From positions 4,944,001 to 5,008,000 of the forward strand of contig NZ_CP109078.1 in assembly GCF_035917455.1 (NCBI RefSeq): 64,000 bases of DNA. Direction: 5' to 3'. This document shows, one piece after another, positions 1 through 64,000 of the stretch. This DNA is from Micromonospora sp. NBC_01796 (GTDB lineage Bacteria > Actinomycetota > Actinomycetes > Mycobacteriales > Micromonosporaceae). Each line of letters opens with the position of its first letter. The first letter of the stretch is position 1. The notes below the pieces were generated by a model. The model ran no database searches. It had not been told where the DNA came from and was given only the letters and a program-made list of their open reading frames with translations. The translations under genes were made by a program, and so were the position numbers.

Positions 1-176
1 CGCCCGCGCTGCGGTGGTGCCGTACCCCACACCCGGCTCATCAGCGCGTCCGTGGAGACGGTCCGGCCGACGTCGACGGCGAGCGCCGCCAGCACCGCAC
101 GCTGCCGGGGCGGCCCGGCGTCGAGCAGGCCGCCGTCGATCCACACCTCGACCGGTCCGAGGAGCCGCAACTCCAC
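1..176 (-). CDS. SARP/BTAD-type transcriptional regulator, N-terminus only
   Basis: Only the first 58 codons lie in the window; the rest runs off the left edge. The reading begins VELRLLGPVEVW, then GPPRQRAVLAALA and LMSRVWG. This is the N-terminal winged-helix (Trans_reg_C) pattern of the AfsR/SARP family of actinobacterial activators, which bind direct repeats upstream of secondary-metabolism or signalling genes. The GTG start at 176 is preceded by a GGAGG ribosome site (about 184-188), and the frame stays open upstream without a better start. Length and any NB-ARC or TPR domains downstream cannot be judged. It diverges from the secreted protein at 332. Confidence 0.8.
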   Translation of the reverse strand, partial: MELRLLGPVEVWIDGGLLDAGPPRQRAVLAALAVDVGRTVSTDALMSRVWGTAPPQRG

Positions 177-331
177 CCGCTGCCTCCGCTTCGCGCCCGG
201 CTGGTCGCCGTACACCGGGCTTGACCTGTGCTTTTGATGTTTCGCCAAGAAAAGGCCGACCTCTGTCGCCGATCCTCGTCAGCAGAACGGTGAACGTCAA
301 TGCGATACCCGACCAACGGAACGGAGCACGT

Positions 332-928
332 ATGCGCAAGCACCTGTCCGGACTTCTCGGCCTGGCGCTGGTGGGGGTACTGGCGGCGACCGCCGTCCCC
401 GCACCGGCGGGCGCCGCCCCGGCCGCCGAGCCGGCCGTGGCCGTCGACCCCGTCGTGTCGGCGAACCAGACGGTCGAGCAGCAGATCGACCGGATGCTGA
501 GTTTCCCCGGCGCCAAGCGGATCGACCGGTACACCGTCGAGATGACCGAGGGGGCCTTCGTCACCGTTCCGGACCCGTCCGGCGGTGCGAGCACCATGGC
601 CAACTGCGGCTACTACTACCTCTGCCTCTGGTCCGAGCACGGCTTCGTCGGGCCCCGGATCACGTTCACCGTCTGCGGTCGCGGGGTGGAGAACTTCGGA
701 CCGTGGCCGTTCCCGGACGGTGGCATCTGGAGCGACAAGGTGTCGTCGATCATGAACAACCAGAGCAGCGGGACCTGGTCCGGTTTCTACGACTGGCGGT
801 CCGACGGCGGCGGCTGGGACGACCTCAAGTTCCTCAAGGCGTACGGCTACTGGCGGGACCTCAGCAAGGACAAGGCCGACGACGGCTCCCACATGAACGA
901 CCGGATCGACGCCGTACAGACCTGCTGA
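332..928 (+). CDS. Secreted peptidase-inhibitor family I36-type protein
   Basis: A 198-residue exported protein. The ATG at 332 follows a GGAG site and opens a typical Sec signal: basic MRKH, a hydrophobic stretch LSGLLGLALVGVLA, then AGAAPAA. Earlier in-frame ATGs would bury the signal. After a roughly 60-residue linker, the C-terminal half has the Cys- and aromatic-rich pattern CGYYYLCLWSEHGFVG...FTVC...WSDKVSSIMNNQ, which resembles the I36 metalloproteinase-inhibitor (SMPI-like, beta-gamma-crystallin) fold. It probably acts outside the cell by binding a peptidase. The protein ends in Cys, leaving five cysteines for disulphides. It is followed after 29 bp by another secreted protein. The family call rests on pattern, not a search. 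Confidence 0.7.
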   Translation: MRKHLSGLLGLALVGVLAATAVPAPAGAAPAAEPAVAVDPVVSANQTVEQQIDRMLSFPGAKRIDRYTVEMTEGAFVTVPDPSGGASTMANCGYYYLCLWSEHGFVGPRITFTVCGRGVENFGPWPFPDGGIWSDKVSSIMNNQSSGTWSGFYDWRSDGGGWDDLKFLKAYGYWRDLSKDKADDGSHMNDRIDAVQTC

Positions 929-957
929 CCGGAGAACACCGACCCGGAAGGGGAAAC

Positions 958-1455
958 ATGTTGCGAAACGTTCGGTCACACCGACCCGAGCGCGGTGCGA
1001 TCACCGTGGTCTCCGCCCTGCTCCTGCTCCTGGCGACGGCCGTACTGGCGGTGGTCCTGCCCGGGACCGCCCAGGCCGCCACGCCGGTCTGCAACAACCT
1101 GACCTACATCTCCGCCCCGAGCCAACCGCCGAGCGACATGCACGTGCCCACGTACGGCGCACAGACCGGGAACAAGGAGTGCCACCTGTCGCGCGGTCAC
1201 CAGGGCCTCGCGGTGAAGGTGCTCCAGGAGGCGCTGAACAGTTGCTACAGCCGAGGGCTGCTGCTCGACGGCAAGTACGGCCAGAACACGTACAACGCGG
1301 TGCTCTGGGTGCAGCGGGACATCAACGCCACCTGGGAATGGGCGAACATCGCCGAGGACGGCGGTTACGGGCCGCAGACCCGGGCCTGGATGGGGTTCGC
1401 CATCTTCGGCAAGAACGGCGGCCCGATGATGCAGGGCTGCTACTTCCCGGGCTGA
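958..1455 (+). CDS. Secreted peptidoglycan-binding-domain protein
   Basis: A 165-residue exported protein. The ATG at 958 follows GGAAGGGGAAAC. Residues 1-40 form a long signal peptide: an Arg/His-rich N-region, a hydrophobic core ALLLLLATAVLAVVL and cleavage near AQAA. The mature part contains a PG_binding_1-like module, with LAVKVLQEALN, LLLDGKYGQNT and AVLWVQRDI marking its helices, and cysteines at both ends. Such modules anchor proteins to cell-wall peptidoglycan. No catalytic domain is present, so it is a stand-alone binder. It is probably co-transcribed with the I36-like gene 29 bp upstream, and a hairpin follows it. Confidence 0.75.
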   Translation: MLRNVRSHRPERGAITVVSALLLLLATAVLAVVLPGTAQAATPVCNNLTYISAPSQPPSDMHVPTYGAQTGNKECHLSRGHQGLAVKVLQEALNSCYSRGLLLDGKYGQNTYNAVLWVQRDINATWEWANIAEDGGYGPQTRAWMGFAIFGKNGGPMMQGCYFPG

Positions 1456-1468
1456 TCCCTAGCCGGAT

Positions 1469-1504
1469 GCCGGTCGGAGTCCTCAACGGGGAACTCCGGC
1501 CGGC
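1469..1504 (+). terminator. Hairpin after the two secreted-protein genes
   Basis: A 12-bp stem (1469-1480 with 1493-1504, one G-U pair) encloses a 12-nt loop just after the stop at 1455. There is no U-run, as is common in high-GC actinobacteria, so intrinsic termination is inferred. Confidence 0.5.
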
Positions 1505-1550
1505 GTCGTCCGAACCGTTCGATCACCGCTAGGTCGGGTAATGTAGCGCT

Positions 1551-2273
1551 ATGCAGCCCGAGGTGACGCTGGGGATCAACGAGGCCGCGCCCGCCCGGGA
1601 CCGGCTGCTGCTGGCCGCCGCGCAGCTCATGGAGGGCGGCGACCGGTCCTTCTCCACCCGGGCGATCTGCGACCTGGCCGGGGTGACCGCGCCCACCCTC
1701 TACCACCACTTCGGCAGCAAGCAGGGGCTGGTCGACGCGGTGATCCACCACGGGTTCACCCAGTACGTCTCACCCGCCGGGTCGCCCGAACTCTCCGACG
1801 ACCCCGTACGCGACCTGCGCGACGGATGGGACAGGCACGTCGACTTCGGTCTGCAACACCCCAACTTCTACGCCCTGCTCTACGGGGACGTCGTACCCGG
1901 ACGGCCGTGCGCGATCACCGGTCCCGCGACCGACATGCTGGTCCGGCTGCTGGACGAGGCGGCCCGGCGCGGCCTGCTCCGGGTGCCACCGGCCGAGGCC
2001 GCCGGGCAGATCCTGGCCGCCAACGTCGGTGTGACCCTCAGCCTGATCACCCAACCCGAGGACGGCTGGGACCTCCGGCTCTCCGAACGGGTACGCGAGG
2101 CGATCCTCGGCGGGATCCTGATCGCACCGCAGCACCGGGTGACCGGCGGCGGGGACTCGTCGCGTACGACCGCGGCGATCGCCCTGCTCGCCGCGCTCGA
2201 CCGGGACCCCGCCGGGCTCACCCCCGGCGAGCTGACCCTGATGCGCGAACTGCTCACCCGGCTCGGAAGCTGA
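1551..2273 (+). CDS. TetR/AcrR-family transcriptional regulator
   Basis: A 240-residue one-component regulator. The N-terminal DNA-binding domain (about residues 14-65) shows the family signature: ARDRLLLAAAQLM, then the helix-turn-helix RAICDLAGVTAPTLYHHFGS and KQGLVDAVI. The C-terminal 170 residues are the helical ligand and dimerisation domain, with no recognisable ligand motif. ATG 1551 is the first start after the hairpin; the ribosome site is weak. Its target is not evident: the upstream genes are separated by a hairpin, while the LEA-like operon 108 bp downstream is in the same direction and is a candidate. Confidence 0.85.
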   Translation: MQPEVTLGINEAAPARDRLLLAAAQLMEGGDRSFSTRAICDLAGVTAPTLYHHFGSKQGLVDAVIHHGFTQYVSPAGSPELSDDPVRDLRDGWDRHVDFGLQHPNFYALLYGDVVPGRPCAITGPATDMLVRLLDEAARRGLLRVPPAEAAGQILAANVGVTLSLITQPEDGWDLRLSERVREAILGGILIAPQHRVTGGGDSSRTTAAIALLAALDRDPAGLTPGELTLMRELLTRLGS

Positions 2274-2381
2274 CCCGGCCGCCGCCCCTGCTCCGGCATA
2301 ACCCCTGGTCGGGCGGGTAGCCAGCACCGATTCGACGACTCCGTCGAGACGGTGACGGCACGGCACTGTTGGGGGCTGGTT

Positions 2382-3077
2382 ATGACGCAGAATCCGAATG
2401 CCGGTGACGGTCGGGCGGCAAAGGTGCAGGCTGCCAAACAGGGCGCCGCGCAGACCGGTCAGCAGGTATCGCAGGCGGGCGGTCAGCTGGCGCACAGCGC
2501 CGTCGACCAGAGCCGGGACGTGGCCAACGAGGCCAGCCGGCAGGCACGGCAACTGATGGAACAGGCGTCGAACCAGCTCAAGCAGCAGGCCAACGAGCAG
2601 CAGCATCGTGCGGCCGATGGTCTGCGGGCGCTCGCCGACGAACTGCAGACGATGTCCGAGCGGACCGAGCAGCAGGGCGTCGCCACCGATCTCGTACGGC
2701 ACGCGGCCGACCGCGCCCACCAGGCCGCGCAATGGCTCGACCAGCGCGAACCGGGCACGGTGGTGAGCGAGGTACGCGACTACGCCCGGCGTAACCCCGG
2801 CATCTTCCTGGCCGGCGCCGCGGTCGCCGGGATCCTCGCCGGTCGGCTGGGCAAGAGCATGCGCTCCATGCAGAGCGGCGGCGACATGCACGAGGACGGC
2901 CATCGCGGCGACGGCCACCGCCAGGGCGGCGGGTCCGGGACGATGTCGGACTACCGGCCGGGCGAGTCGACCGCGCCGGGGGCGTCGTTCCAGAGCACCG
3001 CGCGCGGCAACGTCGACGAGGAAGCGGACCCGGGGGTGCCGGCCGCAGACTCGCGACCCGGAGGAGCACGGCTGTGA
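2382..3077 (+). CDS. LEA/apolipophorin-like helical protein with one C-terminal membrane segment
   Basis: A 231-residue protein, first of a three-gene operon. Residues 10-140 are a Gln/Ala-rich amphipathic helix full of heptad-like patterns (AAKQGAAQTGQQVSQAGGQL, RQARQLMEQASNQLKQQ), like LEA or apolipoprotein-type stress proteins. A single hydrophobic segment follows (IFLAGAAVAGILAGRLG, about residues 140-157), then a disordered Gly/His-rich tail. It likely lies on the cytoplasmic membrane as part of an envelope-stress or osmotic-stress system. ATG 2382 follows a GGGGG tract; an upstream in-frame start at 2352 lacks one. Its stop overlaps the GTG of the next gene. Exact function unknown. Confidence 0.65.
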   Translation: MTQNPNAGDGRAAKVQAAKQGAAQTGQQVSQAGGQLAHSAVDQSRDVANEASRQARQLMEQASNQLKQQANEQQHRAADGLRALADELQTMSERTEQQGVATDLVRHAADRAHQAAQWLDQREPGTVVSEVRDYARRNPGIFLAGAAVAGILAGRLGKSMRSMQSGGDMHEDGHRGDGHRQGGGSGTMSDYRPGESTAPGASFQSTARGNVDEEADPGVPAADSRPGGARL

Positions 3078-3523
3078 GCGCGGCGGCCGGTGGCGCGAGA
3101 GCCGCCCAGGAGCGGGAGCGGGACCCTGGGCAGGCGTCGATCGGCGAACTGCTCACCGCGATCACCCGGGACACCTCGACCCTGGTACGCCAGGAGATCC
3201 AGTTGGCCAAGGCGGAGGCCCGAGCCGAGGTACGCAGCGCGGTCAAGGTCGCCGGCATGTTCGGCGGCGCCGCCCTCGGCGGGTTCATGGTGCTCCTGTT
3301 CCTCTCGTACGCGATGTGGTGGGGGCTGTCGAACGTGATCGACCAGGGGTGGTCCGCCCTGATAGTCGCGGCGGTCTGGGCGGTCATCGCGGCGGTGCTG
3401 ATCACCATGGCCCGCCAGCGGATGCGGGGCCTCAAGGCCCTGCCGCAGACATCGGGATCGGTCCGGCGGATACCGGACGCGGTCAAGGCCGGGGGAGACC
3501 ACCGAACGGGGGGACACCAGTGA
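3074..3523 (+). CDS. Phage_holin_3_6 (actinobacterial holin-X) superfamily membrane protein
   Basis: A 149-residue protein starting at a GTG that overlaps the previous stop (GTGA). Residues 15-55 hold the conserved amphipathic segment IGELLTAITRDTSTLVRQEI followed by KAEARAEV. Two transmembrane helices come next (about 57-85 and 95-118) and then a basic tail. This is the pattern of the family often annotated putative actinobacterial holin-X. Despite the name, these are chromosomal membrane proteins with no proven lytic role. The sandwich between a LEA-like and a DUF3618 protein, with overlapping codons at both junctions, indicates tight co-translation and probably a joint complex at the membrane. 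Confidence 0.8.
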   Translation: MSAAAGGARAAQERERDPGQASIGELLTAITRDTSTLVRQEIQLAKAEARAEVRSAVKVAGMFGGAALGGFMVLLFLSYAMWWGLSNVIDQGWSALIVAAVWAVIAAVLITMARQRMRGLKALPQTSGSVRRIPDAVKAGGDHRTGGHQ

Positions 3524-4209
3524 GCAGCATGGATCCGGATCAGATCCGAGCCAACATCGAGGACACCCAGGACGACCTGGGTCGCAACGTCAACGCGCTC
3601 GGGGACAAGGTGAACCCACGCCACCAGGCACGCCAACAGGTCGACCGGGCCCGCGGCACCTGGCAGAGGGTCAAGGAGAACGTGATGGGAAGCGCCGCAC
3701 ACGCCCGGGACGCGTCCATGCACGCGGCCGACGTCTCCGAGGGGCGAATCTCGCAGGCATCCTCCGCGACGGCCAACCGGGCGCAGGACATGGGCCACGC
3801 GACCAGCGCCCGCGCGCAGGAGATGGGCCATGCCACGAGTGATCGGATCCACGGGTTGGGCCAGAACGCCCAGCAGCAGACGCAGGGCCACCCGCTCGCC
3901 GCGGGTCTCGTCGCGTTCGGCCTCGGTGTGCTCGCCTCCGCGCTGCTGCCGTCGAGCGATCGGGAGCGTCGGGTGGCGGGACAACTGCGCAGCCGGGCGA
4001 CCGAGCACTCCGGCGACCTCAAGCAGCAGGCGACGAACATGGCCAAGCAGGCGCAGGACAACCTGCGCGGACCGGCGCAGCAGGCCGCCGAGTCGGTCAG
4101 GTCGAAGGCCACCCAGGGCGCCGGGTCCCTGCGTGACCAGGCCCAGTCGACCGGGCAGAACCTGCGCGGGCAGGCCCAGCAGACCGCGAACGACGTACGC
4201 CAGAAGTAA
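3520..4209 (+). CDS. DUF3618 family membrane-associated protein
   Basis: A 229-residue protein with a GTG start overlapping the previous stop. The N-terminus MSSMDPDQIRANIEDTQDDL matches the DUF3618 signature (a D-x2-QIR-x-IE-x-TR/Q pattern) of actinobacterial stress-associated proteins. The middle is a long helical Gln/Ala/His region, a short hydrophobic segment (GLVAFGLGVLASALL, about residues 129-143) could insert in the membrane, and the tail repeats QA/QQ-rich helical units (LRGPAQQAAESVRSKATQGA). It ends the operon. It faces the DUF6766 gene convergently, only 24 bp apart, with no clear hairpin between. Role inferred as envelope or desiccation stress; not demonstrated. Confidence 0.75.
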   Translation: MSSMDPDQIRANIEDTQDDLGRNVNALGDKVNPRHQARQQVDRARGTWQRVKENVMGSAAHARDASMHAADVSEGRISQASSATANRAQDMGHATSARAQEMGHATSDRIHGLGQNAQQQTQGHPLAAGLVAFGLGVLASALLPSSDRERRVAGQLRSRATEHSGDLKQQATNMAKQAQDNLRGPAQQAAESVRSKATQGAGSLRDQAQSTGQNLRGQAQQTANDVRQK

Positions 4210-4233
4210 GCCGGCGGGTACGGGGCGGCCCGG

Positions 4234-4893
4234 TCAGGCGCCGGTCATCGCGTGCGGCGCGGTGACCGGCTTCGACTCCGGTGACCCGTGCTGCCGCAGG
4301 AAGATGCTGAGTACGACCAGCACCCCGACGGCGAGGAACTCGCTCTGCCAGTTCTGCATCGACTGGAACCAGAAGTCACTGGTCCGCATGAACTGCCAGG
4401 CGCTGATCGACGCCGCCCCGCTCTGCAACGCCTGCTGCTCGTTGTATTCGGCGGTCCCGCCGAACAGGTGCCCCACGAACGAGCCGGCGAAGAGCAGCAG
4501 CAGGGCGATGGAGAGGCTGTTGCGGTAGACCACCAGGGCCAGACCGCGTACGTGCACCGGCCACGGTGAGTCGGGTTTGGCGTGGTCGGGTCGGTCGTCC
4601 GGGCGGTCCGATTCCTGCTCGGGCTTCGACTCCGCCGAGCCGCGCTGCACCAGGTACGCGGTCAGCAGGACGTAACCGCCCATCTGGAGGAACTCCGACT
4701 CCCAGTTCTCGAACACCGCCTCGGCGAAGTGGCCCGTACCGAGGTAGGCCAGGTAGCCCTCGGGGCCGAGCCCGTACTGGGTCAGTTCCTCGTTGCGGGT
4801 CTGCCATCCGAAAACGCTCTGCAGGATGAGGAAGAGCAGGAAGGCCCCGAACATCGTCACCGAGAGCGCGTTGCTCCGCAGCCAGCGTTTCAT
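4234..4893 (-). CDS. DUF6766-like membrane protein with an internal duplication
   Basis: A 219-residue polytopic protein. Hydrophobic segments lie near residues 10-28, 70-85, 118-138 and 185-203. The protein is internally duplicated: NWESEFLQMGGYVLLTAYLV followed by QRGSAESKP in the first half matches NWQSEFLAVGVLVVLSIFLR followed by QHGSPESKP in the second. Each half also begins with an aromatic segment (FGWQTRNE, GTAEYNE). ATG 4893 follows AGGAGCC on the coding strand. The resemblance to the DUF6766 family is from memory. Such proteins sit beside stress genes in actinobacteria; their function is unknown. Confidence 0.65.
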   Translation of the reverse strand: MKRWLRSNALSVTMFGAFLLFLILQSVFGWQTRNEELTQYGLGPEGYLAYLGTGHFAEAVFENWESEFLQMGGYVLLTAYLVQRGSAESKPEQESDRPDDRPDHAKPDSPWPVHVRGLALVVYRNSLSIALLLLFAGSFVGHLFGGTAEYNEQQALQSGAASISAWQFMRTSDFWFQSMQNWQSEFLAVGVLVVLSIFLRQHGSPESKPVTAPHAMTGA

Positions 4894-4972
4894 CTCCGGC
4901 TCCTCTCACCGAACGGTCACCTTCTGCCCAACCGTGGTGAAGGGGAAACGCGCAGCTCAGCGTGTTGCCGGT

Positions 4973-5036
4973 GAGTCGTACCGCAGGGAGTCGGAAGTCG
5001 TACCGCGAGGAGTCGGAAGTCGTACCGCAGGGAGTC
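4973..5036. repeat. 22-bp tandem repeat, about 2.5 to 3 copies
   Basis: The unit GTCGGAAGTCGTACCGC plus a variable GA/AG and GGA recurs with 22-bp spacing (copies starting near 4990, 5012 and 5034, with a partial copy before). It fills the gap between the DUF6766 start and the end of the next minus-strand gene. No open frame uses it convincingly. It could be a recent slippage expansion or a protein-binding array. Confidence 0.75.
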
Positions 5037-5043
5037 GACGGGG

Positions 5044-5505
5044 TCAGTCGGCGTTCGGCCAGGGTGAGGAACCGATCACCACTCCGTACAGGGTGTGGTC
5101 GACCAGGAGGGCGGCCTGCTCGCGGAGGACCCGGCGGTTGCGACCGATGCCGAGCTTCGGTGCGGCGACCGCCTCGAAGACCGCCCAGAAGACGAAGCCG
5201 TACACCGGTCCGATCCACGCCCGGCGCCGTATCCGTCGGGGGAGCAGGCCGAAGAACGCACCGCCGCCCGCGCCGACCGTCCAGTGGATGAGTTCCACCA
5301 GCGCCGGTCGCCGGTTCACCGGCACCCGGTTGAACAGGGCCGGCGCGACGTGCTTCAGCAACTGCTCCGGCGGGGTCTGCTGGACCAGGCCGAACGAGGT
5401 GGTGGCCTGCCGTACGCCGGACATCGCCATCGCGCCGATCGCGCCCCGGGCCGCCGCCCGCCCGGTGCTGGCCATCAACCGTCGAACCCGCTGCCTGCCG
5501 TCCAC
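5044..5505 (-). CDS. Small membrane protein of unknown function
   Basis: A 153-residue protein read from a GTG at 5505 that sits 4 nt after GGGAGG; an ATG at 5475 (143 residues) is the alternative. There is an Arg-rich N-terminus, then likely membrane segments around WTVGAGGGAFFGLLP and GPVYGFVFWAVFEAVAAP, flanked by RRIRRR and GIGRNRR. A late segment HTLYGVVIG may re-enter the membrane. The layout (AARGAIGAMAMSGVRQATTS near the start) resembles small DUF1440-like inner-membrane proteins, but I cannot assign a family. It is transcribed away from the CDGSH gene. Confidence 0.55.
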   Translation of the reverse strand: MDGRQRVRRLMASTGRAAARGAIGAMAMSGVRQATTSFGLVQQTPPEQLLKHVAPALFNRVPVNRRPALVELIHWTVGAGGGAFFGLLPRRIRRRAWIGPVYGFVFWAVFEAVAAPKLGIGRNRRVLREQAALLVDHTLYGVVIGSSPWPNAD

Positions 5506-5629
5506 CGGGCCTCCCTCGTACGGGCACCGTCCGGTCCCGGCCGGTGCTACCCGCCCGGCTCCCGGACAAACCTCGGGCGGTTCCGAACGGGCCGGGTTTC
5601 GGGGTGCCGGCACCGGGCAGACAGGCGAC

Positions 5630-5947
5630 ATGCCGGAGGAGACGGGGCAGACGGGCAACACCTCGGAGGAGCGGACGGACACCGCCGCCAGCGTCACCGT
5701 CTACGAGAACGGCCCGTTGCTGGTCCGGGGCGAGTTCACCCTGCGTACGGCACTGGGCGGGACGGTGGACCCCGGTCGGGACACGATCGCGCTCTGCCGG
5801 TGCGGCAAGTCGTCGCTCAAACCGTTCTGCGACGGTACGCACAAGGCGATCGGCTTCCGGGCCGCCGCCGACCCCGATCCCCGTCCGGACGCCGGTGCCG
5901 ATTCCCGTCCGGATGCCGGTGGGGACAGCTCAGCGGGTGCGTTGTAA
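5630..5947 (+). CDS. CDGSH iron-sulfur domain protein
   Basis: A 105-residue protein. The diagnostic 2Fe-2S site CRCGKSSLKPFCDGTH (three Cys and one His, the mitoNEET/CDGSH pattern) lies at residues 55-70, preceded by the beta-rich VYENGPLLVRGEF. Bacterial members are soluble electron-transfer or cluster-carrier proteins. The first 25 residues and the Asp/Pro-rich last 25 (DPDPRPDAGADSRPDAGG) look disordered. ATG 5630 has a poor ribosome site, so the true start could be a little further in. The last 18 bp overlap the 3' end of the convergent glycosyltransferase gene. Confidence 0.85.
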   Translation: MPEETGQTGNTSEERTDTAASVTVYENGPLLVRGEFTLRTALGGTVDPGRDTIALCRCGKSSLKPFCDGTHKAIGFRAAADPDPRPDAGADSRPDAGGDSSAGAL

Positions 5948-6946
5948 CCACCGTTGGCTGTGCGCGGCGGTCCGGATCCGGCGCCCGGCGTACGGGACGC
6001 CACCCCGACCGAACCGCAGCCCCAACGCCGCCCAACTGCACACCGCCCGTTCCAGGACCCAGAGCGGCGCGAGCAGTGAGCCGCGGACCGGGAAGACGTG
6101 CCGACCGCCGGACCTGCGGCGCCCCCGCTCGGCCAGGGCCACCACCGTGGCGACCGCCACCGGGAGCAGCCGCCGGTCGAGCCGGCCCAACGCGACCGCC
6201 GCCGGCAGCACGGCCAGGAACGTCAGCATCCGGGGTGGCATGGCCAGGTCGTCGTAGGCCTGGCGGACCCGCTGGGACCAGAACCGGCGCGCGGTCGGCG
6301 GCAGGCGGCGGACGTACAGGTCCGGGGGGCAGGACTCGACGCCACCGAATCCGCGTACGGTCCGGAGCAGTTCCAGGTTCTCGAACAGGACGTCCCCGTC
6401 GTAGCCGCCCATCGCCAGGACGGTCGAGCGGCGCAATCCGAAGGTGCCCGGATAGTCCTCGCCGACCGCGCGGTTGAGCAGCGTACGGCCGGTGTCCCAG
6501 CAGGCGTGCCAGGGCAGCGGGTCGAAGTAGTTCTGCGGGCGTACCAGGTCGGCGCGGGCGAGCAGCCGGCACACCGTACGGAGGTTGTCGTCGTCGTAGC
6601 GGACATCGTCGTCGGCGACCACCAGCCGCTCGTGCCGGGCCAACCGGATCCCGGTCAGGACCCCGTTGACCTTCCCGTTGCGGTAACGCAGTGCCGGGTC
6701 CGGGGCGAGGTGCCGGACCAGGGCGGGCCAGCAGGCGGCGTGCCGGTCGAACAGTTCCGGCGGTGAGCCGTCGATCACGGTCACCGACACCCGCTCGGAC
6801 AACCAGCGCAGGTATCCGGTCAGCTCCGCGCACCCGTCGTCGTCGGACCAGCGCAGGGGCAGGATGTACTCCACCGGCAGCCGGCCGGTGCCGAGGTCGG
6901 TCGGTCGCGTGGTCGGACCGCCGGCAGCCGGTCGGGTGGTGGTCAA
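5930..6946 (-). CDS. Family 2-like glycosyltransferase
   Basis: About 338 residues if begun at the TTG that overlaps the upstream stop (6943-6946), or 314 from GTG 6874 (reading VEYILPLRW). The GT-A fold is shown by VEYILPLRW, the nucleotide-sugar/metal motif VVADDDVRYDDDNL near the middle (the DxD site), and the acceptor-side segment GDVLFENLELLRT. A C-terminal hydrophobic stretch (MLTFLAVLPAAVALG) suggests membrane attachment. Coupling to the iron-enzyme gene through shared bases implies joint expression. Donor and acceptor are not evident; a secondary-metabolite or cell-envelope role is possible. Confidence 0.75.
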   Translation of the reverse strand: MTTTRPAAGGPTTRPTDLGTGRLPVEYILPLRWSDDDGCAELTGYLRWLSERVSVTVIDGSPPELFDRHAACWPALVRHLAPDPALRYRNGKVNGVLTGIRLARHERLVVADDDVRYDDDNLRTVCRLLARADLVRPQNYFDPLPWHACWDTGRTLLNRAVGEDYPGTFGLRRSTVLAMGGYDGDVLFENLELLRTVRGFGGVESCPPDLYVRRLPPTARRFWSQRVRQAYDDLAMPPRMLTFLAVLPAAVALGRLDRRLLPVAVATVVALAERGRRRSGGRHVFPVRGSLLAPLWVLERAVCSWAALGLRFGRGGVPYAGRRIRTAAHSQRWLQRTR

Positions 6947-7980
6947 TGGCCCGCCGCCAGCGGCAGCCGCAACGACGACCGGTCGGCCGCCCAGCAGCCC
7001 AGGACGTGTTCGGCGACCAGTCCGTCGAGCTTCAGGCAGCAGGCGGCACCGAACAGCACGTCGGCCGTACGCGCCGGTTCGGTGAGCGCGAACGAACCGC
7101 ACAGGTCGTACGCGGCGATCTGCTCGTGCACCGCGTCGGCCTCGACGTGCTCGTCGTAGAACCGGGTGGCGGTGGGTGTGCCGCCGAGCCGGCGCAGGGC
7201 GTCGCCGTACCGGCGGTTCGGCAACGAGGAGGTCATCTCGAACGCGGCGAGGTGACCGAGCAGGGCGCCACGCCACCGCCGGTGCAGGCCGAACAGGGAG
7301 ATGAGGTTGTTGGCGGCCAGCGTGACCGCCGGGACCGAGTCGACGTACCCGCCGTAGCCGGTGTCCAGGCCCAGCCAGTTCATCGTGTCGCGGAACAACT
7401 CGGCGTGCATCCTGGGTAGCTGGCCCCGGCCGTACTCGTCCATCTGGATCTCGACCAGCGCGGCCTTGGCCGGTCCGTCCAGCCGGGGGATGCCCCAGGT
7501 GTGCGGGTCGGCCTCCCTGAGGTGGTACACCGAACGCTGGGTGACGAACTCGCGGAACCGGTCCAGGTCGGTCTCCCGGTGCAGGGCGGTCGCGAGCGAC
7601 GGGCCGTCGTCCGCCGCCACCAGCGCGGTCAGACCTTCGGGTACGGCACCCGGCTCGACCGCCGGCAGCGGTCCGACCGCACGGCGCAGCGCCGCCTCGA
7701 ACCGGCGTTCCGCCGCCGCCCGTACGGCGAGCAGCGACGAGTCCCACTCCCACCGTTCGTCGACGCCGTCGAAGCCCCGGTAGTGCAGCTCGTAACAGAC
7801 GAAGAGGAACAGTTGCAGATCCTCGTCGGAAAGCGGGTCGGTGCCGGCGTCGGGACCGGTGGTGTCGCGGTCGGTGTCGGGCCACCAGCGGTCGGCGTCG
7901 CCCGGTAACCCGCCGACGATCCCGGTCAGCGCTTCGACCAGCATCGCCGAGGCGGGTCCCCGGGCGGTGGGTAGTCTCAT
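6943..7980 (-). CDS. Iron-containing redox enzyme, haem-oxygenase-like diiron oxidase (HDO) fold
   Basis: A 345-residue protein from ATG 7980, which follows GGGGAG by 4 nt. All-helical, with motifs typical of the iron-containing redox enzyme family: FVCYELHYRGFDGVDERWEW near residues 63-82, then YHLREADPHTW, a helix with VEIQMDEYGRG, and later FYDEHVEADAVHE. The spaced Glu/His/Asp residues are the candidate ligands of a diiron centre. Family members carry out N-oxygenation or oxidative C-C cleavage, often in natural-product pathways. The next gene, a glycosyltransferase, is translationally coupled. The substrate is unknown. Confidence 0.75.
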   Translation of the reverse strand: MRLPTARGPASAMLVEALTGIVGGLPGDADRWWPDTDRDTTGPDAGTDPLSDEDLQLFLFVCYELHYRGFDGVDERWEWDSSLLAVRAAAERRFEAALRRAVGPLPAVEPGAVPEGLTALVAADDGPSLATALHRETDLDRFREFVTQRSVYHLREADPHTWGIPRLDGPAKAALVEIQMDEYGRGQLPRMHAELFRDTMNWLGLDTGYGGYVDSVPAVTLAANNLISLFGLHRRWRGALLGHLAAFEMTSSLPNRRYGDALRRLGGTPTATRFYDEHVEADAVHEQIAAYDLCGSFALTEPARTADVLFGAACCLKLDGLVAEHVLGCWAADRSSLRLPLAAGH

Positions 7981-8092
7981 CCGCTCCCCTACGGTGGCGG
8001 GCCCACCTGCGGTGACGGCCCCGGACGGCGACAAAAGCCGGTGGTTCCCACCGCGTACGGGGTCAAACCCGGGGGAGACGGAGTGCCGCTGT

Positions 8093-8311
8093 TCAGCCGA
8101 CCGGGCGACGCACGGTGTAGATGCGGAGGTTGCCGTAGGTGGTGGTGCTCACCAGGTCCCAACCCTCGGTCGACCAGGCGGTGAGCAGGGCGACCGGGTG
8201 GATACCGCCGAGTTGGTGGGTCTTGCCGTTCGAGTCGACCCACTCCCGCACCACCGCCGGACCGTGCAGCGCGCATTGGGAGACGATTTCGGCGTACTCG
8301 TAGCGAGACAT
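8093..8311 (-). CDS. Small conserved-looking protein, unknown function
   Basis: A 72-residue protein from ATG 8311 (a longer 84-residue reading begins at 8347). It starts MSRYEYAEIVSQCALHGPAV and ends LRIYTVRRPVG; the middle WDLVSTTTYGN is beta-like. Its compact size and the repeated strand pattern recall DUF4177-type one-domain proteins, but this is only a resemblance. The ribosome site is weak. No neighbour suggests a role. Confidence 0.5.
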   Translation of the reverse strand: MSRYEYAEIVSQCALHGPAVVREWVDSNGKTHQLGGIHPVALLTAWSTEGWDLVSTTTYGNLRIYTVRRPVG

Positions 8312-8378
8312 GATCCGATGATGTGACCGCGCGACGACCCCGGCCATCAGCCGACCAGCCGATCCCCAGTGCCGCCGC

Positions 8379-8888
8379 TCACTGGTCGTGCAGTCCCGTG
8401 GCGGAGTCGAGCCAGTCGTCGAGATCCCGGTGTCGCCCCAACCCGACCGCCGCGAACTCGTCGTCGTGCTCGCCGCGTACGACGCCCAACCGGTGCAACG
8501 CCGCCGAGATCGGGCTGCGGGTCGACGCGGTACGCCGACCGAGCGGTTCGTCGCGGGTACGCGGCAGGGGTGGTTCGGCGCAGGGTCCGTACACCAGGGT
8601 TCCGCCGTGCCAGACGGCCGCGCACTGGGTGCCGACGCCGCCGAAGTACTCCGCCTCGACGTACGCGACCGGTCCGCCCGCCGACCACGACATCAGGGTC
8701 CGGTCGAAGCCACCGGGCATGAACTCGAAACCGGCCGGCACCACCGGTGAACCGTCGCCGACCTCGTCGCGGAACTCGTCCGTCATCGGCAGCAGCGACA
8801 GTCCCTGTGTCAGCGACACCGTCGCCGCCCGCGTCACCCGGCCGAGCAGGTCCGAGCCGCCGATCACCGCCACCAGGTGGTACCCCAT
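8379..8888 (-). CDS. Hypothetical protein
   Basis: A 169-residue protein, ATG 8888. It opens MGYHLVAVIGGSDLLGRV, then has a helical/strand mix with LSLLPMTDEFRDEVG and aromatic segments (YVEAEYFGGVGTQCAAVW, GGTLVYGP). The C-terminal third is polar with an Asp/His-rich end (RGEHDDEF, HRDLDDWLD). There is no signal peptide or membrane segment. The pattern resembles immunity- or SUKH-like cytosolic proteins of actinobacteria, but I cannot place it in a family. It precedes the 72-residue small protein on the same strand, 67 bp away. Confidence 0.5.
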   Translation of the reverse strand: MGYHLVAVIGGSDLLGRVTRAATVSLTQGLSLLPMTDEFRDEVGDGSPVVPAGFEFMPGGFDRTLMSWSAGGPVAYVEAEYFGGVGTQCAAVWHGGTLVYGPCAEPPLPRTRDEPLGRRTASTRSPISAALHRLGVVRGEHDDEFAAVGLGRHRDLDDWLDSATGLHDQ

Positions 8889-9156
8889 GGCGGACGAGGT
8901 TACCGATCCGGGCCGGTGGGAGCGGCTGCGGGCGTACCGGTGGCGGATATTTTTTTCCGGGCCCGGATCGGCCGCCGCCGGGCCGTCCGGGATGCGGACC
9001 TTGCGCGATTGCCTTTAATAGCAAGCATTTCCCGGATAGGAACCGAGTCCGCAGATTCCTCACCTGCGGAAACGGAAGTTATCTACTGTGGAGAAGACTC
9101 CGACTTTTTGTGCGAAAAGGTAGCGCTCCAGTTACTTTCCGGTGCACAGTTATCAC
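8889..9156. other. Intergenic region between divergent genes
   Basis: 268 bp with the lowest GC of the neighbourhood (a TATTTTTTTCC run near 8947, TTTAATAGCAAGC near 9015, GACTTTTTGTGCG near 9100). It should hold the promoters of the two flanking genes. I see no clear operator or gene. Confidence 0.5.
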
Positions 9157-9360
9157 ATGAGCGACAGCGGAAGTGGTGAGCGGTACTTCTGGTGCCTCCG
9201 ACACCACCGGGTCGAGACGGATGCCGACGTGTGTGCGGCGCGCTACGTCCTCGGTCCGTACGCCTCGGCACACGACGCGGAGCACGCGCTGGAGAAGGTC
9301 CGGCAACGCAACGAGGAGTGGGACGCCGAGGACGCCCGTTGGGCCGGGGAGGAGAGGTAG
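9157..9360 (+). CDS. Small SPOR-like conserved actinobacterial protein
   Basis: A 67-residue protein. It reads YFWCLRHHRVETDADVC, then YVLGPYASAHDAEHALEKV and RQRNEEWDAEDARW. The LGPYAS/HDAEHALE core is like the Gly-Pro-Tyr and amphipathic helix of SPOR-type modules, and proteins of this length with an acidic Trp-rich end are common in actinobacteria. ATG 9157 is preferred over 9142 because it begins at a conserved-looking MSDSGSGERY; the ribosome site is poor for both. Cytosolic; the role is unknown. Confidence 0.6.
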   Translation: MSDSGSGERYFWCLRHHRVETDADVCAARYVLGPYASAHDAEHALEKVRQRNEEWDAEDARWAGEER

Positions 9361-9447
9361 CGGCGTGGCGCAGAGCCCGCGTCGTCGAAGTACTCCGCGG
9401 TCTCCACAAGGAGACCCCCGAGAGCATGTCCCGCAAGGAGGACCCAG

Positions 9448-10245
<798 letters not shown>

Positions 10246-10301
10246 CAAACCGGTGCCGGGCGCTCCGGCATGTTCTCGCGTCGCGCTGATAAGAATGACC
10301 C

Positions 10302-11789
10302 GTGGTGATCAGACGTGTAGTTGCGCCCCGCATCGACTTCAGCGCGTTGCGCCGCGAACTGGAACTGCCCACGCGGTTCCCGGTCGCGGCGCAACGCGAG
10401 GCCGACGAGGCGGCGACCGCCCCACCGGGGGCGGCTGCCGACCGGACCGACATCCCGTTCGTCACCATCGACCCGGCCAGCTCGCGCGACCTGGACCAGG
10501 CGATGTCCCTGACCCGGCGCCCCGGCGGCGGCTACCGGGTCCACTACGCGATCGCCGACGTGGCGGCCCACGTCCGCCCCGGCGGTGAACTCGAGGCGGA
10601 AACCTGGCGGCGCGGGCAGACCATCTACCTGCCCGACGGCAACATCCCGCTGCACCCGCCGACGCTCAGCGAGGGCGCGGCGAGCCTGCTGCCCGACGTC
10701 GACCGGGCGGCGGTCGTCTGGACCATCGACCTGGCCGCCGACGGCGAGACCGTCGCCGTCGGCCTGGAACGCGCACGGGTACGCAGCCGCGCCAAGCTCG
10801 ACTACGTCGGCGTGCAGGCCGACGCCGACGCGGGCCGGCTCGCCGAACCGATCGCCCTGCTCCCCGAACTCGGCAAGCTCCTGATCGCCCGTGGGCTGGA
10901 CCGGGGCGCGATCAACCTGCCGCTGCCGGAGCAGGACATCGAGCCGGAGGACGGCGGGTGGCGGCTGGTGCTGCGGGCACCGGTGCCGATGGAGGACTAC
11001 AACGCGCAGATCTCCCTGCTGACCGGGATGGCCGCCGGGGATCTGATGCTCGCCGGTGGCGTGGGCCTGCTGCGTACGATGCCGACCCCGAAGCCGGAGG
11101 CGGTGGCCCGACTGCGTACGGCGGCGGGCGTGCTCGGCATCGACTGGCCGGACGGCGCGAGCGTCGGGCAGGTGCTCGCCACCATCGACCCGGCGCAGCC
11201 CAGAGCCGCCGCGTTCCTCGACCACGCCGCCGAGCTGATGCGCGGCGCCGGCTACACCGCGTTCGACGGGGACCTGCCCGCCGACCCCCGGCACGGCGCG
11301 GTGGGCGCGGCGTACGCGCACGTGACCGCGCCACTGCGCCGGCTCGCCGACCGTTACGTCACCGAGGTGTGCCTCGCCCTGCACGCCGGTACGGCGGTTC
11401 CCGACTGGGCCCGTACGGCCCTGCCGCAACTGCCCGGGGTGATGTCCGGGACCGACCGGGTCGCCTCGGCCGCGACCCGGGCCGCGGTGGAGCTGACCGA
11501 GGCGGTGCTGCTGGAGGACCGGGTGGGGGAGACCTTCGAGGCCGGGGTCCTCGACGTCGACCGCGTACCCGCGCCGCCCGCGACCGGTGCGACCACGGAC
11601 GCCGCCGCGCCCGCGCCGGTGGTCCGGCAGTCGGGTAAACCGGCCCGCCGGCCGGGCGGGACCGTCGCACTCGACGAGCCACCGGTACGCGCCCGCTGCG
11701 AGGGCGACCTGCCCCTGGGCGAACGGGTACGCGTACGCCTGGTCACCGCCGACCCGGTCGCCCGCAAGGTCCTCTTCGCCCTGGACTGA
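10302..11789 (+). CDS. RNB-domain ribonuclease (RNase II/R family)
   Basis: A 495-residue 3'-5' exoribonuclease candidate. The catalytic RNB core begins near residue 50: VTIDPASSRDLDQAMSL carries the conserved Asp cluster that binds Mg2+, followed by YRVHYAIADVAAHV and TIYLPDGNIPLHP. YAHVTAPLRRLADRYVTE is the conserved RNB closing motif. N-terminal cold-shock domains are missing and only a short S1-like tail follows, so this is the compact actinobacterial form rather than full-length RNase R. The GTG at 10302 has a modest ribosome site. A Pro/Ala-rich insert (APPATGATTDAAAPAP) separates the core from the tail. Confidence 0.88.
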   Translation: MVIRRVVAPRIDFSALRRELELPTRFPVAAQREADEAATAPPGAAADRTDIPFVTIDPASSRDLDQAMSLTRRPGGGYRVHYAIADVAAHVRPGGELEAETWRRGQTIYLPDGNIPLHPPTLSEGAASLLPDVDRAAVVWTIDLAADGETVAVGLERARVRSRAKLDYVGVQADADAGRLAEPIALLPELGKLLIARGLDRGAINLPLPEQDIEPEDGGWRLVLRAPVPMEDYNAQISLLTGMAAGDLMLAGGVGLLRTMPTPKPEAVARLRTAAGVLGIDWPDGASVGQVLATIDPAQPRAAAFLDHAAELMRGAGYTAFDGDLPADPRHGAVGAAYAHVTAPLRRLADRYVTEVCLALHAGTAVPDWARTALPQLPGVMSGTDRVASAATRAAVELTEAVLLEDRVGETFEAGVLDVDRVPAPPATGATTDAAAPAPVVRQSGKPARRPGGTVALDEPPVRARCEGDLPLGERVRVRLVTADPVARKVLFALD

Positions 11790-11867
11790 CCGCGCCGGCC
11801 GGAACGGCACCGCCGGTCGCGACGACCGCGCCAGCCGGCCGAACGGGCGGTTTGGCAGGATGCGGGT

Positions 11868-12566
11868 ATGGCATACGAGGCGAGCGAACTGCCCGACGTT
11901 TCCGGGCTCACCGTCGGCATCATCGGCGGAACCGGCGACCAGGGGCGGGGGCTGGCCTACCGGTTCGCCCGCGCGGGGCAGCGGGTCCTGATCGGCTCCC
12001 GGTCGGCGGAGCGGGCGGCACAGTCGGCGAAGGAGATCGCCGCGCTGCCCGGAGTCCCCGCCGACGCCGACCTCACCGGTGCCGACAACAACACCGTCTG
12101 CGCCGAGTCCGACGTGGTCGTCATCGCCGTGCCGTGGGACGGGCACCACGACACCGTCGCCGCGCTCCGTGAACCCCTGGTCGGCAAGATCGTGGTGGAC
12201 TGCGTCAACCCGCTCGGTTTCGACAAGCAGGGCCCGTACGCGCTGCGGGTGGAGGAGGGCAGCGCCGTGCAGCAGGCCGCCGCCCTGCTGCCGGAGTCGC
12301 GGGTCTGTGCCGCGTTCAACCACGTGAGCGCGCCGCTGCTGGCCGACCCGGAGATCGACCGGATCGACCTGGACGTGCTGATCTGCACCGAGGAACGGGA
12401 ACTCGTCGGGATCGTGGGCGCGCTCGCCGCCCGGATCCCCGGCATGCGCGGGATCTACGCCGGCCGGCTGCGCAACGCCCACCAGGTCGAGGCGTTCACC
12501 GCGAACCTGATCGCGATCAACAAGCGGTACCGGTCGCACGCCGGGATCCGGGTCACCGACGTCTGA
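11868..12566 (+). CDS. npdG: NADPH-dependent F420 reductase
   Basis: A 232-residue cytosolic enzyme moving hydride between NADP(H) and deazaflavin F420. The Rossmann motif GIIGGTGDQGRGLAYRFARA sits at residues 14-33 and the NADP-specific SRSAERA follows. The segments DVVVIAVPWDGH and VDCVNPLGF are the second half of the nucleotide site, and VCAAFNHVSA near 146 contacts the F420 side. Length and order match NpdG/Fno. ATG 11868 is 78 bp after the ribonuclease. A perfect hairpin follows between it and the convergent panB. Confidence 0.92.
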   Translation: MAYEASELPDVSGLTVGIIGGTGDQGRGLAYRFARAGQRVLIGSRSAERAAQSAKEIAALPGVPADADLTGADNNTVCAESDVVVIAVPWDGHHDTVAALREPLVGKIVVDCVNPLGFDKQGPYALRVEEGSAVQQAAALLPESRVCAAFNHVSAPLLADPEIDRIDLDVLICTEERELVGIVGALAARIPGMRGIYAGRLRNAHQVEAFTANLIAINKRYRSHAGIRVTDV

Positions 12567-12574
12567 ACCGTCCG

Positions 12575-12603
12575 CCGGGGGTGTGGGACCACCACACCCC
12601 CGG
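12575..12603. terminator. Bidirectional hairpin between npdG and panB
   Basis: A perfect 12-bp stem (CCGGGGGTGTGG at 12575-12586 with its complement at 12592-12603) and a 5-nt loop lie exactly between two convergent genes. It lies 9 bp from each stop, so it can end transcription from both sides. Confidence 0.8.
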
Positions 12604-12612
12604 ACGGGCAGC

Positions 12613-13491
12613 TCAGAACGTGTGCTCGGCGCTCGGGAAACCGCCGTCGCGTACCTCGGCGGCGAACTGCCGGGTGGCCGAGGTGAGCACCCCGGACAGG
12701 TCGGCGTACCGCTTGACGAACCGGGGTGCCTTGCCCGTACGCAGACCGGCCATGTCCTGCCAGACCAGCACCTGGGCGTCGGTGTCCGGGCCGGCGCCGA
12801 TGCCGATCGTCGGAATCCCCACCTCCGCGGTGACCCGCTTGGCGACCTCGCCCGGCACCATCTCCAGCACCACCGAGAACGCGCCCGCCTCGGCCACCGC
12901 ACGGGCGTCGGCCAGCACCTCTTCGGCCGCGTCGCCGCGACCCTGCACCCGGTACCCGCCGATGGTGTGCTCGCTCTGCGGGGTGAAACCGACGTGCCCC
13001 ATCACCGGAATACCGGCGGTGGTCAGGGCCTCGATCTGGGCGGCGACCCGACGGCCGCCCTCCAGCTTCACCGCGTGGCAGCCGCCCTCCTTCATGAACC
13101 GCACCGCCGTACGCAGCGCCTGGGTCGGCCCCTCCTCGTACGAGCCGAACGGCAGGTCGGCGACGACGAGCGCGTACCGGGTCGCCCGGACCACCGCCCG
13201 GACCAGCGGGAGCAACTCGTCCACGGTCACCGGGACGGTGGTCTCGTAGCCGAAGACGTTGTTCGCCGCCGAGTCGCCGACCAGCAGCACCGGAATGCCG
13301 GCCTGGTCGAAGATCGACGCGGTGTACTGGTCGTACGAGGTGAGCATCGCCCACCGTTCGCCGCGCTCGCGGGCGACGGCCAGATCACGGGTACGGATCC
13401 GCCGGCTCGCCGGTCCGCCGTACAGCGCGGTCACCTCGGGTTCGGCCGGGTCGGTCCCCGGCGTCGCCGGCTTGTTTCCCTGCTCGGACAT
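12613..13491 (-). CDS. panB: 3-methyl-2-oxobutanoate hydroxymethyltransferase
   Basis: A 292-residue enzyme that uses methylene-tetrahydrofolate to make ketopantoate, the first committed step of pantothenate and coenzyme A synthesis. Family landmarks: [35 protein letters not shown] (Mg2+-binding Asp), [29 protein letters not shown] and LEMVPGEVA. The TIM-barrel core begins near residue 45 after a variable actinobacterial N-terminus. ATG 13491 follows AAGGAG by 7 nt; an upstream ATG at 13506 lacks a site. It lies 116 bp after nadE on the same strand. Confidence 0.95.
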
Positions 13492-13607
13492 GACGACTCC
13501 TTCCACCTCGAGGCCGCGCTCGCGGTCCCCGGGTCCACGTCGATCGTCGCACCGTGTTGCCGGACCCGGTCAGAGTGCAGTGGAGGATTTCACACCTCTC
13601 GGGCGGT

Positions 13608-15482
13608 TCAACCGCGCTCCCGCCACCGGTTGGTGATCGGCAGCCGGCGGTCCCGGCCGAACGCCTTGATGGTGATTTTGGTGCCGGGCGCCGACTGCCG
13701 GCGCTTGTACTCGGCGGTATCCACCATTCGCAGCACCCGGTCGAGAATTGCCGGATCGTGCCCGGCCGCGACCAGATCCTCCCGGCCCTGATCCCCGTCG
13801 ACGTAACCGACCAGGATCGGATCGAGGACCGAATAGTCGGGCAACGAGTCGCTGTCGAGCTGCCCCGGGCTCAGTTCCGCGCTCGGCGGTTTCTGGATCG
13901 AGTTCTCCGGGATCGGCGGCTGCTCGCCACGGGCGACCGCGTCCGCGTTGCGCCAGCTCGCCAACTGCCAGACCAGCGACTTCCACACGTCCTTGAGCGG
14001 GTTGTAACCGCCGACCGAGTCGCCGTAGAGGGTGGAGTAGCCGACCGCCAGTTCGCTCTTGTTGCCGGTGGTGAGGACGAGGTGCCCCTCCTGGTTCGAC
14101 AGGGCCATCAGAATCACCCCGCGTACGCGCGCCTGGAGGTTCTCCACCGCCAGCCCGGACAGCGACATGTTGGCCAGGAAACCGTCGACCATCGGCTGGA
14201 TCGGCTCCACCCGGTAGTCCAGCCCGGTCCGTTTGGCCAGGTCGGCGGCGTCGTCGCGGGAGTGCCCGGACGAGTGGTGGCTCGGCAGCGACACCCCGAC
14301 CACCCGGTCCGGGCCGAGGGCGTCGACCGCGATCGCGGCGACCACCGCCGAGTCGATGCCGCCGGAGAGCCCGAGCACGATCGACGGGAAACCGTTCTTG
14401 TTGACGTAGTCGCGCAGTCCGAGCACCAGCGCCGACCAGACCTCCGCCTCGTCGGCGACCCGTTCGGCGACACCACCGTCGGCGGGTGGTCCGGCGGGTG
14501 CGGGCAGGGTGTCGGTGACCGCCACCCGGGCGATCCGCATGGTGGTCCGTCCGTCGCCCGCCGTGTACCGGGTTCCGGCGGCCACCTCGTCGGTGGTCCC
14601 GGTGGCCGTGACGACCTCGTCGGTGTCCCGGTCGGTGGTGGCACCGGGCAGGTCCACGTCGTGTACGAGCAGGTGCTCGACGAACTGCGGGGCGCGGGCC
14701 AGCAGGGTCCCGTCGGCGGCGACGACCATCGAGTCACCGTCGAAGACCAGCTCGTCCTGGCCGCCGACCATGTTGACGTACGCGACCGTGGCGCCCGCCT
14801 CGGCGGCCCGGCGCCGGACCAGCGGCAGCCGTACGTCGTCCTTGTTCCGCTCGTACGGCGAGCCGTTGATGTTGACGACCAGGCCGACCCCGGCCCGGCG
14901 GGCGACCGCGAACGGCCCCCCGGCCTGCCACAGGTCCTCGCAGATGGTGAGCCCGACGTCGACCCCGCCGACCCGGACCACGGTCAGGGTGTCACCGGCT
15001 ACGAAGTAGCGGTCCTCGTCGAAGACGCCGTAGTTGGGCAGGTGGTGCTTGAAGTAGGTCGCCGCCACCGTCCCGCCGTGCAGTACGGCGAGGGCGTTGC
15101 GCGGGCCTCGGGTCCGGTGCGGGCCGGTGCCGGAGGTGGCCGGTCCACCGTCGGCGGTCTCGCCGCCCGCCACCGCCCCGTCGGCGGTCTGCCCGAACTC
15201 GTCCGAGTCGAGGTAACCGACCAGCACCGGTACGGCACCGAGCCCGTCGGCCTGGAGGTCGGCGGCGAGCCGGCGCAGGGCGGCCCGGGAGGCGGTCACG
15301 AACGACTTGCGGAACACCAGGTCCTCGACCGGGTAGCCGGTCAGCATCATCTCCGGGAAGACGACGAGCTGCGCACCGGCGGTCACGGCGGTACGGCTGG
15401 TCCGGCGTACCGTCTCGGCATTGCCGGTCAGGTCTCCGACGGTGGGGTTCACCTGGGCGAGAGCGAGGCGCAGGGTGGGCAT
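13608..15482 (-). CDS. nadE: Glutamine-dependent NAD+ synthetase
   Basis: A 624-residue enzyme, ATP + deamido-NAD + glutamine to NAD. Residues 1-300 are a nitrilase-like glutaminase domain: VVFPEMMLTGYP (Glu), FKHHLPNYGVFDE (Lys) and GLTICEDLW (Cys) form the catalytic triad. From about residue 360 the synthetase domain has the P-loop LGLSGGIDSAVVAAIAVDAL, then LPSHHSSGHS, TTGNKSELAVGY and the C-terminal DTAEYKRRQSAPGTKI. ATG 15482 begins MPTLRLALAQVNP, the usual start; longer readings only add a proline-poor extension. A low-complexity loop (GAVAGGETADGGPATSGTG, about residues 107-125) interrupts the glutaminase domain. Confidence 0.95.
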   Translation of the reverse strand: MPTLRLALAQVNPTVGDLTGNAETVRRTSRTAVTAGAQLVVFPEMMLTGYPVEDLVFRKSFVTASRAALRRLAADLQADGLGAVPVLVGYLDSDEFGQTADGAVAGGETADGGPATSGTGPHRTRGPRNALAVLHGGTVAATYFKHHLPNYGVFDEDRYFVAGDTLTVVRVGGVDVGLTICEDLWQAGGPFAVARRAGVGLVVNINGSPYERNKDDVRLPLVRRRAAEAGATVAYVNMVGGQDELVFDGDSMVVAADGTLLARAPQFVEHLLVHDVDLPGATTDRDTDEVVTATGTTDEVAAGTRYTAGDGRTTMRIARVAVTDTLPAPAGPPADGGVAERVADEAEVWSALVLGLRDYVNKNGFPSIVLGLSGGIDSAVVAAIAVDALGPDRVVGVSLPSHHSSGHSRDDAADLAKRTGLDYRVEPIQPMVDGFLANMSLSGLAVENLQARVRGVILMALSNQEGHLVLTTGNKSELAVGYSTLYGDSVGGYNPLKDVWKSLVWQLASWRNADAVARGEQPPIPENSIQKPPSAELSPGQLDSDSLPDYSVLDPILVGYVDGDQGREDLVAAGHDPAILDRVLRMVDTAEYKRRQSAPGTKITIKAFGRDRRLPITNRWRERG

Positions 15483-15664
15483 GTCCTCATCTTGCCGCGC
15501 CGCCGTCGCGTTCGCTCGCGCCGGGGGCGTAAGGAAGGGCAGGTGGTCAGGCTTTGGTTTGCCGACCAGGGCTGCCGGAAAACCCTTGTCCTCGTATCTT
15601 TGGGGATGGAAGGCCATTAACGGGACAGTCGCCGTCCCGGCGTACCGGGCGCGACGGAGATCAC

Positions 15665-15691
15665 GTAACGTCGGCGTAACGAGGTCGGGTA
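15665..15691 (+). promoter_or_regulatory. 11-bp-phased GTAAC direct repeats upstream of glnA2
   Basis: GTAAC at 15665, GTAAC at 15676 and a degenerate GGTAA at 15687 are spaced exactly 11 bp, one helical turn. This spacing is typical of OmpR-family response-regulator sites (MtrA, GlnR and PhoP boxes). They lie 65-91 bp before the glnA2 start. Confidence 0.5.
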
Positions 15692-15755
15692 AGACTGGTC
15701 CGCTAGGTCGGGGGTCGGCTGGCCAGGTCAAGCAGGAGTGTCACGAGGGGTTGAA

Positions 15756-17108
15756 GTGGACCGTCAGCAGGAGTTTGTGCTCCGCACCCTGGAAGAGCGC
15801 GACATCCGGTTCGTCCGGTTGTGGTTCACCGACGTACTCGGCACGCTGAAGAGCGTCTCGGTCGCGCCGGCCGAACTGGAAGCGGCCTTCGAGGAGGGCA
15901 TCGGCTTCGACGGTTCCGCCATCGAGGGCTTCGCCCGGGTCTTCGAATCCGACATGGTCGCGATGCCCGATCCGACCACGTTCCAGGTGTTCCCGTTCGA
16001 GGGCGGGGTGAGCGGCGAGAGCGCCCGGATGTTCTGCGACATCCTGCTGCCCGACGGCACCCCCTCCTGGGCCGACCCGCGCCACGTCCTGCGCCGCGCG
16101 CTGTCCCGGGCCGCCGAGAAGGGCTTTACCTTCTACACCCACCCCGAGATCGAGTTCTTCCTGCTCGAGAACGGCCCCAACGACGGCTCGGTCCCGGTCC
16201 CGGTCGACGCCGGTGGCTACTTCGAGCACACCACGCACGCCATCGCCCGCGACTTCCGCCGCCAGGCGGTCCTGTCGCTGGAGCGGATCGGCATCTCGGT
16301 CGAGTTCAGCCACCACGAGGTCGCCCCCGGCCAGCAGGAGATAGACCTCCGCTACGCCGACGCGCTCACCACCGCCGACAACATCATGACCTTCCGGCAC
16401 GTGATCAAAGAGGTGGCGCTCTCCACCGGGGTCCAGGCCAGCTTCATGCCGAAGCCCTTCACCGACCAGCCGGGCAGCGGCATGCACACCCACCTGTCCC
16501 TGTTCGAGGGCGAGCGCAACGCCTTCCACGACGGCGGCGACCCGTCGAAGCTCTCCAAGGTCGCCCGCGCGTTCATCGCCGGGCTCCTGGTGCACGCCCG
16601 TGAGTACACGGCGGTCACCAACCAGTGGGTCAACTCGTACAAGCGGCTGTTCCCGCAGGCACTGCCGGACCGGATCACCGAGTCCCCGGCGTACGTCTGC
16701 TGGGGGCACCTGAACCGGTCTGCCCTGGTCCGGGTCCCGGCGTACGGCAAGCCGAACTCGGCCCGGGTGGAGGTCCGGTCGCTGGACTCGGCGACCAACC
16801 CGTACCTCGCCTTCGCGGTGCTGCTCGGCGCCGGCCTCAAGGGCATCGAGGAGGGCTACGAGCTGCCGCCGGGCGCCGAGGACGACGTCTGGTCGCTGTC
16901 CAACGCCGAGCGCAAGGCGATGGGGTACGAGGCCCTGCCGGAGAACCTCTCCGAGGCGATCGACGTGATGGCGGGTTCGGAACTGGTCGCCGAGGTGCTC
17001 GGTGAGCACGTCTTCGACTTCTTCCTGCGCAACAAGCGGGCCGAGTGGGAGCAGTACCGCCGCGAGGTCACCCCGTACGAGCGCCAGCGTTACCTCGGCG
17101 CCCTCTGA
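15756..17108 (+). CDS. glnA2: Glutamine synthetase-family enzyme, GlnA2 type
   Basis: A 450-residue type I glutamine synthetase. The landmarks are present: GFDGSAIEGFARVFESDMV (N-terminal latch), FYTHPEIEFFLLENG and FSHHEVAPGQQEIDLRYADA (metal Glu), ASFMPKPFTDQPGSGMHTHL (ammonia/ATP site) and NRSALVRVP. At the position of the adenylylated tyrosine in GSI-beta (VYSQRNRSA) it has CWGHLNRSA, so it is not expected to be regulated by GlnE despite lying near glnE. GTG 15756 is preferred over GTG 15738: GAGGGG lies 5 nt upstream. Gene order glnA2 then glnE is common in actinomycetes. Confidence 0.9.
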   Translation: MDRQQEFVLRTLEERDIRFVRLWFTDVLGTLKSVSVAPAELEAAFEEGIGFDGSAIEGFARVFESDMVAMPDPTTFQVFPFEGGVSGESARMFCDILLPDGTPSWADPRHVLRRALSRAAEKGFTFYTHPEIEFFLLENGPNDGSVPVPVDAGGYFEHTTHAIARDFRRQAVLSLERIGISVEFSHHEVAPGQQEIDLRYADALTTADNIMTFRHVIKEVALSTGVQASFMPKPFTDQPGSGMHTHLSLFEGERNAFHDGGDPSKLSKVARAFIAGLLVHAREYTAVTNQWVNSYKRLFPQALPDRITESPAYVCWGHLNRSALVRVPAYGKPNSARVEVRSLDSATNPYLAFAVLLGAGLKGIEEGYELPPGAEDDVWSLSNAERKAMGYEALPENLSEAIDVMAGSELVAEVLGEHVFDFFLRNKRAEWEQYRREVTPYERQRYLGAL

Positions 17109-17165
17109 TCCTCCGGCGGTAATCGCACGTGGCGCGGCGGGGCGTGACGGCGGCAGAATGATGCC

Positions 17166-17621
17166 GTGACGAGCGTTCCCGCACAGCCAGCGGCACCACC
17201 CACCGAGACACCCGCCGTGACCGGCGACGCGTCCACTGTGGTGACCACGACGACCGGCACCGTGGTCACCACCGCCGAGACTCAGGTGGTGGCGGTGACC
17301 GGTGATGCCACGGTCGAGGTGGCGACGGACGCGCCGACGGTGGCGGTGTCGGCCGACCTGCCGACGGTCGCCGTGACCACCCGACCGGGTCCGACGAAGG
17401 TACGGATCGAGACCCCCGGCGCGACCATCGACATCGAGGCCCACGAACCACTCGGTGAGGTGGTGGCCACCGCCCTGCGCCTGTTCCACGAGGCCGGCGG
17501 CTGGCCCCGGGAGCAGACCCGCTCCGCCGGCTTCGCCCAAACGGAGCGCCGCGACTTCCCCCCGCCCCAGTCCAGCTCGATGCCGTACGCCCCCGGCGCC
17601 TACCCCGTCCAGTCACCCTGA
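17166..17621 (+). CDS. Hypothetical Thr/Val-rich protein
   Basis: A 151-residue protein from GTG 17166, 57 bp after glnA2. The first 75 residues are low-complexity Thr/Val/Ala repeats (TVVTTTTGTVVTTAET, VAVTGDATVEVATDAPTVAV). The rest is more protein-like: KVRIETPGATIDIEAHEPL, VVATALRLFHEAGGWPRE and a Pro-rich end MPYAPGAYPVQSP. There is no signal peptide. The structured C-terminal part suggests a real gene, but the reading is not supported by any family I know. A palindromic repeat begins 18 bp after the stop. Confidence 0.55.
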   Translation: MTSVPAQPAAPPTETPAVTGDASTVVTTTTGTVVTTAETQVVAVTGDATVEVATDAPTVAVSADLPTVAVTTRPGPTKVRIETPGATIDIEAHEPLGEVVATALRLFHEAGGWPREQTRSAGFAQTERRDFPPPQSSSMPYAPGAYPVQSP

Positions 17622-17638
17622 CCGACGAGCCCACCCCG

Positions 17639-17688
17639 TGATCACGAAGGGTTCGGCTCGCCATAGCAGGCCGAACCCTTCGTGATCA
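17639..17688. repeat. 50-bp palindromic repeat, copy A
   Basis: Nineteen-base perfect arms (TGATCACGAAGGGTTCGGC and its complement) flank a 12-nt centre TCGCCATAGCAG. Same length and core as copies at 57590 and 58666: outer TGATC, inner TTCGGC, centre with ATAG. It lies between convergent genes and could also terminate transcription. Confidence 0.9.
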
Positions 17689-17726
17689 GGGTGCCGGCCG
17701 AGGGGAGGCCGGCGAGGGGTGGGGGG

Positions 17727-18239
17727 TTACTTGGGTTGGGCGGCGCCGGGCTGGGGGGCGCCGGGGCGGCCGTGGCCGCCGAAGCCGCCGGGCAGGATGT
17801 TGGCGTCGAGGGCGGCGGTGATCGCGTCGGCCTGCTCCTGGGTGAGCTTGCCGTCCTTGACCGCCTGGGCCAGCCGATCCTTGATCTTGGCCTGCCAGTC
17901 GACCTTCTGGTCGCCCTTCTGGCCGCCCTGCGGCTTGGCGTCGGACTTGTGCTGCTCCCGGAGCTTGTCCAGGGCGGCGGTCACCTTGTCGGTGGAGATG
18001 CCCAGTTCCTTGGCCAGGTCCTCGGCGAAGGCACCCGAGTGTCCGGGCCGCCCCTGCTGGTCGCCCTGGTCGCCGGGAGCCGGGGCGGCGGGGGCCGGTG
18101 CGGTGGTCGAGTTCGAGGTCGACGGTGCCGGGGTGGGGTCCTCGGCGAACGCGACGGTCGGTACGGCGATCCCGACCGCGAGTACGCCGGCAGCGGCGAG
18201 CCCGCCGAGCGCGGTTTTTCTGGAGATGGTCCTGAACAT
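17727..18239 (-). CDS. Secreted Gln/Asp-rich helical protein
   Basis: A 170-residue exported protein. ATG 18239 follows GGGGG by 5 nt; the signal peptide is MFRTISRKTALGGLAAAGVL with cleavage near AFA-ED. The mature part has a Pro/Ala-rich disordered stretch, then helices AFAEDLAKELGISTDKVTAA and LAQAVKDGKLTQEQADAITA, typical of DUF-type secreted helical proteins with Asp/Gln turns that may bind Ca2+. It ends in a Gly/Pro tail. No enzyme motif. Its promoter should lie in the 165 bp upstream, which is AT-rich around 18330-18365. Confidence 0.7.
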   Translation of the reverse strand: MFRTISRKTALGGLAAAGVLAVGIAVPTVAFAEDPTPAPSTSNSTTAPAPAAPAPGDQGDQQGRPGHSGAFAEDLAKELGISTDKVTAALDKLREQHKSDAKPQGGQKGDQKVDWQAKIKDRLAQAVKDGKLTQEQADAITAALDANILPGGFGGHGRPGAPQPGAAQPK

Positions 18240-18404
18240 CGAAACCCCCATGATCGGTGTGTGGTGCACGACCCACCCACCGTCACGTACCGACCTGGAC
18301 GAACCCCGTGCCGAACCTATGCGCAGCCTGTGAATTAGCCCTGAAAACCGAATTGTTGGTATAAAACCGGACAGTCGGGAAGCTGGACAGCGAGGAAGCC
18401 GAAC

Positions 18405-19367
18405 TCAGCTCACGGCGGGGGAAACCGTCAGGGTGCCGGCGGTCGTGTCGAGCGTGGCGGGCGTACCGACCGGGACGGTGCGCTGGCCGTGGCCGTGCCC
18501 GATCGGGAGCCCGCCGAGCACCGGCACACCCAGGTCGCCGAGGCGTTCGGCGATCACGTCCGCGACGCTCACCGCCCAGTCGTCGGCGCAGTTGGTGAAC
18601 TGGCCCACCGCCACCCCGGCGACCCCGTCCAGGACTCCGGTCCGGCGGAGCTGGGTGAGCATCCGGTCCACCTTGTACGGCGGCTCCTCGATGTCCTCGA
18701 TCAACAGGATCGCCCCGGTCAGGTCCGGCATGTCGGGGGTGCCGAGCGACGCCACCACCAGGCACAGGTTGCCGCCGATCAGCGGGCCGGTGGCCGTACC
18801 GGGGACGAGCACCGGGGCGGTCTCCTCGGTGGGCAGCCGGGTGACCGTGGCCGGCTCGGTGGTCATCATTGCGCGGCGCAGCGACTCGGCCGAGTCCGCC
18901 GGGGTGCGCTGGTCCAGCCAGGCGGCACCCGGACCGTGCACGGTGGCGAGCCGAGCGCCCCGCCAGAGCGCGAACTGCAACGCGGTGATGTCGGAGAAGC
19001 CGGCCACCACCTTCGGGTCGGCGCGTACCGCCGCCATGTCGATCGCGTCGACCATCCGCTGCGCGCCGTAACCGCCACGGGTGCAGAGCACACCGCGTAC
19101 GTCCGGGTCGGCGAAGGCGGCGTTCATGTCGGCGGCACGCAGCTCGTCGGAGCCGGCCAGGTAACCCTGCTGGGCGTACGCGTTCGGTGCCAGCACCGGC
19201 CGCAGCCCCCAGCCGGTGAGCAGTTCCAGCCCCCGGGCCACCCGCTCCGGCCTGGTCGGGCCGGACGGCGAGACCAGCATCACCCGGTCGCCGGGGCGCA
19301 ACGCGGGCGGGCGTACGGGCGCAGCCCCGGCCAGCGGGACGGCGGTCACGGGTCGGACATCGGTCAT
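18405..19367 (-). CDS. LD-carboxypeptidase, peptidase family S66 (LdcA/MccF fold)
   Basis: A 320-residue serine peptidase of the S66 family, whose members trim L,D-peptide bonds in peptidoglycan (LdcA) or cleave the aspartyl-nucleotide microcin C (MccF). Visible landmarks: RPGDRVMLVSPSGP at the start, DPDVRGVLCTRGGYGAQRMV, VAGFSDITALQFA (likely nucleophile Ser), TGPLIGGNLCLV, and ILLIEDIEEPPYKVDRML (Glu) with GLPIGHGHGQ (His) completing the triad. There is no signal peptide, so it is cytosolic and probably acts in wall recycling. ATG 19367 is the only start giving normal family length. It diverges from the amidotransferase gene. Confidence 0.88.
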   Translation of the reverse strand: MTDVRPVTAVPLAGAAPVRPPALRPGDRVMLVSPSGPTRPERVARGLELLTGWGLRPVLAPNAYAQQGYLAGSDELRAADMNAAFADPDVRGVLCTRGGYGAQRMVDAIDMAAVRADPKVVAGFSDITALQFALWRGARLATVHGPGAAWLDQRTPADSAESLRRAMMTTEPATVTRLPTEETAPVLVPGTATGPLIGGNLCLVVASLGTPDMPDLTGAILLIEDIEEPPYKVDRMLTQLRRTGVLDGVAGVAVGQFTNCADDWAVSVADVIAERLGDLGVPVLGGLPIGHGHGQRTVPVGTPATLDTTAGTLTVSPAVS

Positions 19368-19418
19368 GGGGTGCCAGCCTATCCGGATCAACTTCGGCCA
19401 CCGGATAGCCTCGACGTC

Positions 19419-20198
19419 GTGGCAACCGCTCTGGTGATCGAGAATGACCCGACGGACGACCTCCGTCGGCTGGGGGAGTGGCTGACCGAGGCCGGTCTCG
19501 ACCTGCACGTGCTCCGGCCGCATGCCGGTGACGCCCTGCCCGAGGACCTGTCCGGCTTCGAGGCGCTGGTGGTGCTCGGCGGGCAGCAGCAGGCGTACCC
19601 GCTGCCCGACGGCAGCCCGGGAGCGCCCTGGTTCCCGCAGTTGGAGGGACTGCTGCGCAAGGCCGTGCGCTACCACCTGCCCACCCTGGCGATCTGCCTC
19701 GGTGCGCAGCTCCTGGCGACCGCGCACGCCGGCACCGTCGAGCGCAGCGAATCCGGGCCGGAGGTGGGTCCGGGGGTGGTCGGCAAGCGGGACGCCGCCG
19801 ACCGCGACCCGCTGTTCATGTGGGTGCCGCTGATTCCCGACGTGCTCCAGTGGCACCACGACGAGATCACCGAGCTGCCGCGCGGCGCGGTGCTGCTCGC
19901 CGCCTCGACCCGCTACCCGAACCAGGCGTTCCGCCTCGGTGACCGGGCCTGGGGGCTCCAGTTCCACATCGAGGCCGACACCGACATGATCGCGGACTGG
20001 GCGACCGACTCGGAGGTCCTGGCCGAGCTGGGCTACGACCGGGACGCCGTCATCGCCGCCGCGGACGCGGTGATGGCCGACGTGGAAGAGGCCTGGCAGC
20101 CCTTTGCCGTACGCTTCGCCGCCCTGGCCCAGGGTGAGCTCGACGTGCCGGCACCCCGGCTCGACCTGCCGTTGCTCGGGCCGCAGGAGCCGCGGTGA
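19419..20198 (+). CDS. Class I glutamine amidotransferase-like protein
   Basis: A 259-residue enzyme with the GATase-1 fold seen in GMP synthase and stand-alone amidotransferases. The nucleophile elbow TLAICLGAQLLATA carries the Cys, and WGLQFHIEAD supplies the His-x-Glu pair, so the triad is complete. The N-terminus VVLGGQQQAYPLPDG matches the oxyanion strand region. It may hydrolyse glutamine or a gamma-glutamyl compound. GTG 19419 opens the gene; its last bases overlap the GTG of glnE, so the two are translationally coupled and probably share a nitrogen-related role. Confidence 0.85.
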   Translation: MATALVIENDPTDDLRRLGEWLTEAGLDLHVLRPHAGDALPEDLSGFEALVVLGGQQQAYPLPDGSPGAPWFPQLEGLLRKAVRYHLPTLAICLGAQLLATAHAGTVERSESGPEVGPGVVGKRDAADRDPLFMWVPLIPDVLQWHHDEITELPRGAVLLAASTRYPNQAFRLGDRAWGLQFHIEADTDMIADWATDSEVLAELGYDRDAVIAAADAVMADVEEAWQPFAVRFAALAQGELDVPAPRLDLPLLGPQEPR

Positions 20199-23100
20199 CC
20201 AGACCGACCAGCGCACACGGCCGGCTCGTCCGGTACGGCTTCGGTACCGCCGACGGTGACCACGGTTCCCGCGCGGCGGACCTGCTCGGGGAGACCGGGC
20301 TCGGGCTCTGGGACGACGCCGCGCAGGAGCCGGTGGACGACGTCGCCGCCGACCTGATCACGGCTCTGTCCCGGGCCGCCGACGCCGACCTGGCCCTGCG
20401 CCAGTTGCACCGCCTGGTCGAGGCGGAACGGCGGGCGGCGGCCCCGGACAGCGACGCGGAGTCGGTGGTGCTGGGCGCGTTGGCCGTCGATCCGGGGCTG
20501 CGCCGCCGGCTGGTGGCCGTACTCGGGGCGTCGTCGGCGTTGGGTGATCACCTGGTGGCGAACCCGGACCAGTGGCGGGTGCTGGTCACCGGTGCGGACG
20601 GGCTCGCGCCACGGGCCGACGGGACGTTGTACGACGGCACCCTGCCCGGTGCCGTACTGCCGCCGCTGCCGGTGGTGGCCGCGCTGCGGCGGGCGTACCG
20701 GTTGAGTCTGCTGCGGATCGCGGCGGCCGACCTGACCGGCGGACAGGGCCTGGAGCAGACCATGTCGGCGCTCTCCGCGCTCGCCGACGCCACCCTCGGT
20801 GCCGCGTACGACATCGCGGTGGCCGAGTTGCCGCCCGGTACGACGCTGCCCCGGCTGGCCGTGGTGGCGATGGGCAAGTGCGGGGGCGGGGAACTCAACT
20901 ACGTCTCCGACGTCGACGTCATCTTCGTCGCCGCCACCGACGACGACCTGACCGCCGCGACCACGATCGCCACCCGGCTGATCAACATCTGTGGACTGGT
21001 CGCCTGGCCGGTCGACGCGGCGTTGCGCCCCGAGGGCAACCGGGGACCGCTGGTCCGTACGCTCGCCAGCCACCTCGCCTACTACCGGCGGTGGGCCCGT
21101 ACGTGGGAGTTCCAGGCGCTGTTGAAGGCCCGCCCGGCCGCCGGTGACCTCGGCCTGGCGAGTGAGTGGATCGAGCAGCTCGCGCCGCTGGTCTGGACCG
21201 CCGCCGAGCGCCCCGAGGCGGTCGAGGACGTCCGGTCGATGCGGCGCCGGATCATCGACAACATCCCGGCCCGCGAGCTGGAACGCGAGATCAAGCGCGG
21301 ACCCGGCGGGTTGCGCGACATCGAGTTCGCCATCCAGTTGCTGCAACTGGTGCACGGTCGCGGCGACGAGTCGCTGCGCGCCTGCGGCACCATTCCGGCC
21401 CTGCGGGCACTGGTCGCCGGTGGTTACGTCGGCCGGGCCGACGGTGAGTCGCTGCTGCGCGGTTACCGGTTCCTGCGTGCGGTCGAGCACCGGCTGCAAC
21501 TACAGGGCCTGCGGCGTACGCACACCGTGCCGACCGAGCCGCAGGCGTTGCGCTGGTTGGCGCACGCCCTCGGCTACACCGCCACCCCGGAGCGGGACGC
21601 GGTCGAGGCGTTCCGGGCCGAGTGGGTCACCCACGCCACCGAGGTACGCCGGCTGCACATCAAGATCTTCTACCGGCCGTTGCTGGAGGCGGTCGCCCGG
21701 GTCAACACCGACGGGCTGCGGCTGACCCCGGAGGCGGCCAAGCACCGGCTGGAGATCCTCGGCTTCGGTGATCCGACCAGGGCGTTGCAGCACCTCCAGG
21801 CGCTCACCGGCGGCGTGTCCCGGACCGCCGCGATCCAGCGCACCCTGCTGCCGGTGCTGCTCCAGGAGTTCGCCGACGCACCCGAACCGGACCGGGGGCT
21901 GCTCAACTACCGCCAGGTGTCGGACAAGCTCGGCAGCACCCCGTGGTACCTGCGCCTGCTGCGTGACGAGGGGCCGGTGGCCCGGCGGCTCGCCCGTACC
22001 CTGGCCCTGTCCCGGTACGTCGCCGACCTGCTCGCCCGCGACCCGGAGTCGCTGCGGCTGCTCGCCGACGACACCGAACTGGTCCCGCGTGACCCGGCCG
22101 TCCTGCGCGACGGGTTCCTCGCCGCCGCCAACCGGCACCTGCCCGGACGGGGTCCCCAGCCGGCCGACCCGGCCGCCGCGATCAGCGCGGTCCGGGCGCT
22201 GCGCCGCCGGGAGCTGATCCGGCTCGCCTGCGCCGACGTACTGCACTCCGCCGGTTCGCTGGCCCCGCCGTCATCGGACACCGAGGTCGCGCCCACTCCG
22301 GCGGTGGCCGGGGAGTCCGACATCATCGGCACCGGGGCGGCGCTGAGCGCGGTCACCGACATGACCCTGGCCGCCGCGCTCCAGGTCGCCCGCGCGGCCG
22401 TACCGGAGCTGCCCGGACTGCGGTTCGCCGTGATCGGCATGGGCCGGCTCGGCGGCTACGAGCAGAACTACTTCTCCGACGCCGACGTGCTGTTCGTCTA
22501 CGACCCGCCGCCGGGGGTGGCCGAGAGCACGGCCAGCGCCGCCGCGCACGCCATCGCCGAGGAACTGCGCCGGCTGCTCGGCACGCCGACGGCGGACCCG
22601 CCGCTCGGCGTCGACGCGGACCTGCGCCCCGAGGGCCGTCAGGGTCCACTGGTACGCAGCATCGCCGCCTACGCCCAGTACTACGCCCGCTGGTCGAAGG
22701 TGTGGGAGGCGCAGGCGCTGCTGCGCGCCCGGTTCGTCTGCGGCGACGCCGACCTTGGCCGGGAGTTCGAGCTGATGGTCGACCCGGTCCGCTACCCGGA
22801 GCTGGGGCTGAACCGCGCCCAGGTGACCGAGATCCGGCGGATCAAGGCACGGGTGGAGACCGAGCGGCTGCCCCGGGGAGCCGACCCGGCCACCCACACC
22901 AAGCTCGGCCGGGGCGGGCTCGCCGACGTCGAGTGGGCGGTGCAGCTCGTCCAGCTCCGGCACGCCGGTACGGTCCCCGAACTGCGCGGTACGCGTACCC
23001 TCGACGCGCTCGGCGCGGCCTGCGACGCCAAGCTGATCGATCCGTCCGACGCTACCGTGATGGCCGCCGGCTGGACCCTGGCCGCCCGCGTACGCAACGC

Positions 23101-23269
23101 GTTGATGCTGGTCCGGGGGCGGGCCGGCGACCAGTTGCCCCGGCACGGGGTGGAGTTGGCGGGCGTGGTCCGGCTGCTCGGCGGCCACGATCCGGGGGAG
23201 TTCCTGGACCACTACCTGCGTACCGCGCGACGGTCGCGGGCCGCCGTGGAGCGCGTACTCGATGCCTGA
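20195..23269 (+). CDS. glnE: Bifunctional glutamine-synthetase adenylyltransferase/deadenylase
   Basis: A 1024-residue enzyme that attaches or removes AMP from the GlnA tyrosine in response to nitrogen state. Two nucleotidyltransferase halves are visible: AMGKCGGGELNYVSDVDVIF near residues 225-244 and GMGRLGGYEQNYFSDADVLF near 749-768, each with the Gly-Gly...Asp-x-Asp metal site. RGPGGLRDIEFAIQLLQLVH and LGRGGLADVEWAVQLVQLRH close each half. Length and order match actinobacterial GlnE. GTG 20195 overlaps the previous stop. The substrate is likely the GlnA at 47754, which keeps the tyrosine. Confidence 0.95.
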   Translation: MTRPTSAHGRLVRYGFGTADGDHGSRAADLLGETGLGLWDDAAQEPVDDVAADLITALSRAADADLALRQLHRLVEAERRAAAPDSDAESVVLGALAVDPGLRRRLVAVLGASSALGDHLVANPDQWRVLVTGADGLAPRADGTLYDGTLPGAVLPPLPVVAALRRAYRLSLLRIAAADLTGGQGLEQTMSALSALADATLGAAYDIAVAELPPGTTLPRLAVVAMGKCGGGELNYVSDVDVIFVAATDDDLTAATTIATRLINICGLVAWPVDAALRPEGNRGPLVRTLASHLAYYRRWARTWEFQALLKARPAAGDLGLASEWIEQLAPLVWTAAERPEAVEDVRSMRRRIIDNIPARELEREIKRGPGGLRDIEFAIQLLQLVHGRGDESLRACGTIPALRALVAGGYVGRADGESLLRGYRFLRAVEHRLQLQGLRRTHTVPTEPQALRWLAHALGYTATPERDAVEAFRAEWVTHATEVRRLHIKIFYRPLLEAVARVNTDGLRLTPEAAKHRLEILGFGDPTRALQHLQALTGGVSRTAAIQRTLLPVLLQEFADAPEPDRGLLNYRQVSDKLGSTPWYLRLLRDEGPVARRLARTLALSRYVADLLARDPESLRLLADDTELVPRDPAVLRDGFLAAANRHLPGRGPQPADPAAAISAVRALRRRELIRLACADVLHSAGSLAPPSSDTEVAPTPAVAGESDIIGTGAALSAVTDMTLAAALQVARAAVPELPGLRFAVIGMGRLGGYEQNYFSDADVLFVYDPPPGVAESTASAAAHAIAEELRRLLGTPTADPPLGVDADLRPEGRQGPLVRSIAAYAQYYARWSKVWEAQALLRARFVCGDADLGREFELMVDPVRYPELGLNRAQVTEIRRIKARVETERLPRGADPATHTKLGRGGLADVEWAVQLVQLRHAGTVPELRGTRTLDALGAACDAKLIDPSDATVMAAGWTLAARVRNALMLVRGRAGDQLPRHGVELAGVVRLLGGHDPGEFLDHYLRTARRSRAAVERVLDA

Positions 23270-25001
23270 CCGGCGCCGCCCGGCGGTGGCCGGACAGGTC
23301 CGGGCCGCCGGTGGCCGGATCCGTTCCGTCGGCGGCCCGGTCCGGGTGGCGGGTGTGGCGGCGCTGGTGCTGGCGGTCGCCTTCCTGCTGGCCCCGAACA
23401 TGGGCACCGACCTGGCCGCCCAGGTGGCACGGGCCAACTTCGTGGACCGGTTCGGGGCCACCCCGATCGACCTCGGCTGGTACGGAGGCATCAACCAGTT
23501 CGGCTACAGCCTGTTCACCGCCGCCCTCGGCGCCACCTTCGGCGTACGGGTGGTCGGTGCGGTCGCCGCGGTCGGCTCGGCGTTGGCCTTCGCCTGGCTG
23601 CTGGTGGTGGCCCGCGCCCGACGCCCGGTGTTCGGTGCGCTGCTCGGTGCCGTGGTGCTGGTCGGCAACCTGGTCAGCGGCCGGATCACCTTCGCCATCG
23701 GCCTGCTGCTCGGCCTGCTCGCCCTCTGCACGGTCGCGGCTGCCGGCGGCTTCGGGCGCTCGACGGCGGCCGGCGGGCGGAACACCGGACGGTCGGTGGG
23801 CGGGAGGCGTGTCGGTTGGCTGGTGGGAGCCGGGGTGTTGGCCGCGTTGAGCACGTGGGCCAGCCCGGTGGCGGGACTGTTCCTCGGGTTGGCCGGCGGG
23901 GCGTTGCTGCTGGCCAACCTGCTGCGCCCGGTCCGTCCGGCGCCGCCGCGTACGGGAGCCCGGCGTGCCGGTCGGTGGCGGTCGATCCGTTGGCGCTCGG
24001 GTGAGGGGCTGACCGGGGCGCTGGTGCTCTGTGTTGGGCCGGCGGTCGCGTTGGCGCCGATGGCGCTGCTGTTCGGCAACGGCGGGGTGCAGCCGTACAG
24101 CTTCGAGTCGATGCGTACCAATGTGGTGTTGTCGCTGGTGGTGCTGGTGGTCGTGCCGCGCCGGTGGCGGGCGGTCAAGGTCGGGGCCGCGCTGACCGTG
24201 GTGCTGCTTGTCGGCGCCTACTACCTGGACAGCCCCGTCGGCTCGAACGCGCTGCGGCTGTCGATGCTGTTCGCCCTGCCGGTGCTGGCGGCCTTCGCCG
24301 ACCTGCGGTGGCGCTGGTTGGTGCCGCTGCTGGCGCTCGCCGTCTGGTGGCAGAATCCGGTGATGGTCGCCGACCTGACCAGGGCCGGTTCGACCGAGAG
24401 CCGAGCGGCGTTCTACCGGCCGCTGGTCGACGAACTGGACCGGCGCGGGCCGATCGGCCGGGTCGAGGTGGTCCCGCTGCGGGACCACTGGGAATCGACG
24501 TACGTGGCACCGACCGTCCCCCTCGCGCGTGGCTGGGAACGCCAGGTCGACGTGGACCGCAACCCGCTGTTCTACCGCGACAACCTCGACGTGAACGAGT
24601 ACGTCGACTGGCTGCGTCACAACGCCGTGAGTTACGTGGCCATCGCCCCGAACAGTCCACCCGACCTGTACGCCCGCGACGAAGCCGCCCTGGTCAACGC
24701 CGGTCTCCCGGAACTGCGTGAGGTGTGGCGCGACGCGACCTGGCGGCTGTACGCGGTGGCGGATCCGTCGCCACTGGTTGCCGCGCCCGGCGAACTGGCC
24801 GACTCGACGCCGGAGGCGGTGACCTTCACGGCCGAGGGAGCGGGTGAGGTGCTGCTGCGGGTGCACTGGTCGCGTTTCCTCAGCGTGACCGGGCCGGACG
24901 CCTGCCTGCGGGCCACCGACGACGGCTGGACGACCGTACGGGTCAGCGGCGGCACCTACCGGGTCAGCAGCGACTTGATCGACTCCGGCCCGCACTGCTG
25001 A
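23262..25001 (+). CDS. Large polytopic membrane protein with a C-terminal extracytoplasmic part
   Basis: A 579-residue protein; ATG 23262 lies inside the glnE stop region, so the two genes overlap by 8 bp. About 9-10 hydrophobic helices fill residues 25-360 (VAALVLAVAFLLAPN, TFAIGLLLGLLALCTVAAAG, LSLVVLVVVP and others). The last 200 residues are a mainly soluble domain (FYRPLVDELDRRGPI, DNLDVNEYVDWLRHNAVSYV). The helix pattern and the acidic early loop IDLGWYGG recall GT-C glycosyltransferases or lipid-linked sugar proteins, but I see no certain catalytic motif. Function unknown. Confidence 0.7.
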   Translation: MPDRRRPAVAGQVRAAGGRIRSVGGPVRVAGVAALVLAVAFLLAPNMGTDLAAQVARANFVDRFGATPIDLGWYGGINQFGYSLFTAALGATFGVRVVGAVAAVGSALAFAWLLVVARARRPVFGALLGAVVLVGNLVSGRITFAIGLLLGLLALCTVAAAGGFGRSTAAGGRNTGRSVGGRRVGWLVGAGVLAALSTWASPVAGLFLGLAGGALLLANLLRPVRPAPPRTGARRAGRWRSIRWRSGEGLTGALVLCVGPAVALAPMALLFGNGGVQPYSFESMRTNVVLSLVVLVVVPRRWRAVKVGAALTVVLLVGAYYLDSPVGSNALRLSMLFALPVLAAFADLRWRWLVPLLALAVWWQNPVMVADLTRAGSTESRAAFYRPLVDELDRRGPIGRVEVVPLRDHWESTYVAPTVPLARGWERQVDVDRNPLFYRDNLDVNEYVDWLRHNAVSYVAIAPNSPPDLYARDEAALVNAGLPELREVWRDATWRLYAVADPSPLVAAPGELADSTPEAVTFTAEGAGEVLLRVHWSRFLSVTGPDACLRATDDGWTTVRVSGGTYRVSSDLIDSGPHC

Positions 25002-25021
25002 CACCTGCGCTGGACAGAGCG

Positions 25022-25055
25022 ACGCCCCCCGACGTCGGGTCGGAGGCGGGGGCGT
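25022..25055. terminator. Hairpin between a membrane-protein gene and the first DUF397 gene
   Basis: ACGCCCCC (25022-25029) pairs with GGGGGCGT (25048-25055), with an inner palindrome CCCGACGTCGGG (25028-25039) that can form its own stem. It lies between two convergent stops. A related but diverged sequence follows the second DUF397 copy (25381-25420). Confidence 0.6.
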
Positions 25056-25068
25056 GTCGAAACTGTTG

Positions 25069-25260
25069 TCAGTGCTGCTTGGCGAGGCCGACGAACGCCC
25101 GCCATGTGTCCGGGCCGAAGGTCAGCACCGGGCCGGACTGGTCCTTGCTGTCCCGGACGAGAACGCGGTTGGTGAGGTTGTCGGCCACCTCCACGCAGTT
25201 TCCCTGATTCCCGCTGCTGCGGGAGGACTTCCGCCAGTGCGGCACGGCGATCGGCTCCAT
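25069..25260 (-). CDS. DUF397 protein, copy 1
   Basis: A 63-residue protein of the actinobacterial DUF397 family: WRKSSRSSGNQGNCVEVAD, then LVRDSKDQSGPVLTF and WRAFVGLAK at the end. ATG 25260 is the natural start; the longer reading adds a low-complexity stretch. DUF397 proteins are small partners of Xre regulators of the WhiJ-like type and probably antagonise them. It lies 163 bp beyond the second copy on the same strand. Over 136 bp (25074-25209) the DNA is nearly identical to 25428-25563, so this is a recent tandem duplicate. Confidence 0.88.
   Translation of the reverse strand: MEPIAVPHWRKSSRSSGNQGNCVEVADNLTNRVLVRDSKDQSGPVLTFGPDTWRAFVGLAKQH
25074..25209. repeat. 136-bp direct repeat within the DUF397 genes, copy 1 (copy 2 at 25428-25563)
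   Basis: By eye, only three mismatches in 136 bp, at an offset of 354 bp. The conserved block covers the C-terminal 45 codons of each gene; N-terminal codons and the downstream hairpins are more diverged. This fits gene conversion or a recent duplication. Confidence 0.9.
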
Positions 25261-25422
25261 GACTCCGCTACCTCCAGAATCAGCTCGGGATTGGACGTCT
25301 GGGGAGAGCGTACTTGTGGACGGCCCCTCGGCTCTCTCGGACGAGGTCAACGATGGCTTCGGTTCGGCCCCGGACACAGCAACGCCCCCGCACTGTTGGT
25401 ACGGAGGCGCGCGCGAGGGTTG

Positions 25423-25611
25423 CTACTGCTGCTTGGCGAGGCCGACGAACGCCCGCCATGCGTCCGGGCCGAAGGTCAGCACCGGGCCGGACTGGTCCTT
25501 GCTGTCACGGACGAGAACGCGGTTGGTGAGGTTGTCGGCCACCTCCACGCAGTCTCCCTGATTGGTCCCGCTGCGGGTGCTCTTGCGCCACTGAGGGGCG
25601 AGGTCAGTCAT
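25423..25611 (-). CDS. DUF397 protein, copy 2
   Basis: A 62-residue DUF397 protein: WRKSTRSGTNQGDCVEVAD, LVRDSKDQSGPVLTF, AWRAFVGLAKQQ. ATG 25611 lies inside the end of the Xre regulator gene (8-bp overlap), so this copy is the direct operon partner of that regulator. The other copy, downstream, differs mainly in its first 20 residues. Pairing of a DUF5753-type Xre with DUF397 is a recurrent actinobacterial arrangement linked to development and secondary metabolism; the complex and its DNA target here are inferred. Confidence 0.9.
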   Translation of the reverse strand: MTDLAPQWRKSTRSGTNQGDCVEVADNLTNRVLVRDSKDQSGPVLTFGPDAWRAFVGLAKQQ

Positions 25612-26380
25612 GATCGTTGATCGCCTTCGCTATGAGGTCTCTTGACAGGTTCACCGGCAGGGCCAGCCCGGCGACGATCTCCCACGCTACTTCCAGCCGA
25701 TTCAGGTCTTCTCCCTCCACCACCAGTCGCCCGCGTAACTGGTCATCGACGTAGCCTGCCCGATCCTTCCCGGGGAGCGTCGCGAGGACGAACGCCCCCT
25801 GAAGGCCAGCATGAAGGCCGGCGCTCCGAGGCACAACCAGGATCTGCACCCTCGGCCGCTCGCTCATGTCCAGCAGGTGCTTGAGTTGGGGACCGAGGAC
25901 GTCGGGTGGGCCGCAGGTGAGCGCAAACTCGCCTAGCACGGCCGACAGCATCGGAGCATTTTCCTGGTCGACGGTGACGGCTTGGCGTTCGAGGCGAACC
26001 TGCGTCGTTCGGTCGACCTCCTCCTGCGACAGCCGACCGCTGTGCAGCAGGGCGCGGGCGTACGACTCTGTCTGGAGCAGACCGGGGACCAGCATCGGCT
26101 GGAACGTGCGTAACAGCACCGATCGCTGCTCGTGGTCGGTCCATGGCCGTAGCCATGTCGGGCGCGCGTCGTCGCGGGCGTCGGCGGCGGCCCGCTGGAC
26201 CTTGTCGCCGCTGCCGAACAGGGTGTCCAACTGGATGGCGGTGTCAGGTTGGGGGACCAGTCGGCCGCTCTCGATGGCTGCGATCAGCGACCCGCTGACG
26301 TTGATCGCGGTCCCGGCCTGGTCCTGGGTGATGCCGAGCTTGGCTCGCTCTGTCTTGAGGATTTCCCGGAGCTTATTCAC
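25604..26380 (-). CDS. Xre-family regulator with DUF5753 ligand domain
   Basis: A 258-residue DNA-binding protein. Residues 1-60 are a helix-turn-helix (VNKLREILKTERAKLGITQD, then SLIAAIESGRLVPQPDTA). The rest is the DUF5753 domain, recognisable from TFQPMLVPGLLQTESYARAL, PMLSAVLGEFALTCGP and VQILVVPRSAGLHAG. GTG 26380 with GGGAG about 7 nt upstream is chosen; ATG 26440 gives 20 more residues. The last codons overlap the DUF397 gene. The partner suggests a regulator-antiregulator pair. The divergent small-protein operon at 26625 could be its target. Confidence 0.9.
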   Translation of the reverse strand: MNKLREILKTERAKLGITQDQAGTAINVSGSLIAAIESGRLVPQPDTAIQLDTLFGSGDKVQRAAADARDDARPTWLRPWTDHEQRSVLLRTFQPMLVPGLLQTESYARALLHSGRLSQEEVDRTTQVRLERQAVTVDQENAPMLSAVLGEFALTCGPPDVLGPQLKHLLDMSERPRVQILVVPRSAGLHAGLQGAFVLATLPGKDRAGYVDDQLRGRLVVEGEDLNRLEVAWEIVAGLALPVNLSRDLIAKAINDHD

Positions 26381-26549
26381 GTAATACTCCCGACTACGGA
26401 TTACTGCACTGTAGACGCCGGTACTGACAACCGATTCCATTCCGATGACGGATGCCAATAGTCCAGAGTAGATGAAGACGGAGATTTGCATTGGCCCTGC
26501 CGCATCGAGGGGAAGCACCCCCGACGCTTCCCCCGGGGCTGCTCCGTCC

Positions 26550-26597
26550 GGCGGGGACCGCCCAAGAAACGCTGTTGGGTGGCGGGCGGTCCCCGCC
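26550..26597 (+). promoter_or_regulatory. Strong hairpin with an alternative inner fold
   Basis: A 14-bp perfect stem (26550-26563 with 26584-26597) encloses a 20-nt loop. Within it CCGCCCAA (26558-26565) can instead pair with TTGGGTGG (26575-26582), excluding the larger stem. It lies 27 bp before the small ORF and its following operon, so a leader or attenuator role is possible. Confidence 0.45.
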
Positions 26598-26624
26598 TCT
26601 AATTCCAACTTGAGGGGTGATCAG

Positions 26625-26657
26625 ATGAGGCTTCGCGATTGGCGCCGGCCATGGTGA
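26625..26657 (+). CDS. Possible 10-residue leader peptide overlapping the next start
   Basis: ATG 26625 follows GAGGGG (about 26612-26617) at 7 nt and encodes MRLRDWRRPW. Its stop (26655-26657) overlaps the start region of the next gene (ATG 26651 or GTG 26654). The gene downstream has no ribosome site of its own, so translation through this mini-ORF could be needed for its expression. Short and unproven. Confidence 0.35.
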   Translation: MRLRDWRRPW

Positions 26658-26917
26658 GAGTCGGTGATGTCATCAACGCCGAGGAGGGCGATTACCGGCG
26701 GGACAGGGAGCCCGCCTATCGGGACAGCATGGGCGATCTCCATCTGCGGGTGACGCACGTTCCGATGGACGCCGGGGCGTACGACACCGAGTGGGTGACC
26801 GTACGCGGCATCGAAAAGCCGATGGGAAAGCCCGAGTTGCCCGAGGCCGCGTACGCGATTCGTCGCCGCGTTCTCGCGGACGTCGAGCAGCCGGCGCCGA
26901 CCGGACCGGTCTGGTGA
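26651..26917 (+). CDS. Small hypothetical protein
   Basis: An 88-residue cytosolic protein. It opens MVRVGDVINAEEGDYRRD, followed by LHLRVTHVPMDAGAYDTEWV and a basic segment GIEKPMGKPELPEAAYAIRR. The mix of strands and a Tyr/Glu-rich turn suggests a small beta barrel. ATG 26651 lacks a ribosome site but overlaps the end of the possible mini-ORF. Its stop shares a base with the next ATG (TGATG), so the genes form an operon diverging from the Xre/DUF397 locus. No known family. Confidence 0.6.
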   Translation: MVRVGDVINAEEGDYRRDREPAYRDSMGDLHLRVTHVPMDAGAYDTEWVTVRGIEKPMGKPELPEAAYAIRRRVLADVEQPAPTGPVW

Positions 26918-27213
26918 TGGACGGCGAGCCGGTGGCGGACAGGGTCGCCAACCACGTCGCGCTGCCGCAGCTCTGGATCTGCCGCGTGGACGCCTACCCC
27001 TGGCCGTGCGCGGACGCGCGGCTGAACCTGCTCGCGGGTTTCAACGGGCGGCTACTTGCCCTGAACCTGTACCTGGCGCCCCTGTTCGTCGAGGCCCTGA
27101 CCGACCTGTCCGCGATCGCCCCGGACCTGGCCGACCCGCCGGACCCCCGCGCGATCTACGAGCGCTTCATGGGCTGGGTGCCGTCGCGAAGGCATGGGGG
27201 AGCGACCTCGTGA
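26917..27213 (+). CDS. Small Trp/Cys-motif protein near Xre-DUF397 locus
   Basis: A 98-residue protein from ATG 26917, one base overlap with the previous stop. It shows LPQLWICRVDAYPWPCADAR near residues 14-33, a W-x-C-R...PWPC pattern, then a helical part NLLAGFNGRLLALNLYLAPL and an ending RAIYERFMGWVPSRR. Small Micromonosporaceae proteins with a paired-Cys PWPC motif and a final RF-x-GW segment commonly lie beside DUF397/Xre genes; some are labelled flavin reductase without evidence. The cysteines could hold a metal. Its last bases overlap the GTG of the next, interrupted copy (GTGA). Confidence 0.6.
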   Translation: MDGEPVADRVANHVALPQLWICRVDAYPWPCADARLNLLAGFNGRLLALNLYLAPLFVEALTDLSAIAPDLADPPDPRAIYERFMGWVPSRRHGGATS

Positions 27214-27431
27214 CGTTGGACGACGCGATGGGCGCCCCGCACCGACCGGGCGACGACTGGCGTTGCAAGGACGACGCCGAGGAGTGGCCCTGTCCTGTGT
27301 TCCGGCGCCGGATGTGGACGCTTTACCGCCGCAATCGGCCTCAACTGATCGACGTGATGACACGGTTCCGCGACAAGGCGTTGCGCGAGGTGGACGGCAT
27401 GACTCCGGAGTTGGCCGAGGCCCGCTGGGCC
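27210..27431 (+). pseudogene. 5' part of a PWPC-type small protein, cut by the IS element
   Basis: Opens at a GTG overlapping the previous stop and reads VTLDDAMGAPHRPGDDWRCK, then EEWPCPVFRRRMWTLYRR and GMTPELAEARWA before the insertion sequence begins. WRCK...WPC matches the paired-Cys motif of the gene before it, so this is a second, diverged member. After the insertion the frame would run on into IS DNA. The candidate 3' remnant is at 28741. Confidence 0.6.
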
Positions 27432-27483
27432 TGCCCCGTTTTGACGGACATCCGAGATCAGGGGACCTGGGGTCTCCGGGAGG

Positions 27484-27807
27484 ATGTCCAGCATCATGGA
27501 GAGCATGGGAAAGAAGCGGCCGCGGCCTCGGCGTTCGTTCACGCCGGAGTTCAAGGCCGAGATCGTCGAGTTGTGTCAGCGTGGTGACCGCACGCTCCGG
27601 CAGGTCAGCCAGGACTTCGACCTGACCGAGACGGCAGTGCGTGAGTGGGTCAAGCAGGCCGAACTCGACACCGGCGTCCGCGCCGATGGGCTGACCACCG
27701 ACGAACGGGCCGAACTCGCACAGCTGCGCAAAGAGAACCGCAGGCTGCGCGAAGACGTCGATGTGCTCAAACGGGCAACGGCTTTCTTCGCGAAGGAGAC
27801 CCGGTGA
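27484..27807 (+). CDS. IS3-family OrfA (helix-turn-helix subunit)
   Basis: A 107-residue protein. Core: RRSFTPEFKAEIVELCQRG, then TLRQVSQDFDLTETAVREWV (helix-turn-helix) and a Leu-rich coiled part ELAQLRKENRRLREDVDVLK that allows multimerisation with OrfB. ATG 27484 directly follows GGGAGG; internal ATGs at 27496 and 27505 have better spacing and may be the true start. Its stop overlaps the GTG of orfB. It is intact. Confidence 0.9.
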   Translation: MSSIMESMGKKRPRPRRSFTPEFKAEIVELCQRGDRTLRQVSQDFDLTETAVREWVKQAELDTGVRADGLTTDERAELAQLRKENRRLREDVDVLKRATAFFAKETR

Positions 27808-28700
27808 ACGTCTTCCCGTTCATCGCCGCGGAGCAGGCCGGCAAGCACAACGTTAAACGTGCCTGCGAACTGCTCGAGGTCTCCCGATCCGCCTACTACC
27901 AGCAGAAAACCGGCACCCAGTCGCAGCGCGAGCGGGTCGATGCCCGGCTCACCGACAAGATCACCGTGCTGCACGAACGGTCCAAGGGCACCTACGGGGC
28001 GCCGCGGATCCACGCTGACCTCACCGAACAGGGGCTACGGCACGGCCGCAAACGCGTCGCCCGGCTGATGCGCATCGCCGGACTCGCCGGCAAGAGCCCA
28101 CGCCGCTGGCGCACGACCACAATCCCGGATCCGGCCGCCGGGCTCCGACCTGACCTGGTCGGCCGCGATTTCCGTGTTGATCCTGGCGTAATCGATACCC
28201 GCTGGTGCGGCGACATCACCTACATCAACACGTGGCAGGGCTGGCTCTACCTGGCCACTGTCATCGATCTCGCATCACGCCGGGTCGTCGGCTGGGCCGT
28301 GGCCGACAACCTCAAGACCGACCTGGTCGACGCCGCCCTCGCCGACGCTGTCGCACGCCGCCGACCCGAGCCCGGGCTGGTGTTTCATTCCGACCGTGGC
28401 ACGCAATACGTCAGCGCCCAGCACACCCGCCTGGCACACCGTCACGACATCCGCCTGTCCGTCGGCCGGCGCGGACAGTGCTGGGACAACGCAGTCGCCG
28501 AGTCGTTCTTCGCCACCATCAAAACCGAACTCCTGCACCGCCAGGCCTGGCCCACCCACCAAGCCGCCCGCCAGGCCATATTCGAATACATCGAGGGCTG
28601 GTACAACACCCGCCGCCGACACTCAACCCTCGGCTACCTCAGCCCTGCGGCCTTCGAGACCACCAGCTCACAACCGCTACCGATCGACCGAGCCGCCTAA
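27804..28700 (+). CDS. IS3-family OrfB transposase (DDE integrase fold)
   Basis: A 298-residue catalytic subunit. N-terminal HTH_21 region (VKRACELLEVSRSAYYQQ, HERSKGTYGAPRIHADLTEQ). The rve integrase core contains the DDE residues: D in TRWCGDITYINTW, D in LVFHSDRGTQYVSAQ, and E in VAESFFATIKTELLH. The end YNTRRRHSTLGYLSPAAFE is the usual IS3 C-terminus. GTG 27804 overlaps the OrfA stop (GTGA), allowing reinitiation. The frame is -1 relative to orfA and open upstream, but I see no A6G-type slippery heptamer. The gene looks complete, so the element could still be active. Confidence 0.95.
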   Translation: MNVFPFIAAEQAGKHNVKRACELLEVSRSAYYQQKTGTQSQRERVDARLTDKITVLHERSKGTYGAPRIHADLTEQGLRHGRKRVARLMRIAGLAGKSPRRWRTTTIPDPAAGLRPDLVGRDFRVDPGVIDTRWCGDITYINTWQGWLYLATVIDLASRRVVGWAVADNLKTDLVDAALADAVARRRPEPGLVFHSDRGTQYVSAQHTRLAHRHDIRLSVGRRGQCWDNAVAESFFATIKTELLHRQAWPTHQAARQAIFEYIEGWYNTRRRHSTLGYLSPAAFETTSSQPLPIDRAA

Positions 28701-28740
28701 CTAAGATCAACACAACGACCCTGTCCGTCGAAACGGGTCA

Positions 28741-28803
28741 AGCCCACGCTTCATCGGCTGGGTGCACGACCCGCCGGTCCGCCGTCGACTGCGAGCAATC
28801 TGA
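28741..28803 (+). pseudogene. Possible 3' remnant of the interrupted small protein
   Basis: Directly after the insertion, one frame reads SPRFIGWVHDPPVRRRLRAI and stops at 28803. The RF-x-GW ending matches the closing ERFMGWV of the gene at 26917, so this is likely the lost C-terminus of the interrupted copy. With a GCC target duplication the two parts would be one base out of frame, so a small indel or a different junction must also be assumed. Confidence 0.4.
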
Positions 28804-28883
28804 ATGAGTGTTCGAGGACGTGATCCGGGCCGTCCGCGTTCGCTCCAGACAGGAACTCTCGGACGCCGCACTAGGGTGTGGGG

Positions 28884-29351
28884 ATGACGACACCCCGGGA
28901 GGCGGAGACGCGCATCGGTCCGATCGGCGCGCTGCTCTGCCGAGTGATGTTCCTGGCGATCTGGCTGCCCGGACCGGTCCTGCTGTACGTGGCCGTATCG
29001 CAGGGCCCGAGTCTGTCTACCGGGGACTTCTGGGGTCTGCTCGCCGGGGGCGTACTGGCGACGCTCGTCGGGGGCGGCTTCGGAGTTTGGGGCTTGCGCC
29101 TGGTCACCCGCTCGCGACGCGACATGCGGCGGCTAGCCGCTACCGGTGTCGCGGCGACGGCGGAAGTTCTCGCGGTGGCCGACCACCTGGGTGGGGAGGA
29201 AACCGGGCTGGAACTCCGCGTCCGGATCAGTGGTTCCGGGTTCGCCACCTTCGAGGCCGAGACGATCCGCGCTGTCGACCCGGCCCTCGTGCCCGGAGTG
29301 GTTCTGGCCGCAGTCGTGGACCCGGACGAACGCATCTTCGCGTTCTTGTAG
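28884..29351 (+). CDS. Small membrane protein, unknown function
   Basis: A 155-residue protein from ATG 28884 (a GTG at 28878 is possible). Two hydrophobic helices lie at about residues 16-40 (ALLCRVMFLAIWLPGPVLLY) and 52-72 (LLAGGVLATLVGGGFGVWGL). A soluble C-terminal domain follows the basic turn TRSRRDMRRL, with strands VAATAEVLAVAD, LELRVRISGSG and VVLAAVVDPDERIFAFL. This two-helix plus beta-domain build is seen in DUF3592-like and other small actinobacterial membrane proteins. No enzyme motif. Confidence 0.65.
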   Translation: MTTPREAETRIGPIGALLCRVMFLAIWLPGPVLLYVAVSQGPSLSTGDFWGLLAGGVLATLVGGGFGVWGLRLVTRSRRDMRRLAATGVAATAEVLAVADHLGGEETGLELRVRISGSGFATFEAETIRAVDPALVPGVVLAAVVDPDERIFAFL

Positions 29352-29386
29352 CCGTCATGCTGACCGTGAAACGGTCGAGTTGCCAT

Positions 29387-29860
29387 TCAGGTTGACGCAA
29401 GCCACCGGGTCACCTCGTCGGTGAGGACCACCTCGTACGGCAGATTTTTCAGGTCTTCCGCGGTGACCTCCAGACCGCGAGCCCGAGCCAATTCGGCCAA
29501 CCATGACCAGGGATGCGCCTCGCCGCACTCGTCGTCGTCCGGAAGCACGGTGAGCAACACGTTCTCGATGACGCCGTCCCGAGTCTCGTGGAGCGGGATC
29601 GCACCATTTCCCGGGGCGCCGGTCGATCTCGCGGCGATGCTGTAGCCGCGATCCGCGTGCAGGAGCACACGCCGGCCGTCTTCCAACGTCGCGAACTCAC
29701 TGACCAGGAAGCTCTGGCTACTCACATCATCGGTGGGTGCCGTTCTCAGATCACAGAGGGCGCCCAGGCCCGTGACACGGCCGGGTTCGACGCGGGGAAG
29801 ATTTTCGGGGGCGGAATAGGCCCCCGGGTACGGGCTCCAACCGAATTTCCCGCCGCTCAT
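29387..29860 (-). CDS. Hypothetical cytosolic protein
   Basis: A 157-residue protein, ATG 29860. It opens MSGGKFGWSPYPGAYSAPEN and has a strand-rich middle (QSFLVSEFATLEDGRRVLLH, ADRGYSIAARS), then an acidic segment LTVLPDDDECGEAHPWSW and a helical end (LAELARARGLEVTAEDLKNL, YEVVLTDEVTRWL). There is no signal or membrane segment. The pattern suggests an immunity-type or SUKH-like small protein, but I cannot place it. It lies 6 bp downstream of the hydratase gene and is probably co-transcribed with it. Confidence 0.55.
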   Translation of the reverse strand: MSGGKFGWSPYPGAYSAPENLPRVEPGRVTGLGALCDLRTAPTDDVSSQSFLVSEFATLEDGRRVLLHADRGYSIAARSTGAPGNGAIPLHETRDGVIENVLLTVLPDDDECGEAHPWSWLAELARARGLEVTAEDLKNLPYEVVLTDEVTRWLAST

Positions 29861-29866
29861 TTCCCG

Positions 29867-30682
29867 TCAGAACTCGACCGAGCGGGTGCCGAGGCGCTCC
29901 TCGAGGTCTCCCGGCTGCTGCAAGCCGGCCGCGAAGGCGCCCGCCGCCCAGCTCTGGTATCGAGGCTTGCCGAGCTGAGCCGTGAAGGTGGCGGACTGGG
30001 GTGGGAATTCGTTGTCGTCGGGGAGGGTGATGGCGTTCACCCAGCCCTTCATCTCGACCAGGGCGCCACGGTCGAACTTCGCGACACGGGTGGCGAACGC
30101 GGTGACGAAGTCGTCCAGTTCCGCGTCCGGGATGGCGCGGTTGACGTATCCGTACCGCTCGGCGAGGTCGCCGTCGAAGTCCTCGGCGCCGACCAGGATT
30201 TCCAGGGCGCGACCGCGACCGACCAGACGCGGCAGGCGGGCCGGGGCACCGCCGCCCGGCGGGGCGCCCGCGCTCAATTCGAACTGGCCGATCAGGGTGC
30301 GCTCCCGGCTCGCGAAACGGATGTCGGTCGCCAGGAGGAACTCGCTGCCGGCCCCGCGTGCCCGACCGCGGATCTTGCTGATCGTCACGACGGGAAGCTT
30401 GCTCAGCCGCACCATGATGTCGACGAAGGGCTGCTGACCGGTGACCGGCGGCGGCTGGTCGGCCAGGACCGAAAGGTCATCGGCGAGATCCCAGTGCGCG
30501 ATGAAGTAGTCGGGATTCGCGCTCTCGAACACGATGACGGTCAGCTCGGGATCGTTCTCGGCCGCATCGAGAAGTGCGCGCATTTCGACGATCATCTGTC
30601 CGCCGATGACATTGACCGGCGGATTGTCGAGCGAGGCACGCCAGAACGACGGCGACTCCTTGGTGATGTTGATCTGTGCCAT
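29867..30682 (-). CDS. Enoyl-CoA hydratase/isomerase-family protein
   Basis: A 271-residue crotonase-fold protein. N-terminal WRASLDNPPVNVIGGQMIVE is the conserved CoA-side strand and helix. The oxyanion segment reads KIRGRARGAGSEFLLATDIR with the Gly-x-Gly, and PPGGGAPARLPRLVGRGRAL matches the catalytic helix. At the usual Glu positions it has SEF and Ala/Gly, so hydratase activity is not certain; other crotonases fold alike but act as isomerases or hydrolases. ATG 30682 begins MAQINITKESPSF. It is transcribed away from mptB. Confidence 0.85.
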   Translation of the reverse strand: MAQINITKESPSFWRASLDNPPVNVIGGQMIVEMRALLDAAENDPELTVIVFESANPDYFIAHWDLADDLSVLADQPPPVTGQQPFVDIMVRLSKLPVVTISKIRGRARGAGSEFLLATDIRFASRERTLIGQFELSAGAPPGGGAPARLPRLVGRGRALEILVGAEDFDGDLAERYGYVNRAIPDAELDDFVTAFATRVAKFDRGALVEMKGWVNAITLPDDNEFPPQSATFTAQLGKPRYQSWAAGAFAAGLQQPGDLEERLGTRSVEF

Positions 30683-30795
30683 GCGACGAGTATGTGCAGA
30701 ACGCCAGGTGGATGGACGCGGAACTGTGCTCGGTAAGCCTTACGGGATCTCCGCGCTACAGCCCCTGACCAGGGCCTCCGGGTGGCCATGGCACG

Positions 30796-32238
30796 ATGGT
30801 CGCCGTGCCCCGGTTCCGTCTCGTCCGCTACGCCGGCCTGGCCGGGGCGATTCTGCTGGCGGTCGGGGCCCGGTTCGGCGGAGTGCTGCCGCAGTGGCGC
30901 GCCGGGGTCACCCCGGCCGGCATCTGGCAGGGCGAACACGGGCCGCTGATCCTCGGCTGCTGGTTGGTCGGGACCGCCCTGCTCGCCGGTGCCTGGTGGG
31001 CCGCCCGCGACGGCGTGCCGTCGACCCGGTGGGTGTACGTCACCACCGGGCTCTGGCTCCTGCCGCTGCTCGCCGCGCCGCCGCTGGGCAGCCGCGACGT
31101 CTACTCGTACGCCTGCCAGGGGGCGGTGCTGCACGACGGGGGAAACCCGTACGCCGGGGGTGTACGGGAGTTCGGGTGCCCGTGGCTGGACTCGGTGTCG
31201 CCGACGTGGCAGGACAGCCCGGCGCCGTACGGGCCGGTGTTCGTCCTGCTCGCCGGGCTGGCGGTGGCGATCGGCGGGACCCTCGTCGGCACCCTGGCGG
31301 TGCTGCGCCTGTACGCCGTGCTCGGAGTCGCCCTCACCGCCGCCTGCCTGCCCGCGTTCGCCCGCCGCTGCGGGGTGGCGCCGCAGCGGGCGCTCTGGCT
31401 GCTGCTCGGTTGCCCGATCGTGGCCGTGCACCTGGTCTCCGGGGCGCACAACGACGCGCTGATGGTGGGACTCCTGACCGCCGGGCTGCTGGTGACCGTG
31501 GTCGGGCGGGGACGCCCGCTGCCGCTGTTCGCCGGGGGAGTGCTGCTCGGGCTGGCGGTCGGAGTGAAGGTCACCGCCGGGGTGGTGATCCCGTTCGCGA
31601 TGCTCGCCGCGCTGGCCGGGGCGTACCGGGTGCGGGCGCTGTTGCGGGACGGGGTGCCGGTGGCGGCGGGGGCGGCGTTTGCCGTACTCGCCGTGACAGG
31701 GGTGTCGGGGCTGGGCTGGGGCTGGGTCGACGGGCTCCTACGCAGCGGCGACTCGGTGCAGTGGACCTCACCGCCGACCGCCTTCGGGTTGACCGTCGAC
31801 TACGCCGGCCGGCTGTTCGGGGCCGACCTCGACGCCGTGCCGGTGACCCGGCTGGTGGGGTTGGGGCTGCTCGCCGTACTCCTGGTGGTGCTCTGGTGGC
31901 GGGCCCGGCACGCGGACCCGGTCCTCGGCGCGGGTCTGGCGCTGGCCGCCACGGTCGCCCTCGCCCCGGTCTTCCACCCCTGGTACGCGACCTGGCCCCT
32001 GGCGGTTGCGGCGGCGACCGCGATCGCGGGCCGGTGGCTGGTCGTACCCGGTTTGTTGATCTCGTTCCTGACCCTGCCCGACGGGACCAACCTGGCCCGG
32101 TTCAGCAAACTGCCCGGCGCCCTGGCGATGACCGCGTTCGTGCTGGTCGTGGCGGTGCTCGGGGTGCGTGCGGCGCGGCGGCGCCGGGTGGCACCGGACC
32201 GCCCGGAGCTGGCGGAGGCGGCCCCGAGCGGGCGCTAG
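30796..32238 (+). CDS. mptB: Polyprenol-phosphomannose-dependent alpha-1,6-mannosyltransferase
   Basis: A 480-residue GT-C membrane enzyme with about 12 hydrophobic helices, of the MptA/MptB type, which extends the mannan core of lipomannan-like glycolipids using polyprenyl-phosphomannose. Diagnostic segments: APPLGSRDVYSYACQGAVLH and GGNPYAGGVREFG (the catalytic periplasmic loop with Asp near residue 100), then SPAPYGPVF, VHLVSGAHNDALMVGLLTAG and FHPWYATWPL. A basic/Pro-rich tail follows. ATG 30796 is the first start; the family name rests on these motifs. A hairpin follows between it and the convergent secreted-protein gene. Confidence 0.85.
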   Translation: MVAVPRFRLVRYAGLAGAILLAVGARFGGVLPQWRAGVTPAGIWQGEHGPLILGCWLVGTALLAGAWWAARDGVPSTRWVYVTTGLWLLPLLAAPPLGSRDVYSYACQGAVLHDGGNPYAGGVREFGCPWLDSVSPTWQDSPAPYGPVFVLLAGLAVAIGGTLVGTLAVLRLYAVLGVALTAACLPAFARRCGVAPQRALWLLLGCPIVAVHLVSGAHNDALMVGLLTAGLLVTVVGRGRPLPLFAGGVLLGLAVGVKVTAGVVIPFAMLAALAGAYRVRALLRDGVPVAAGAAFAVLAVTGVSGLGWGWVDGLLRSGDSVQWTSPPTAFGLTVDYAGRLFGADLDAVPVTRLVGLGLLAVLLVVLWWRARHADPVLGAGLALAATVALAPVFHPWYATWPLAVAAATAIAGRWLVVPGLLISFLTLPDGTNLARFSKLPGALAMTAFVLVVAVLGVRAARRRRVAPDRPELAEAAPSGR

Positions 32239-32271
32239 TGGAACACCAGACGGTTTGCCGGGCAAGGCAGG

Positions 32272-32309
32272 CCAGCTCGGCCGGAAGTGGACACCTCCGG
32301 CCGAGCTGG
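32272..32309. terminator. Hairpin between mptB and a secreted-protein gene
   Basis: A perfect 13-bp stem (CCAGCTCGGCCGG 32272-32284 with 32297-32309) and a 12-nt loop lie between two convergent stops at 32238 and 32316. Confidence 0.75.
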
Positions 32310-32315
32310 GCGGGC

Positions 32316-32735
32316 TTATGAACCCGCGACGCCCTGGGACACGGGGCCACACTTCTCGTCGAGCCCGTTTACCCCCTTGCGCTCGCACACCTCCATCGAG
32401 ACCCACCTGCCCGCTGGGACGTAGACGTTGACCGGTGTGGAGCAGGTGCCGCTGCCGCCATCGGCATGCCGTTCGATGGTCCCCCCGCCCTGCCACCAGA
32501 TGTAGCCGACGGCGCGGCGGGCGTCACCGGCGCCGAAGTCGCAGACCTGGAACGACGAGTACTGCCCGGTGTTGCTCCACGTCGCATACCCGTAGCCGTT
32601 GTAGTAATCGTCGTACGACTCGGCATACAGGGGCGTTGCCGCCAGGGCGGCGGCCGGGGACGCCACCAGGCCGGTGACCGTGAGCACCACCGCCATCAGC
32701 GCGCCACCGAACCAGCGTGACTTCTTCCGAATCAT
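32316..32735 (-). CDS. Small secreted protein, unknown function
   Basis: A 139-residue exported protein. ATG 32735 follows GGAGGTG by 6 nt. The signal peptide MIRKKSRWFGGALMAVVLTV continues TGLVASPAAALA with cleavage near ALA-AT. The mature 105 residues are rich in Tyr, Gly and Cys (YDDYYNGYGYATWS, FQVCDFGAGD, GGSGTCSTPV, MEVCERK), a beta-sandwich-like pattern of small extracellular proteins with two likely disulphides. No enzyme motif. Phased CGAAC repeats lie upstream. Confidence 0.75.
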   Translation of the reverse strand: MIRKKSRWFGGALMAVVLTVTGLVASPAAALAATPLYAESYDDYYNGYGYATWSNTGQYSSFQVCDFGAGDARRAVGYIWWQGGGTIERHADGGSGTCSTPVNVYVPAGRWVSMEVCERKGVNGLDEKCGPVSQGVAGS

Positions 32736-32813
32736 CCGTACACCTCCATCGACGACGACCGGGATGGTCGTGATCAACATGATCGTCGCCGTTGATCGAC
32801 GGTGGGAGGTGTT

Positions 32814-32838
32814 CGAACGAGCCCGAACAACTTCGAAC
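32814..32838. promoter_or_regulatory. Three CGAAC boxes at exact 10-bp spacing
   Basis: CGAAC occurs at 32814, 32824 and 32834, one helical turn apart, about 80-105 bp upstream of the secreted-protein start on the minus strand. The phasing suggests a binding site for a dimeric or multimeric regulator. This is not the usual SOS box, whose halves face each other. Confidence 0.45.
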
Positions 32839-32870
32839 GCTGCGGGCGTTGGGGTCGGCCGTTGGCCGGA

Positions 32871-33647
32871 TCAGACCTGCTTCGGCAGGGTGAGGATCTC
32901 GGCTCCGTCGTCGGTGATGGCGATCGTGTGCTCGCTGTGCGCCGTGCGGCAGCCGGTCGCGCTCCGGAGGGTCCAGCCGTCGGCGTCGGTGACGAGCCTG
33001 GCGGTGTCCGCCATGATCCACGGCTCCAGGGCCAGCAGCAGCCCGGGGCGGAGTTTGTACCCGCGACCGGGCCGCCCCGTGTTCGCGACGTGCGGGTCCT
33101 GGTGCATCGTCGATCCGACGCCGTGGCCGCCGAACTCGGTGTTGACCTGGTATCCCGCCTCGTTGAGGACCGAACCGATGGCGTGGGAGATGTCACCGAT
33201 GCGGGCTCCGGGGCCGGCTGCGGCTATCCCCGCGCTCAACGCGCGCTCGGTCGCGTCGATCATCGCGACGCTCTCCGGGGGCTGCACGTCGCCCACGATG
33301 AAGCTGATCGCGGAGTCGGCGACAACTCCGCCCAGGGAGACGGCGAGGTCGAGCGACAGCAGGTCGCCGTTGGCGAGCGGGTAGTCGTACGGCAGGCCGT
33401 GGAGCACGGCGTCGTTGACCGAGGTGCAGATGTAGTGGCCGAACGGCCCGCGCCCGAAGGACGGCTCGTAGTCGACGTAGCAGGACTGTGCCCCGGCCTC
33501 GATGATCATGGCCTGGGCCCACCGGTCGATGTCCAGCAGGTTGGTGCCGACCGTGCTGCGGCTCTTCAGGGTCTGCAAGATGCCGGCGACCAGGGCGCCT
33601 GTCGCCTTCGCTCGGGGCAGGTCGGTGGGGCTCAGGATCTCGATCAT
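32871..33647 (-). CDS. map: Methionine aminopeptidase, type I
   Basis: A 258-residue cobalt/manganese-type aminopeptidase removing N-terminal Met. Metal and substrate residues appear in order: HYICTSVNDAVLHGLP (His), NGDLLSLDLAVSLGGVVADS (two Asp), VNTEFGGHGVGSTMHQDPHV (two His) and LALEPWIM plus TAHSEHTIAI (two Glu). Length fits a compact MetAP-I without a zinc-finger extension. ATG 33647 is preceded by a poor ribosome site. It diverges from an Xre regulator with a 66-bp AT-rich gap. A primary housekeeping map probably lies elsewhere, so this may be a conditionally used copy. Confidence 0.9.
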   Translation of the reverse strand: MIEILSPTDLPRAKATGALVAGILQTLKSRSTVGTNLLDIDRWAQAMIIEAGAQSCYVDYEPSFGRGPFGHYICTSVNDAVLHGLPYDYPLANGDLLSLDLAVSLGGVVADSAISFIVGDVQPPESVAMIDATERALSAGIAAAGPGARIGDISHAIGSVLNEAGYQVNTEFGGHGVGSTMHQDPHVANTGRPGRGYKLRPGLLLALEPWIMADTARLVTDADGWTLRSATGCRTAHSEHTIAITDDGAEILTLPKQV

Positions 33648-33675
33648 GGGGCGCCTTACTCGTACGGCCAATAAG

Positions 33676-33697
33676 TATCCCGGCCATATTATCCCGG
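33676..33697. promoter_or_regulatory. Direct TATCCCGG repeats in the map/Xre divergent promoter
   Basis: TATCCCGG at 33676-33683 and again at 33690-33697 (14 bp apart) in an AT-richer stretch (ATAAGTATCC, CATATTATCC) between two divergent starts. The likely site for autoregulation by the adjacent Xre protein. A TACTAGAAT hexamer-like -10 for the plus strand follows. Confidence 0.5.
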
Positions 33698-33713
33698 TAC
33701 TAGAATCGGTGCC

Positions 33714-34016
33714 ATGGTCAGGTTGCCGCTCACACCCGAAGAGGTCGAGCGCGGACAGCGCCTCGGCGCTCTCCTGCGTCGAGCCAGGGGGCAGCGTTCG
33801 ATGCTCCTCACCGCGCTGGACGCGGGCGTCTCGCCGGAGACCCTTCGGAAGATCGAGTCCGGTCGGGTGGCCACGCCCGCTTTCCCGACCATCGCCGCGA
33901 TCGCCGACGTCCTCGGCCTCTCCCTCGACGCGGTGTGGTCGGAAATCAACCGGTCGGCCGGCGGGGTCGAACTGGCAAGATCGAACAGCGCCGCAGCTCA
34001 GCGGTTGGCCTCGTAG
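33714..34016 (+). CDS. Small Xre-type helix-turn-helix regulator
   Basis: A 100-residue DNA-binding protein with a single HTH: LGALLRRARGQRSMLLTALD, DAGVSPETLRKIESGRVATP (recognition helix) and AFPTIAAIADVLGLSLDAVW. It has no extra ligand domain. It starts at ATG 33714, 66 bp from the divergent methionine aminopeptidase, and probably controls that gene and itself. The conserved placement beside a map gene is seen in other actinomycetes as I recall it. Confidence 0.85.
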   Translation: MVRLPLTPEEVERGQRLGALLRRARGQRSMLLTALDAGVSPETLRKIESGRVATPAFPTIAAIADVLGLSLDAVWSEINRSAGGVELARSNSAAAQRLAS

Positions 34017-34130
34017 GTCCCGAAGCCGCAGCCCCGTCGCGCGATACGGGAGCGTCGTAAAAATCCTCGTCGGGCGTGCATCGTTCGAGGGGCCGGCGAC
34101 CGTTCTACCCGTGTCGGAGGGAGCGGCCGC

Positions 34131-34721
34131 TTGAAACAAGATGACGAGGACGCATTCCGGGAGTTCGTGGCGTCGCGCATGCTGGCGCTTCGGAGGCTGG
34201 CGTACGTGACGTGCGGGGACTGGCACGCGGCAGAGGACGCGGTGGCCAACGCCCTGGCGAAGCTGTATCCCCGGTGGGCGCGCCTGGAACGGCCGGACCT
34301 GTACGCCCAGACCATGGTGTTCCGGGCGGCGATCGACGAGACCCGCCGGCCGTGGTGGCGCCGGGAGCGGTCGGCCAGCGACCGGATGCCCGACATCGCC
34401 CAGCCCGACCTCAGTGGCGCCACCGACGAACGCCTGCTGGTACGAGCGGCACTACGGGCTGTGCCGACTCGGCAGCGGGCGGTGCTGGTCCTGCGGTACT
34501 ACCTCGGCATGTCGGCCGAGGAAGCCGCGGATGTGCTCGGCGTACGAGCCGCAACAGTCAGGAGCCAGACGAGCAGAGGTCTGGCCAATCTCCGTACGGC
34601 GCTGGCCGCCGGAGGCGTGGTCCTTGATGAACCGTCGGAACTTGGAGCGTGGACCGATGCGAATGCAGAACCTGGTGGAGCTGGCGACCTCCGAGCCACC
34701 GCCGCTGCGTTACACCGTTGA
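34131..34721 (+). CDS. RNA polymerase sigma factor, SigE/ECF-type
   Basis: A 196-residue sigma-70 family protein. Region 2: FREFVASRMLALRRLAYVTC and DWHAAEDAVANALAKLYPRW (core binding and -10 recognition). Region 4: VLVLRYYLGMSAEEAADVLG followed by VRAATVRSQTSRGLANLRTA (the -35 helix-turn-helix). There is no region 1 or 3, as in ECF factors of the actinobacterial SigE-family type. TTG 34131 follows GGAGGG by about 9 nt. The last 65 bp overlap the next gene, whose product has one membrane helix and could control the sigma factor. Confidence 0.85.
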   Translation: MKQDDEDAFREFVASRMLALRRLAYVTCGDWHAAEDAVANALAKLYPRWARLERPDLYAQTMVFRAAIDETRRPWWRRERSASDRMPDIAQPDLSGATDERLLVRAALRAVPTRQRAVLVLRYYLGMSAEEAADVLGVRAATVRSQTSRGLANLRTALAAGGVVLDEPSELGAWTDANAEPGGAGDLRATAAALHR

Positions 34722-35784
34722 CGAGATCGTGGAGTCGGGACAGCGGGGCCAGCGTCGTCGCCGGCTCGGCTGGGCGGCATCCGGGGCGACGGCGGTGGCG
34801 GTGCTCGGCGTCGTGGCCGCCGTGACGATCCCGTCGCTCACCGGAACGGCGTCGGTGGAAACGGCCAGCCCGTCCGGCCCCAACGCGGGCGCGTTGTCCG
34901 GGACGACGCAGACCGTTCCGGTGGCGGCGGAGCCGTTCACGTTCACGTTCGGCGCGTACCAGGTCGGGAAGCTGCGGGTGGCGCAGCCGATCATCGTGTC
35001 GACCGCGTACCAGCTCGCCCCGGTGTACGCGGACGGCCTGACCACCAACGACAAGGCGAGCGACCCGAAACAGGAGCCGTCACGGTCGCCGAGCCTGTAC
35101 GCCTACCTCACCGTCTACCGGCCCGGCGCCTACGACCCGACGAAGCTGGCCGGTGCCCGGCAGGTGACCATCGGCGACCGGCGGGGACTGGAGGTCGACG
35201 GCTCGGAGGCGGGGACCCGGACCCTCGCCTGGGAGTACAACACGAACGCCTGGGCGGTGATCGACGCCCGCTCCTCCGAGGCCGACTACCCGGCCGCGGA
35301 GGACCTGCGGGAGCTGGCCGCAGGGTTGCGCGGCAGCACGCCGACCGAGGCGAAAATCCCGATCAAGATGGCGTACGTGCCGTCCGGATACCAGCTCGAC
35401 GAGGTCGGGATGCACGCGATGACCGGCCTGAACGGGATCGCCGGCGCCCGGGACGGTGACTACGCGGGACTGCTGTTCAGCGACCCCGCCCTGCCGACGA
35501 CCGGCCTCACCGAACCGTACGGCGGTGTCGAGGGCGCCGACCCGCCCGGAAGTTTCCTCGTCTTCGTCGTACCCGCCGCGAACTCCAACCAGCAGCCCTC
35601 CTCCGGAGTCACCTGCCTGAACGGCTTCTGCAACCGGTGGGCCGCGAACGGCACGGTGAACCTGCAGGTCGCGAGCGGTGGCCGGCTGTCGAACACCGAG
35701 ATGGCGAACATCCTCAACGGCATCACGCTCGGGAACGTGCAGGACGACACCACCTGGACCGAGGTGGGCGCCGCGATCTCCTGA
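34657..35784 (+). CDS. Single-pass membrane protein, putative partner of the sigma factor
   Basis: A 375-residue protein, starting inside the sigma gene. After 45 cytosolic residues ending in Arg-rich QRGQRRRRLG, one membrane helix (ATAVAVLGVVAAVTIPS) leads to a large exported domain of about 290 residues. That domain shows strand-rich repeats such as LYAYLTVYRPGAYDPTKLAG and VTIGDRRGLEVDG, followed by IKMAYVPSGYQLDEVGMHAM, and one Cys pair (VTCLNGFCNRW). The topology is that of an anti-sigma or sensor, but no zinc anti-sigma motif (H-x3-C-x2-C) is present, so the role is only inferred from position. ATG 34657 follows GGAG; ATG 34627 is an alternative. Confidence 0.7.
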   Translation: MRMQNLVELATSEPPPLRYTVDEIVESGQRGQRRRRLGWAASGATAVAVLGVVAAVTIPSLTGTASVETASPSGPNAGALSGTTQTVPVAAEPFTFTFGAYQVGKLRVAQPIIVSTAYQLAPVYADGLTTNDKASDPKQEPSRSPSLYAYLTVYRPGAYDPTKLAGARQVTIGDRRGLEVDGSEAGTRTLAWEYNTNAWAVIDARSSEADYPAAEDLRELAAGLRGSTPTEAKIPIKMAYVPSGYQLDEVGMHAMTGLNGIAGARDGDYAGLLFSDPALPTTGLTEPYGGVEGADPPGSFLVFVVPAANSNQQPSSGVTCLNGFCNRWAANGTVNLQVASGGRLSNTEMANILNGITLGNVQDDTTWTEVGAAIS

Positions 35785-35800
35785 CGGCACCTCCCGCATC

Positions 35801-35831
35801 GACGGCCACCCACCAATCGTGGGTGGCCGTC
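35801..35831. terminator. Hairpin after the sigma/anti-sigma-like pair
   Basis: A perfect 13-bp stem (35801-35813 with 35819-35831) and a 5-nt loop CAATC lie 17 bp after the stop. A second stem of 9 bp (35899-35907 with 35916-35924) follows before the RHS gene and could be part of its leader. Confidence 0.7.
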
Positions 35832-35948
35832 GTCGCTGTCGCGAATCTGCAAGAAATCCTCAAGTTCTTTCCGGGCCGAGCGTGATCCATCGATGCCCGT
35901 GCGACGGTCTACCCGCCGTCGCACCACTCCTTCGCCCGGGGGCCGTCG

Positions 35949-38900
35949 ATGTTCACCTTGCGCCGCAACAGAAACAGGCACGTCAACCGTCTACTGAGGA
36001 CAGTCACGCCGTTCGTCGCGTTCGTGCTCGCCTCGGCGCTGCTTGCCGGCACCGGGGACGCGGTCGCGGCTCTGCCGGCGCCGCAGCCGGGCACCGGACG
36101 TGGCGACAACCACCGCCCCGAGCCCGCCCCGCAGCAGCGGTGGCGGTCGGCCGGCGGGGAGAGCCACCTGACCGGGGAGCGGGTCAACCGGAACCTGCCC
36201 CCGTCGCAGCGGTCCCGCTACCCGGTGCGCGAGCTCGACCAGAAGCCGGCGGCGGGCACCAACACCGCCTCCGTGGTCGAGCCGCCCGCGTCGACCGCGC
36301 GCGGCTTCGACCGGGCCACCAGCCGCGAGCTGCCCGCCGAGCGCGGGGAGTTCGAGCGGACGTACGCCAACGCCGACGGCACCACCACCAGCGAGTTCTC
36401 CGGCGCCCCGATCAACAAGCGGCTGGCCGACGGAAGCTGGGCCCCGATCGTCGACACCGCCCTCGCGGCGCAGCGCGTCGACCTGCCGGTGGACCCCGGC
36501 GGCGCCGACAGCAGCATGTACGTCCAGGGTGGCAGCTCCGCCTCCGGCAGTTCCGAACTGCGGGTCGGTGCGATGTCCGGCGGGAACGCGGCCTCGTACC
36601 TCAAGTTCAACGGGCTCAGCGGCCGGTTGCAGAACCACACCATCTACGGCGTGCAGCTCCAGGTGGTCAACTACGACTCCGGGTCCTGCCGGCCGCGCTC
36701 GGTCAGCGTGCACCCGGTCACCGGCTCCTGGACGGCCGGCTCCGGTTACTCGTACCCGGGTCCGGCGGTGGGCGGGGCCCTGGCCAGCCGTTCCTTCGCC
36801 CACGGTTACATCACCACCGGGCAGTCGTCGTCGGCGTGCCCGGCCGCCGCCGAGCTGATCGATCTCGGGGTCGCCGGTCGGGACCTGGTGCAGCGCTGGG
36901 TGAAGGGCACCCAGGCCAACAACGGGCTCTCCCTGCGTGCCTCCACGTCGGACTCGTCGGCGTGGAAACGGTTCGCCGGGTCCGGCACCGCCAACCCGCC
37001 GAGGCTGTACGTCACGCACAGCCCGTACAACGCCAAGTACGCCATCCCGAAGCCCGTTCCGGAGCCGCCGGTGCTCCAGAACCAGGCCGGCAAGGTCAAG
37101 GTCACGGTCACCAACCTCAGCGCCGACGCCTGGGCACCCGGCTCGTACTACCTGGCCTACCGGGCGTACAACTCGGCGACGGGGGCGGCGGTCGGGCAGC
37201 AGCGGGCCGCCGACCTGACCGCCACGGTGGCCAGGGGCGGGAAGGTGACGCTGGACGCCACCATCAAGGCGATGCCGCCGGGCACCTACTTCCTCGACTT
37301 CACGATGGTGCGTACCGGTGGGGTGGTCTTCACCGACCACCAGGTGCCGCCGGGCCGGATCGTGCTCAAGGTGATCGACATCCCGCCGGTGGTGCAGGCG
37401 CTGTACCCGCCCAACGGTTACCAGGCGCCGACCCTGACCCCGCAGCTCTGGGCCCAGGCGCTGGACATCGACGCCCCGCCCGGACTCGCCCTGCGTTTCA
37501 AGTACGAGGTCTGCCGGCGCGACGCCACCGGCAACCCGGTCGAGTGTTTCAACTCCGGCTACCTGACCAGCACCGCCTGGACCGTGCCGGCGGGCAAACT
37601 GCGGTGGAGCGAGAGCTACCAGTGGCGGGTGTACGTCAAGGACGCCACCACCGAGGTCGTCTCCCCGTACTCGACGGTCCTGGCGGACGTACCGCAGCCG
37701 GAGATCGTCTCCCGGATCGCCGGTGCCCCGTACGGCACCCAGGACCGGGAGTTCGACGCCCAGGTCGGCAACTTCACCACCGCCGCGGTGGACGCCACGA
37801 TCACCACCGTCGGCCCCGAGCTGAACCTCGTCCGGACCTACAACAGCCTCGACCCGCGCCGGGACTCCGCCTTCGGGGCCGGCTGGACCACCCGGTACGA
37901 CATGCGCCTGGTCCCCGACGACGACGGCAGCGGAAACGTGGTGATCACGTACCCGGACGGGCAGGCGGTCCGGTTCGGCCGCAACCCCGACGGCACGTAC
38001 GCCGCACCGTCCGGCCGGACCGCGACCCTGACCGCCGACACCAGCGGGTGGAGGCTCGCCGACAAGGCCGGCAGCACCTACCAGTTCGCCACCACCGGGC
38101 GGCTCAACAAGATCACCGACACCAGCCTCCGGTCGGTGACGCTCACCTACAACACCACCGACGGCCGGCTCGCCAAGGCGCAGGTGGCGACGAGCACCAC
38201 CAACACCGCCGGGCGGGCGCTCTATTTCACCTGGTCCGGTGGGCACGTGGCGAGCGTGCGTACGGACCCGGTCAACGGGACCGCGCTCACCTGGAACTAC
38301 ACCTACACCGGTGACGTGCTCACCCGGGTCTGCGCCCCCGGCAACCTCTGCACCAACTACGCGTACACGGCCGGTTCGCACTACCGCAGCGCGGTCCTCG
38401 ACTCCCGGCCGGAGTCGTACTGGCGGCTGGGGGAGGACGAGGGGACCGGGGCCGGCAGTGAGGTCGCGCTGAACCTCGGCAAGGACGCCGGCACGTACCG
38501 CACGGTCACCCTCGGCACCGCCGGTGCGCTCGCCGGCGGCGCGGGAACCGCCGCCACCTTCAACGGCACCTCGTCCTCGGTCGAACTGCCCAAGGGCACG
38601 CTGAAGAAGAGCCGGGACGGCGCGGTCGAACTGTGGTTCAGGTCGACCACCACCGGCACCGGCGGCCCGCTGCTCGGCTACCAGGACAAGGCCCTGGGCA
38701 GCGCGTCCACGGTCGGCGTACCGCTGCTCTACGTCGGCACCGACGGCCGGCTGCGCGGGCAGTTCCGGACCGCCGGGATCAACCCGCTCGCCTCGGCCGG
38801 TACGGTCAACGACGGGCGGTGGCACCACGTGGTGCTCTCCACCATGTCCGACGTGCAGACCCTCTACCTCGACGGGGTGAAGGCCGGTGAACTGACCGGC

Positions 38901-41900
38901 AGGGTGCTCGACCACTCGACGCTGACGTTCAACCAGATCGGTGCCGCGTACGCCACCACCCCGACGTCCTGGCCCGGCTGGGGAACCACCGCGCAGCGGC
39001 ACTTCAACGGTGCGATCGACGAGGTGGCGCTCTACTCCCGCCCGCTCGGCCCGGCCGCGGTGACCGCCCACTACCGGTACGGCCTCAACCAGGCCGACCA
39101 GCTCACCACGGTCACCCTGCCCAGCGGCAAGACCGCCGCCACCGTCGCCTACGACGTCAACCTGGACCGGATCGCCGAGTACACCGACAACCACGGCGGA
39201 CTCTGGAAGATCGGCGCCCCGGCGGTGTACGGCGGCGACGACGACCTGCGCCGCAGTGTCCAGGTCCTCGACCCGGCCAACCGCCCGCACCTGTACGAGT
39301 ACGACGCCCTCGCCGGCCGGCTCCTGCGCAGCGGGACCCCGCTCGGGTTGGAGACCCGCCCGGAGGACCGGCCCGTTCCGCCGACCCCGACCCCGTCACC
39401 GCCGCAGGAGGTCTGCTCCCGCCCGGACCCGGCCGACCCGGCGTTCTGCACCATCATCCCCGGCGGTTCCGGCGGTCCGGTGTTCGTGTCGCACCCGCTG
39501 GACGGGATGGCGATCCGGACCTTCTCGTACGACGACAACGGGTTCCAGAACGTCGTCACCAACGAGAACGGCGACGCGGTGACGATGACGTTCGACGACC
39601 GGGGCAACGTCACCTCGCGCAGGACCTGCCGGACCAGCACCCAGTGCAACACCAGCTACGACAGGTACCCGGCGACGGTGACGAACCCGTTCGACCCGCG
39701 CAACGACCTGCCGATCGAGAGCCGGGACGGGCGGTCGGCGAGCGCCACCGACAACACGTACCGGACCACGTTCACGTACCACCCGTCGGGGCAGCTCGCG
39801 GCGCAGACGAACCCGGACGGAAGTTCGGTCAGCCACACGTACACCACCGGGGCGGAACCGGCGGCCGGTGGCGGCACCATGCCGGCCGGGCTCGTACTGA
39901 CCTCGACCGACGCCCGCGGCAAGATCACCCGGTACGGGTACTTCGCCAACGGTGACCTGGCCCGGACCACCGAACCGTCCGGGCTCGTCACCAACAGCAC
40001 GTACGACGTGCTCGGGCGGAAGATCACCGACACCGAGATCTCGGACAGCTTCCCCGCCGGGGTCACCACCACCTACACCTACGACGCCCTGTCCCGCCCG
40101 GTCAGCACCACCGAACCGGCGACCACCGACCCGATCGGCGGGGTACGGCACCAGCAGCGGTCCACCCAGACCTACGACAGCGACGGCAACGTGGCCCGGG
40201 TCGACGTGCAGGACGTCCTCGGCACCGACACCGCCCGCTCCACCGTCTGGGAGTACGACGAGTTCAACCGGCCCGAGCGGGTGACCGACGCCGAGGGCAA
40301 CGAGACCGCGTACACCTACGACCGGTTCGGCAACCGTACGTCCATGGTGGACCCGGCCGGGAACCGGTACGACTACGCGTACACCGCCCGCAACGACATC
40401 GCCGAGGTGCGCCTGCGGGCCTGGACCGGCGACCCGGCCGGCGCGCCACCGACCGGCGACTACCTGGTCCTGCACTCGTACTCCTACGACCTCGCCGGGC
40501 GGACCGCCAGCGACACCGACGCCATGGGCCGCCGGGTGGAGTACCAGTACTACGGCGACGACTCGCTGCACCGGGTGGTGCTGAAGAACTTCCGCAACCC
40601 GGACGGCAGCACCCGTGACTACGTGGTCGAGGAGAACACGTACGACGGCGCCGGCAACCTGCTCGGGCAGGTCGCCGGAAACGGGCGGGTGGTGACCGCG
40701 CAGACCGTCGACCGGGTCGGCAAGGTGCTGACCACCGTCTCCGACCCCGGCGGGCTGGACCGGACCACCACCTACAGCTACGACCAGAACGGCAACGTGC
40801 TCCGGGCCAGCACCTCCGGCAAAGCGTCGAACGTGCCCTGGATCATGCCGGCCACCGCCGAGGTCGTCGACTACACCTACGACGACACCGGCAACACCAT
40901 CCGGGAGACCGCCACCAACGGAACCACCACCCAGGTCACCACGTACGCCTACGACCAGCGCGGACTCCTGCTCAGCGAGACCGACCCGCGCGGGAACGTC
41001 ACCGGTGCCGACCCGGCCGCGTACACCAGCCGGTACAGCTACGACGAACTCGGCCGGCAGGTCGCCGCCCGCGCTCCGGCGGTGGCGGCGGAGAGCGGCG
41101 GGCAGGCGGCGACCACGGTCACCCCGACCCGGCAGTTCGGCTACAACACCTTCGACGAGCGGGTCGCGACCTCCGACGAACTCGGCCGGGTCAGCCGGGC
41201 GACGTACGACCGGGTCGGCCGGCAGACCAGTCTCAGCGCGCCCCGGTACTTCGGCCCCGGCACCATCGCCGAGATCACCCCCACCGTGACGTCCCGCTAC
41301 GACCCGCTGGGCAACGTGGTGGAGGAGACCGACCCGCGCGGCGGCATCACCCGGTACGGCTACGACCAGCTCGGCCGGATGACCGTACGGGACGAGCCGG
41401 TCCGGACCAACACCGAACGCGCGGTGTGGCGGTACGAGTACACCCGTACCGGTGAGGTGTTGTCGGTGACCGACCCGACCGGCGGCCGGACCGAGTCCAC
41501 CTACGACGACCTGGACCGCCAGCTCACCGCCACCCAGGTCGAACGCCGTCCGACGCTGGACCGGATGACCACCCGGTACGCCTACGACGACTCCGGCAAC
41601 CTGACCGAGGTGACCAGCCCGACCGGGGCGAAGAGCCTGTTCGGCTACGACGCGGTCGGCGGGCTGACCCGCAGCACCGACGCCTCCGGGGTCGCCGTCC
41701 AGTACGGCTACGACCACGCCGGCCGGCAGGTACGCACCAGCGACAGCCTCGGCCGTACGTCGCAGCGGATCTTCGACGCCCTCGGCCAGGTGAGCAGCGA
41801 ATCCGACCTCAAGTCGGACGGAACCGTGCTCCGGACCGAGCGGTACCGCTACGACCCGGCCGGCAACCTGATCGCCTCCGTCGACCCGCTCGACGTCACC

Positions 41901-44900
41901 ACCACCTACGAGTACGACGCCGCGAACCAGCTCGTGAAGCAGATCGAACCCGTCGACCCGACCACCTCGATCACCACCACCTTCGGCTACGACGCGGCCG
42001 GGAACCGCAGCCGGTACACCGACGGGCGCGGCAACAGCACCATCTTCACCGTCAACTCGCTCGGCCTGCCCGAGTCGGTGATCGAACCGTCCACCCCGGC
42101 GCATCCCGCGGCAACCGACCGGACCTGGACCGTCGCGTACGACGGCGGCGGAAACCCGATCCGGATGACCTCGCCCGGCGGGGTGGTCCGGCTCCAGACG
42201 TACGACGCGGGCGGGCGGCTGGAGCGGGAGACCGGTGACGGCACGAACTCCGGCACCGCGACCCGGCAACTCGGGTACGACCCGCTCGGCCGGCTCACCT
42301 CGGTCAACGCCCCCGGCGGGACCGACACCTTCGGTTACAACGACCGGGGTGACCTGCTCACCTCGGCCGGACCGTCGGGCAACGCCAGCTTCGGCTACGA
42401 CCGTGACGGCAACCTGGCCAGCCGTACCGACGCGGCGGGTTCGGCGGTCTTCGGTTACCGCAACGCCCGCCTCGACACGGTGAAGGACGGGATCACCGGC
42501 ACCACCCAGACCCTCGGGTACGACGCGGCCGGTGCGCTGAAGACGATCGACTACGGCTCCGGCCGGGTGCGTACCTACACCTTCGACGACCTGGGCCGGG
42601 TCGCCTCCGACACGCTGCGCAACGCCGCCGCCCAGTCGGTCGGCTCGACCAGCTACCGCTACGACACCAACGACCAACCGATCGGCAAGACCACCACCGG
42701 TACGGCCGGCGCCGGTGACAACACCTACCGGTACGACCAGGCGGGCCGACTGCGCGAGTGGACCAGCGCCGGCGGAACCGTCGGGTACGACTGGGACGCC
42801 TCCGGCAACCGGATCCGGGCGGGGGCGAAGACCAGCACCTTCGACGCCCGCAACCGGCTGCTGAACGACGGGGACTACAGCTACGCGTACACCCCGCGCG
42901 GCACCCTGGCGTCGAAGACCAGTTCCGGGCTGACCGAGACGTTCGACTTCGACGCCTTCGACCGGCTGATCTCGGCGGCCGGGCAGAACTACGCGTACGA
43001 CGGGCTGGACCGGGTGGCGTCGCGCAACGGTGCCGGGTTCAGCTACGCCGGGCTCGACGACTCGGTGGTCTCCGACGGCACCGAACGGTACGCCCGGGGC
43101 GCCGCCGACGAGCTGCTCGCCGTCGCCGTCGGGAGCGAGAAGCAGATCGCCCTCAGCGACCAGCACGGTGACGTGACGATCGGGTTCGACCCGGCGAACA
43201 CGGCCCTGACCGGGGCGAGCGACTCGACCGCGTACGACCCGTTCGGAAAGGTGACCGCCCGTACCGGCGACACCGGCAACCTGGGCTTCCAGGGCGACTG
43301 GACCGACCCGGTGACCAGCCAGGTCAACATGGGCGCCCGCTGGTACGACCCCGGCACCGGCGCCTTCACCTCCCGCGACAGCGTCGACTACGTCGAGGGC
43401 GACTCGATCCTCGCCAACCGGTACGTCTACGCGGCCGGCGACCCGCTCGGCTTCACCGACCCGGACGGGCACTGGCCCTCCTGTGGCTGGTGCAAGAAGG
43501 CGGCGAAGAAGGTCGGCGGGGCGATCAAGTCCGGGGCGAAGGCGGTCGGTCGGGCGATCTCCACCGCGGCCAGTTACGCCTGGTCGGGGATCCGGACGGC
43601 GGCCAGCTACGCCTGGTCGGCGATCAAAACGGCGGCGTCGGCGATCTCCTCGGCCGCGAAGTGGGTCTACAAGAAGGCCAAGGACGCGGTGAAGTACGTC
43701 GCCAGGAAGGTCTCCGCCGGGGTCCGCTGGGTCGCCAGCAAGGTCGCCTCGGCCGGGGCGGCGGCGGCCCGCTGGGCGAAACAACGGGCCGAGGAGGTAC
43801 GCCGGGCGGCGGCGGAACGGGCCCGGCAGATCACCAGGGTGGCCAGGGCGGCGGTCGCGTACGCGGCGAAGCACAACCCGCTGCCGGCGATCAGGGCGGC
43901 ACTCAGGCCGCTCGCCTCCGGGCTGAAGACCCTCGTGTCGGCCGCCGCGCACCTGCCCGCCGCAGTGGTCGCGGTGACCCGTGACGTGGTCGCCGACGTG
44001 GCCAAGTCGGTGGACGTGATCTACCAGGCGGCGGTGAAGGTCGCCGGGAACGTGATCGAGGACGTCTCCCGGGCGGTGGATGCGGTGGTCGACCTGGCCC
44101 AGGCGGCTGCCCCGTACCTCAAGGCGGGGTTGAAGATAGCGGCCGACATGGTCGGCGTCACCGACCTCGTCGCCTGCGTCACCAAGGGCGACCTGGAGGC
44201 GTGCGCCTGGACGGTCGCGACGGTCGCCGGCACCCTCGCGGGTGGGGTCGGCGGCGGCGCGGTCCGGGCGGCGCGGGCCGGCTCGCTCGCGGCCAAGCAC
44301 GCCGACGAGGCGGTCGACCTGGTGAAGGCGGCCAAGGGCGCGAAGGGCGCCAGCAGGTCCGACGGTGCGGTGAAGCAGCTCGCCTCCTGCCCGGTGAACA
44401 GTTTCACCGCCGACACCCGGGTACGGATGGCCGACGGCAGCACCAGGCCGATCAGCGAGGTCAAGACAGGCGAGCGGGTCCTCGCGTCCGATCCGACCAC
44501 CGGGGTCAGCGGCGCCCGTACGGTCACCGACCTGATCATCGGCGCCGGTGACAAGAACCTGGTCGAGGTCACCGTGGACGACGCCGGCACCCGCGCGTCG
44601 GTCACCGCCACCGAGGGGCACCCGTTCTGGGTGGCAGGTGAGCGGCGGTGGGTCAAGGCCGGCGAACTGGTCGCGGGCCAGCGGATCGGGACCGCCGACG
44701 GTGCCTCCGCGACGGTCTCGGCAACTCGTCGGTGGACCGAGCCGGAACGGGTGTTCAACCTGACCGTCGACGGGCTGCACACGTACTACGTGGTCGCCGG
44801 TGGCCGGGACCTGCTGGTGCACAACGACGAGTGCCCGAAGCGGGCCGCGTTGGACCGGGTGAGCAACCTGGACGACATCGACAACCAGTTGGGCCGGGTC

Positions 44901-45107
44901 AGGGCCGAGGACACGCACGAGATCGTCGGCGTCCCGAACGCGCAGAAGCCGTTCAGCCGGGGCGGCAACCGTGGCGACCTGCGGCACAACCAGCCAGAAA
45001 TCATCCGCTACACCTCGGACGCGCCGAGTAGCGGCAGCAGAGGGAAGTTCGCGCTGTTCAGGGCCTTCCAGATCCTGCGCGGCGTGGTCAGGCACGGCAA
45101 TGACTAG
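35949..45107 (+). CDS. Secreted RHS-repeat polymorphic toxin with Hint processing domain
   Basis: A 3052-residue giant. An Arg-rich signal peptide (residues 1-40), a DNRLRE-like exported domain (about 168-358), CARDB/FN-like strands (373-580), DUF6531 (588-655), then YD/RHS repeats; a LamG-like lectin domain (about 815-1044, AATFNGTSSSVELPKG) interrupts the early repeats. RHS repeats run to the core motif MGARWYDPGTGAFTSRDSVD, ending near 2509. A 300-residue Ala/Lys-rich amphipathic stretch follows (ASYAWSGIRTAASYAWSAIK), then a Hint autoprotease from Cys 2814 (CPVNSFTADTRVRMADGST) to the splice-like VHN at 2959. The last 93 residues are an unrecognised toxin domain. No immunity protein is recognisable downstream. 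Confidence 0.9.
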   Translation: MFTLRRNRNRHVNRLLRTVTPFVAFVLASALLAGTGDAVAALPAPQPGTGRGDNHRPEPAPQQRWRSAGGESHLTGERVNRNLPPSQRSRYPVRELDQKPAAGTNTASVVEPPASTARGFDRATSRELPAERGEFERTYANADGTTTSEFSGAPINKRLADGSWAPIVDTALAAQRVDLPVDPGGADSSMYVQGGSSASGSSELRVGAMSGGNAASYLKFNGLSGRLQNHTIYGVQLQVVNYDSGSCRPRSVSVHPVTGSWTAGSGYSYPGPAVGGALASRSFAHGYITTGQSSSACPAAAELIDLGVAGRDLVQRWVKGTQANNGLSLRASTSDSSAWKRFAGSGTANPPRLYVTHSPYNAKYAIPKPVPEPPVLQNQAGKVKVTVTNLSADAWAPGSYYLAYRAYNSATGAAVGQQRAADLTATVARGGKVTLDATIKAMPPGTYFLDFTMVRTGGVVFTDHQVPPGRIVLKVIDIPPVVQALYPPNGYQAPTLTPQLWAQALDIDAPPGLALRFKYEVCRRDATGNPVECFNSGYLTSTAWTVPAGKLRWSESYQWRVYVKDATTEVVSPYSTVLADVPQPEIVSRIAGAPYGTQDREFDAQVGNFTTAAVDATITTVGPELNLVRTYNSLDPRRDSAFGAGWTTRYDMRLVPDDDGSGNVVITYPDGQAVRFGRNPDGTYAAPSGRTATLTADTSGWRLADKAGSTYQFATTGRLNKITDTSLRSVTLTYNTTDGRLAKAQVATSTTNTAGRALYFTWSGGHVASVRTDPVNGTALTWNYTYTGDVLTRVCAPGNLCTNYAYTAGSHYRSAVLDSRPESYWRLGEDEGTGAGSEVALNLGKDAGTYRTVTLGTAGALAGGAGTAATFNGTSSSVELPKGTLKKSRDGAVELWFRSTTTGTGGPLLGYQDKALGSASTVGVPLLYVGTDGRLRGQFRTAGINPLASAGTVNDGRWHHVVLSTMSDVQTLYLDGVKAGELTGRVLDHSTLTFNQIGAAYATTPTSWPGWGTTAQRHFNGAIDEVALYSRPLGPAAVTAHYRYGLNQADQLTTVTLPSGKTAATVAYDVNLDRIAEYTDNHGGLWKIGAPAVYGGDDDLRRSVQVLDPANRPHLYEYDALAGRLLRSGTPLGLETRPEDRPVPPTPTPSPPQEVCSRPDPADPAFCTIIPGGSGGPVFVSHPLDGMAIRTFSYDDNGFQNVVTNENGDAVTMTFDDRGNVTSRRTCRTSTQCNTSYDRYPATVTNPFDPRNDLPIESRDGRSASATDNTYRTTFTYHPSGQLAAQTNPDGSSVSHTYTTGAEPAAGGGTMPAGLVLTSTDARGKITRYGYFANGDLARTTEPSGLVTNSTYDVLGRKITDTEISDSFPAGVTTTYTYDALSRPVSTTEPATTDPIGGVRHQQRSTQTYDSDGNVARVDVQDVLGTDTARSTVWEYDEFNRPERVTDAEGNETAYTYDRFGNRTSMVDPAGNRYDYAYTARNDIAEVRLRAWTGDPAGAPPTGDYLVLHSYSYDLAGRTASDTDAMGRRVEYQYYGDDSLHRVVLKNFRNPDGSTRDYVVEENTYDGAGNLLGQVAGNGRVVTAQTVDRVGKVLTTVSDPGGLDRTTTYSYDQNGNVLRASTSGKASNVPWIMPATAEVVDYTYDDTGNTIRETATNGTTTQVTTYAYDQRGLLLSETDPRGNVTGADPAAYTSRYSYDELGRQVAARAPAVAAESGGQAATTVTPTRQFGYNTFDERVATSDELGRVSRATYDRVGRQTSLSAPRYFGPGTIAEITPTVTSRYDPLGNVVEETDPRGGITRYGYDQLGRMTVRDEPVRTNTERAVWRYEYTRTGEVLSVTDPTGGRTESTYDDLDRQLTATQVERRPTLDRMTTRYAYDDSGNLTEVTSPTGAKSLFGYDAVGGLTRSTDASGVAVQYGYDHAGRQVRTSDSLGRTSQRIFDALGQVSSESDLKSDGTVLRTERYRYDPAGNLIASVDPLDVTTTYEYDAANQLVKQIEPVDPTTSITTTFGYDAAGNRSRYTDGRGNSTIFTVNSLGLPESVIEPSTPAHPAATDRTWTVAYDGGGNPIRMTSPGGVVRLQTYDAGGRLERETGDGTNSGTATRQLGYDPLGRLTSVNAPGGTDTFGYNDRGDLLTSAGPSGNASFGYDRDGNLASRTDAAGSAVFGYRNARLDTVKDGITGTTQTLGYDAAGALKTIDYGSGRVRTYTFDDLGRVASDTLRNAAAQSVGSTSYRYDTNDQPIGKTTTGTAGAGDNTYRYDQAGRLREWTSAGGTVGYDWDASGNRIRAGAKTSTFDARNRLLNDGDYSYAYTPRGTLASKTSSGLTETFDFDAFDRLISAAGQNYAYDGLDRVASRNGAGFSYAGLDDSVVSDGTERYARGAADELLAVAVGSEKQIALSDQHGDVTIGFDPANTALTGASDSTAYDPFGKVTARTGDTGNLGFQGDWTDPVTSQVNMGARWYDPGTGAFTSRDSVDYVEGDSILANRYVYAAGDPLGFTDPDGHWPSCGWCKKAAKKVGGAIKSGAKAVGRAISTAASYAWSGIRTAASYAWSAIKTAASAISSAAKWVYKKAKDAVKYVARKVSAGVRWVASKVASAGAAAARWAKQRAEEVRRAAAERARQITRVARAAVAYAAKHNPLPAIRAALRPLASGLKTLVSAAAHLPAAVVAVTRDVVADVAKSVDVIYQAAVKVAGNVIEDVSRAVDAVVDLAQAAAPYLKAGLKIAADMVGVTDLVACVTKGDLEACAWTVATVAGTLAGGVGGGAVRAARAGSLAAKHADEAVDLVKAAKGAKGASRSDGAVKQLASCPVNSFTADTRVRMADGSTRPISEVKTGERVLASDPTTGVSGARTVTDLIIGAGDKNLVEVTVDDAGTRASVTATEGHPFWVAGERRWVKAGELVAGQRIGTADGASATVSATRRWTEPERVFNLTVDGLHTYYVVAGGRDLLVHNDECPKRAALDRVSNLDDIDNQLGRVRAEDTHEIVGVPNAQKPFSRGGNRGDLRHNQPEIIRYTSDAPSSGSRGKFALFRAFQILRGVVRHGND

Positions 45108-45117
45108 GGAGGTTGAC

Positions 45118-47520
45118 TTGTCCAGAACAGAGTTTGTCCGGGTACGACCGATGCGACTGCTGGCCGTACTGGCGGTGTTGCTGGCGGCGGTGGTCGTGGT
45201 GCTGGCACCACGACCGGCCCCGGCGCTGGCCGACGCCGCCGGAGTGGGCGGGGACTTCGTGGCCTTCCCCACGCCCCGCGCGGTGCTCGACACCCGTACC
45301 GGGATCGGCGGGGTGACCGGCGTACGGGGACCGGCGAGCACCACCACGTTCCCGGTGCTGGGGGTCAACTCGATCCCCGCCTCCGGGGTCAGCGCGGTGC
45401 TGGTACGGATCGCGCCCCAGGCGGCGACGGCCACCACCTACCTGACCCTCTACCCCGACGGGACCACCCGACCCGGCACCTCGAACATCAACGTGACCGC
45501 CGGGCAGAACATCTCCAACACCGCCATCACGAAGGTGGGGGCCAACGGCAGGGTCGCCGTCTACAACAGCGCCGGCAACACCGGCATCCTGGTCGAGGTC
45601 CAGGGCTACTTCACCAGCACGCCCGGCACCACCGGGGGTGGGCTGGTGCCGATCCCGCAGACCCGGATCTTCGACACCCGCAACGGCACCGGGACCACGA
45701 CCGGGGCGATGGCGGCCGGGGCGAGCCGTACCTTCACCGTCACCGGCGCGGTCGTACCGGCCGGCGCCCAGGCGGTCTACGGCACCATCACCGTCGGCGG
45801 CGCCACCGCCGCCGGTTGGCTCGCCGCCGCACCGGCCGGCACCACCACCGGGGTCGGCCTGCTGAACTACGAGGACGGGGCGGCCACCAACAGCGGTGCC
45901 ACCTTCAAACTCGCCGCGGACGGGCGGGTCACCCTGATCAACAAGGGTTCCAGTGCGGTCGACGTGTTCATCGACCTGAAGGCGTACTTCGGGGCGAGCC
46001 CGACCGCCGGCGCCGGGTTCCGGCCGGTCAACACCCGGTTGTACGACAGCCGCAACTTTGCCCAGGTCGGCGCGAACGCCACCGTCGACGTGCAGGTGGC
46101 GGGCACCAACGGGCTGCCGCTGCGCGGGGTCGCCGCGGTGGCGGTGGACGTCGAGTCGAACAGCACCGGCGAGGGCGGCTTCCTCAAGATGTGGGGCGTC
46201 GGCGACGTCGAGGCACCGAACTCGTTCGCCAACCGGGCCGCCGGCATCACCCGGTCCGCCCTGTCGTTCGTGAAACCCGGCACCGACGGCAAGATCCGGA
46301 TCCGGAACTCCAGCAACAAGCCGGCCAACCTGATCGTCGACCTGCAGGGCTGGTTCGCCGACCCGATCCCGGCCGTCCCGGTGGCCCAGTACGCCCCGAC
46401 GACCGTGCTCCAGGGCACGCCCCAGGCCGGCGCGACCGCCAGCATGATCGAGTACGCCTACGTGGACAACATCGGTCGGGTCGTCTCCGGCCACCAGACC
46501 GACCCGGACAACTTCGGCTCGGTGCAGTGGACGGTGCTCTCCGGCAACGAGGCGCTCACCGGCCGCCCCGCCCTGACCCAGCTCACCGACGGCCGGGTGC
46601 AACTCGCCGCGCAGCACGCCGGCAGCAACATCTGGGTGAACAGCCAGACCGCGGTCAACTCGGCCACCTGGAAGACCTTCTCCGACCTGGGCGGGTCGAT
46701 GGCGGCCCCACCGGCGATGACCCGCCTCACCACCGGCACGACGGTGCTGTTCGCCGTCGACGTGGACGGGAAGCTCTGGGCGTACGCGCAGACCGGGGCG
46801 GTGCCGTACTGGCGCAACCTCGGTGACCAGAACCTGGTCGGTACGCCCGTACTGGCGGCGGTCAACGGCGGCGTACAGGTCTTCGGCGTCGACACCACCG
46901 GTGCGGTCAAGACGATCAGGTACGCCACCGACGGCGCCGTCTCGGCCTGGACCAGCCTCGGCGGCTCCGGTGCCACCGGGACCCCCTCGGTGGTCCTCTA
47001 CCCCGGTTACCGGCTCCGGGTCTTCGTACGCGCCGCCGACGGGACCATCGCCACCAAGCTCCAGGACGCCACCGGTGGCACCTGGCCGGCGACCTGGACC
47101 CAGGTCGGCACCCTGGCGGCGGCGGGTGCGCCGGCCGCGATCCTCGACCCGGTGCTCGGCCGTACGGCGGTGGTGGTCCGGGGCACCGACGACACGATCT
47201 ACCGCAGTTTCGAGACCGCCCAGGGGACCGGCGTGTTCGGTGAGTGGGCGCCGGTGTTCGACTTCCCCGATCCGGCCGCCTCCGATCCGACCGTCGCTCC
47301 GCTGACCAACGTCAACGGCCAGACCTGGATCATCGTGTTCCGCAACATCAACAACGCCAGCCGGGTGTACGTCGCCAGCGACCTGCCCGCAGCCCGTGCG
47401 TCCGGCGCCAACGCGTCCGGCGCCAAGCAGCAGGCCGCCGACGCTGACCCGAGGGCAGCCACCGCACCGGAGCGGACCTTCCGCGCCGTGACGTTGCCCG
47501 CCCCGCCCCCGCAGAGCTGA
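45118..47520 (+). CDS. Secreted protein: three PxR-x-DTR repeats plus tectonin/PLL-like propeller
   Basis: An 800-residue exported protein. TTG 45118 is 5 nt after GGGAGG; the ATG at 45100 overlaps the RHS stop but has no site. Signal peptide RLLAVLAVLLAAVVVVLAP, then three repeats, each opening P-x-R/PxTR with DTR/DSR: FPTPRAVLDTRTG (about residue 48), IPQTRIFDTRNG (174) and PVNTRLYDSRN (301), with matching strand-rich bodies. From about residue 443 short repeats of the tectonin/PLL-like beta-propeller type follow (VDVDGKLWAYAQTG, VDTTGAVKTIRYATDGAVSA, VRAADGTIATKL, VVVRGTDDTIYRSFETA). It probably binds sugars at the cell surface. Closeness to the RHS gene suggests a shared operon, perhaps for display; too large and extracellular to be a normal immunity protein. 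Confidence 0.75.
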   Translation: MSRTEFVRVRPMRLLAVLAVLLAAVVVVLAPRPAPALADAAGVGGDFVAFPTPRAVLDTRTGIGGVTGVRGPASTTTFPVLGVNSIPASGVSAVLVRIAPQAATATTYLTLYPDGTTRPGTSNINVTAGQNISNTAITKVGANGRVAVYNSAGNTGILVEVQGYFTSTPGTTGGGLVPIPQTRIFDTRNGTGTTTGAMAAGASRTFTVTGAVVPAGAQAVYGTITVGGATAAGWLAAAPAGTTTGVGLLNYEDGAATNSGATFKLAADGRVTLINKGSSAVDVFIDLKAYFGASPTAGAGFRPVNTRLYDSRNFAQVGANATVDVQVAGTNGLPLRGVAAVAVDVESNSTGEGGFLKMWGVGDVEAPNSFANRAAGITRSALSFVKPGTDGKIRIRNSSNKPANLIVDLQGWFADPIPAVPVAQYAPTTVLQGTPQAGATASMIEYAYVDNIGRVVSGHQTDPDNFGSVQWTVLSGNEALTGRPALTQLTDGRVQLAAQHAGSNIWVNSQTAVNSATWKTFSDLGGSMAAPPAMTRLTTGTTVLFAVDVDGKLWAYAQTGAVPYWRNLGDQNLVGTPVLAAVNGGVQVFGVDTTGAVKTIRYATDGAVSAWTSLGGSGATGTPSVVLYPGYRLRVFVRAADGTIATKLQDATGGTWPATWTQVGTLAAAGAPAAILDPVLGRTAVVVRGTDDTIYRSFETAQGTGVFGEWAPVFDFPDPAASDPTVAPLTNVNGQTWIIVFRNINNASRVYVASDLPAARASGANASGAKQQAADADPRAATAPERTFRAVTLPAPPPQS

Positions 47521-47613
47521 CCGGTCACCGACTCCACCGGTACCGGTCCGACGGCCTCCGACCCGCCCCGCCCGGGCAGGTCGGAGGCCGCCCGCACCAT
47601 CCCATCGGCGGTG

Positions 47614-47683
47614 AAGCGCCTCTTGTAGAGAAAGTGCTGCTTCGGGGCGCGGAATAAGCCCTCTTTCTCTACAAGAGGCGCTT
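47614..47683. repeat. Long perfect inverted repeat with 21-bp arms
   Basis: AAGCGCCTCTTGTAGAGAAAG (47614-47634) and its exact complement (47663-47683) flank a 28-nt loop, between convergent genes. The loop TGCTGCTTCGGGGCGC and ATAAGCC is asymmetric. The arms are far longer than a terminator needs, so it may be a mobile palindrome of the same general kind as, but unlike in sequence to, the 50-bp repeat. Confidence 0.85.
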
Positions 47684-47753
47684 GGGGTGAGGGGAAATAC
47701 GGCGAGCCGCCGACGCCCGGAGGGCGTCGGCGGCTCGCCGTGGTGTTGCTCGT

Positions 47754-49178
47754 TCAGCAGTCGTAGTACATGGCGAACTCGTGCGGGGTCGGGCGCAGGC
47801 GGACCGGGTCGATCTCGTTGGTGCGCTTGTAGTCGACCCAGGTGGAGACGAGGTCGGGGGTGAAGACGCCACCCTCGAGCAGGTAGTCGTGGTCGGCTTC
47901 GAGGGAGTCGAGCACCTCGGACAGCGAACCCGGAACCTGCTTGACCGAGCCCCACTCCTCCGGCGGGAGGTCGTAGAGGTCCTTGTCGATCGGCGTCGGC
48001 GGCTCGATCTTGCTCTTGATGCCGTCGAGGCCGGCCATCATCATGGCCGAGAAGGCCAGGTAGACGTTGGCGGACGGGTCCGGGACCCGGAACTCGACCC
48101 GCTTGGCCTTCGGGTTGCTGCCGGTCACCGGGATACGGGTGCAGGCGGAGCGGTTGCGCTGCGAGTAGACCAGGTTGACCGGGGCCTCGTAGCCCGGCAC
48201 CAGCCGGCGGTACGAGTTGACCGTCGGGTTGGTGAACGCGAGCAGCGACGGGGCGTGGTGCAGCAGACCGCCGATGTACCAGCGGGCGGTGTCCGACAGG
48301 CCGGCGTAACCGGTCTCGTCGTAGAACAGCGGCTCGCCACCGAGCCAGAGGCTCTGGTGGGTGTGCATGCCGGAACCGTTGTCACCGAACAGCGGCTTCG
48401 GCATGAAGGTCGCGGTCTTGCCGGCGGCCCAGGCCTGGTTCTTGACGATGTACTTGAAGAGCTGGAGCTGGTCACCGGCGTGCAGCAGGGTCGAGAACTT
48501 GTAGTTGATCTCGGCCTGGCCGGCGGTGCCCACCTCGTGGTGCGAGCGCTCCACGGTGAAGCCGGTGTCGATCAGCCGGCGGACGATCTGGTCGCGCAGG
48601 TCGGCGTAGTGGTCGACCGGCGGCACCGGGAAGTAACCGCCCTTGTACGCGGTCTTGTAACCCCGGTTGCCGCCCTCCTCCTCGCGGCCGGTGTTCCAGG
48701 CGCCCTCGATCGAGTCGATGTAGTAGAAGGCCTGGTTCGCCGAGGTCTCGTGGCGGATCGAGTCGAAGATGTAGAACTCCGCCTCGGCGCCGAAGTAGGC
48801 GGTGTCGGCGATGCCGCTCGCGGCCAGGTAGGCCTCGGCCTTCTTCGCCACGTTGCGCGGGTCCCGGGAGTACGCCTCGCGGGTGAACGGGTCGTGGATG
48901 AAGAAGTTGAGCGCCAGGGTCTTCTCCACCCGGAACGGGTCGATGAAGGCGGTGGCGACGTCGGGGAGCAGCAGCATGTCCGACTCGTGGATCGCCTGGA
49001 AACCACGGATCGACGATCCGTCGAAGGCGAGACCGTCGGTGAAGACACTGTCGTCGAACGACTCGACCGGCAGGTTGAAGTGCTGCATCACGCCCGGCAG
49101 GTCACAGAAACGTACATCGACGAACTTTACGTCCTCGTTCTTGAGGTATCGCAGGAGTTCCTCGGGATTGGCGAACAC
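47754..49178 (-). CDS. glnA: Glutamine synthetase, type I (GSI-beta)
   Basis: A 474-residue ATP-dependent enzyme making glutamine from glutamate and ammonia, the main nitrogen-assimilation route. Complete signatures: [40 protein letters not shown] (Glu metal site), [38 protein letters not shown], and the adenylylation site [16 protein letters not shown] with its Tyr, the GlnE target. The C-terminus MYYDC is typical. GTG 49178 follows AGGAGG by 4 nt and gives the usual [11 protein letters not shown] start. A GlnR-type box lies 81 bp upstream. Confidence 0.97.
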
Positions 49179-49258
49179 ACATCCTCCTGGCACGTCCACG
49201 GGGTGGCTAGGCTGGTGGGGACGCTATGACCATGCGGTTGCCCGAGCATGTCTCTTAT

Positions 49259-49274
49259 GTTTCTGCCGTGTTAC
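49259..49274 (-). promoter_or_regulatory. GlnR-type box upstream of glnA
   Basis: On the minus strand, GTAAC-n6-GAAAC (GTAACACGGCAGAAAC) matches the GlnR consensus a-box/b-box spacing. It lies 81 bp before the glnA start and could activate glnA under nitrogen limitation. A third, weaker half (GACAT after ATAAGA) follows on the same side. Confidence 0.65.
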
Positions 49275-49476
49275 GTCATTTGCGGAGCGTGATCCCCACT
49301 GGTTGGCCGTGGTCGGGTCCCCCGCTCGGACGATACCCCGCCGAGGCCGCAGGCGGCAGTGCTCGGACTCCGTGTCGCGGCCCGGGACCGGGCGGAACCC
49401 GTCGAGGGCCGGCCGGTGCCGGGGTGCCGTACGGTCCCCGATACCCTGACTCTCCGTGGCGATTCAGGATGGAAGC

Positions 49477-49878
49477 ATGGCCCTCAGCCCGGCTACGGAT
49501 CCGGCCTTCGTGCCGCCGAGCCTCGCCCGCCGGTTCGGTGCGCTGGTCATCGACTGGGTGCTCTGCCTGCTGGTGGCGAACTTCATCGGCGACCCGGTAC
49601 GCGACGGCTGGCCCCCGGTCGCGGTCCTGATCGGCGTGTACGGCTTCTTCGTCGGCCTGTTCGCCCAGACGCCGGGCATGTTCGTCACCCGACTGCGCTG
49701 CGTCGCGTACGCCGACGGCGGCCGGATCGGGGTGATCCGGGGACTGGTCCGGGGCGTCCTGGTGTCGCTGGTCATCCCCGTACTGATCATGGACGAGCGT
49801 CGGCGCGGCTGGCACGATCGGGCGGTCGGCTCGGTGATCGTCACGGCCCCGTCGACCACCGCCACCCCGGCAGGTTGA
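49477..49878 (+). CDS. RDD-family membrane protein
   Basis: A 133-residue protein with the RDD pattern: SLARRFGALVIDWVLCLLVA (Arg...Asp near the first helix), then GVYGFFVGLFAQTPGMFVTR (Pro-Gly before the next helix) and RGLVRGVLVSLVIP with HDRAVGSVIV at the end (Asp). Three membrane helices. RDD proteins are small membrane proteins, some of which act as Na+(Li+,K+)/H+ antiporters. ATG 49477 follows GGATGG; a GTG at 49456 would add seven residues. It diverges from glnA. Confidence 0.88.
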   Translation: MALSPATDPAFVPPSLARRFGALVIDWVLCLLVANFIGDPVRDGWPPVAVLIGVYGFFVGLFAQTPGMFVTRLRCVAYADGGRIGVIRGLVRGVLVSLVIPVLIMDERRRGWHDRAVGSVIVTAPSTTATPAG

Positions 49879-49946
49879 CCGGATCCGTCCGCAACCGGGC
49901 GTGATTGTGTCTTCTGACGCTGGCCGCACCGGGTCAGGATCGAGCC

Positions 49947-50552
49947 ATGGATAAAGCACTTCTTGTCATCGACGTCCAGGAGTCGTTCCGGCAGCGGCCG
50001 ATCTGGCGGGCGAGTTCCAACCCCGACATCGTCGACCGGGTCTCCCGGCTGGTCGACACCGCCCGCAACGACGGCGACCTGGTCGTCTGGGTCCTGCACA
50101 GCGAGCCCGGCACCGGGGACGTCTTCGACCCGGCGAACGGTCACGTACGCCTGATCGAACCGCTCCGGACCGAGCCCGGCGACCCGGTGCTGACCAAGAC
50201 CTCCCGCAACGCCTTCACCACTACCAACCTGCAACAACTCCTCACCACCAGGGGCATCCGGGAACTGGTCGTCTGCGGCATCCAGACCGAGCAGTGCTGC
50301 GAGACCACCGCCAGGGTGGCCAACGACCTCGGCTTCGACGTCACCTTCGTGATCGACGCCACCGCCACTTTCCCGATCCAGCACCGGAACGCCCCGGCCG
50401 GGCGGTCGGTGGAGGAGATCCTGGCCGACCCGACCACGCTCGGGACCGCCGACATCCTCGACCGGACCGAGTACGCGCTCGCCGGGCGGTTCGCCACCAT
50501 CCGTACCGTGGACGAGGTGACCGGCGCGGTTCCGGTCGTACCGGTCGGCTGA
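49947..50552 (+). CDS. Isochorismatase-family cysteine hydrolase
   Basis: A 201-residue enzyme of the isochorismatase-like/nicotinamidase fold. Catalytic Asp in ALLVIDVQESFRQ, Lys in VLTKTSRNAFTTTNLQQLL, and Cys in VCGIQTEQCCETTARVANDL complete the triad. Such enzymes hydrolyse C-N or ether bonds of small amides; the exact substrate is unknown. ATG 49947 starts MDKALLVIDVQ. The GlxA-type regulator begins 8 bp after its stop, so the pair probably forms an operon and the regulator may sense this pathway. Confidence 0.85.
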   Translation: MDKALLVIDVQESFRQRPIWRASSNPDIVDRVSRLVDTARNDGDLVVWVLHSEPGTGDVFDPANGHVRLIEPLRTEPGDPVLTKTSRNAFTTTNLQQLLTTRGIRELVVCGIQTEQCCETTARVANDLGFDVTFVIDATATFPIQHRNAPAGRSVEEILADPTTLGTADILDRTEYALAGRFATIRTVDEVTGAVPVVPVG

Positions 50553-50559
50553 CCGGATC

Positions 50560-51465
50560 GTGACCCAGGTCGTCTTCCTGCTCGTACCCCAGGTGCACCT
50601 GCTGGACCTGGCCGGGCCCGCCCAGGTCTTCTCGACCGCGGCGACTCTCGGGTACGACTACCGGCTGCACTATCTCGGCGAGCAGGAAGACGTACCGACC
50701 GCGCAGGGGCTGCCCGTACGGACCGTTGTCGAGCCGCCGCGACTCGGACCGGAGGACCTGATCGTCGTACCCGGATGGCGGGCGCCGACGATCGACCGCA
50801 ACGGGCAGTTGATGCCCGGCACGCTGCGGTGGCTGGCCGACCACCACGCGGCCGGCGGCACCGTGGCCAGCGTCTGCGCGGGCGCGGACGCCCTCGGCCG
50901 GGCCGGACTGCTCGACGGGCGGCGCTGCACCACCCACCACGAGGTGCAGGACGAACTCGCCCGGCGCTACCCGAGGGCGACCGTGGTCCGCGACGTGCTC
51001 TACGTGGTCGACGGCCGGGTGGTCACCTCGGCCGGCATCGCCAGCGGGATCGACCTGGCGTTGCACCTGGTCGCCACCAGGCACGGCCCCGGCGCCGCCG
51101 GGCGGATCGCCCGTTCGATGGTGGTCTACGCCCGACGCAACGGCAACGAGCAGCAGGCCAGCGCCATGCTGCGGCACCGGGCCCACCTCAGCGACGCGGT
51201 CCACCGGGCCCAGGACCAGATCGACGCCCGGTACGGCGAGACGCTGCCGCTGACGGAACTGGCCACCGGAGCAGGGGTCAGCGAACGGACCCTGACCCGG
51301 CTCTTCGTCCGGACGACCGGGCTGACCCCGCTGCGCTACCAGCAACTACTCCGGCTGGAGCGGGCCGAACACCTGATCGGGCACGGTGCGACCGTGGAGT
51401 CGGCGGCCCGTACGGTCGGGTTCGCCGACGCCCGGATGCTCCGCCGGCTGCGCGCCCGCGCCTGA
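50560..51465 (+). CDS. GlxA-family regulator (DJ-1/PfpI plus AraC HTH)
   Basis: A 301-residue transcription factor. The N-terminal DJ-1/PfpI-like domain is visible as VVFLLVPQVHLLDLAGPAQV, IVVPGWRAP and GTVASVCAGADALGRAGLL (Cys at the nucleophile elbow, with HHEVQDE following). The C-terminal AraC helix-turn-helix contains LPLTELATGAGVSERTLTRL and TGLTPLRYQQLLRLERAEHL. It ends a few residues earlier than usual after FADARMLRRL. GTG 50560 is 7 bp beyond the hydrolase stop. Probably regulates the hydrolase or a nearby amine/amide pathway. Confidence 0.9.
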   Translation: MTQVVFLLVPQVHLLDLAGPAQVFSTAATLGYDYRLHYLGEQEDVPTAQGLPVRTVVEPPRLGPEDLIVVPGWRAPTIDRNGQLMPGTLRWLADHHAAGGTVASVCAGADALGRAGLLDGRRCTTHHEVQDELARRYPRATVVRDVLYVVDGRVVTSAGIASGIDLALHLVATRHGPGAAGRIARSMVVYARRNGNEQQASAMLRHRAHLSDAVHRAQDQIDARYGETLPLTELATGAGVSERTLTRLFVRTTGLTPLRYQQLLRLERAEHLIGHGATVESAARTVGFADARMLRRLRARA

Positions 51466-51489
51466 GCCCTGCCCGGTGGTACGCCGGGG

Positions 51490-52179
51490 TCAGCGACCCC
51501 GGGTCTGGCGGAACGCGCCCTTGGCCGGGCGCATGTTCTTCGGGATCGCGCCCTTGGGCATCTGCGGCCGGGCGGTGAGCGCCTTGAGCCGGCGGTCGAG
51601 CGCGTTCACGTCCTTGCCGCTCAGGTTGCGCGGCAGCCGCATCAGCGTCATCCGGAGCTTGCGGATGGGCAGCTCACCCTCGGCCTGACCGAGGGTGTAG
51701 TCGTAGAGCGGGGCGTTGCCGATCACCTTCGCCAGCCGCCGCTTCTCCTGGCCGAGCAGCCCGCGCACCCGCTGCGGGTTTCCCTCGGCCAGCAGGACCA
51801 CGCCGGCCCGGCAGAGCACCAGGTGGACCATGTCCATCTGGGTGGTCGAGCTGACCGCCGGGGTCACCCGCCAGTCACCCCGCATGCTCTCCAGGATCTG
51901 CGGTGCGGCGCCCGGCTGCCCCTCGGCGGCGTTCATCATCGCCCGGTTCGACCGCAGGTTCAGCACGATCAGCACGGCGAGCACGGTCAGCAGGATGCCG
52001 ATCGGGATCCAGATCCAACCCCAGAACAAAAACGCGACCACGGTCAGGGCGAGCGGGATCAGTACGGCGCCGGCCGCGAGCGGGACGAACCACTTGTCCT
52101 GTTTCGCGGTGAACGAGAACACCATGCCGATCTGCTTCAGCCGCTGGCCGAACGACACCTTCTCCTGGGGTTTTGCCAT
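51490..52179 (-). CDS. DUF4191 membrane protein
   Basis: A 229-residue conserved actinobacterial protein. Two N-terminal helices (WFVPLAAGAVLIPLALTVVA and IGILLTVLAVLIVLN, about residues 30-82) lead to a cytosolic domain with GLLGQEKRRLAKVIGNAPLY, YDYTLGQAEGELPIRK and a basic end RRLKALTARPQMPKGAIP. Gene order with lipA nearby is the usual setting of DUF4191. ATG 52179 starts MAKPQEKVSF. Function unknown; a role in envelope physiology is assumed from its conservation. Confidence 0.85.
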   Translation of the reverse strand: MAKPQEKVSFGQRLKQIGMVFSFTAKQDKWFVPLAAGAVLIPLALTVVAFLFWGWIWIPIGILLTVLAVLIVLNLRSNRAMMNAAEGQPGAAPQILESMRGDWRVTPAVSSTTQMDMVHLVLCRAGVVLLAEGNPQRVRGLLGQEKRRLAKVIGNAPLYDYTLGQAEGELPIRKLRMTLMRLPRNLSGKDVNALDRRLKALTARPQMPKGAIPKNMRPAKGAFRQTRGR

Positions 52180-52262
52180 GCGTGAAAGTGTAGTGGGCGG
52201 CGCGGATCTCGTTCACCCGCGGCCACCGGTCCCGGCGCCGCCCACCTCCGACCGCCCGGCGG

Positions 52263-53780
52263 CTACCGGGTCCGCTCGCCGGTACGCGAACCGCTCGGCT
52301 GCTTCGGCAGCACCGGCGCCGACCGTCCGGTGCCGTGGTTCCCCGAACCCGAACCCGAGCCGGAGTCCTTCTCCTCGTGGTACTCCTCCTCGACGTTGAC
52401 CTGCCACACGTCGTGGGTGGTGCCGTCGAGGATGTTCTCCGCGGTCAGCATCGCGGTCAGCATCGAGTGGTCCTGGTTGTTGTACCGGTGCATCCCGTTA
52501 CGCCCGACCGGGTGCACGTTCGGCACCGCCTCGGCCAGCCAGCCCCGGATCGTGTTGATCGCGTCCTCGTACCCCTCGTCGTAGACCGGGTACGCCTTCG
52601 GCATCCGGACCACGTACCCGGCGCTGACCGCACCCGGCGTGGCCAGGCCCAGTCGCTCCAACTCCTCGGTGCCGAGCGCGACCAGATCGGTGTCGTCCTG
52701 CTCCCACAGGTCGTCGCCCTCGAAGACGAAGTACTCCAGCCCCAGGCAGGTGAAACCGTCCCGGACCAGGTACGGCGACCAGGAGCCGAAGTTCTGGATC
52801 CGGCCGACCCGTACGCCGGGGGTGTGCACGTAGATCCAGTTGTCGGGGAACCCGGCCTCGGCCGGAACCACCAGGGCGATGGTGAGGAAGTCGCGGTAGC
52901 GCAGGGCCTCGGCCGCGGCCAGGACCTCCGGCGGTGCCGGCGGGTCCATGATCTGCACCAACTGGGACAGCGGCATGGTCGACACGACGTGGTCGGCGTC
53001 GTACCGCTTCGCCCCGTCGGCGTCGGTCACGGTCACCCCGACCGCCCGACCCTCGGCCCGGTGTACGGCCGTCGCCCACGACTGCATAGTGACCGTGCCA
53101 CCGGCCTTGGTCACGTGCTCGGCGGCCCGCTCCCACATCATGCCGGGGCCGAACTTCGGGTACTGGAACTCCTCGATCAGGCTGGTGATGTCCTTCTGGT
53201 TGCGCTTGGGCAGCAACGCGTTGATCACCGCACTGGAGAGCGAGAGGTTCTTGATCCGCTGGGCCGCCCAGGCCGCCTGCAACTCGGTGGCGGGCATCCC
53301 CCACAGCTTCTCGGTGTACGTCTTGAAGAACTTGGTGTAGAGCCGGGTGCCGAACCGGGCCGACGTCCAGCCCTCGAAGTGGCTCTGGTCCTTCGGCGGG
53401 TTGATCCGCGCCCACGCGTACGAGCCGACGCACCGGACCGCCTCGAACACCCCCAGGTTGCGCAGCGCGTTGCCGGCCTTGAGCGGGTAGTCGAACAGCT
53501 TGCCGTCGTAGTAGATGCGGCTCATCCGGGGCCGGAGCAGGAAGTCCTCGTCCGGCAGGATCTCGTGCCACAACGCCTCGACCTGCGAGACCTTGGTGAA
53601 GAACCGGTGCCCGCCGATGTCGAAACGCCAGCCGTCCCGCTCCACCGTGCGGCTGATCCCCCCGACCACGTCGTCTGCCTCGAAGACCTGCACCGAGGCG
53701 TTCCGCTTGGTCAGCGCGTACGCCGCGGTCAGTCCGGCCGGGCCGGCTCCGATGATCACGGTATGGGGCGTGGTCGCCAT
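52263..53780 (-). CDS. FAD-dependent oxidoreductase, UDP-galactopyranose-mutase/amine-oxidase-like
   Basis: A 505-residue flavoprotein. The dinucleotide-binding motif TVIIGAGPAGLTAAYALTKR begins at residue 7, followed by VVGGISRTVERDGWRFDIGG and HRFFTKVSQVEALW, the mutase/protoporphyrinogen-oxidase-type FAD site. Later KFFKTYTEKLWGM and GMHRYNNQDHSMLTAMLTAE (second FAD contact) fit sugar- or lipid-ring mutases. The C-terminal 50 residues (SGSGSGSGNHGTG and a basic end) are disordered. It probably acts in cell-envelope sugar metabolism. ATG 53780 is preferred, reading MATTPHTVII; 53795 adds five residues. Confidence 0.8.
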   Translation of the reverse strand: MATTPHTVIIGAGPAGLTAAYALTKRNASVQVFEADDVVGGISRTVERDGWRFDIGGHRFFTKVSQVEALWHEILPDEDFLLRPRMSRIYYDGKLFDYPLKAGNALRNLGVFEAVRCVGSYAWARINPPKDQSHFEGWTSARFGTRLYTKFFKTYTEKLWGMPATELQAAWAAQRIKNLSLSSAVINALLPKRNQKDITSLIEEFQYPKFGPGMMWERAAEHVTKAGGTVTMQSWATAVHRAEGRAVGVTVTDADGAKRYDADHVVSTMPLSQLVQIMDPPAPPEVLAAAEALRYRDFLTIALVVPAEAGFPDNWIYVHTPGVRVGRIQNFGSWSPYLVRDGFTCLGLEYFVFEGDDLWEQDDTDLVALGTEELERLGLATPGAVSAGYVVRMPKAYPVYDEGYEDAINTIRGWLAEAVPNVHPVGRNGMHRYNNQDHSMLTAMLTAENILDGTTHDVWQVNVEEEYHEEKDSGSGSGSGNHGTGRSAPVLPKQPSGSRTGERTR

Positions 53781-53950
53781 GATGCTATTCATCACCTTCG
53801 ACGCGTTGGCGGCAACCCCGGTACCGAAACAGACCGATGCCCGTCAATGCGTGCGCGGTCGCCACGGGCCCGCTGGGGCTGAGGCTGGACGGCCGGAATC
53901 TAACACGTGTGACGGGTTTCGGACGTGCTGCGTCCCCACGAACAAAAGCG

Positions 53951-53996
53951 ACCGGGGTGCGTGCCACGCCCGTTTCGGCGTAACGCGCACCCCGGT
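53951..53996. terminator. Hairpin downstream of lipA
   Basis: ACCGGGGTGCG (53951-53961) pairs with CGCACCCCGGT (53986-53996) across a 24-nt loop, 20 bp after the lipA stop on the minus strand. The spacing and the lack of a U-run leave the termination strength uncertain. Confidence 0.55.
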
Positions 53997-54015
53997 TCGG
54001 CGTACGGAAAAGAGG

Positions 54016-55047
54016 TCAGCCGGCGAGCGCGGCGACGCTGCCCTGCCGGGCGTCGAGCGCCTGCTGGTACAGCCGACCCGCCCGGTACGACGAGCGCACC
54101 AGCGGCCCGCTCATCACCCCGGCGAAACCGATCTGCTCCGCCTCGGCGGCCAGCTCGACGAACTCCTCCGGCTTCACCCAACGCTCCACCGGGTGGTGGC
54201 GCGGGGTCGGGCGCAGGTACTGCGTGATGGTGATCAGCTCGCAGCCGGCCGCGTGCAGGTCGCGCAGCGCCTGGGAGATCTCCTCGCGCTGCTCGCCCAG
54301 CCCGAGGATCAGGTTGGACTTGGTCACCAGACCGGCCGCACGGGCCTGGGTGATGACGTCCAGGGACCGCTCGTAACGGAAACCGGGCCGGATCCGCTTG
54401 AAGATCCGGGGCACGGTCTCCACGTTGTGGGCCAGGACCTCCGGCCGGGAACCGAACACCTCGGCGAGCTGCTGCGGGTCGCCGTTGAAGTCGGGGATCA
54501 GCAACTCGACGCCGCAACCGCCCTGGAGGGCGTGGATCTGGCGGACCGTCTCGGCGTAGAGCCAGGCACCACCGTCGGGCAGGTCGTCGCGGGCCACCCC
54601 GGTCACCGTCGCGTACCGCAGGCCCATGGTGGCGACCGACTCACCGACCCGGCGCGGCTCGTCGGCGTCGAACTCGGCCGGCTTGCCGGTGTCGATCTGG
54701 CAGAAGTCGCAACGGCGGGTGCACTGGTCACCGCCGATGAGGAAGGTCGCCTCGCGGTCTTCCCAACACTCGTAGATGTTGGGGCAGCCGGCCTCCTGAC
54801 AGACCGTGTGCAGCCCCTCCCGGGAGACCAGGCTGCGAAGCTGGGTGTACTCCGGACCCATCTTCGCCTTGACCTTGATCCACGGCGGCTTCCGCTCGAT
54901 CGGCGTCGCCGCGTTGCGCGCCTCGACGCGGAGCAGGCGGCGCCCCTCGGGTGCCGCGGGTCCGGTGGTCCGAGGGCCCGAAGCGGTGGCGACGTTGCCG
55001 GCCGGCTGCGGCGCGGCAGTCGGCGTTCCGGATTGCTCGATGGTCAC
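54016..55047 (-). CDS. lipA: Lipoyl synthase
   Basis: A 343-residue radical-SAM enzyme that inserts two sulfurs into protein-bound octanoate. Both iron-sulfur sites are visible: [13 protein letters not shown] (auxiliary cluster) and [10 protein letters not shown] (the C-x3-C-x2-C radical-SAM site) in the first 130 residues. [20 protein letters not shown] and [20 protein letters not shown] are the conserved core, and [17 protein letters not shown] and RSSYRAGRL the end. GTG 55047 gives an N-terminus MTIEQSG-like; longer readings add little. It diverges from the T-box-controlled synthetase. LipB is 1.8 kb away, facing the same way. Confidence 0.96.
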
Positions 55048-55180
55048 GAATCCGAGCCTACGCGTAGCAGGTGGTCGGTGGCGGCGTAGGCGACGGGGCT
55101 CACTACCCGTTGGTTGTGATCGCACTCACCCACCCCCGGAGAAACCCGCTCCCGGGCCCGACCGGCGCCTGTTAGGGTCT

Positions 55181-55474
55181 CCCGCAACAGCGACGACGGA
55201 GCCGAGTAACGGTACGACCAGCGGGGCGCAGAGAGTCACCGGTAGCTGCGAAGGTGACACCCGTCCGGGCCGTGAAGACCCTCCTGAGCTGCGGGAAGAA
55301 CGATGTCGGGGCCGCAGGCCACGGCATCCAGTAGAGCCCGCCGACCGGCCCACGTCACGGGCGACGAAAGAGGCCGTCGACGGTTCGCCGCCCGACGGCG
55401 AAGGTGTGGTGGCACCGCGAGGTTCCCGCTCGCCCACACCTCCCTGGGGATCGCGTTGCGATTGACGAGGAGGT
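55181..55474 (+). ncRNA. T-box leader with a GAC (Asp) specifier, translational type
   Basis: Upstream of the synthetase. Stem I base: CCCG (55181-55184) and CAGC (55188-55191) pair with GCTG (55288-55291) and CGGG (55292-55295). GGAG (55198-55201) pairs with CTCC (55281-55284), followed by TGAG as in the K-turn of known T-boxes. Directly before CTCC the segment GTGAAGACC places GAC (55277-55279, Asp) where GGC stands in glyQS. The T-box motif GGTGGCACCGCGAGG (from about 55408) carries UGGC, whose C pairs with discriminator G of tRNA-Asp. GGTGTGG (55403-55409) can pair CCACACC (55434-55440); otherwise ACCTCC (55438-55443) can sequester the ribosome site GGAGGT (55469-55474), so control is probably at translation. 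Confidence 0.85.
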
Positions 55475-55482
55475 AACACCAC

Positions 55483-56808
55483 ATGCGACGCGTCCTTTCC
55501 ACCTCCCTGCCCACCCAGGTCGGCGAAACCGTCACCGTTGCCGGCTGGCTGCACCGCCGCCGGCTGCTCAAATCGGTGGCGTTCCTGATCGTGCGCGACG
55601 CCGGTGGGCTGACCCAGGTCGTGGTCACCGACCCGGAGCTACGGGCCCGGCTGACCGAACTGCCCGAGGAGACCGTGGTCGAGGTCATCGGCGAGGTCGC
55701 CGCGAACCCCGCCGCGCCCGCCGGGGTCGAGCTGGTGAAGCCTTCGGTACGCCTGCTCGGCGAACCCGCCGTACCGCCGCCGTTCGACCTGTACCGGCCG
55801 GCCCTGGCCGCCACCCTGCCGACCCAACTCGACCACGCCTCGGTGGCGCTGCGCCACCCGACCCGGTCGGCGCCGCTACGGATCTCCGCCGCCGCCGTGG
55901 CCGGTTTCCGGGCCACCCTGGACAACCGCGACTTCGTCGAGGTGCAGACCCCGAAACTGGTCGCCGGCGCGACCGAGAGCGGGGCGAACGTCTTCGCCCT
56001 CGACTACTTCGGGCGGCCCGCGTACCTGGCCCAGTCGCCGCAGTTCTACAAGCAGCTGATGGTCGGCGTCTTCGAGCGGGTGTACGAGGTCGGGCCGGTG
56101 TTCCGCGCCGAACCGCACGACACCGCCCGCCACCTGGCCCAGTACACCTCACTCGACGTCGAGTTCGGGTTCGTCGACGACCACCGGGACGTGATGGGGA
56201 TGCTGCGCGAGGTGCTCGCCGGCATGCTCGACTCGGTTGCCGTACGGGCTGCCGGTGCGGTGGCCACCCTCGGGATCGAACTGCCGTCGGTGCCGGCCGA
56301 GATCCCGTCGGTGCACTTCACCGAGGCACTGCGGATCGCCGGTGCCGAGCCGGACGAACCCGACCTCGCCCCCGCCCACGAACGGGCACTGGGGGAGTGG
56401 GCCCGCGCCGAGTACGGCTCCGACTTCCTCTTCGTCACCGGCTACCCGATGGCGAAGCGACCCTTCTACACCCACCCGGCCCGACCGGGCAGCCCCGAAC
56501 ACCGGCCGGCGCGTACGGGTGCGGTGGAGCCGGCGTACTCGAACGGGTTCGACCTGCTCTTCCGTGGGGTCGAACTGGTCACCGGCGGTCAGCGCCTGCA
56601 CCGGCACGCCGACTACCTGGCGGCCCTCGCCGCCCGGGGCGAGCCGGTCGGGCCGGTCGAGACCTACGTGGCGGCGTTCCGGCACGGGATGCCGCCGCAC
56701 GGCGGGTTCGCGATCGGGCTGGAACGGTTCGTCTCCCGGCTGACCGGTGCCGCCAACGTCCGTGAGGTCACCGCCTTCCCGCGCGACCTGCACCGGCTGA
56801 CCCCGTAG
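55483..56808 (+). CDS. Aspartyl-tRNA synthetase, archaeal type (COG0017), probably non-discriminating
   Basis: A 441-residue class II synthetase. The OB-fold anticodon-binding domain is at residues 5-105 (VTVAGWLHRRRLLKSVAFLI, VVVTDPELRARL). Class II motif 2: YEVGPVFRAEPHDTARHLAQ then YTSLDVEFGFVDD, which reads as AspRS (TSLDVE) rather than AsnRS. Motif 3: GGFAIGLERFVSRLTGAANV, ending FPRDLHRLTP as in archaeal AspRS. The length is 441, against about 580-600 for the bacterial type with its GAD insert. Such AspRS can charge both tRNA-Asp and tRNA-Asn. ATG 55483 is 9 nt after GGAGG of the T-box. This is probably a second AspRS beside the standard one, which lies elsewhere. Confidence 0.88.
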   Translation: MRRVLSTSLPTQVGETVTVAGWLHRRRLLKSVAFLIVRDAGGLTQVVVTDPELRARLTELPEETVVEVIGEVAANPAAPAGVELVKPSVRLLGEPAVPPPFDLYRPALAATLPTQLDHASVALRHPTRSAPLRISAAAVAGFRATLDNRDFVEVQTPKLVAGATESGANVFALDYFGRPAYLAQSPQFYKQLMVGVFERVYEVGPVFRAEPHDTARHLAQYTSLDVEFGFVDDHRDVMGMLREVLAGMLDSVAVRAAGAVATLGIELPSVPAEIPSVHFTEALRIAGAEPDEPDLAPAHERALGEWARAEYGSDFLFVTGYPMAKRPFYTHPARPGSPEHRPARTGAVEPAYSNGFDLLFRGVELVTGGQRLHRHADYLAALAARGEPVGPVETYVAAFRHGMPPHGGFAIGLERFVSRLTGAANVREVTAFPRDLHRLTP

Positions 56809-56824
56809 CCGCCCGTCGAACCGG

Positions 56825-56858
56825 AAGTGCCCCGGGTGTGGTGCAACCCGGGGCACTT
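56825..56858. terminator. Hairpin between the synthetase and lipB
   Basis: A perfect 13-bp stem AAGTGCCCCGGGT (56825-56837) with 56846-56858 and an 8-nt loop lies between convergent stops at 56808 and 56879. TTCT follows the second arm. Confidence 0.75.
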
Positions 56859-56878
56859 CTCGACGCGGTGAGTAGGGG

Positions 56879-57517
56879 CTAGCCGAGCAGGGTCGGCAGG
56901 CGGTGTTCGACCAGGGGGAGCAGATCGGCCACGGTCACCCGGCGGCCGAGTTCGGCGGTGAGCGAGGTGACACCGGCGTCGCGGATCCCGCACGGCACGA
57001 TCTGGTCGAAAGCGCCCAGGTCGCAGTCGCAGTTGATGGAGAACCCGTGCAGGGTCACGCCACGGGCCACCCGGATGCCGAGAGCGGCGACCTTCCGGGC
57101 CGGACCGCGCTCGTCCTGCGCCACCCAGACCCCGCTGCGGCCGTCGATCCGTACCGTGGGCAGGCCCACCTCGGCGCAGACCTCCATCAGCATGTCCTCG
57201 GTCCGCCGCACGTACGCGACCACGTCCACCGGATCCGGCAGCTTCACGATCGGGTAGCCGACGAGCTGCCCCGGCCCGTGCCAGGTCAGCTTCCCGCCCC
57301 GGTCGACGTCGATCACCGGAGTGCCGTCGATCGGCCGGTCGGCCGGCTCGGTGCGCTTGCCCGCGGTGTAGACGCTCGGGTGTTCCAGCAGCAGGACCGT
57401 GTCCGGCTGCTCACCGGCGACCACCGCCGCGTGCAGACGGCGCTGTTCCTCCCAGGCGGCCAGATAGTCGATCTCGCCGACGTGGACGGCCCGCAGGCCG
57501 GAAATAGTGCTGGTCAC
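56879..57517 (-). CDS. lipB: Octanoyl-ACP:protein octanoyltransferase
   Basis: A 212-residue transferase moving octanoyl from ACP to lipoyl domains, the step before lipA. Diagnostic: [15 protein letters not shown], then [18 protein letters not shown] (the conserved GR/K-x-T-x-HGPGQ motif), [20 protein letters not shown] (Lys) and [17 protein letters not shown] with the catalytic Cys of IVPCGI. GTG 57517 is adjacent to GGAGGG; ATG 57547 adds ten residues. Together with lipA this provides the endogenous route for pyruvate and glycine-cleavage enzyme modification. Confidence 0.95.
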
Positions 57518-57589
57518 GCCCTCCAGACTAGTCCCGCCCAGCGTCAAAACCCCCGGTGACCGTGCTCACCGCGACCCGGCTGGTTTCCA

Positions 57590-57639
57590 TGATCATGAAG
57601 AGTTCGGCTCGTTATAGGCGGCCGAAGTCTTCGTGATCA
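57590..57639. repeat. 50-bp palindromic repeat, copy B
   Basis: TGATCATGAAGAGTTCGGC at the left and GCCGAAGTCTTCGTGATCA at the right, with TCGTTATAGGCG between. The length is 50, as in copies A and C. Arms are imperfect at a few sites. It lies in the divergent gap between lipB and the AbiEi-like gene, so it cannot merely be a terminator. Confidence 0.9.
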
Positions 57640-57732
57640 CGGGAGGGCCGGGCTGTGGATGGGGTGGCGTGTCGTCCACAGGGGGAGGGGGAGGGGTGGC
57701 GGGAGAGGGGACGGGGGGACAGGGTTTCTCGG

Positions 57733-58668
57733 GTGTTCGATGAGTTGGTTGTTCGGCAGCACGGGGTGCTGACACGGGCGCAGGCGTACGCGTGTGGGCT
57801 GAGCAAGGCGCAGGTGGAAGCGCGAGTACGGGGCGGGCGGTGGCGGTTCCTGTTCGGGCGGGTCCTCGCCACGTTCACCGGTACCCCGCCTCGGGAGGCG
57901 CTGCTCTGGGCTGCGGTGTTGCGGGCCGGACGGGGTGCCGTACTCAGTCACGAGACGGCGGGGGAACTTCAGGGACTGGTCGACCGTCCGTCCGACCCGG
58001 TTCGGTTGACCGTTCCCGCCGACCGCCGGATCAGCGCTGTGGCCGGGATCGTGGTGCACCTCTCGGCCCGAGCGGCGGCGGCGCGACATCCGACTCGGTT
58101 GCCGCCGCAGACCCGGATCGAGGAGACGGTGCTCGACCTGACCCAGCAGGCGGGCACCCTCGATGACGCACTGGGCTGGTTGGCCCGCGCCTGTGGCCGG
58201 CGACTCACCACCGCCGACCGGATCCGGAAGGCGATCGGCGGGCGGGCGAAGCTGCGCTGGCGTACGGAACTGCTCGCGGCGCTCGGCGACACCGCCGACG
58301 GATGCCATTCACTGCTGGAGTTGCGCTACCTGCGTGACGTCGAGCGGGCGCACGGGCTGCCGACCGGCGTACGCCAGGCGGTGCGCCCCCGCCGTGGCGG
58401 CCGGTGGTACGACGACGTCGCCTACGACGCCTGGCGCACCCGCGTGGAACTCGACGGCCGGGCCGCGCATCCGCCCGACCGGCGCTGGCGCGACACCCAT
58501 CGCGACAACGCCGCCGCAGCAGCCGGCGAAACCACCCTGCGCTACGGCTGGACCGACGTCACCCGAACGCCCTGTGCCACCGCCCACCAGGTGGCACAGG
58601 TACTCCGCCACCACGGCTGGCCCCGCCAACCCCGCCCCTGCGGCCCGAACTGCCCGATCCCTCCGTGA
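57733..58668 (+). CDS. AbiEi-type antitoxin-domain protein with DUF559-like nuclease C-terminus
   Basis: A 311-residue protein. The N-terminal helix-turn-helix VVRQHGVLTRAQAYACGLSK, followed by VRGGRWRFLFGRVLATF, is the AbiEi antitoxin N-terminal domain, which usually regulates its own promoter. The last 100 residues are a Vsr/DUF559-like endonuclease region: YDDVAYDAWRTRVELDGRAA, RWRDTHRDNAAAAAGETTLR, GWTDVTRTPC and HHGWPRQPRPCGPNC. The D...E-x-D core is the likely metal site. No partner AbiEii nucleotidyltransferase is adjacent, so it is a solitary member, common in actinobacteria. GTG 57733 is chosen; its stop TGA lies in the palindromic repeat. Confidence 0.75.
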   Translation: MFDELVVRQHGVLTRAQAYACGLSKAQVEARVRGGRWRFLFGRVLATFTGTPPREALLWAAVLRAGRGAVLSHETAGELQGLVDRPSDPVRLTVPADRRISAVAGIVVHLSARAAAARHPTRLPPQTRIEETVLDLTQQAGTLDDALGWLARACGRRLTTADRIRKAIGGRAKLRWRTELLAALGDTADGCHSLLELRYLRDVERAHGLPTGVRQAVRPRRGGRWYDDVAYDAWRTRVELDGRAAHPPDRRWRDTHRDNAAAAAGETTLRYGWTDVTRTPCATAHQVAQVLRHHGWPRQPRPCGPNCPIPP

Positions 58669-58715
58669 TCCCGAAGACTTCGGCCGGCTATGGCGAGCCG
58701 AACTCTTCCGGATCA
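58666..58715. repeat. 50-bp palindromic repeat, copy C (inverted)
   Basis: Reverse-complement reading: TGATCCGGAAGAGTTCGGC, TCGCCATAGCCG, GCCGAAGTCTTCGGGATCA. The first three bases supply the stop codon of the AbiEi-like gene, and it ends 10 bp before the next convergent stop. It shares TGATC, AAG, TTCGGCTCG and ATAG with copies A and B. Confidence 0.9.
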
Positions 58716-58724
58716 CGGCGGGGG

Positions 58725-60575
58725 TCACGCCGGGGGGAGGGGCCAGAGGTAGACGTCGTCGGCGCGTTGGGGTGGGCCGAGGAGGGCGGTGGCGGTTTGG
58801 CGGAGGGCGTCTACGTGGACGGGGTACTTGGCGCCGTGTACGCGGTCGGCGAGCACCACCACCTCGACCCGCCAGTGGCGCAGGTCGGCGCGGGCGGTGG
58901 CCCGGTCGGCGTCGCTGATCGGTGGCACGACGCCGGTCTGTGCGACCTCGGCGAACAGGGCGTCGGTGAACCGGGGGACCGGGCCGATCCGGCCCCGCCC
59001 GTCCGGGCCGCCGGGGCCGAGGAAGAAGCCGGACGGGATGGCGAACTCGCCCTGCCGGTGGGCGAGGGCGTACGCCTGCCAGCGCTGCCCGTCCGGGGTC
59101 ACGTCGAGGGTGAACGGCAGCGGTGCCAGTACGCCGTTCGCGCTGACGTACTCGCGCCAGTCGCCGGAGGTGATGAACCTCGGGATCGGTTCCCGTTCGA
59201 TCGTCAGCAGGCTCACCGGCAGCAGCGGCAGGAGGGCGACCGCGAAGCCGACCGTCCAGCCGATCCGAACCCGCCGGTCCAGCCGCGCCTTCGCCAGGTG
59301 CTCCACCGCGTACGCGAGCAGCAGGCCGAGTACGGGTGCCACCACCAGGGCGAGTCGGGACGGCAGTGCGGCGTTGAACACCGGCAGCTTGCCGAGCAGC
59401 GCGTACGGCAGCGGAAAGTCGAGGATGTGGCCGTCGACCTTGATCCTGGGTCCCCAGGACAGGACGGCGAAGACCGTGGCGGTGACCGCGAGGGCCCGCA
59501 GGGTGGCCCGGCGTCCGGCGTCGGCGTGCCGCCAGAGCAGGGCGAGGCAGAGCACCGCGAGGATCAGCAGCGGCAGCCCGAAGAACGAGTTCTCCTCGGT
59601 CGGGTTGGGTGCGAGCGAGGAGTCCAGTCCGGCCACGCCGGCCAGCGACCGGGCCGGGAAGGCACCGAAGGCGAGGATGTCCTCGGCGTGGATCCGGGGG
59701 TCGAAGCCGGTGCCGTGGTAACGCTGCGGGCCGAGGAAGTGCAACCACAACGGGTACGACAGCAGGGCGAACGCCACCGCCCCGGCAACGGCGAGCCCGC
59801 GCAGGAAGGTGGGCAGGGCGGCCCGTGCCTGCGCCCGCCGGCTCCGGTCCAGTGACCAGGTGCCGAGCCACACCGCGCAGGCCAGGGCGGTGAAGAACAG
59901 TCCCTCGGCGGCGATCGAGAACGTCACCGCGACCAGCACCCCGAGTACGACGCCGTTGCGTACCCAGCGTCCCTGCGCGTGCAGGTTCAGGACCCGCCAG
60001 AGCAGGAGCGGGACCAGCCAGCCGGCGGTCCAGTTCAGGTGGGCGTTGGCGTGCGACACCATGCCGGGGGCGAAGCCGATGAAGAGCCCGCCGAGCAGGG
60101 CCGCCGGGCGGTGCCGGACCAGGTGCCGGGAGAGCAGCCAGTACCAGGCGAGCGCGGTCGCGGCCAGGTTGAGCGTGAGTACGACCAGGAAGGTCGCCGG
60201 TGGCCCGATCAGGTACGTCAGCGGGGCGAAGACCACGGCGTACACGGTGATCGAGGTGTTGACCGCGAGGTTGACCCCGTCGGGTGCGTTGAGCAGCGAC
60301 GTGAACAACGGGTCGGCGCCGTGAGTGAACGCGTGCGCACCGTAGGCGAGCAGCCATTCGAAGAGGGCCTGGTCGCTGGAGTTGACCGTGATCGCCCGGC
60401 CGTTCGGGTCGCCCCACAGGCCACTGGTCACCCAGACCGCGAGGGCCACCGCCGCGACGAGGGCGAGCAGGTCAACCCGCCTGTCCCGGGGCGCCCCGGT
60501 CGGTCGTACGGGTGGTGGCGGCGGGTCGGAACCGGCCGGCGTCGGCCCGGCGACCAGGGACGAGGAGATCGGCAC
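58725..60575 (-). CDS. Large polytopic membrane protein, GT-C-like
   Basis: A 616-residue protein with about 11 hydrophobic helices. A Pro-rich N-terminus, then VDLLALVAAVALAVWVTSGL (first helix). An early loop NSSDQALFEWLLAYGAHAFT and LFIGFAPGMVSHANAHLNWT resemble the acidic catalytic loops of GT-C mannosyl- or glucosyltransferases. The C-terminal 180 residues are extracytoplasmic (EREPIPRFITSGDWREYVSA, FTLDVTPDGQRWQAYALA). It probably transfers or handles lipid-linked sugars at the membrane, but the catalytic residues are not certain. ATG 60575 is the first start. Confidence 0.7.
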   Translation of the reverse strand: MPISSSLVAGPTPAGSDPPPPPVRPTGAPRDRRVDLLALVAAVALAVWVTSGLWGDPNGRAITVNSSDQALFEWLLAYGAHAFTHGADPLFTSLLNAPDGVNLAVNTSITVYAVVFAPLTYLIGPPATFLVVLTLNLAATALAWYWLLSRHLVRHRPAALLGGLFIGFAPGMVSHANAHLNWTAGWLVPLLLWRVLNLHAQGRWVRNGVVLGVLVAVTFSIAAEGLFFTALACAVWLGTWSLDRSRRAQARAALPTFLRGLAVAGAVAFALLSYPLWLHFLGPQRYHGTGFDPRIHAEDILAFGAFPARSLAGVAGLDSSLAPNPTEENSFFGLPLLILAVLCLALLWRHADAGRRATLRALAVTATVFAVLSWGPRIKVDGHILDFPLPYALLGKLPVFNAALPSRLALVVAPVLGLLLAYAVEHLAKARLDRRVRIGWTVGFAVALLPLLPVSLLTIEREPIPRFITSGDWREYVSANGVLAPLPFTLDVTPDGQRWQAYALAHRQGEFAIPSGFFLGPGGPDGRGRIGPVPRFTDALFAEVAQTGVVPPISDADRATARADLRHWRVEVVVLADRVHGAKYPVHVDALRQTATALLGPPQRADDVYLWPLPPA

Positions 60576-60625
60576 GGGGCGGACGTTACCAATTCTCGTC
60601 CGACACGCCCGCGTTGCGCCTAGCC

Positions 60626-60666
60626 TTGACTGGCTTACTGAAAATGACTATCAATTCAATTGATAG
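60626..60666 (+). promoter_or_regulatory. Sigma-70 promoter with overlapping Fur-like operators
   Basis: TTGACT (60626-60631) and TATCAA (60649-60654) at 17-bp spacing form a near-consensus promoter. Over it lie TGAAAATGACTATCA (60639-60653), a 7-1-7 inverted repeat like Zur or other Fur-family boxes (5 of 7 pairs), and the perfect 9-1-9 palindrome CTATCAATTCAATTGATAG (60648-60666) across the -10 and start. Confidence 0.65.
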
Positions 60667-60694
60667 CCGATGCTGTGGCGGAAAGGTCCGTACC

Positions 60695-61669
60695 GTGAAG
60701 ATTTCTTTTGTTGGCAAGGGCGGAAGTGGCAAGACCACCCTGGCCGCGCTGTTCGCCCGCCACCTGGCCGGGGCGTCGACATCGCTGCTCGCCGTCGACG
60801 CCGACATCAACCAACACCTGGCCGCCGCGCTCGGCGCGACCGAACACGAGGCGCTCACCCTGCCCGCGCTCGGCGACCACCTCGGCGAGATCAAGGAGTA
60901 CCTGCGCGGTGACAACCCGCGCATCACCTCGGCGGCGGCGATGGTCAAGACCACCCCGCCCGGCCGGGGCTCCCGGCTGCTCCCGGTCACCGGGGCCAAC
61001 CCGCTCTACGACACCCTGGTCCGCGAGGTGGGCGGGATCCGGCTCGCGGTGACCGGCCCGTTCAGCACCGAGGACCTCGGGGTGGCCTGTTACCACTCCA
61101 AGGTCGGCGCGGTGGAACTGCTGCTCAACCACCTGGTCGACGGCCCCGGCGAGTACGTCCTGGTGGACATGACCGCCGGCGCCGACTCGTTCGCCTCCGG
61201 CCTGTTCACCCGCTTCGACACCACGTTCCTGGTCTGCGAACCGACCCTGCGCAGCATCGGCGTCTACCGCCAGTACGTCGGCTACGCCCGCGAGTACGGC
61301 GTACGGGTGCACGTGGTCGGCAACAAGGTGGACGACGAGTCCGACGTCGAGTTCCTCACCGAACACGTCGGCGCGGACCTGCTCACCTGGATCGGCCGGT
61401 CGGCGTACGTCAAGGCCGCCGAGCGGGGCACACCGCAACCGATCTCCGCCCTGGAGCCGGCCAACCTCGGTGCGCTCGAACTGATGCGCGCCACCGTCGA
61501 CGAGGGCGGCAAGGACTGGGGCACCTACACCCGGCAGGCGGTCGAATTCCACCTGCGCAACGCGACCGCCTGGGCCAACGACCGGGTCGGCGAGGACCTC
61601 GCCGGCCAGGTCGACCCGGACTTCGTACTCGGCCCGACGGCGGTGGACCTCGCCGGTCGGGCCGGATGA
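60695..61669 (+). CDS. CooC-like MinD/ParA-family ATPase
   Basis: A 324-residue P-loop protein. Deviant Walker A KISFVGKGGSGKTTLAALFA at the very start, LLAVDADINQHLAAALGATE as switch I, and YVLVDMTAGADSFASGLF as Walker B. The order is like CooC, the nickel-inserting ATPase of CO dehydrogenase, and other metal-centre maturation ATPases, but no CODH gene is visible here. It probably helps build a metalloprotein. GTG 60695 follows GAAAGG. Upstream is a strong promoter under a Fur-like operator. The small protein at 61717 follows in the same operon. Confidence 0.8.
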   Translation: MKISFVGKGGSGKTTLAALFARHLAGASTSLLAVDADINQHLAAALGATEHEALTLPALGDHLGEIKEYLRGDNPRITSAAAMVKTTPPGRGSRLLPVTGANPLYDTLVREVGGIRLAVTGPFSTEDLGVACYHSKVGAVELLLNHLVDGPGEYVLVDMTAGADSFASGLFTRFDTTFLVCEPTLRSIGVYRQYVGYAREYGVRVHVVGNKVDDESDVEFLTEHVGADLLTWIGRSAYVKAAERGTPQPISALEPANLGALELMRATVDEGGKDWGTYTRQAVEFHLRNATAWANDRVGEDLAGQVDPDFVLGPTAVDLAGRAG

Positions 61670-61716
61670 CGACTCCACCCGCACAACCGACAAGCCCCAT
61701 GACAGAAGGAGAGAGC

Positions 61717-62109
61717 ATGTCCCTCGACGTTTCCGCCGCGCTGCTGGAGCGGGCCGAGGCCGGTCAGGTCGACGACAACGAGTTCGTCGACTGTGTCCGG
61801 ACCTCACTGCCGTACGCCTGGACCGTGGTTTCCGACGTGGCCGCCCGGTCGGCGGACCCGGCGGTCGAGTTCGCCGACCACGCGGTCCCGCCGCCGAGCG
61901 AGGCCGAGCGCGGGCAACTGCTGCGCGCCCTGGCCAGCGACGCCATCCGGGGCGGTCTGGAGCGCCACTTCGGAGTGAAGCTCGCGTTCCAGAACTGCCA
62001 CCGGGTCGCCGCGTTCAAGCTCGGCGCGGTCGGCGGCGACACCTACCGGCGGTTCATCTCCCCGCTCGCCCAGCTACGCAACCAGTCCCCGGAGCTACGC
62101 GACTGCTGA
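61717..62109 (+). CDS. Small Cys/His protein paired with the CooC-like ATPase
   Basis: A 130-residue cytosolic protein. ATG 61717 follows AAGGAG by 5 nt; ATG 61666 overlaps the previous stop but has no site. Conserved-looking segments: FVDCVRTSLPYAWTVVSDVA, AVPPPSEAERGQLLRALASD and FGVKLAFQNCHRVAAFK, ending LRNQSPELRDC. Two Cys-x-His/Arg clusters (DCVR, NCHR) and a final Cys could bind a metal. I recall similar proteins beside ATPases of this type in other actinomycetes, so it may be the client or scaffold. Function unknown. Confidence 0.75.
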   Translation: MSLDVSAALLERAEAGQVDDNEFVDCVRTSLPYAWTVVSDVAARSADPAVEFADHAVPPPSEAERGQLLRALASDAIRGGLERHFGVKLAFQNCHRVAAFKLGAVGGDTYRRFISPLAQLRNQSPELRDC

Positions 62110-62117
62110 CCACGCAC

Positions 62118-62154
62118 GCAGGGGTTCCCGGTCGGTGCGACCGGGGACCCCTGC
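62118..62154 (+). terminator. Strong hairpin after the CooC-like operon
   Basis: A 17-bp stem (62118-62134 with 62138-62154, one G-U pair) and a 3-nt loop GTG lie 9 bp beyond the stop. It clearly ends the operon. Confidence 0.75.
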
Positions 62155-62293
62155 GGTGTCGCGGCGGCGGGAGGGGCACATGCCGGCGTAGGTGAATATG
62201 TGACTGCCAACCATGTCATGGCGCCGTCATGCGGACGTAACGTTCCGGCAACTCGGGGGTGACTCAGTTCACAATTCATCGTCAGGAGACGCC

Positions 62294-63751
62294 GTGCGCC
62301 GCCGCCCATCAGCGTTACTCACCCGGATCGTCCGCGCCGCCGCCGTACCCGTGCTCATCGCCGCGGCGGTCCTCACCGGAGCCGCGCCCGCCCAGGCCGC
62401 CAGCCTCACCCAGGTCACCGGCTTCGGCAGCAACCCCGGCAACCTCGGCATGTACGCCTACCGCCCGGACGGCCTGCCGTCGAACGCGCCCCTGGTGGTC
62501 GCGTTGCACGGCTGCACCCAGGACGCCAACGGCTACTACACCAACTCCGGTTGGAAGAAGTTCGCCGACCAGTGGAAGTTCGCCGTCATCTTCCCGCAGA
62601 CCAGCGCGTCCAACGCGGCGAACGCCTGCTTCAACTGGTTCCTCACCGGGGACACCACCCGGGGCCAGGGTGAACCGGCCTCGATCAAGCAGATGGTCGA
62701 CTACTCGGTGGCCAACTACGGGACCAACCCGGCCCGGGTCTACGTCACCGGCCTGTCCGCCGGTGGGGCGATGACCGCGGCGATGCTCGCCACCTACCCC
62801 GACGTGTTCGCCGCCGGTTCGGTGGTCGCCGGGCTGCCGTACCGCTGCGCGACCTCGCAGACCAACGCGTACACCTGCATGTACTCGACGGTCAGCAAGA
62901 CCCCGCAGCAGTGGGGCGACCTGGTCCGCGCCGGCTACTCCGGCTACACCGGCCCCCGCCCCCGGGTGTCGATCTGGCACGGTCGCTCCGACGCGGTCGT
63001 CGTACCGGCCAACGGCACCGAACTGCGCGACCAGTTCACCAACGTGGCGGGCGTCTCCCAGACCCCGACCAGCACCTCTACCCTGCCGGCCAACACCACC
63101 CTCGAGGTGTACGGAAACGACGCCGTACGGCTCTACCAGGTGGCGAGCATGGGCCACGGCACCCCGGTCGACCCGGGCTCCGGCGCGGACCAGTGCGGCA
63201 CCGCTGCGGCGTACTTCCTGGACACCATCTGCTCGGCGTACCGGGACGCGCTCTTCTTCGGCCTCGACGGCGGCTCCACCGATCCGGGCAACCCCGGTCA
63301 GCCGGGCGCGCCGGCCACCCCCACCGGCCTCGCCGTCACCGGCACCACCGCCAGCTCGGTCTCGCTGAACTGGGGCGCGGCGAGCGGGGCGAGCGGCTAC
63401 CACGTCTACCGCAACGGCAGCCGGGTGACCACGACCGCCGTGGGCAGCGCCGCCTACACCGACTCCGGTCTGACCGCCGGAACCACCTACTCGTACGCGG
63501 TCAGCGCGGTGAACTCCGCCGGCACCGAGAGCGCCCGTTCCGCCACGGTCTCCGCGACCACCACCGGTGGCACCACGCCCCCGGTCTGCGTCACCGCGAC
63601 CAACTACGCCCACGTGCAGGCCGGTCGCGCCTACCAGTCCGGCGGGTACGCGTACGCCAACGGCTCCGCCCAGCGGATGGGCCTCTACAACACCTTCTAC
63701 ACCTCGACCCTGAAGCAGACCGGCCCCAACTACTGGGTCATCGGCTGCTGA
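62294..63751 (+). CDS. Secreted short-chain PHB depolymerase/esterase with fibronectin III domain
   Basis: A 485-residue exported enzyme. GTG 62294 follows AGGAG by 6 nt; the signal peptide is RRRPSALLTRIVRAAAVPVL with cleavage near AQA. The alpha/beta-hydrolase domain of PHB-depolymerase/feruloyl-esterase type has LVVALHGCTQDANGYYTNSG (oxyanion site), VYVTGLSAGGAMTAAMLATY (nucleophile Ser in GLSAG), VSIWHGRSDAVV (Asp) and SMGHGTPVDPG (His). A Gly/Pro linker, an FN3 domain (VTGTTASSVSLNWGAASGAS) and a Cys-containing C-terminal module (YAHVQAGRAYQSGGYAYANG) follow. It probably degrades extracellular polyesters or plant esters. Confidence 0.85.
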   Translation: MRRRPSALLTRIVRAAAVPVLIAAAVLTGAAPAQAASLTQVTGFGSNPGNLGMYAYRPDGLPSNAPLVVALHGCTQDANGYYTNSGWKKFADQWKFAVIFPQTSASNAANACFNWFLTGDTTRGQGEPASIKQMVDYSVANYGTNPARVYVTGLSAGGAMTAAMLATYPDVFAAGSVVAGLPYRCATSQTNAYTCMYSTVSKTPQQWGDLVRAGYSGYTGPRPRVSIWHGRSDAVVVPANGTELRDQFTNVAGVSQTPTSTSTLPANTTLEVYGNDAVRLYQVASMGHGTPVDPGSGADQCGTAAAYFLDTICSAYRDALFFGLDGGSTDPGNPGQPGAPATPTGLAVTGTTASSVSLNWGAASGASGYHVYRNGSRVTTTAVGSAAYTDSGLTAGTTYSYAVSAVNSAGTESARSATVSATTTGGTTPPVCVTATNYAHVQAGRAYQSGGYAYANGSAQRMGLYNTFYTSTLKQTGPNYWVIGC

Positions 63752-63765
63752 ACCCCCGTCGGTCG

Positions 63766-63803
63766 GAAAGGGCTCCCCGTCATCGATGACGGGGAGCCCT
63801 TTC
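63766..63803. terminator. Perfect 38-bp palindromic terminator
   Basis: GAAAGGGCTCCCCGTCATC (63766-63784) is followed directly by its complement to 63803, ending CCCTTTC. Between convergent stops at 63751 and 63813, it can stop transcription from both sides. Confidence 0.85.
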
Positions 63804-63812
63804 TCGTTGCCG

Positions 63813-64000
63813 TCAGTCGTCGAGGGCGGCGCGCAGGGCACCGGGAAGGTCCGGGTGCCGGTACGTGAACCCGGCTCGGGGCAGCACCCCCGGCAGCACC
63901 CGGGAACTGGTCAGCGCCTCGACCGCGAGCCCGCCGAGCAGGATCCGCAGGGCGAAGCCGGGAATCGGGAGGACCGCGGGCCGGTGCAGGGCGGCACCGA
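63813..64000 (-). CDS. TIGR01777-family NAD-dependent epimerase, C-terminus only
   Basis: The window ends inside this gene; 62 codons are visible. They read LHRPAVLPIPGFALRILLGG, then VLPGVLPRAGFTYRHPDLPG and LRAALDD, the DUF1731 end of YfcH-like SDR proteins, which follows the Rossmann domain. The substrate of this family is unknown. The stop at 63813-63815 is 10 bp after the palindromic terminator. Confidence 0.85.
   Translation of the reverse strand, partial: GAALHRPAVLPIPGFALRILLGGLAVEALTSSRVLPGVLPRAGFTYRHPDLPGALRAALDD

Follow-up and report, generated by a model that had tools for sequence, protein, structure and literature searches.

A T-box leader with an aspartate specifier predicted to control translation of a second aspartyl-tRNA synthetase in Micromonospora

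Introduction

The aspS T-box of Clostridium acetobutylicum has two specifiers, binds two tRNAs and belongs to a gatCAB operon. Translational T-boxes of actinobacterial ileS were reportedly the subject of work by Sherwood in 2015, and Saad is said to have worked on the C. acetobutylicum aspS T-box in 2012 and 2013. Translational T-boxes of actinobacterial ileS are described in a portion of Seliverstov 2005 (PMC1262725), and a section of PMC2494555 places a T-box upstream of one of the C. acetobutylicum aspS genes. Passages of PMC7583486 present a long Stem I as typical of transcriptional T-boxes and attribute one to a few translational T-boxes as well, while a second aspartyl-tRNA synthetase (AspRS) is called rare in bacteria in a passage of PMC4206432. 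According to part of PMC7778990, actinobacterial reference genomes were scanned with the class II translational model of TBDB, and leaders of the Asp kind may therefore be listed there; aspS goes unmentioned in the portion of that paper's text on TBDB. In the paper listings and passages that we consulted, no actinobacterial aspS T-box came up, which is no proof that none has been published, and no paper was found on Micromonospora together with T-box riboswitches.

We analyzed a window of 64,000 nucleotides (bases 4944001-5008000 of the 8.56-Mb, one-contig genome of Micromonospora sp. NBC_01796), in which an initial annotation had proposed a T-box leader with an Asp specifier upstream of an archaeal-type AspRS gene, here termed aspS2, with AspRS2 as its product.

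Results

A cmscan search of the whole window at Rfam gathering scores returned no matches, the cut-off of RF00230 being 93 bits; the match listed in Table 1 was obtained with an E-value threshold in place of the gathering score. The covariance-model check named in the initial annotation nevertheless came out in favor of a T-box, with RF00230 matching over its full length at 53 bits, though under the 93-bit gathering score. In a whole-genome search, the leader was the sole T-box match (E=2.9e-10). A T-box match (E<=0.001) was present in 250 of 300 genomes of the family and none of the 300 exceeded the 93-bit cut-off, suggesting that low RF00230 scores are usual in Micromonosporaceae. The fold-stability check went the other way: compared with shuffled sequences, the 320-nt leader had a z of 0.31, and 61 of 100 shuffles were equally or more stable. 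What sets the leader apart from chance is comparison, namely the compensatory changes, seen in Stem I as well as in the antisequestrator, and the presence of the same gene downstream in relatives. Both the leader and the 441-aa open reading frame were found at the positions first assigned to them, and the proposed Stem I pairing was borne out by the covariance match together with covariation. By sequence comparison, the leader upstream of aspS2 is confirmed as a T-box, a predicted new member of the actinobacterial translational kind.

Table 1. Features of the aspS2 locus and its leader (window coordinates)
Feature	Position	Strand	Evidence
lipA, flanks aspS2	54016-55125	-	
T-box leader, RF00230 end to end (1-219 of 219)	55184-55440	+	53 bits, E=1e-10
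Stem I, approximate ends; distal arm present	55190-55292	+	RF00230 alignment, covariation in relatives
Loop-E AGTA in Stem I, opposite GAA	55205-55208	+	RF00230 alignment
GAA just before specifier	55274-55276	+	coordinates checked
Specifier codon GAC (Asp)	55277-55279	+	coordinates checked; 142/142 pattern-matched leaders
AGTA, S-turn-like motif, Stem II	55330-55333	+	RF00230 alignment; name after a passage of PMC7583486
F-box-like CCACGTCACG, Stem IIA/B region	55350-55359	+	likeness to the F-box in a passage of PMC7583486
Stem III hairpin GCCGTCG/CGACGGC	55373-55399	+	folding
Antisequestrator: A1 GGTGTGG/CCACACC, A2 GCGAG/CTCGC	55403-55440	+	covariation; -17.3 kcal/mol
T-box bulge UGGC (in UGGCACC), predicted to face G73-CCA of tRNA-Asp	55410-55413	+	
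Anti-Shine-Dalgarno strand ACCTCC; ACC common to A1	55438-55443	+	
P element CGCGTTGCG, core GCGTTGC, complementary to start region	55452-55460	+	weak covariation
Shine-Dalgarno GGAGGT	55469-55474	+	coordinates checked
aspS2, archaeal-type AspRS, 441 aa	55483-56808	+	NF003483 521.1 bits, GAD domain absent
TGCGACGCG: start-codon U+G, codons 2-4 (codon 4: first base); P-element partner	55484-55492	+	prediction
lipB, flanks aspS2	56879-57547	-	

Compensatory changes were observed in 17 of the 21 predicted pairs of Stem I in an alignment of 19 rows less than 84% alike, which had been selected by a pattern containing GAAGAC. Since this selection presumes GAC, a second pattern was used in which the specifier was left open; it fitted 142 of the 180 leaders, and every one of these has GAC, in agreement with the GAC (Asp) specifier first read in Stem I and with the AspRS gene downstream. 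Among the 38 non-matching leaders, seven carry a GAAGAC that the pattern missed, and in three (L072, L130 and L115) the T-box or Stem I is gone; the other 28 have a short Stem I with GAC in or near the hairpin loop, as read by eye in 16 of the 28, a reading to be taken with the frequency of GAC triplets in mind. Most leaders have a long Stem I; Catellatospora and others have a short one, and in several it is reduced to a hairpin with GAC in the loop. Stem I of the window leader is long, and the shortened form usual for translational (class II) T-boxes was not found there. L190 resembles L191, of the same family, as if the distal Stem I arm had been deleted, with GAC kept between the strands of the base helix.

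A tRNA-Asp(GTC) gene was located in the genome of the window by pattern search and ARAGORN, and its discriminator base, G73, fits the C of the UGGC bulge, as had been proposed for a bulge facing the discriminator G of tRNA-Asp. In a search of 18 genomes, the wider pattern matched tRNA-Asp in all 18 and a stricter first pattern in one; G73 was present in 16 of 16 genes read, including 12 of 12 read from genomes with UGGU leaders (e.g. L040, L073, L075, L088). Opposite a UGGU bulge, G73 implies a U.G contact and not a Watson-Crick pair, which argues against strict discriminator matching.

The antisequestrator was examined in a 28-row alignment, in which 99.4% of the cells were paired and two-sided changes were seen at three pairs (11 cells). 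Eleven such cells occurred in none of 500 shuffles and three pairs in 13 of 500, while the number of further pair types was not unusual (127 of 500). Folded each alone, the antisequestrator and the SD-sequestering helix reached -17.3 and -18.1 kcal/mol, respectively. The 3' strand of A1 (55434-55440) overlaps the anti-SD strand by ACC at 55438-55440, making antisequestrator and sequestrator mutually exclusive, and this three-base overlap makes translational control the most likely mode. In the SD helix itself, two-sided changes are nearly absent among relatives. A terminator-like site was looked for in 55000-55600 and not found, so that the original proposal of SD sequestration by ACCTCC, with control at translation, agrees with both the overlap and this result. 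Judged from these sequence features, control of aspS2 is most likely translational and would be switched on by uncharged tRNA-Asp.

We also examined the encoded enzyme and its counterparts in the genome. AspRS2 scored 521.1 bits against NF003483, aspartate--tRNA(Asn) ligase (cut-off 353), and 332.9 bits against TIGR00458 (aspS_nondisc), below the cut-off of 368.4. Its H24 and P79 align with H and P of Thermus thermophilus AspRS2 and with W26 and K85 of Thermococcus kodakarensis AspRS, positions that we take to bear on tRNA-Asn recognition. The closest solved structure is that of T. thermophilus AspRS2 (PDB 1n9w, 3kfu; E=5e-107 for 1n9w). The protein contains PF00152 and an OB fold and lacks the GAD domain, the absence of which serves in a passage of PMC4206432 as a criterion for archaeal-type AspRS; with a class II D/K/N core free of GAD and an NF003483 score over the cut-off, the archaeal-type assignment held. 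PF00152 was found in three proteins of the genome, a 602-aa AspRS (AspRS1), LysRS and AspRS2; AsnRS was not found among these matches, and GatB is present. AspRS1, which contains GAD, is of the bacterial type, so that AspRS2 is indeed a second AspRS, as had been suspected. The nearest relatives of AspRS1 are mycobacterial enzymes, two of three entries being labelled Asp/Asn ligase, and in its RRRD(H/L)G motif H replaces the L of Escherichia coli, presumably the mark of a non-discriminating enzyme. Both AspRS1 and AspRS2 thus look non-discriminating from their sequences, so that AspRS2 appears redundant, as would fit an inducible supplement.

Within the locus, aspS2 is the only gene downstream of the leader; the next gene, lipB, lies on the opposite strand, and the GatB gene is located elsewhere in the genome. 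Two open reading frames near lipB, of 337 aa (57655-58668, + strand) and 616 aa (58725-60575, - strand), gave no NCBIfam matches at E<=0.001.

To describe the distribution of the leader, we searched for AspRS2 in 300 family genomes and found it (E<=1e-80) in 243 of them, representing 32 of 44 genera; in 296 genomes drawn from the class it was found (E<=1e-70) in 18, of which 15 lie outside the family. The loci read comprised 70 (30 of the AspRS2 matches listed and a further 40 chosen manually for divergence), 80 named loci, mostly from Micromonospora and also from Plantactinospora, Catellatospora, Actinoplanes, Amorphoplanes, Phytohabitans, Asanoa, Catenuloplanes and Verrucosispora, and 30 further loci selected for divergence; some species occur in both the named and the unnamed sets. 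The T-box motif stood at the expected place before AspRS2 in 148 of 150 loci with overlapping species (135 UGGC, 13 UGGU), L072 and L130 being without it, so the leader is kept in close relatives, a point on which the first interpretation could have failed. It was present in 29 of the 30 divergent loci (in L223 by eye only; the start of L229 was not readable) and, by eye, in 14 of 15 loci outside the family, the exception being L199, where the AspRS2 match begins at residue 91. Six of these 15 leaders were matched by cmscan, two of them in Stem I only. These observations refine the picture: as far as sequences indicate, the leader accompanies AspRS2 in the greater part of the family and also in further actinobacterial families, and would not be specific to one genome.

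Of 30 family T-box loci listed, eight precede AspRS2, and 19 of the other 22 have an open reading frame beginning like IleRS; all nine of these that were scanned match ileS, a known T-box gene, with scores below the full-length cut-off because the open reading frames are cut by the locus end.

Several leaders depart from the common layout. L115 (Micromonospora sp. NBS 11-29) carries a repeat-like insert, GGAAGGGCCCC...GGGGCCCCTT, in place of Stem I, and in L130 (M. sonchi) an insert of the same kind (GGAAGGGCCCC...GGGGCCCCTT) replaces most of the leader; on sequence grounds these two are apparent natural loss variants of the switch. In L094 and L104, the linker between Stem I and the antisequestrator is repeat-rich and exceeds the usual length by more than 200 nt, with specifier and T-box kept. 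Sequestrators vary as well. The pair ACCTCC/GGAGGT is mostly accompanied by the P element, and leaders without a P element use CACACCTCC/GGAGGTGTG or shorter forms. In the group with longer spacers, 20 of 40 leaders have GGGCTG/CAGCCC as their longest helix in the SD region, and outside the family CACTCC/GGAGTG in L194 and ACCTCCAGG/CCTGGAGGT in L193 were recognized by eye.

Pairing of at least 7 bp between spacer and start region is possible in 82 of 92 distinct leaders with a T-box-to-start distance below 80 nt and in 13 of 40 with a distance of at least 80 nt. When spacers were shuffled, p<=0.05 was obtained in 79 of 84 leaders with GCGTTGC versus 1 of 45 without, for sequences that are related and a group that is defined by the P element itself. 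In the 28-row alignment, made up of leaders picked because they carry the element, covariation amounted to one pair with two-sided change, equalled in 42 of 500 shuffles, the whole score being equalled in 2 of 500. An alternative pair in L069, CGCGCCA/TGGCGCG, lies in a shifted register and so is not column-wise compensation, and the rare CAA codon proves nothing, since the start CAACGC also occurs in relatives without a P element. When 90 short-spacer leaders with a P element were folded without pseudoknots, 47 formed a hairpin in the start region, 36 of the 47 together with the antisequestrator, and the window leader extended by 33 nt of coding sequence formed none; in view of these mixed folds, the P element is perhaps a permanent clamp, or nothing. 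We tentatively consider, as a possibility rather on the doubtful side, that the off state is a pseudoknot in which ACCTCC clamps the SD while P clamps the start-codon U and G together with codons 2-4, making coding sequence part of the switch, and that in lineages without P its place would be taken by an extended SD helix (CACACCTCC/GGAGGTGTG) or by a hairpin insertion (GGGCTG/CAGCCC). If this were true, a single tRNA-Asp sensor would serve three or more expression platforms.

Discussion

We consider it highly probable that the leader acts as a T-box riboswitch, responding to the charging state of tRNA-Asp and thereby regulating translation of the gene for a second AspRS. By analogy with known T-boxes, uncharged tRNA-Asp(GUC) would contact the leader twice, its anticodon pairing with GAC and its 3' terminus with the UGGC bulge, and would stabilize the antisequestrator, which would then occupy ACC of ACCUCC. 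With ACCUCC engaged, GGAGGU would be free and aspS2 translated; charged tRNA-Asp would be unable to make the bulge contact, so that ACCUCC would pair with GGAGGU and translation would stay low. AspRS2 would in this way top up the bacterial-type AspRS1 during shortage of Asp-tRNA, and we infer that a backup role fits the evidence.

Other modes of action were weighed against this mechanism. Termination of transcription, the mode of most T-boxes in Firmicutes, would suit the long Stem I, which part of PMC7583486 describes as typical of transcriptional T-boxes; it is nonetheless improbable here, given that 55000-55600 holds no terminator-like site, that the anti-SD strand overlaps the antisequestrator and that relatives show sequestrators of other sequence. 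The leader might instead sense tRNA-Asn, or both tRNA-Asp and tRNA-Asn as in the C. acetobutylicum T-box, a notion encouraged by the family name of AspRS2, aspartate--tRNA(Asn) ligase, and by H24 and P79, shared with T. thermophilus AspRS2; the presence of GAC, and never AAC, in all 142 pattern-matched leaders leaves it very little room. A decayed T-box that has ceased to regulate would account for the low covariance score, the lack of excess stability and the losses in L072, L115 and L130, and is highly improbable in the face of a specifier, bulge and helices that are retained with compensatory changes. Transcriptional control, sensing of tRNA-Asn or of two tRNAs, and decay were accordingly rejected on the evidence of the GAC specifier, the lack of a terminator-like site and the compensatory changes.

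A different question is what AspRS2 is for. Micromonosporaceae include antibiotic producers, and a second synthetase induced by uncharged tRNA could equally have a special purpose or confer self-resistance, for instance to an inhibitor of AspRS; the T-box would then act as its inducer, in place of a backup role. We regard this as unlikely, since aspS2 lies between lipA and lipB and in no recognized biosynthetic cluster, the occurrence of AspRS2 in 243 of 300 family genomes suggests a general role, and a literature search on the subject returned nothing.

For the preferred reading, tRNA-controlled translation of a supplementary AspRS, the features that appear new are the Asp specificity, the several sequestrator designs and the leaders in which Stem I is shortened but GAC retained; possibly, and with weaker backing, these are joined by a conserved element whose sequence is complementary to that around the start codon and which may act as a pseudoknot or clamp. 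A second AspRS is frequent in this family and, in the loci read, nearly always stands behind an Asp T-box. Asp T-boxes would thus offer a second system, beside ileS, for studying tRNA-controlled translation, and since long, short and hairpin-only forms of Stem I occur with GAC kept, matched leaders would allow tests of how losing the tRNA-elbow-binding arm matters. In actinomycetes, the leader might further be used as a reporter of Asp-tRNA charging.

In contrast to the C. acetobutylicum aspS T-box, the leader described here has a single conserved GAC and is predicted to be translational, in a genome where AsnRS was not found and without a gatCAB operon; the two are alike in that a T-box precedes one of several AspRS genes (a section of PMC2494555). 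T. thermophilus AspRS2 is a non-discriminating archaeal-type enzyme, as the Micromonospora AspRS2 appears to be. With the translational T-boxes of ileS, as a portion of PMC1262725 describes them, the leader shares the T-box, the antisequestrator, the SD-sequestering hairpin and an aminoacyl-tRNA synthetase gene. The amino acid there is Ile, whereas here it is Asp and the gene encodes a second AspRS, and Stem I is long in most Asp leaders but intermediate or ultrashort in most ileS T-boxes (a passage of PMC7583486).
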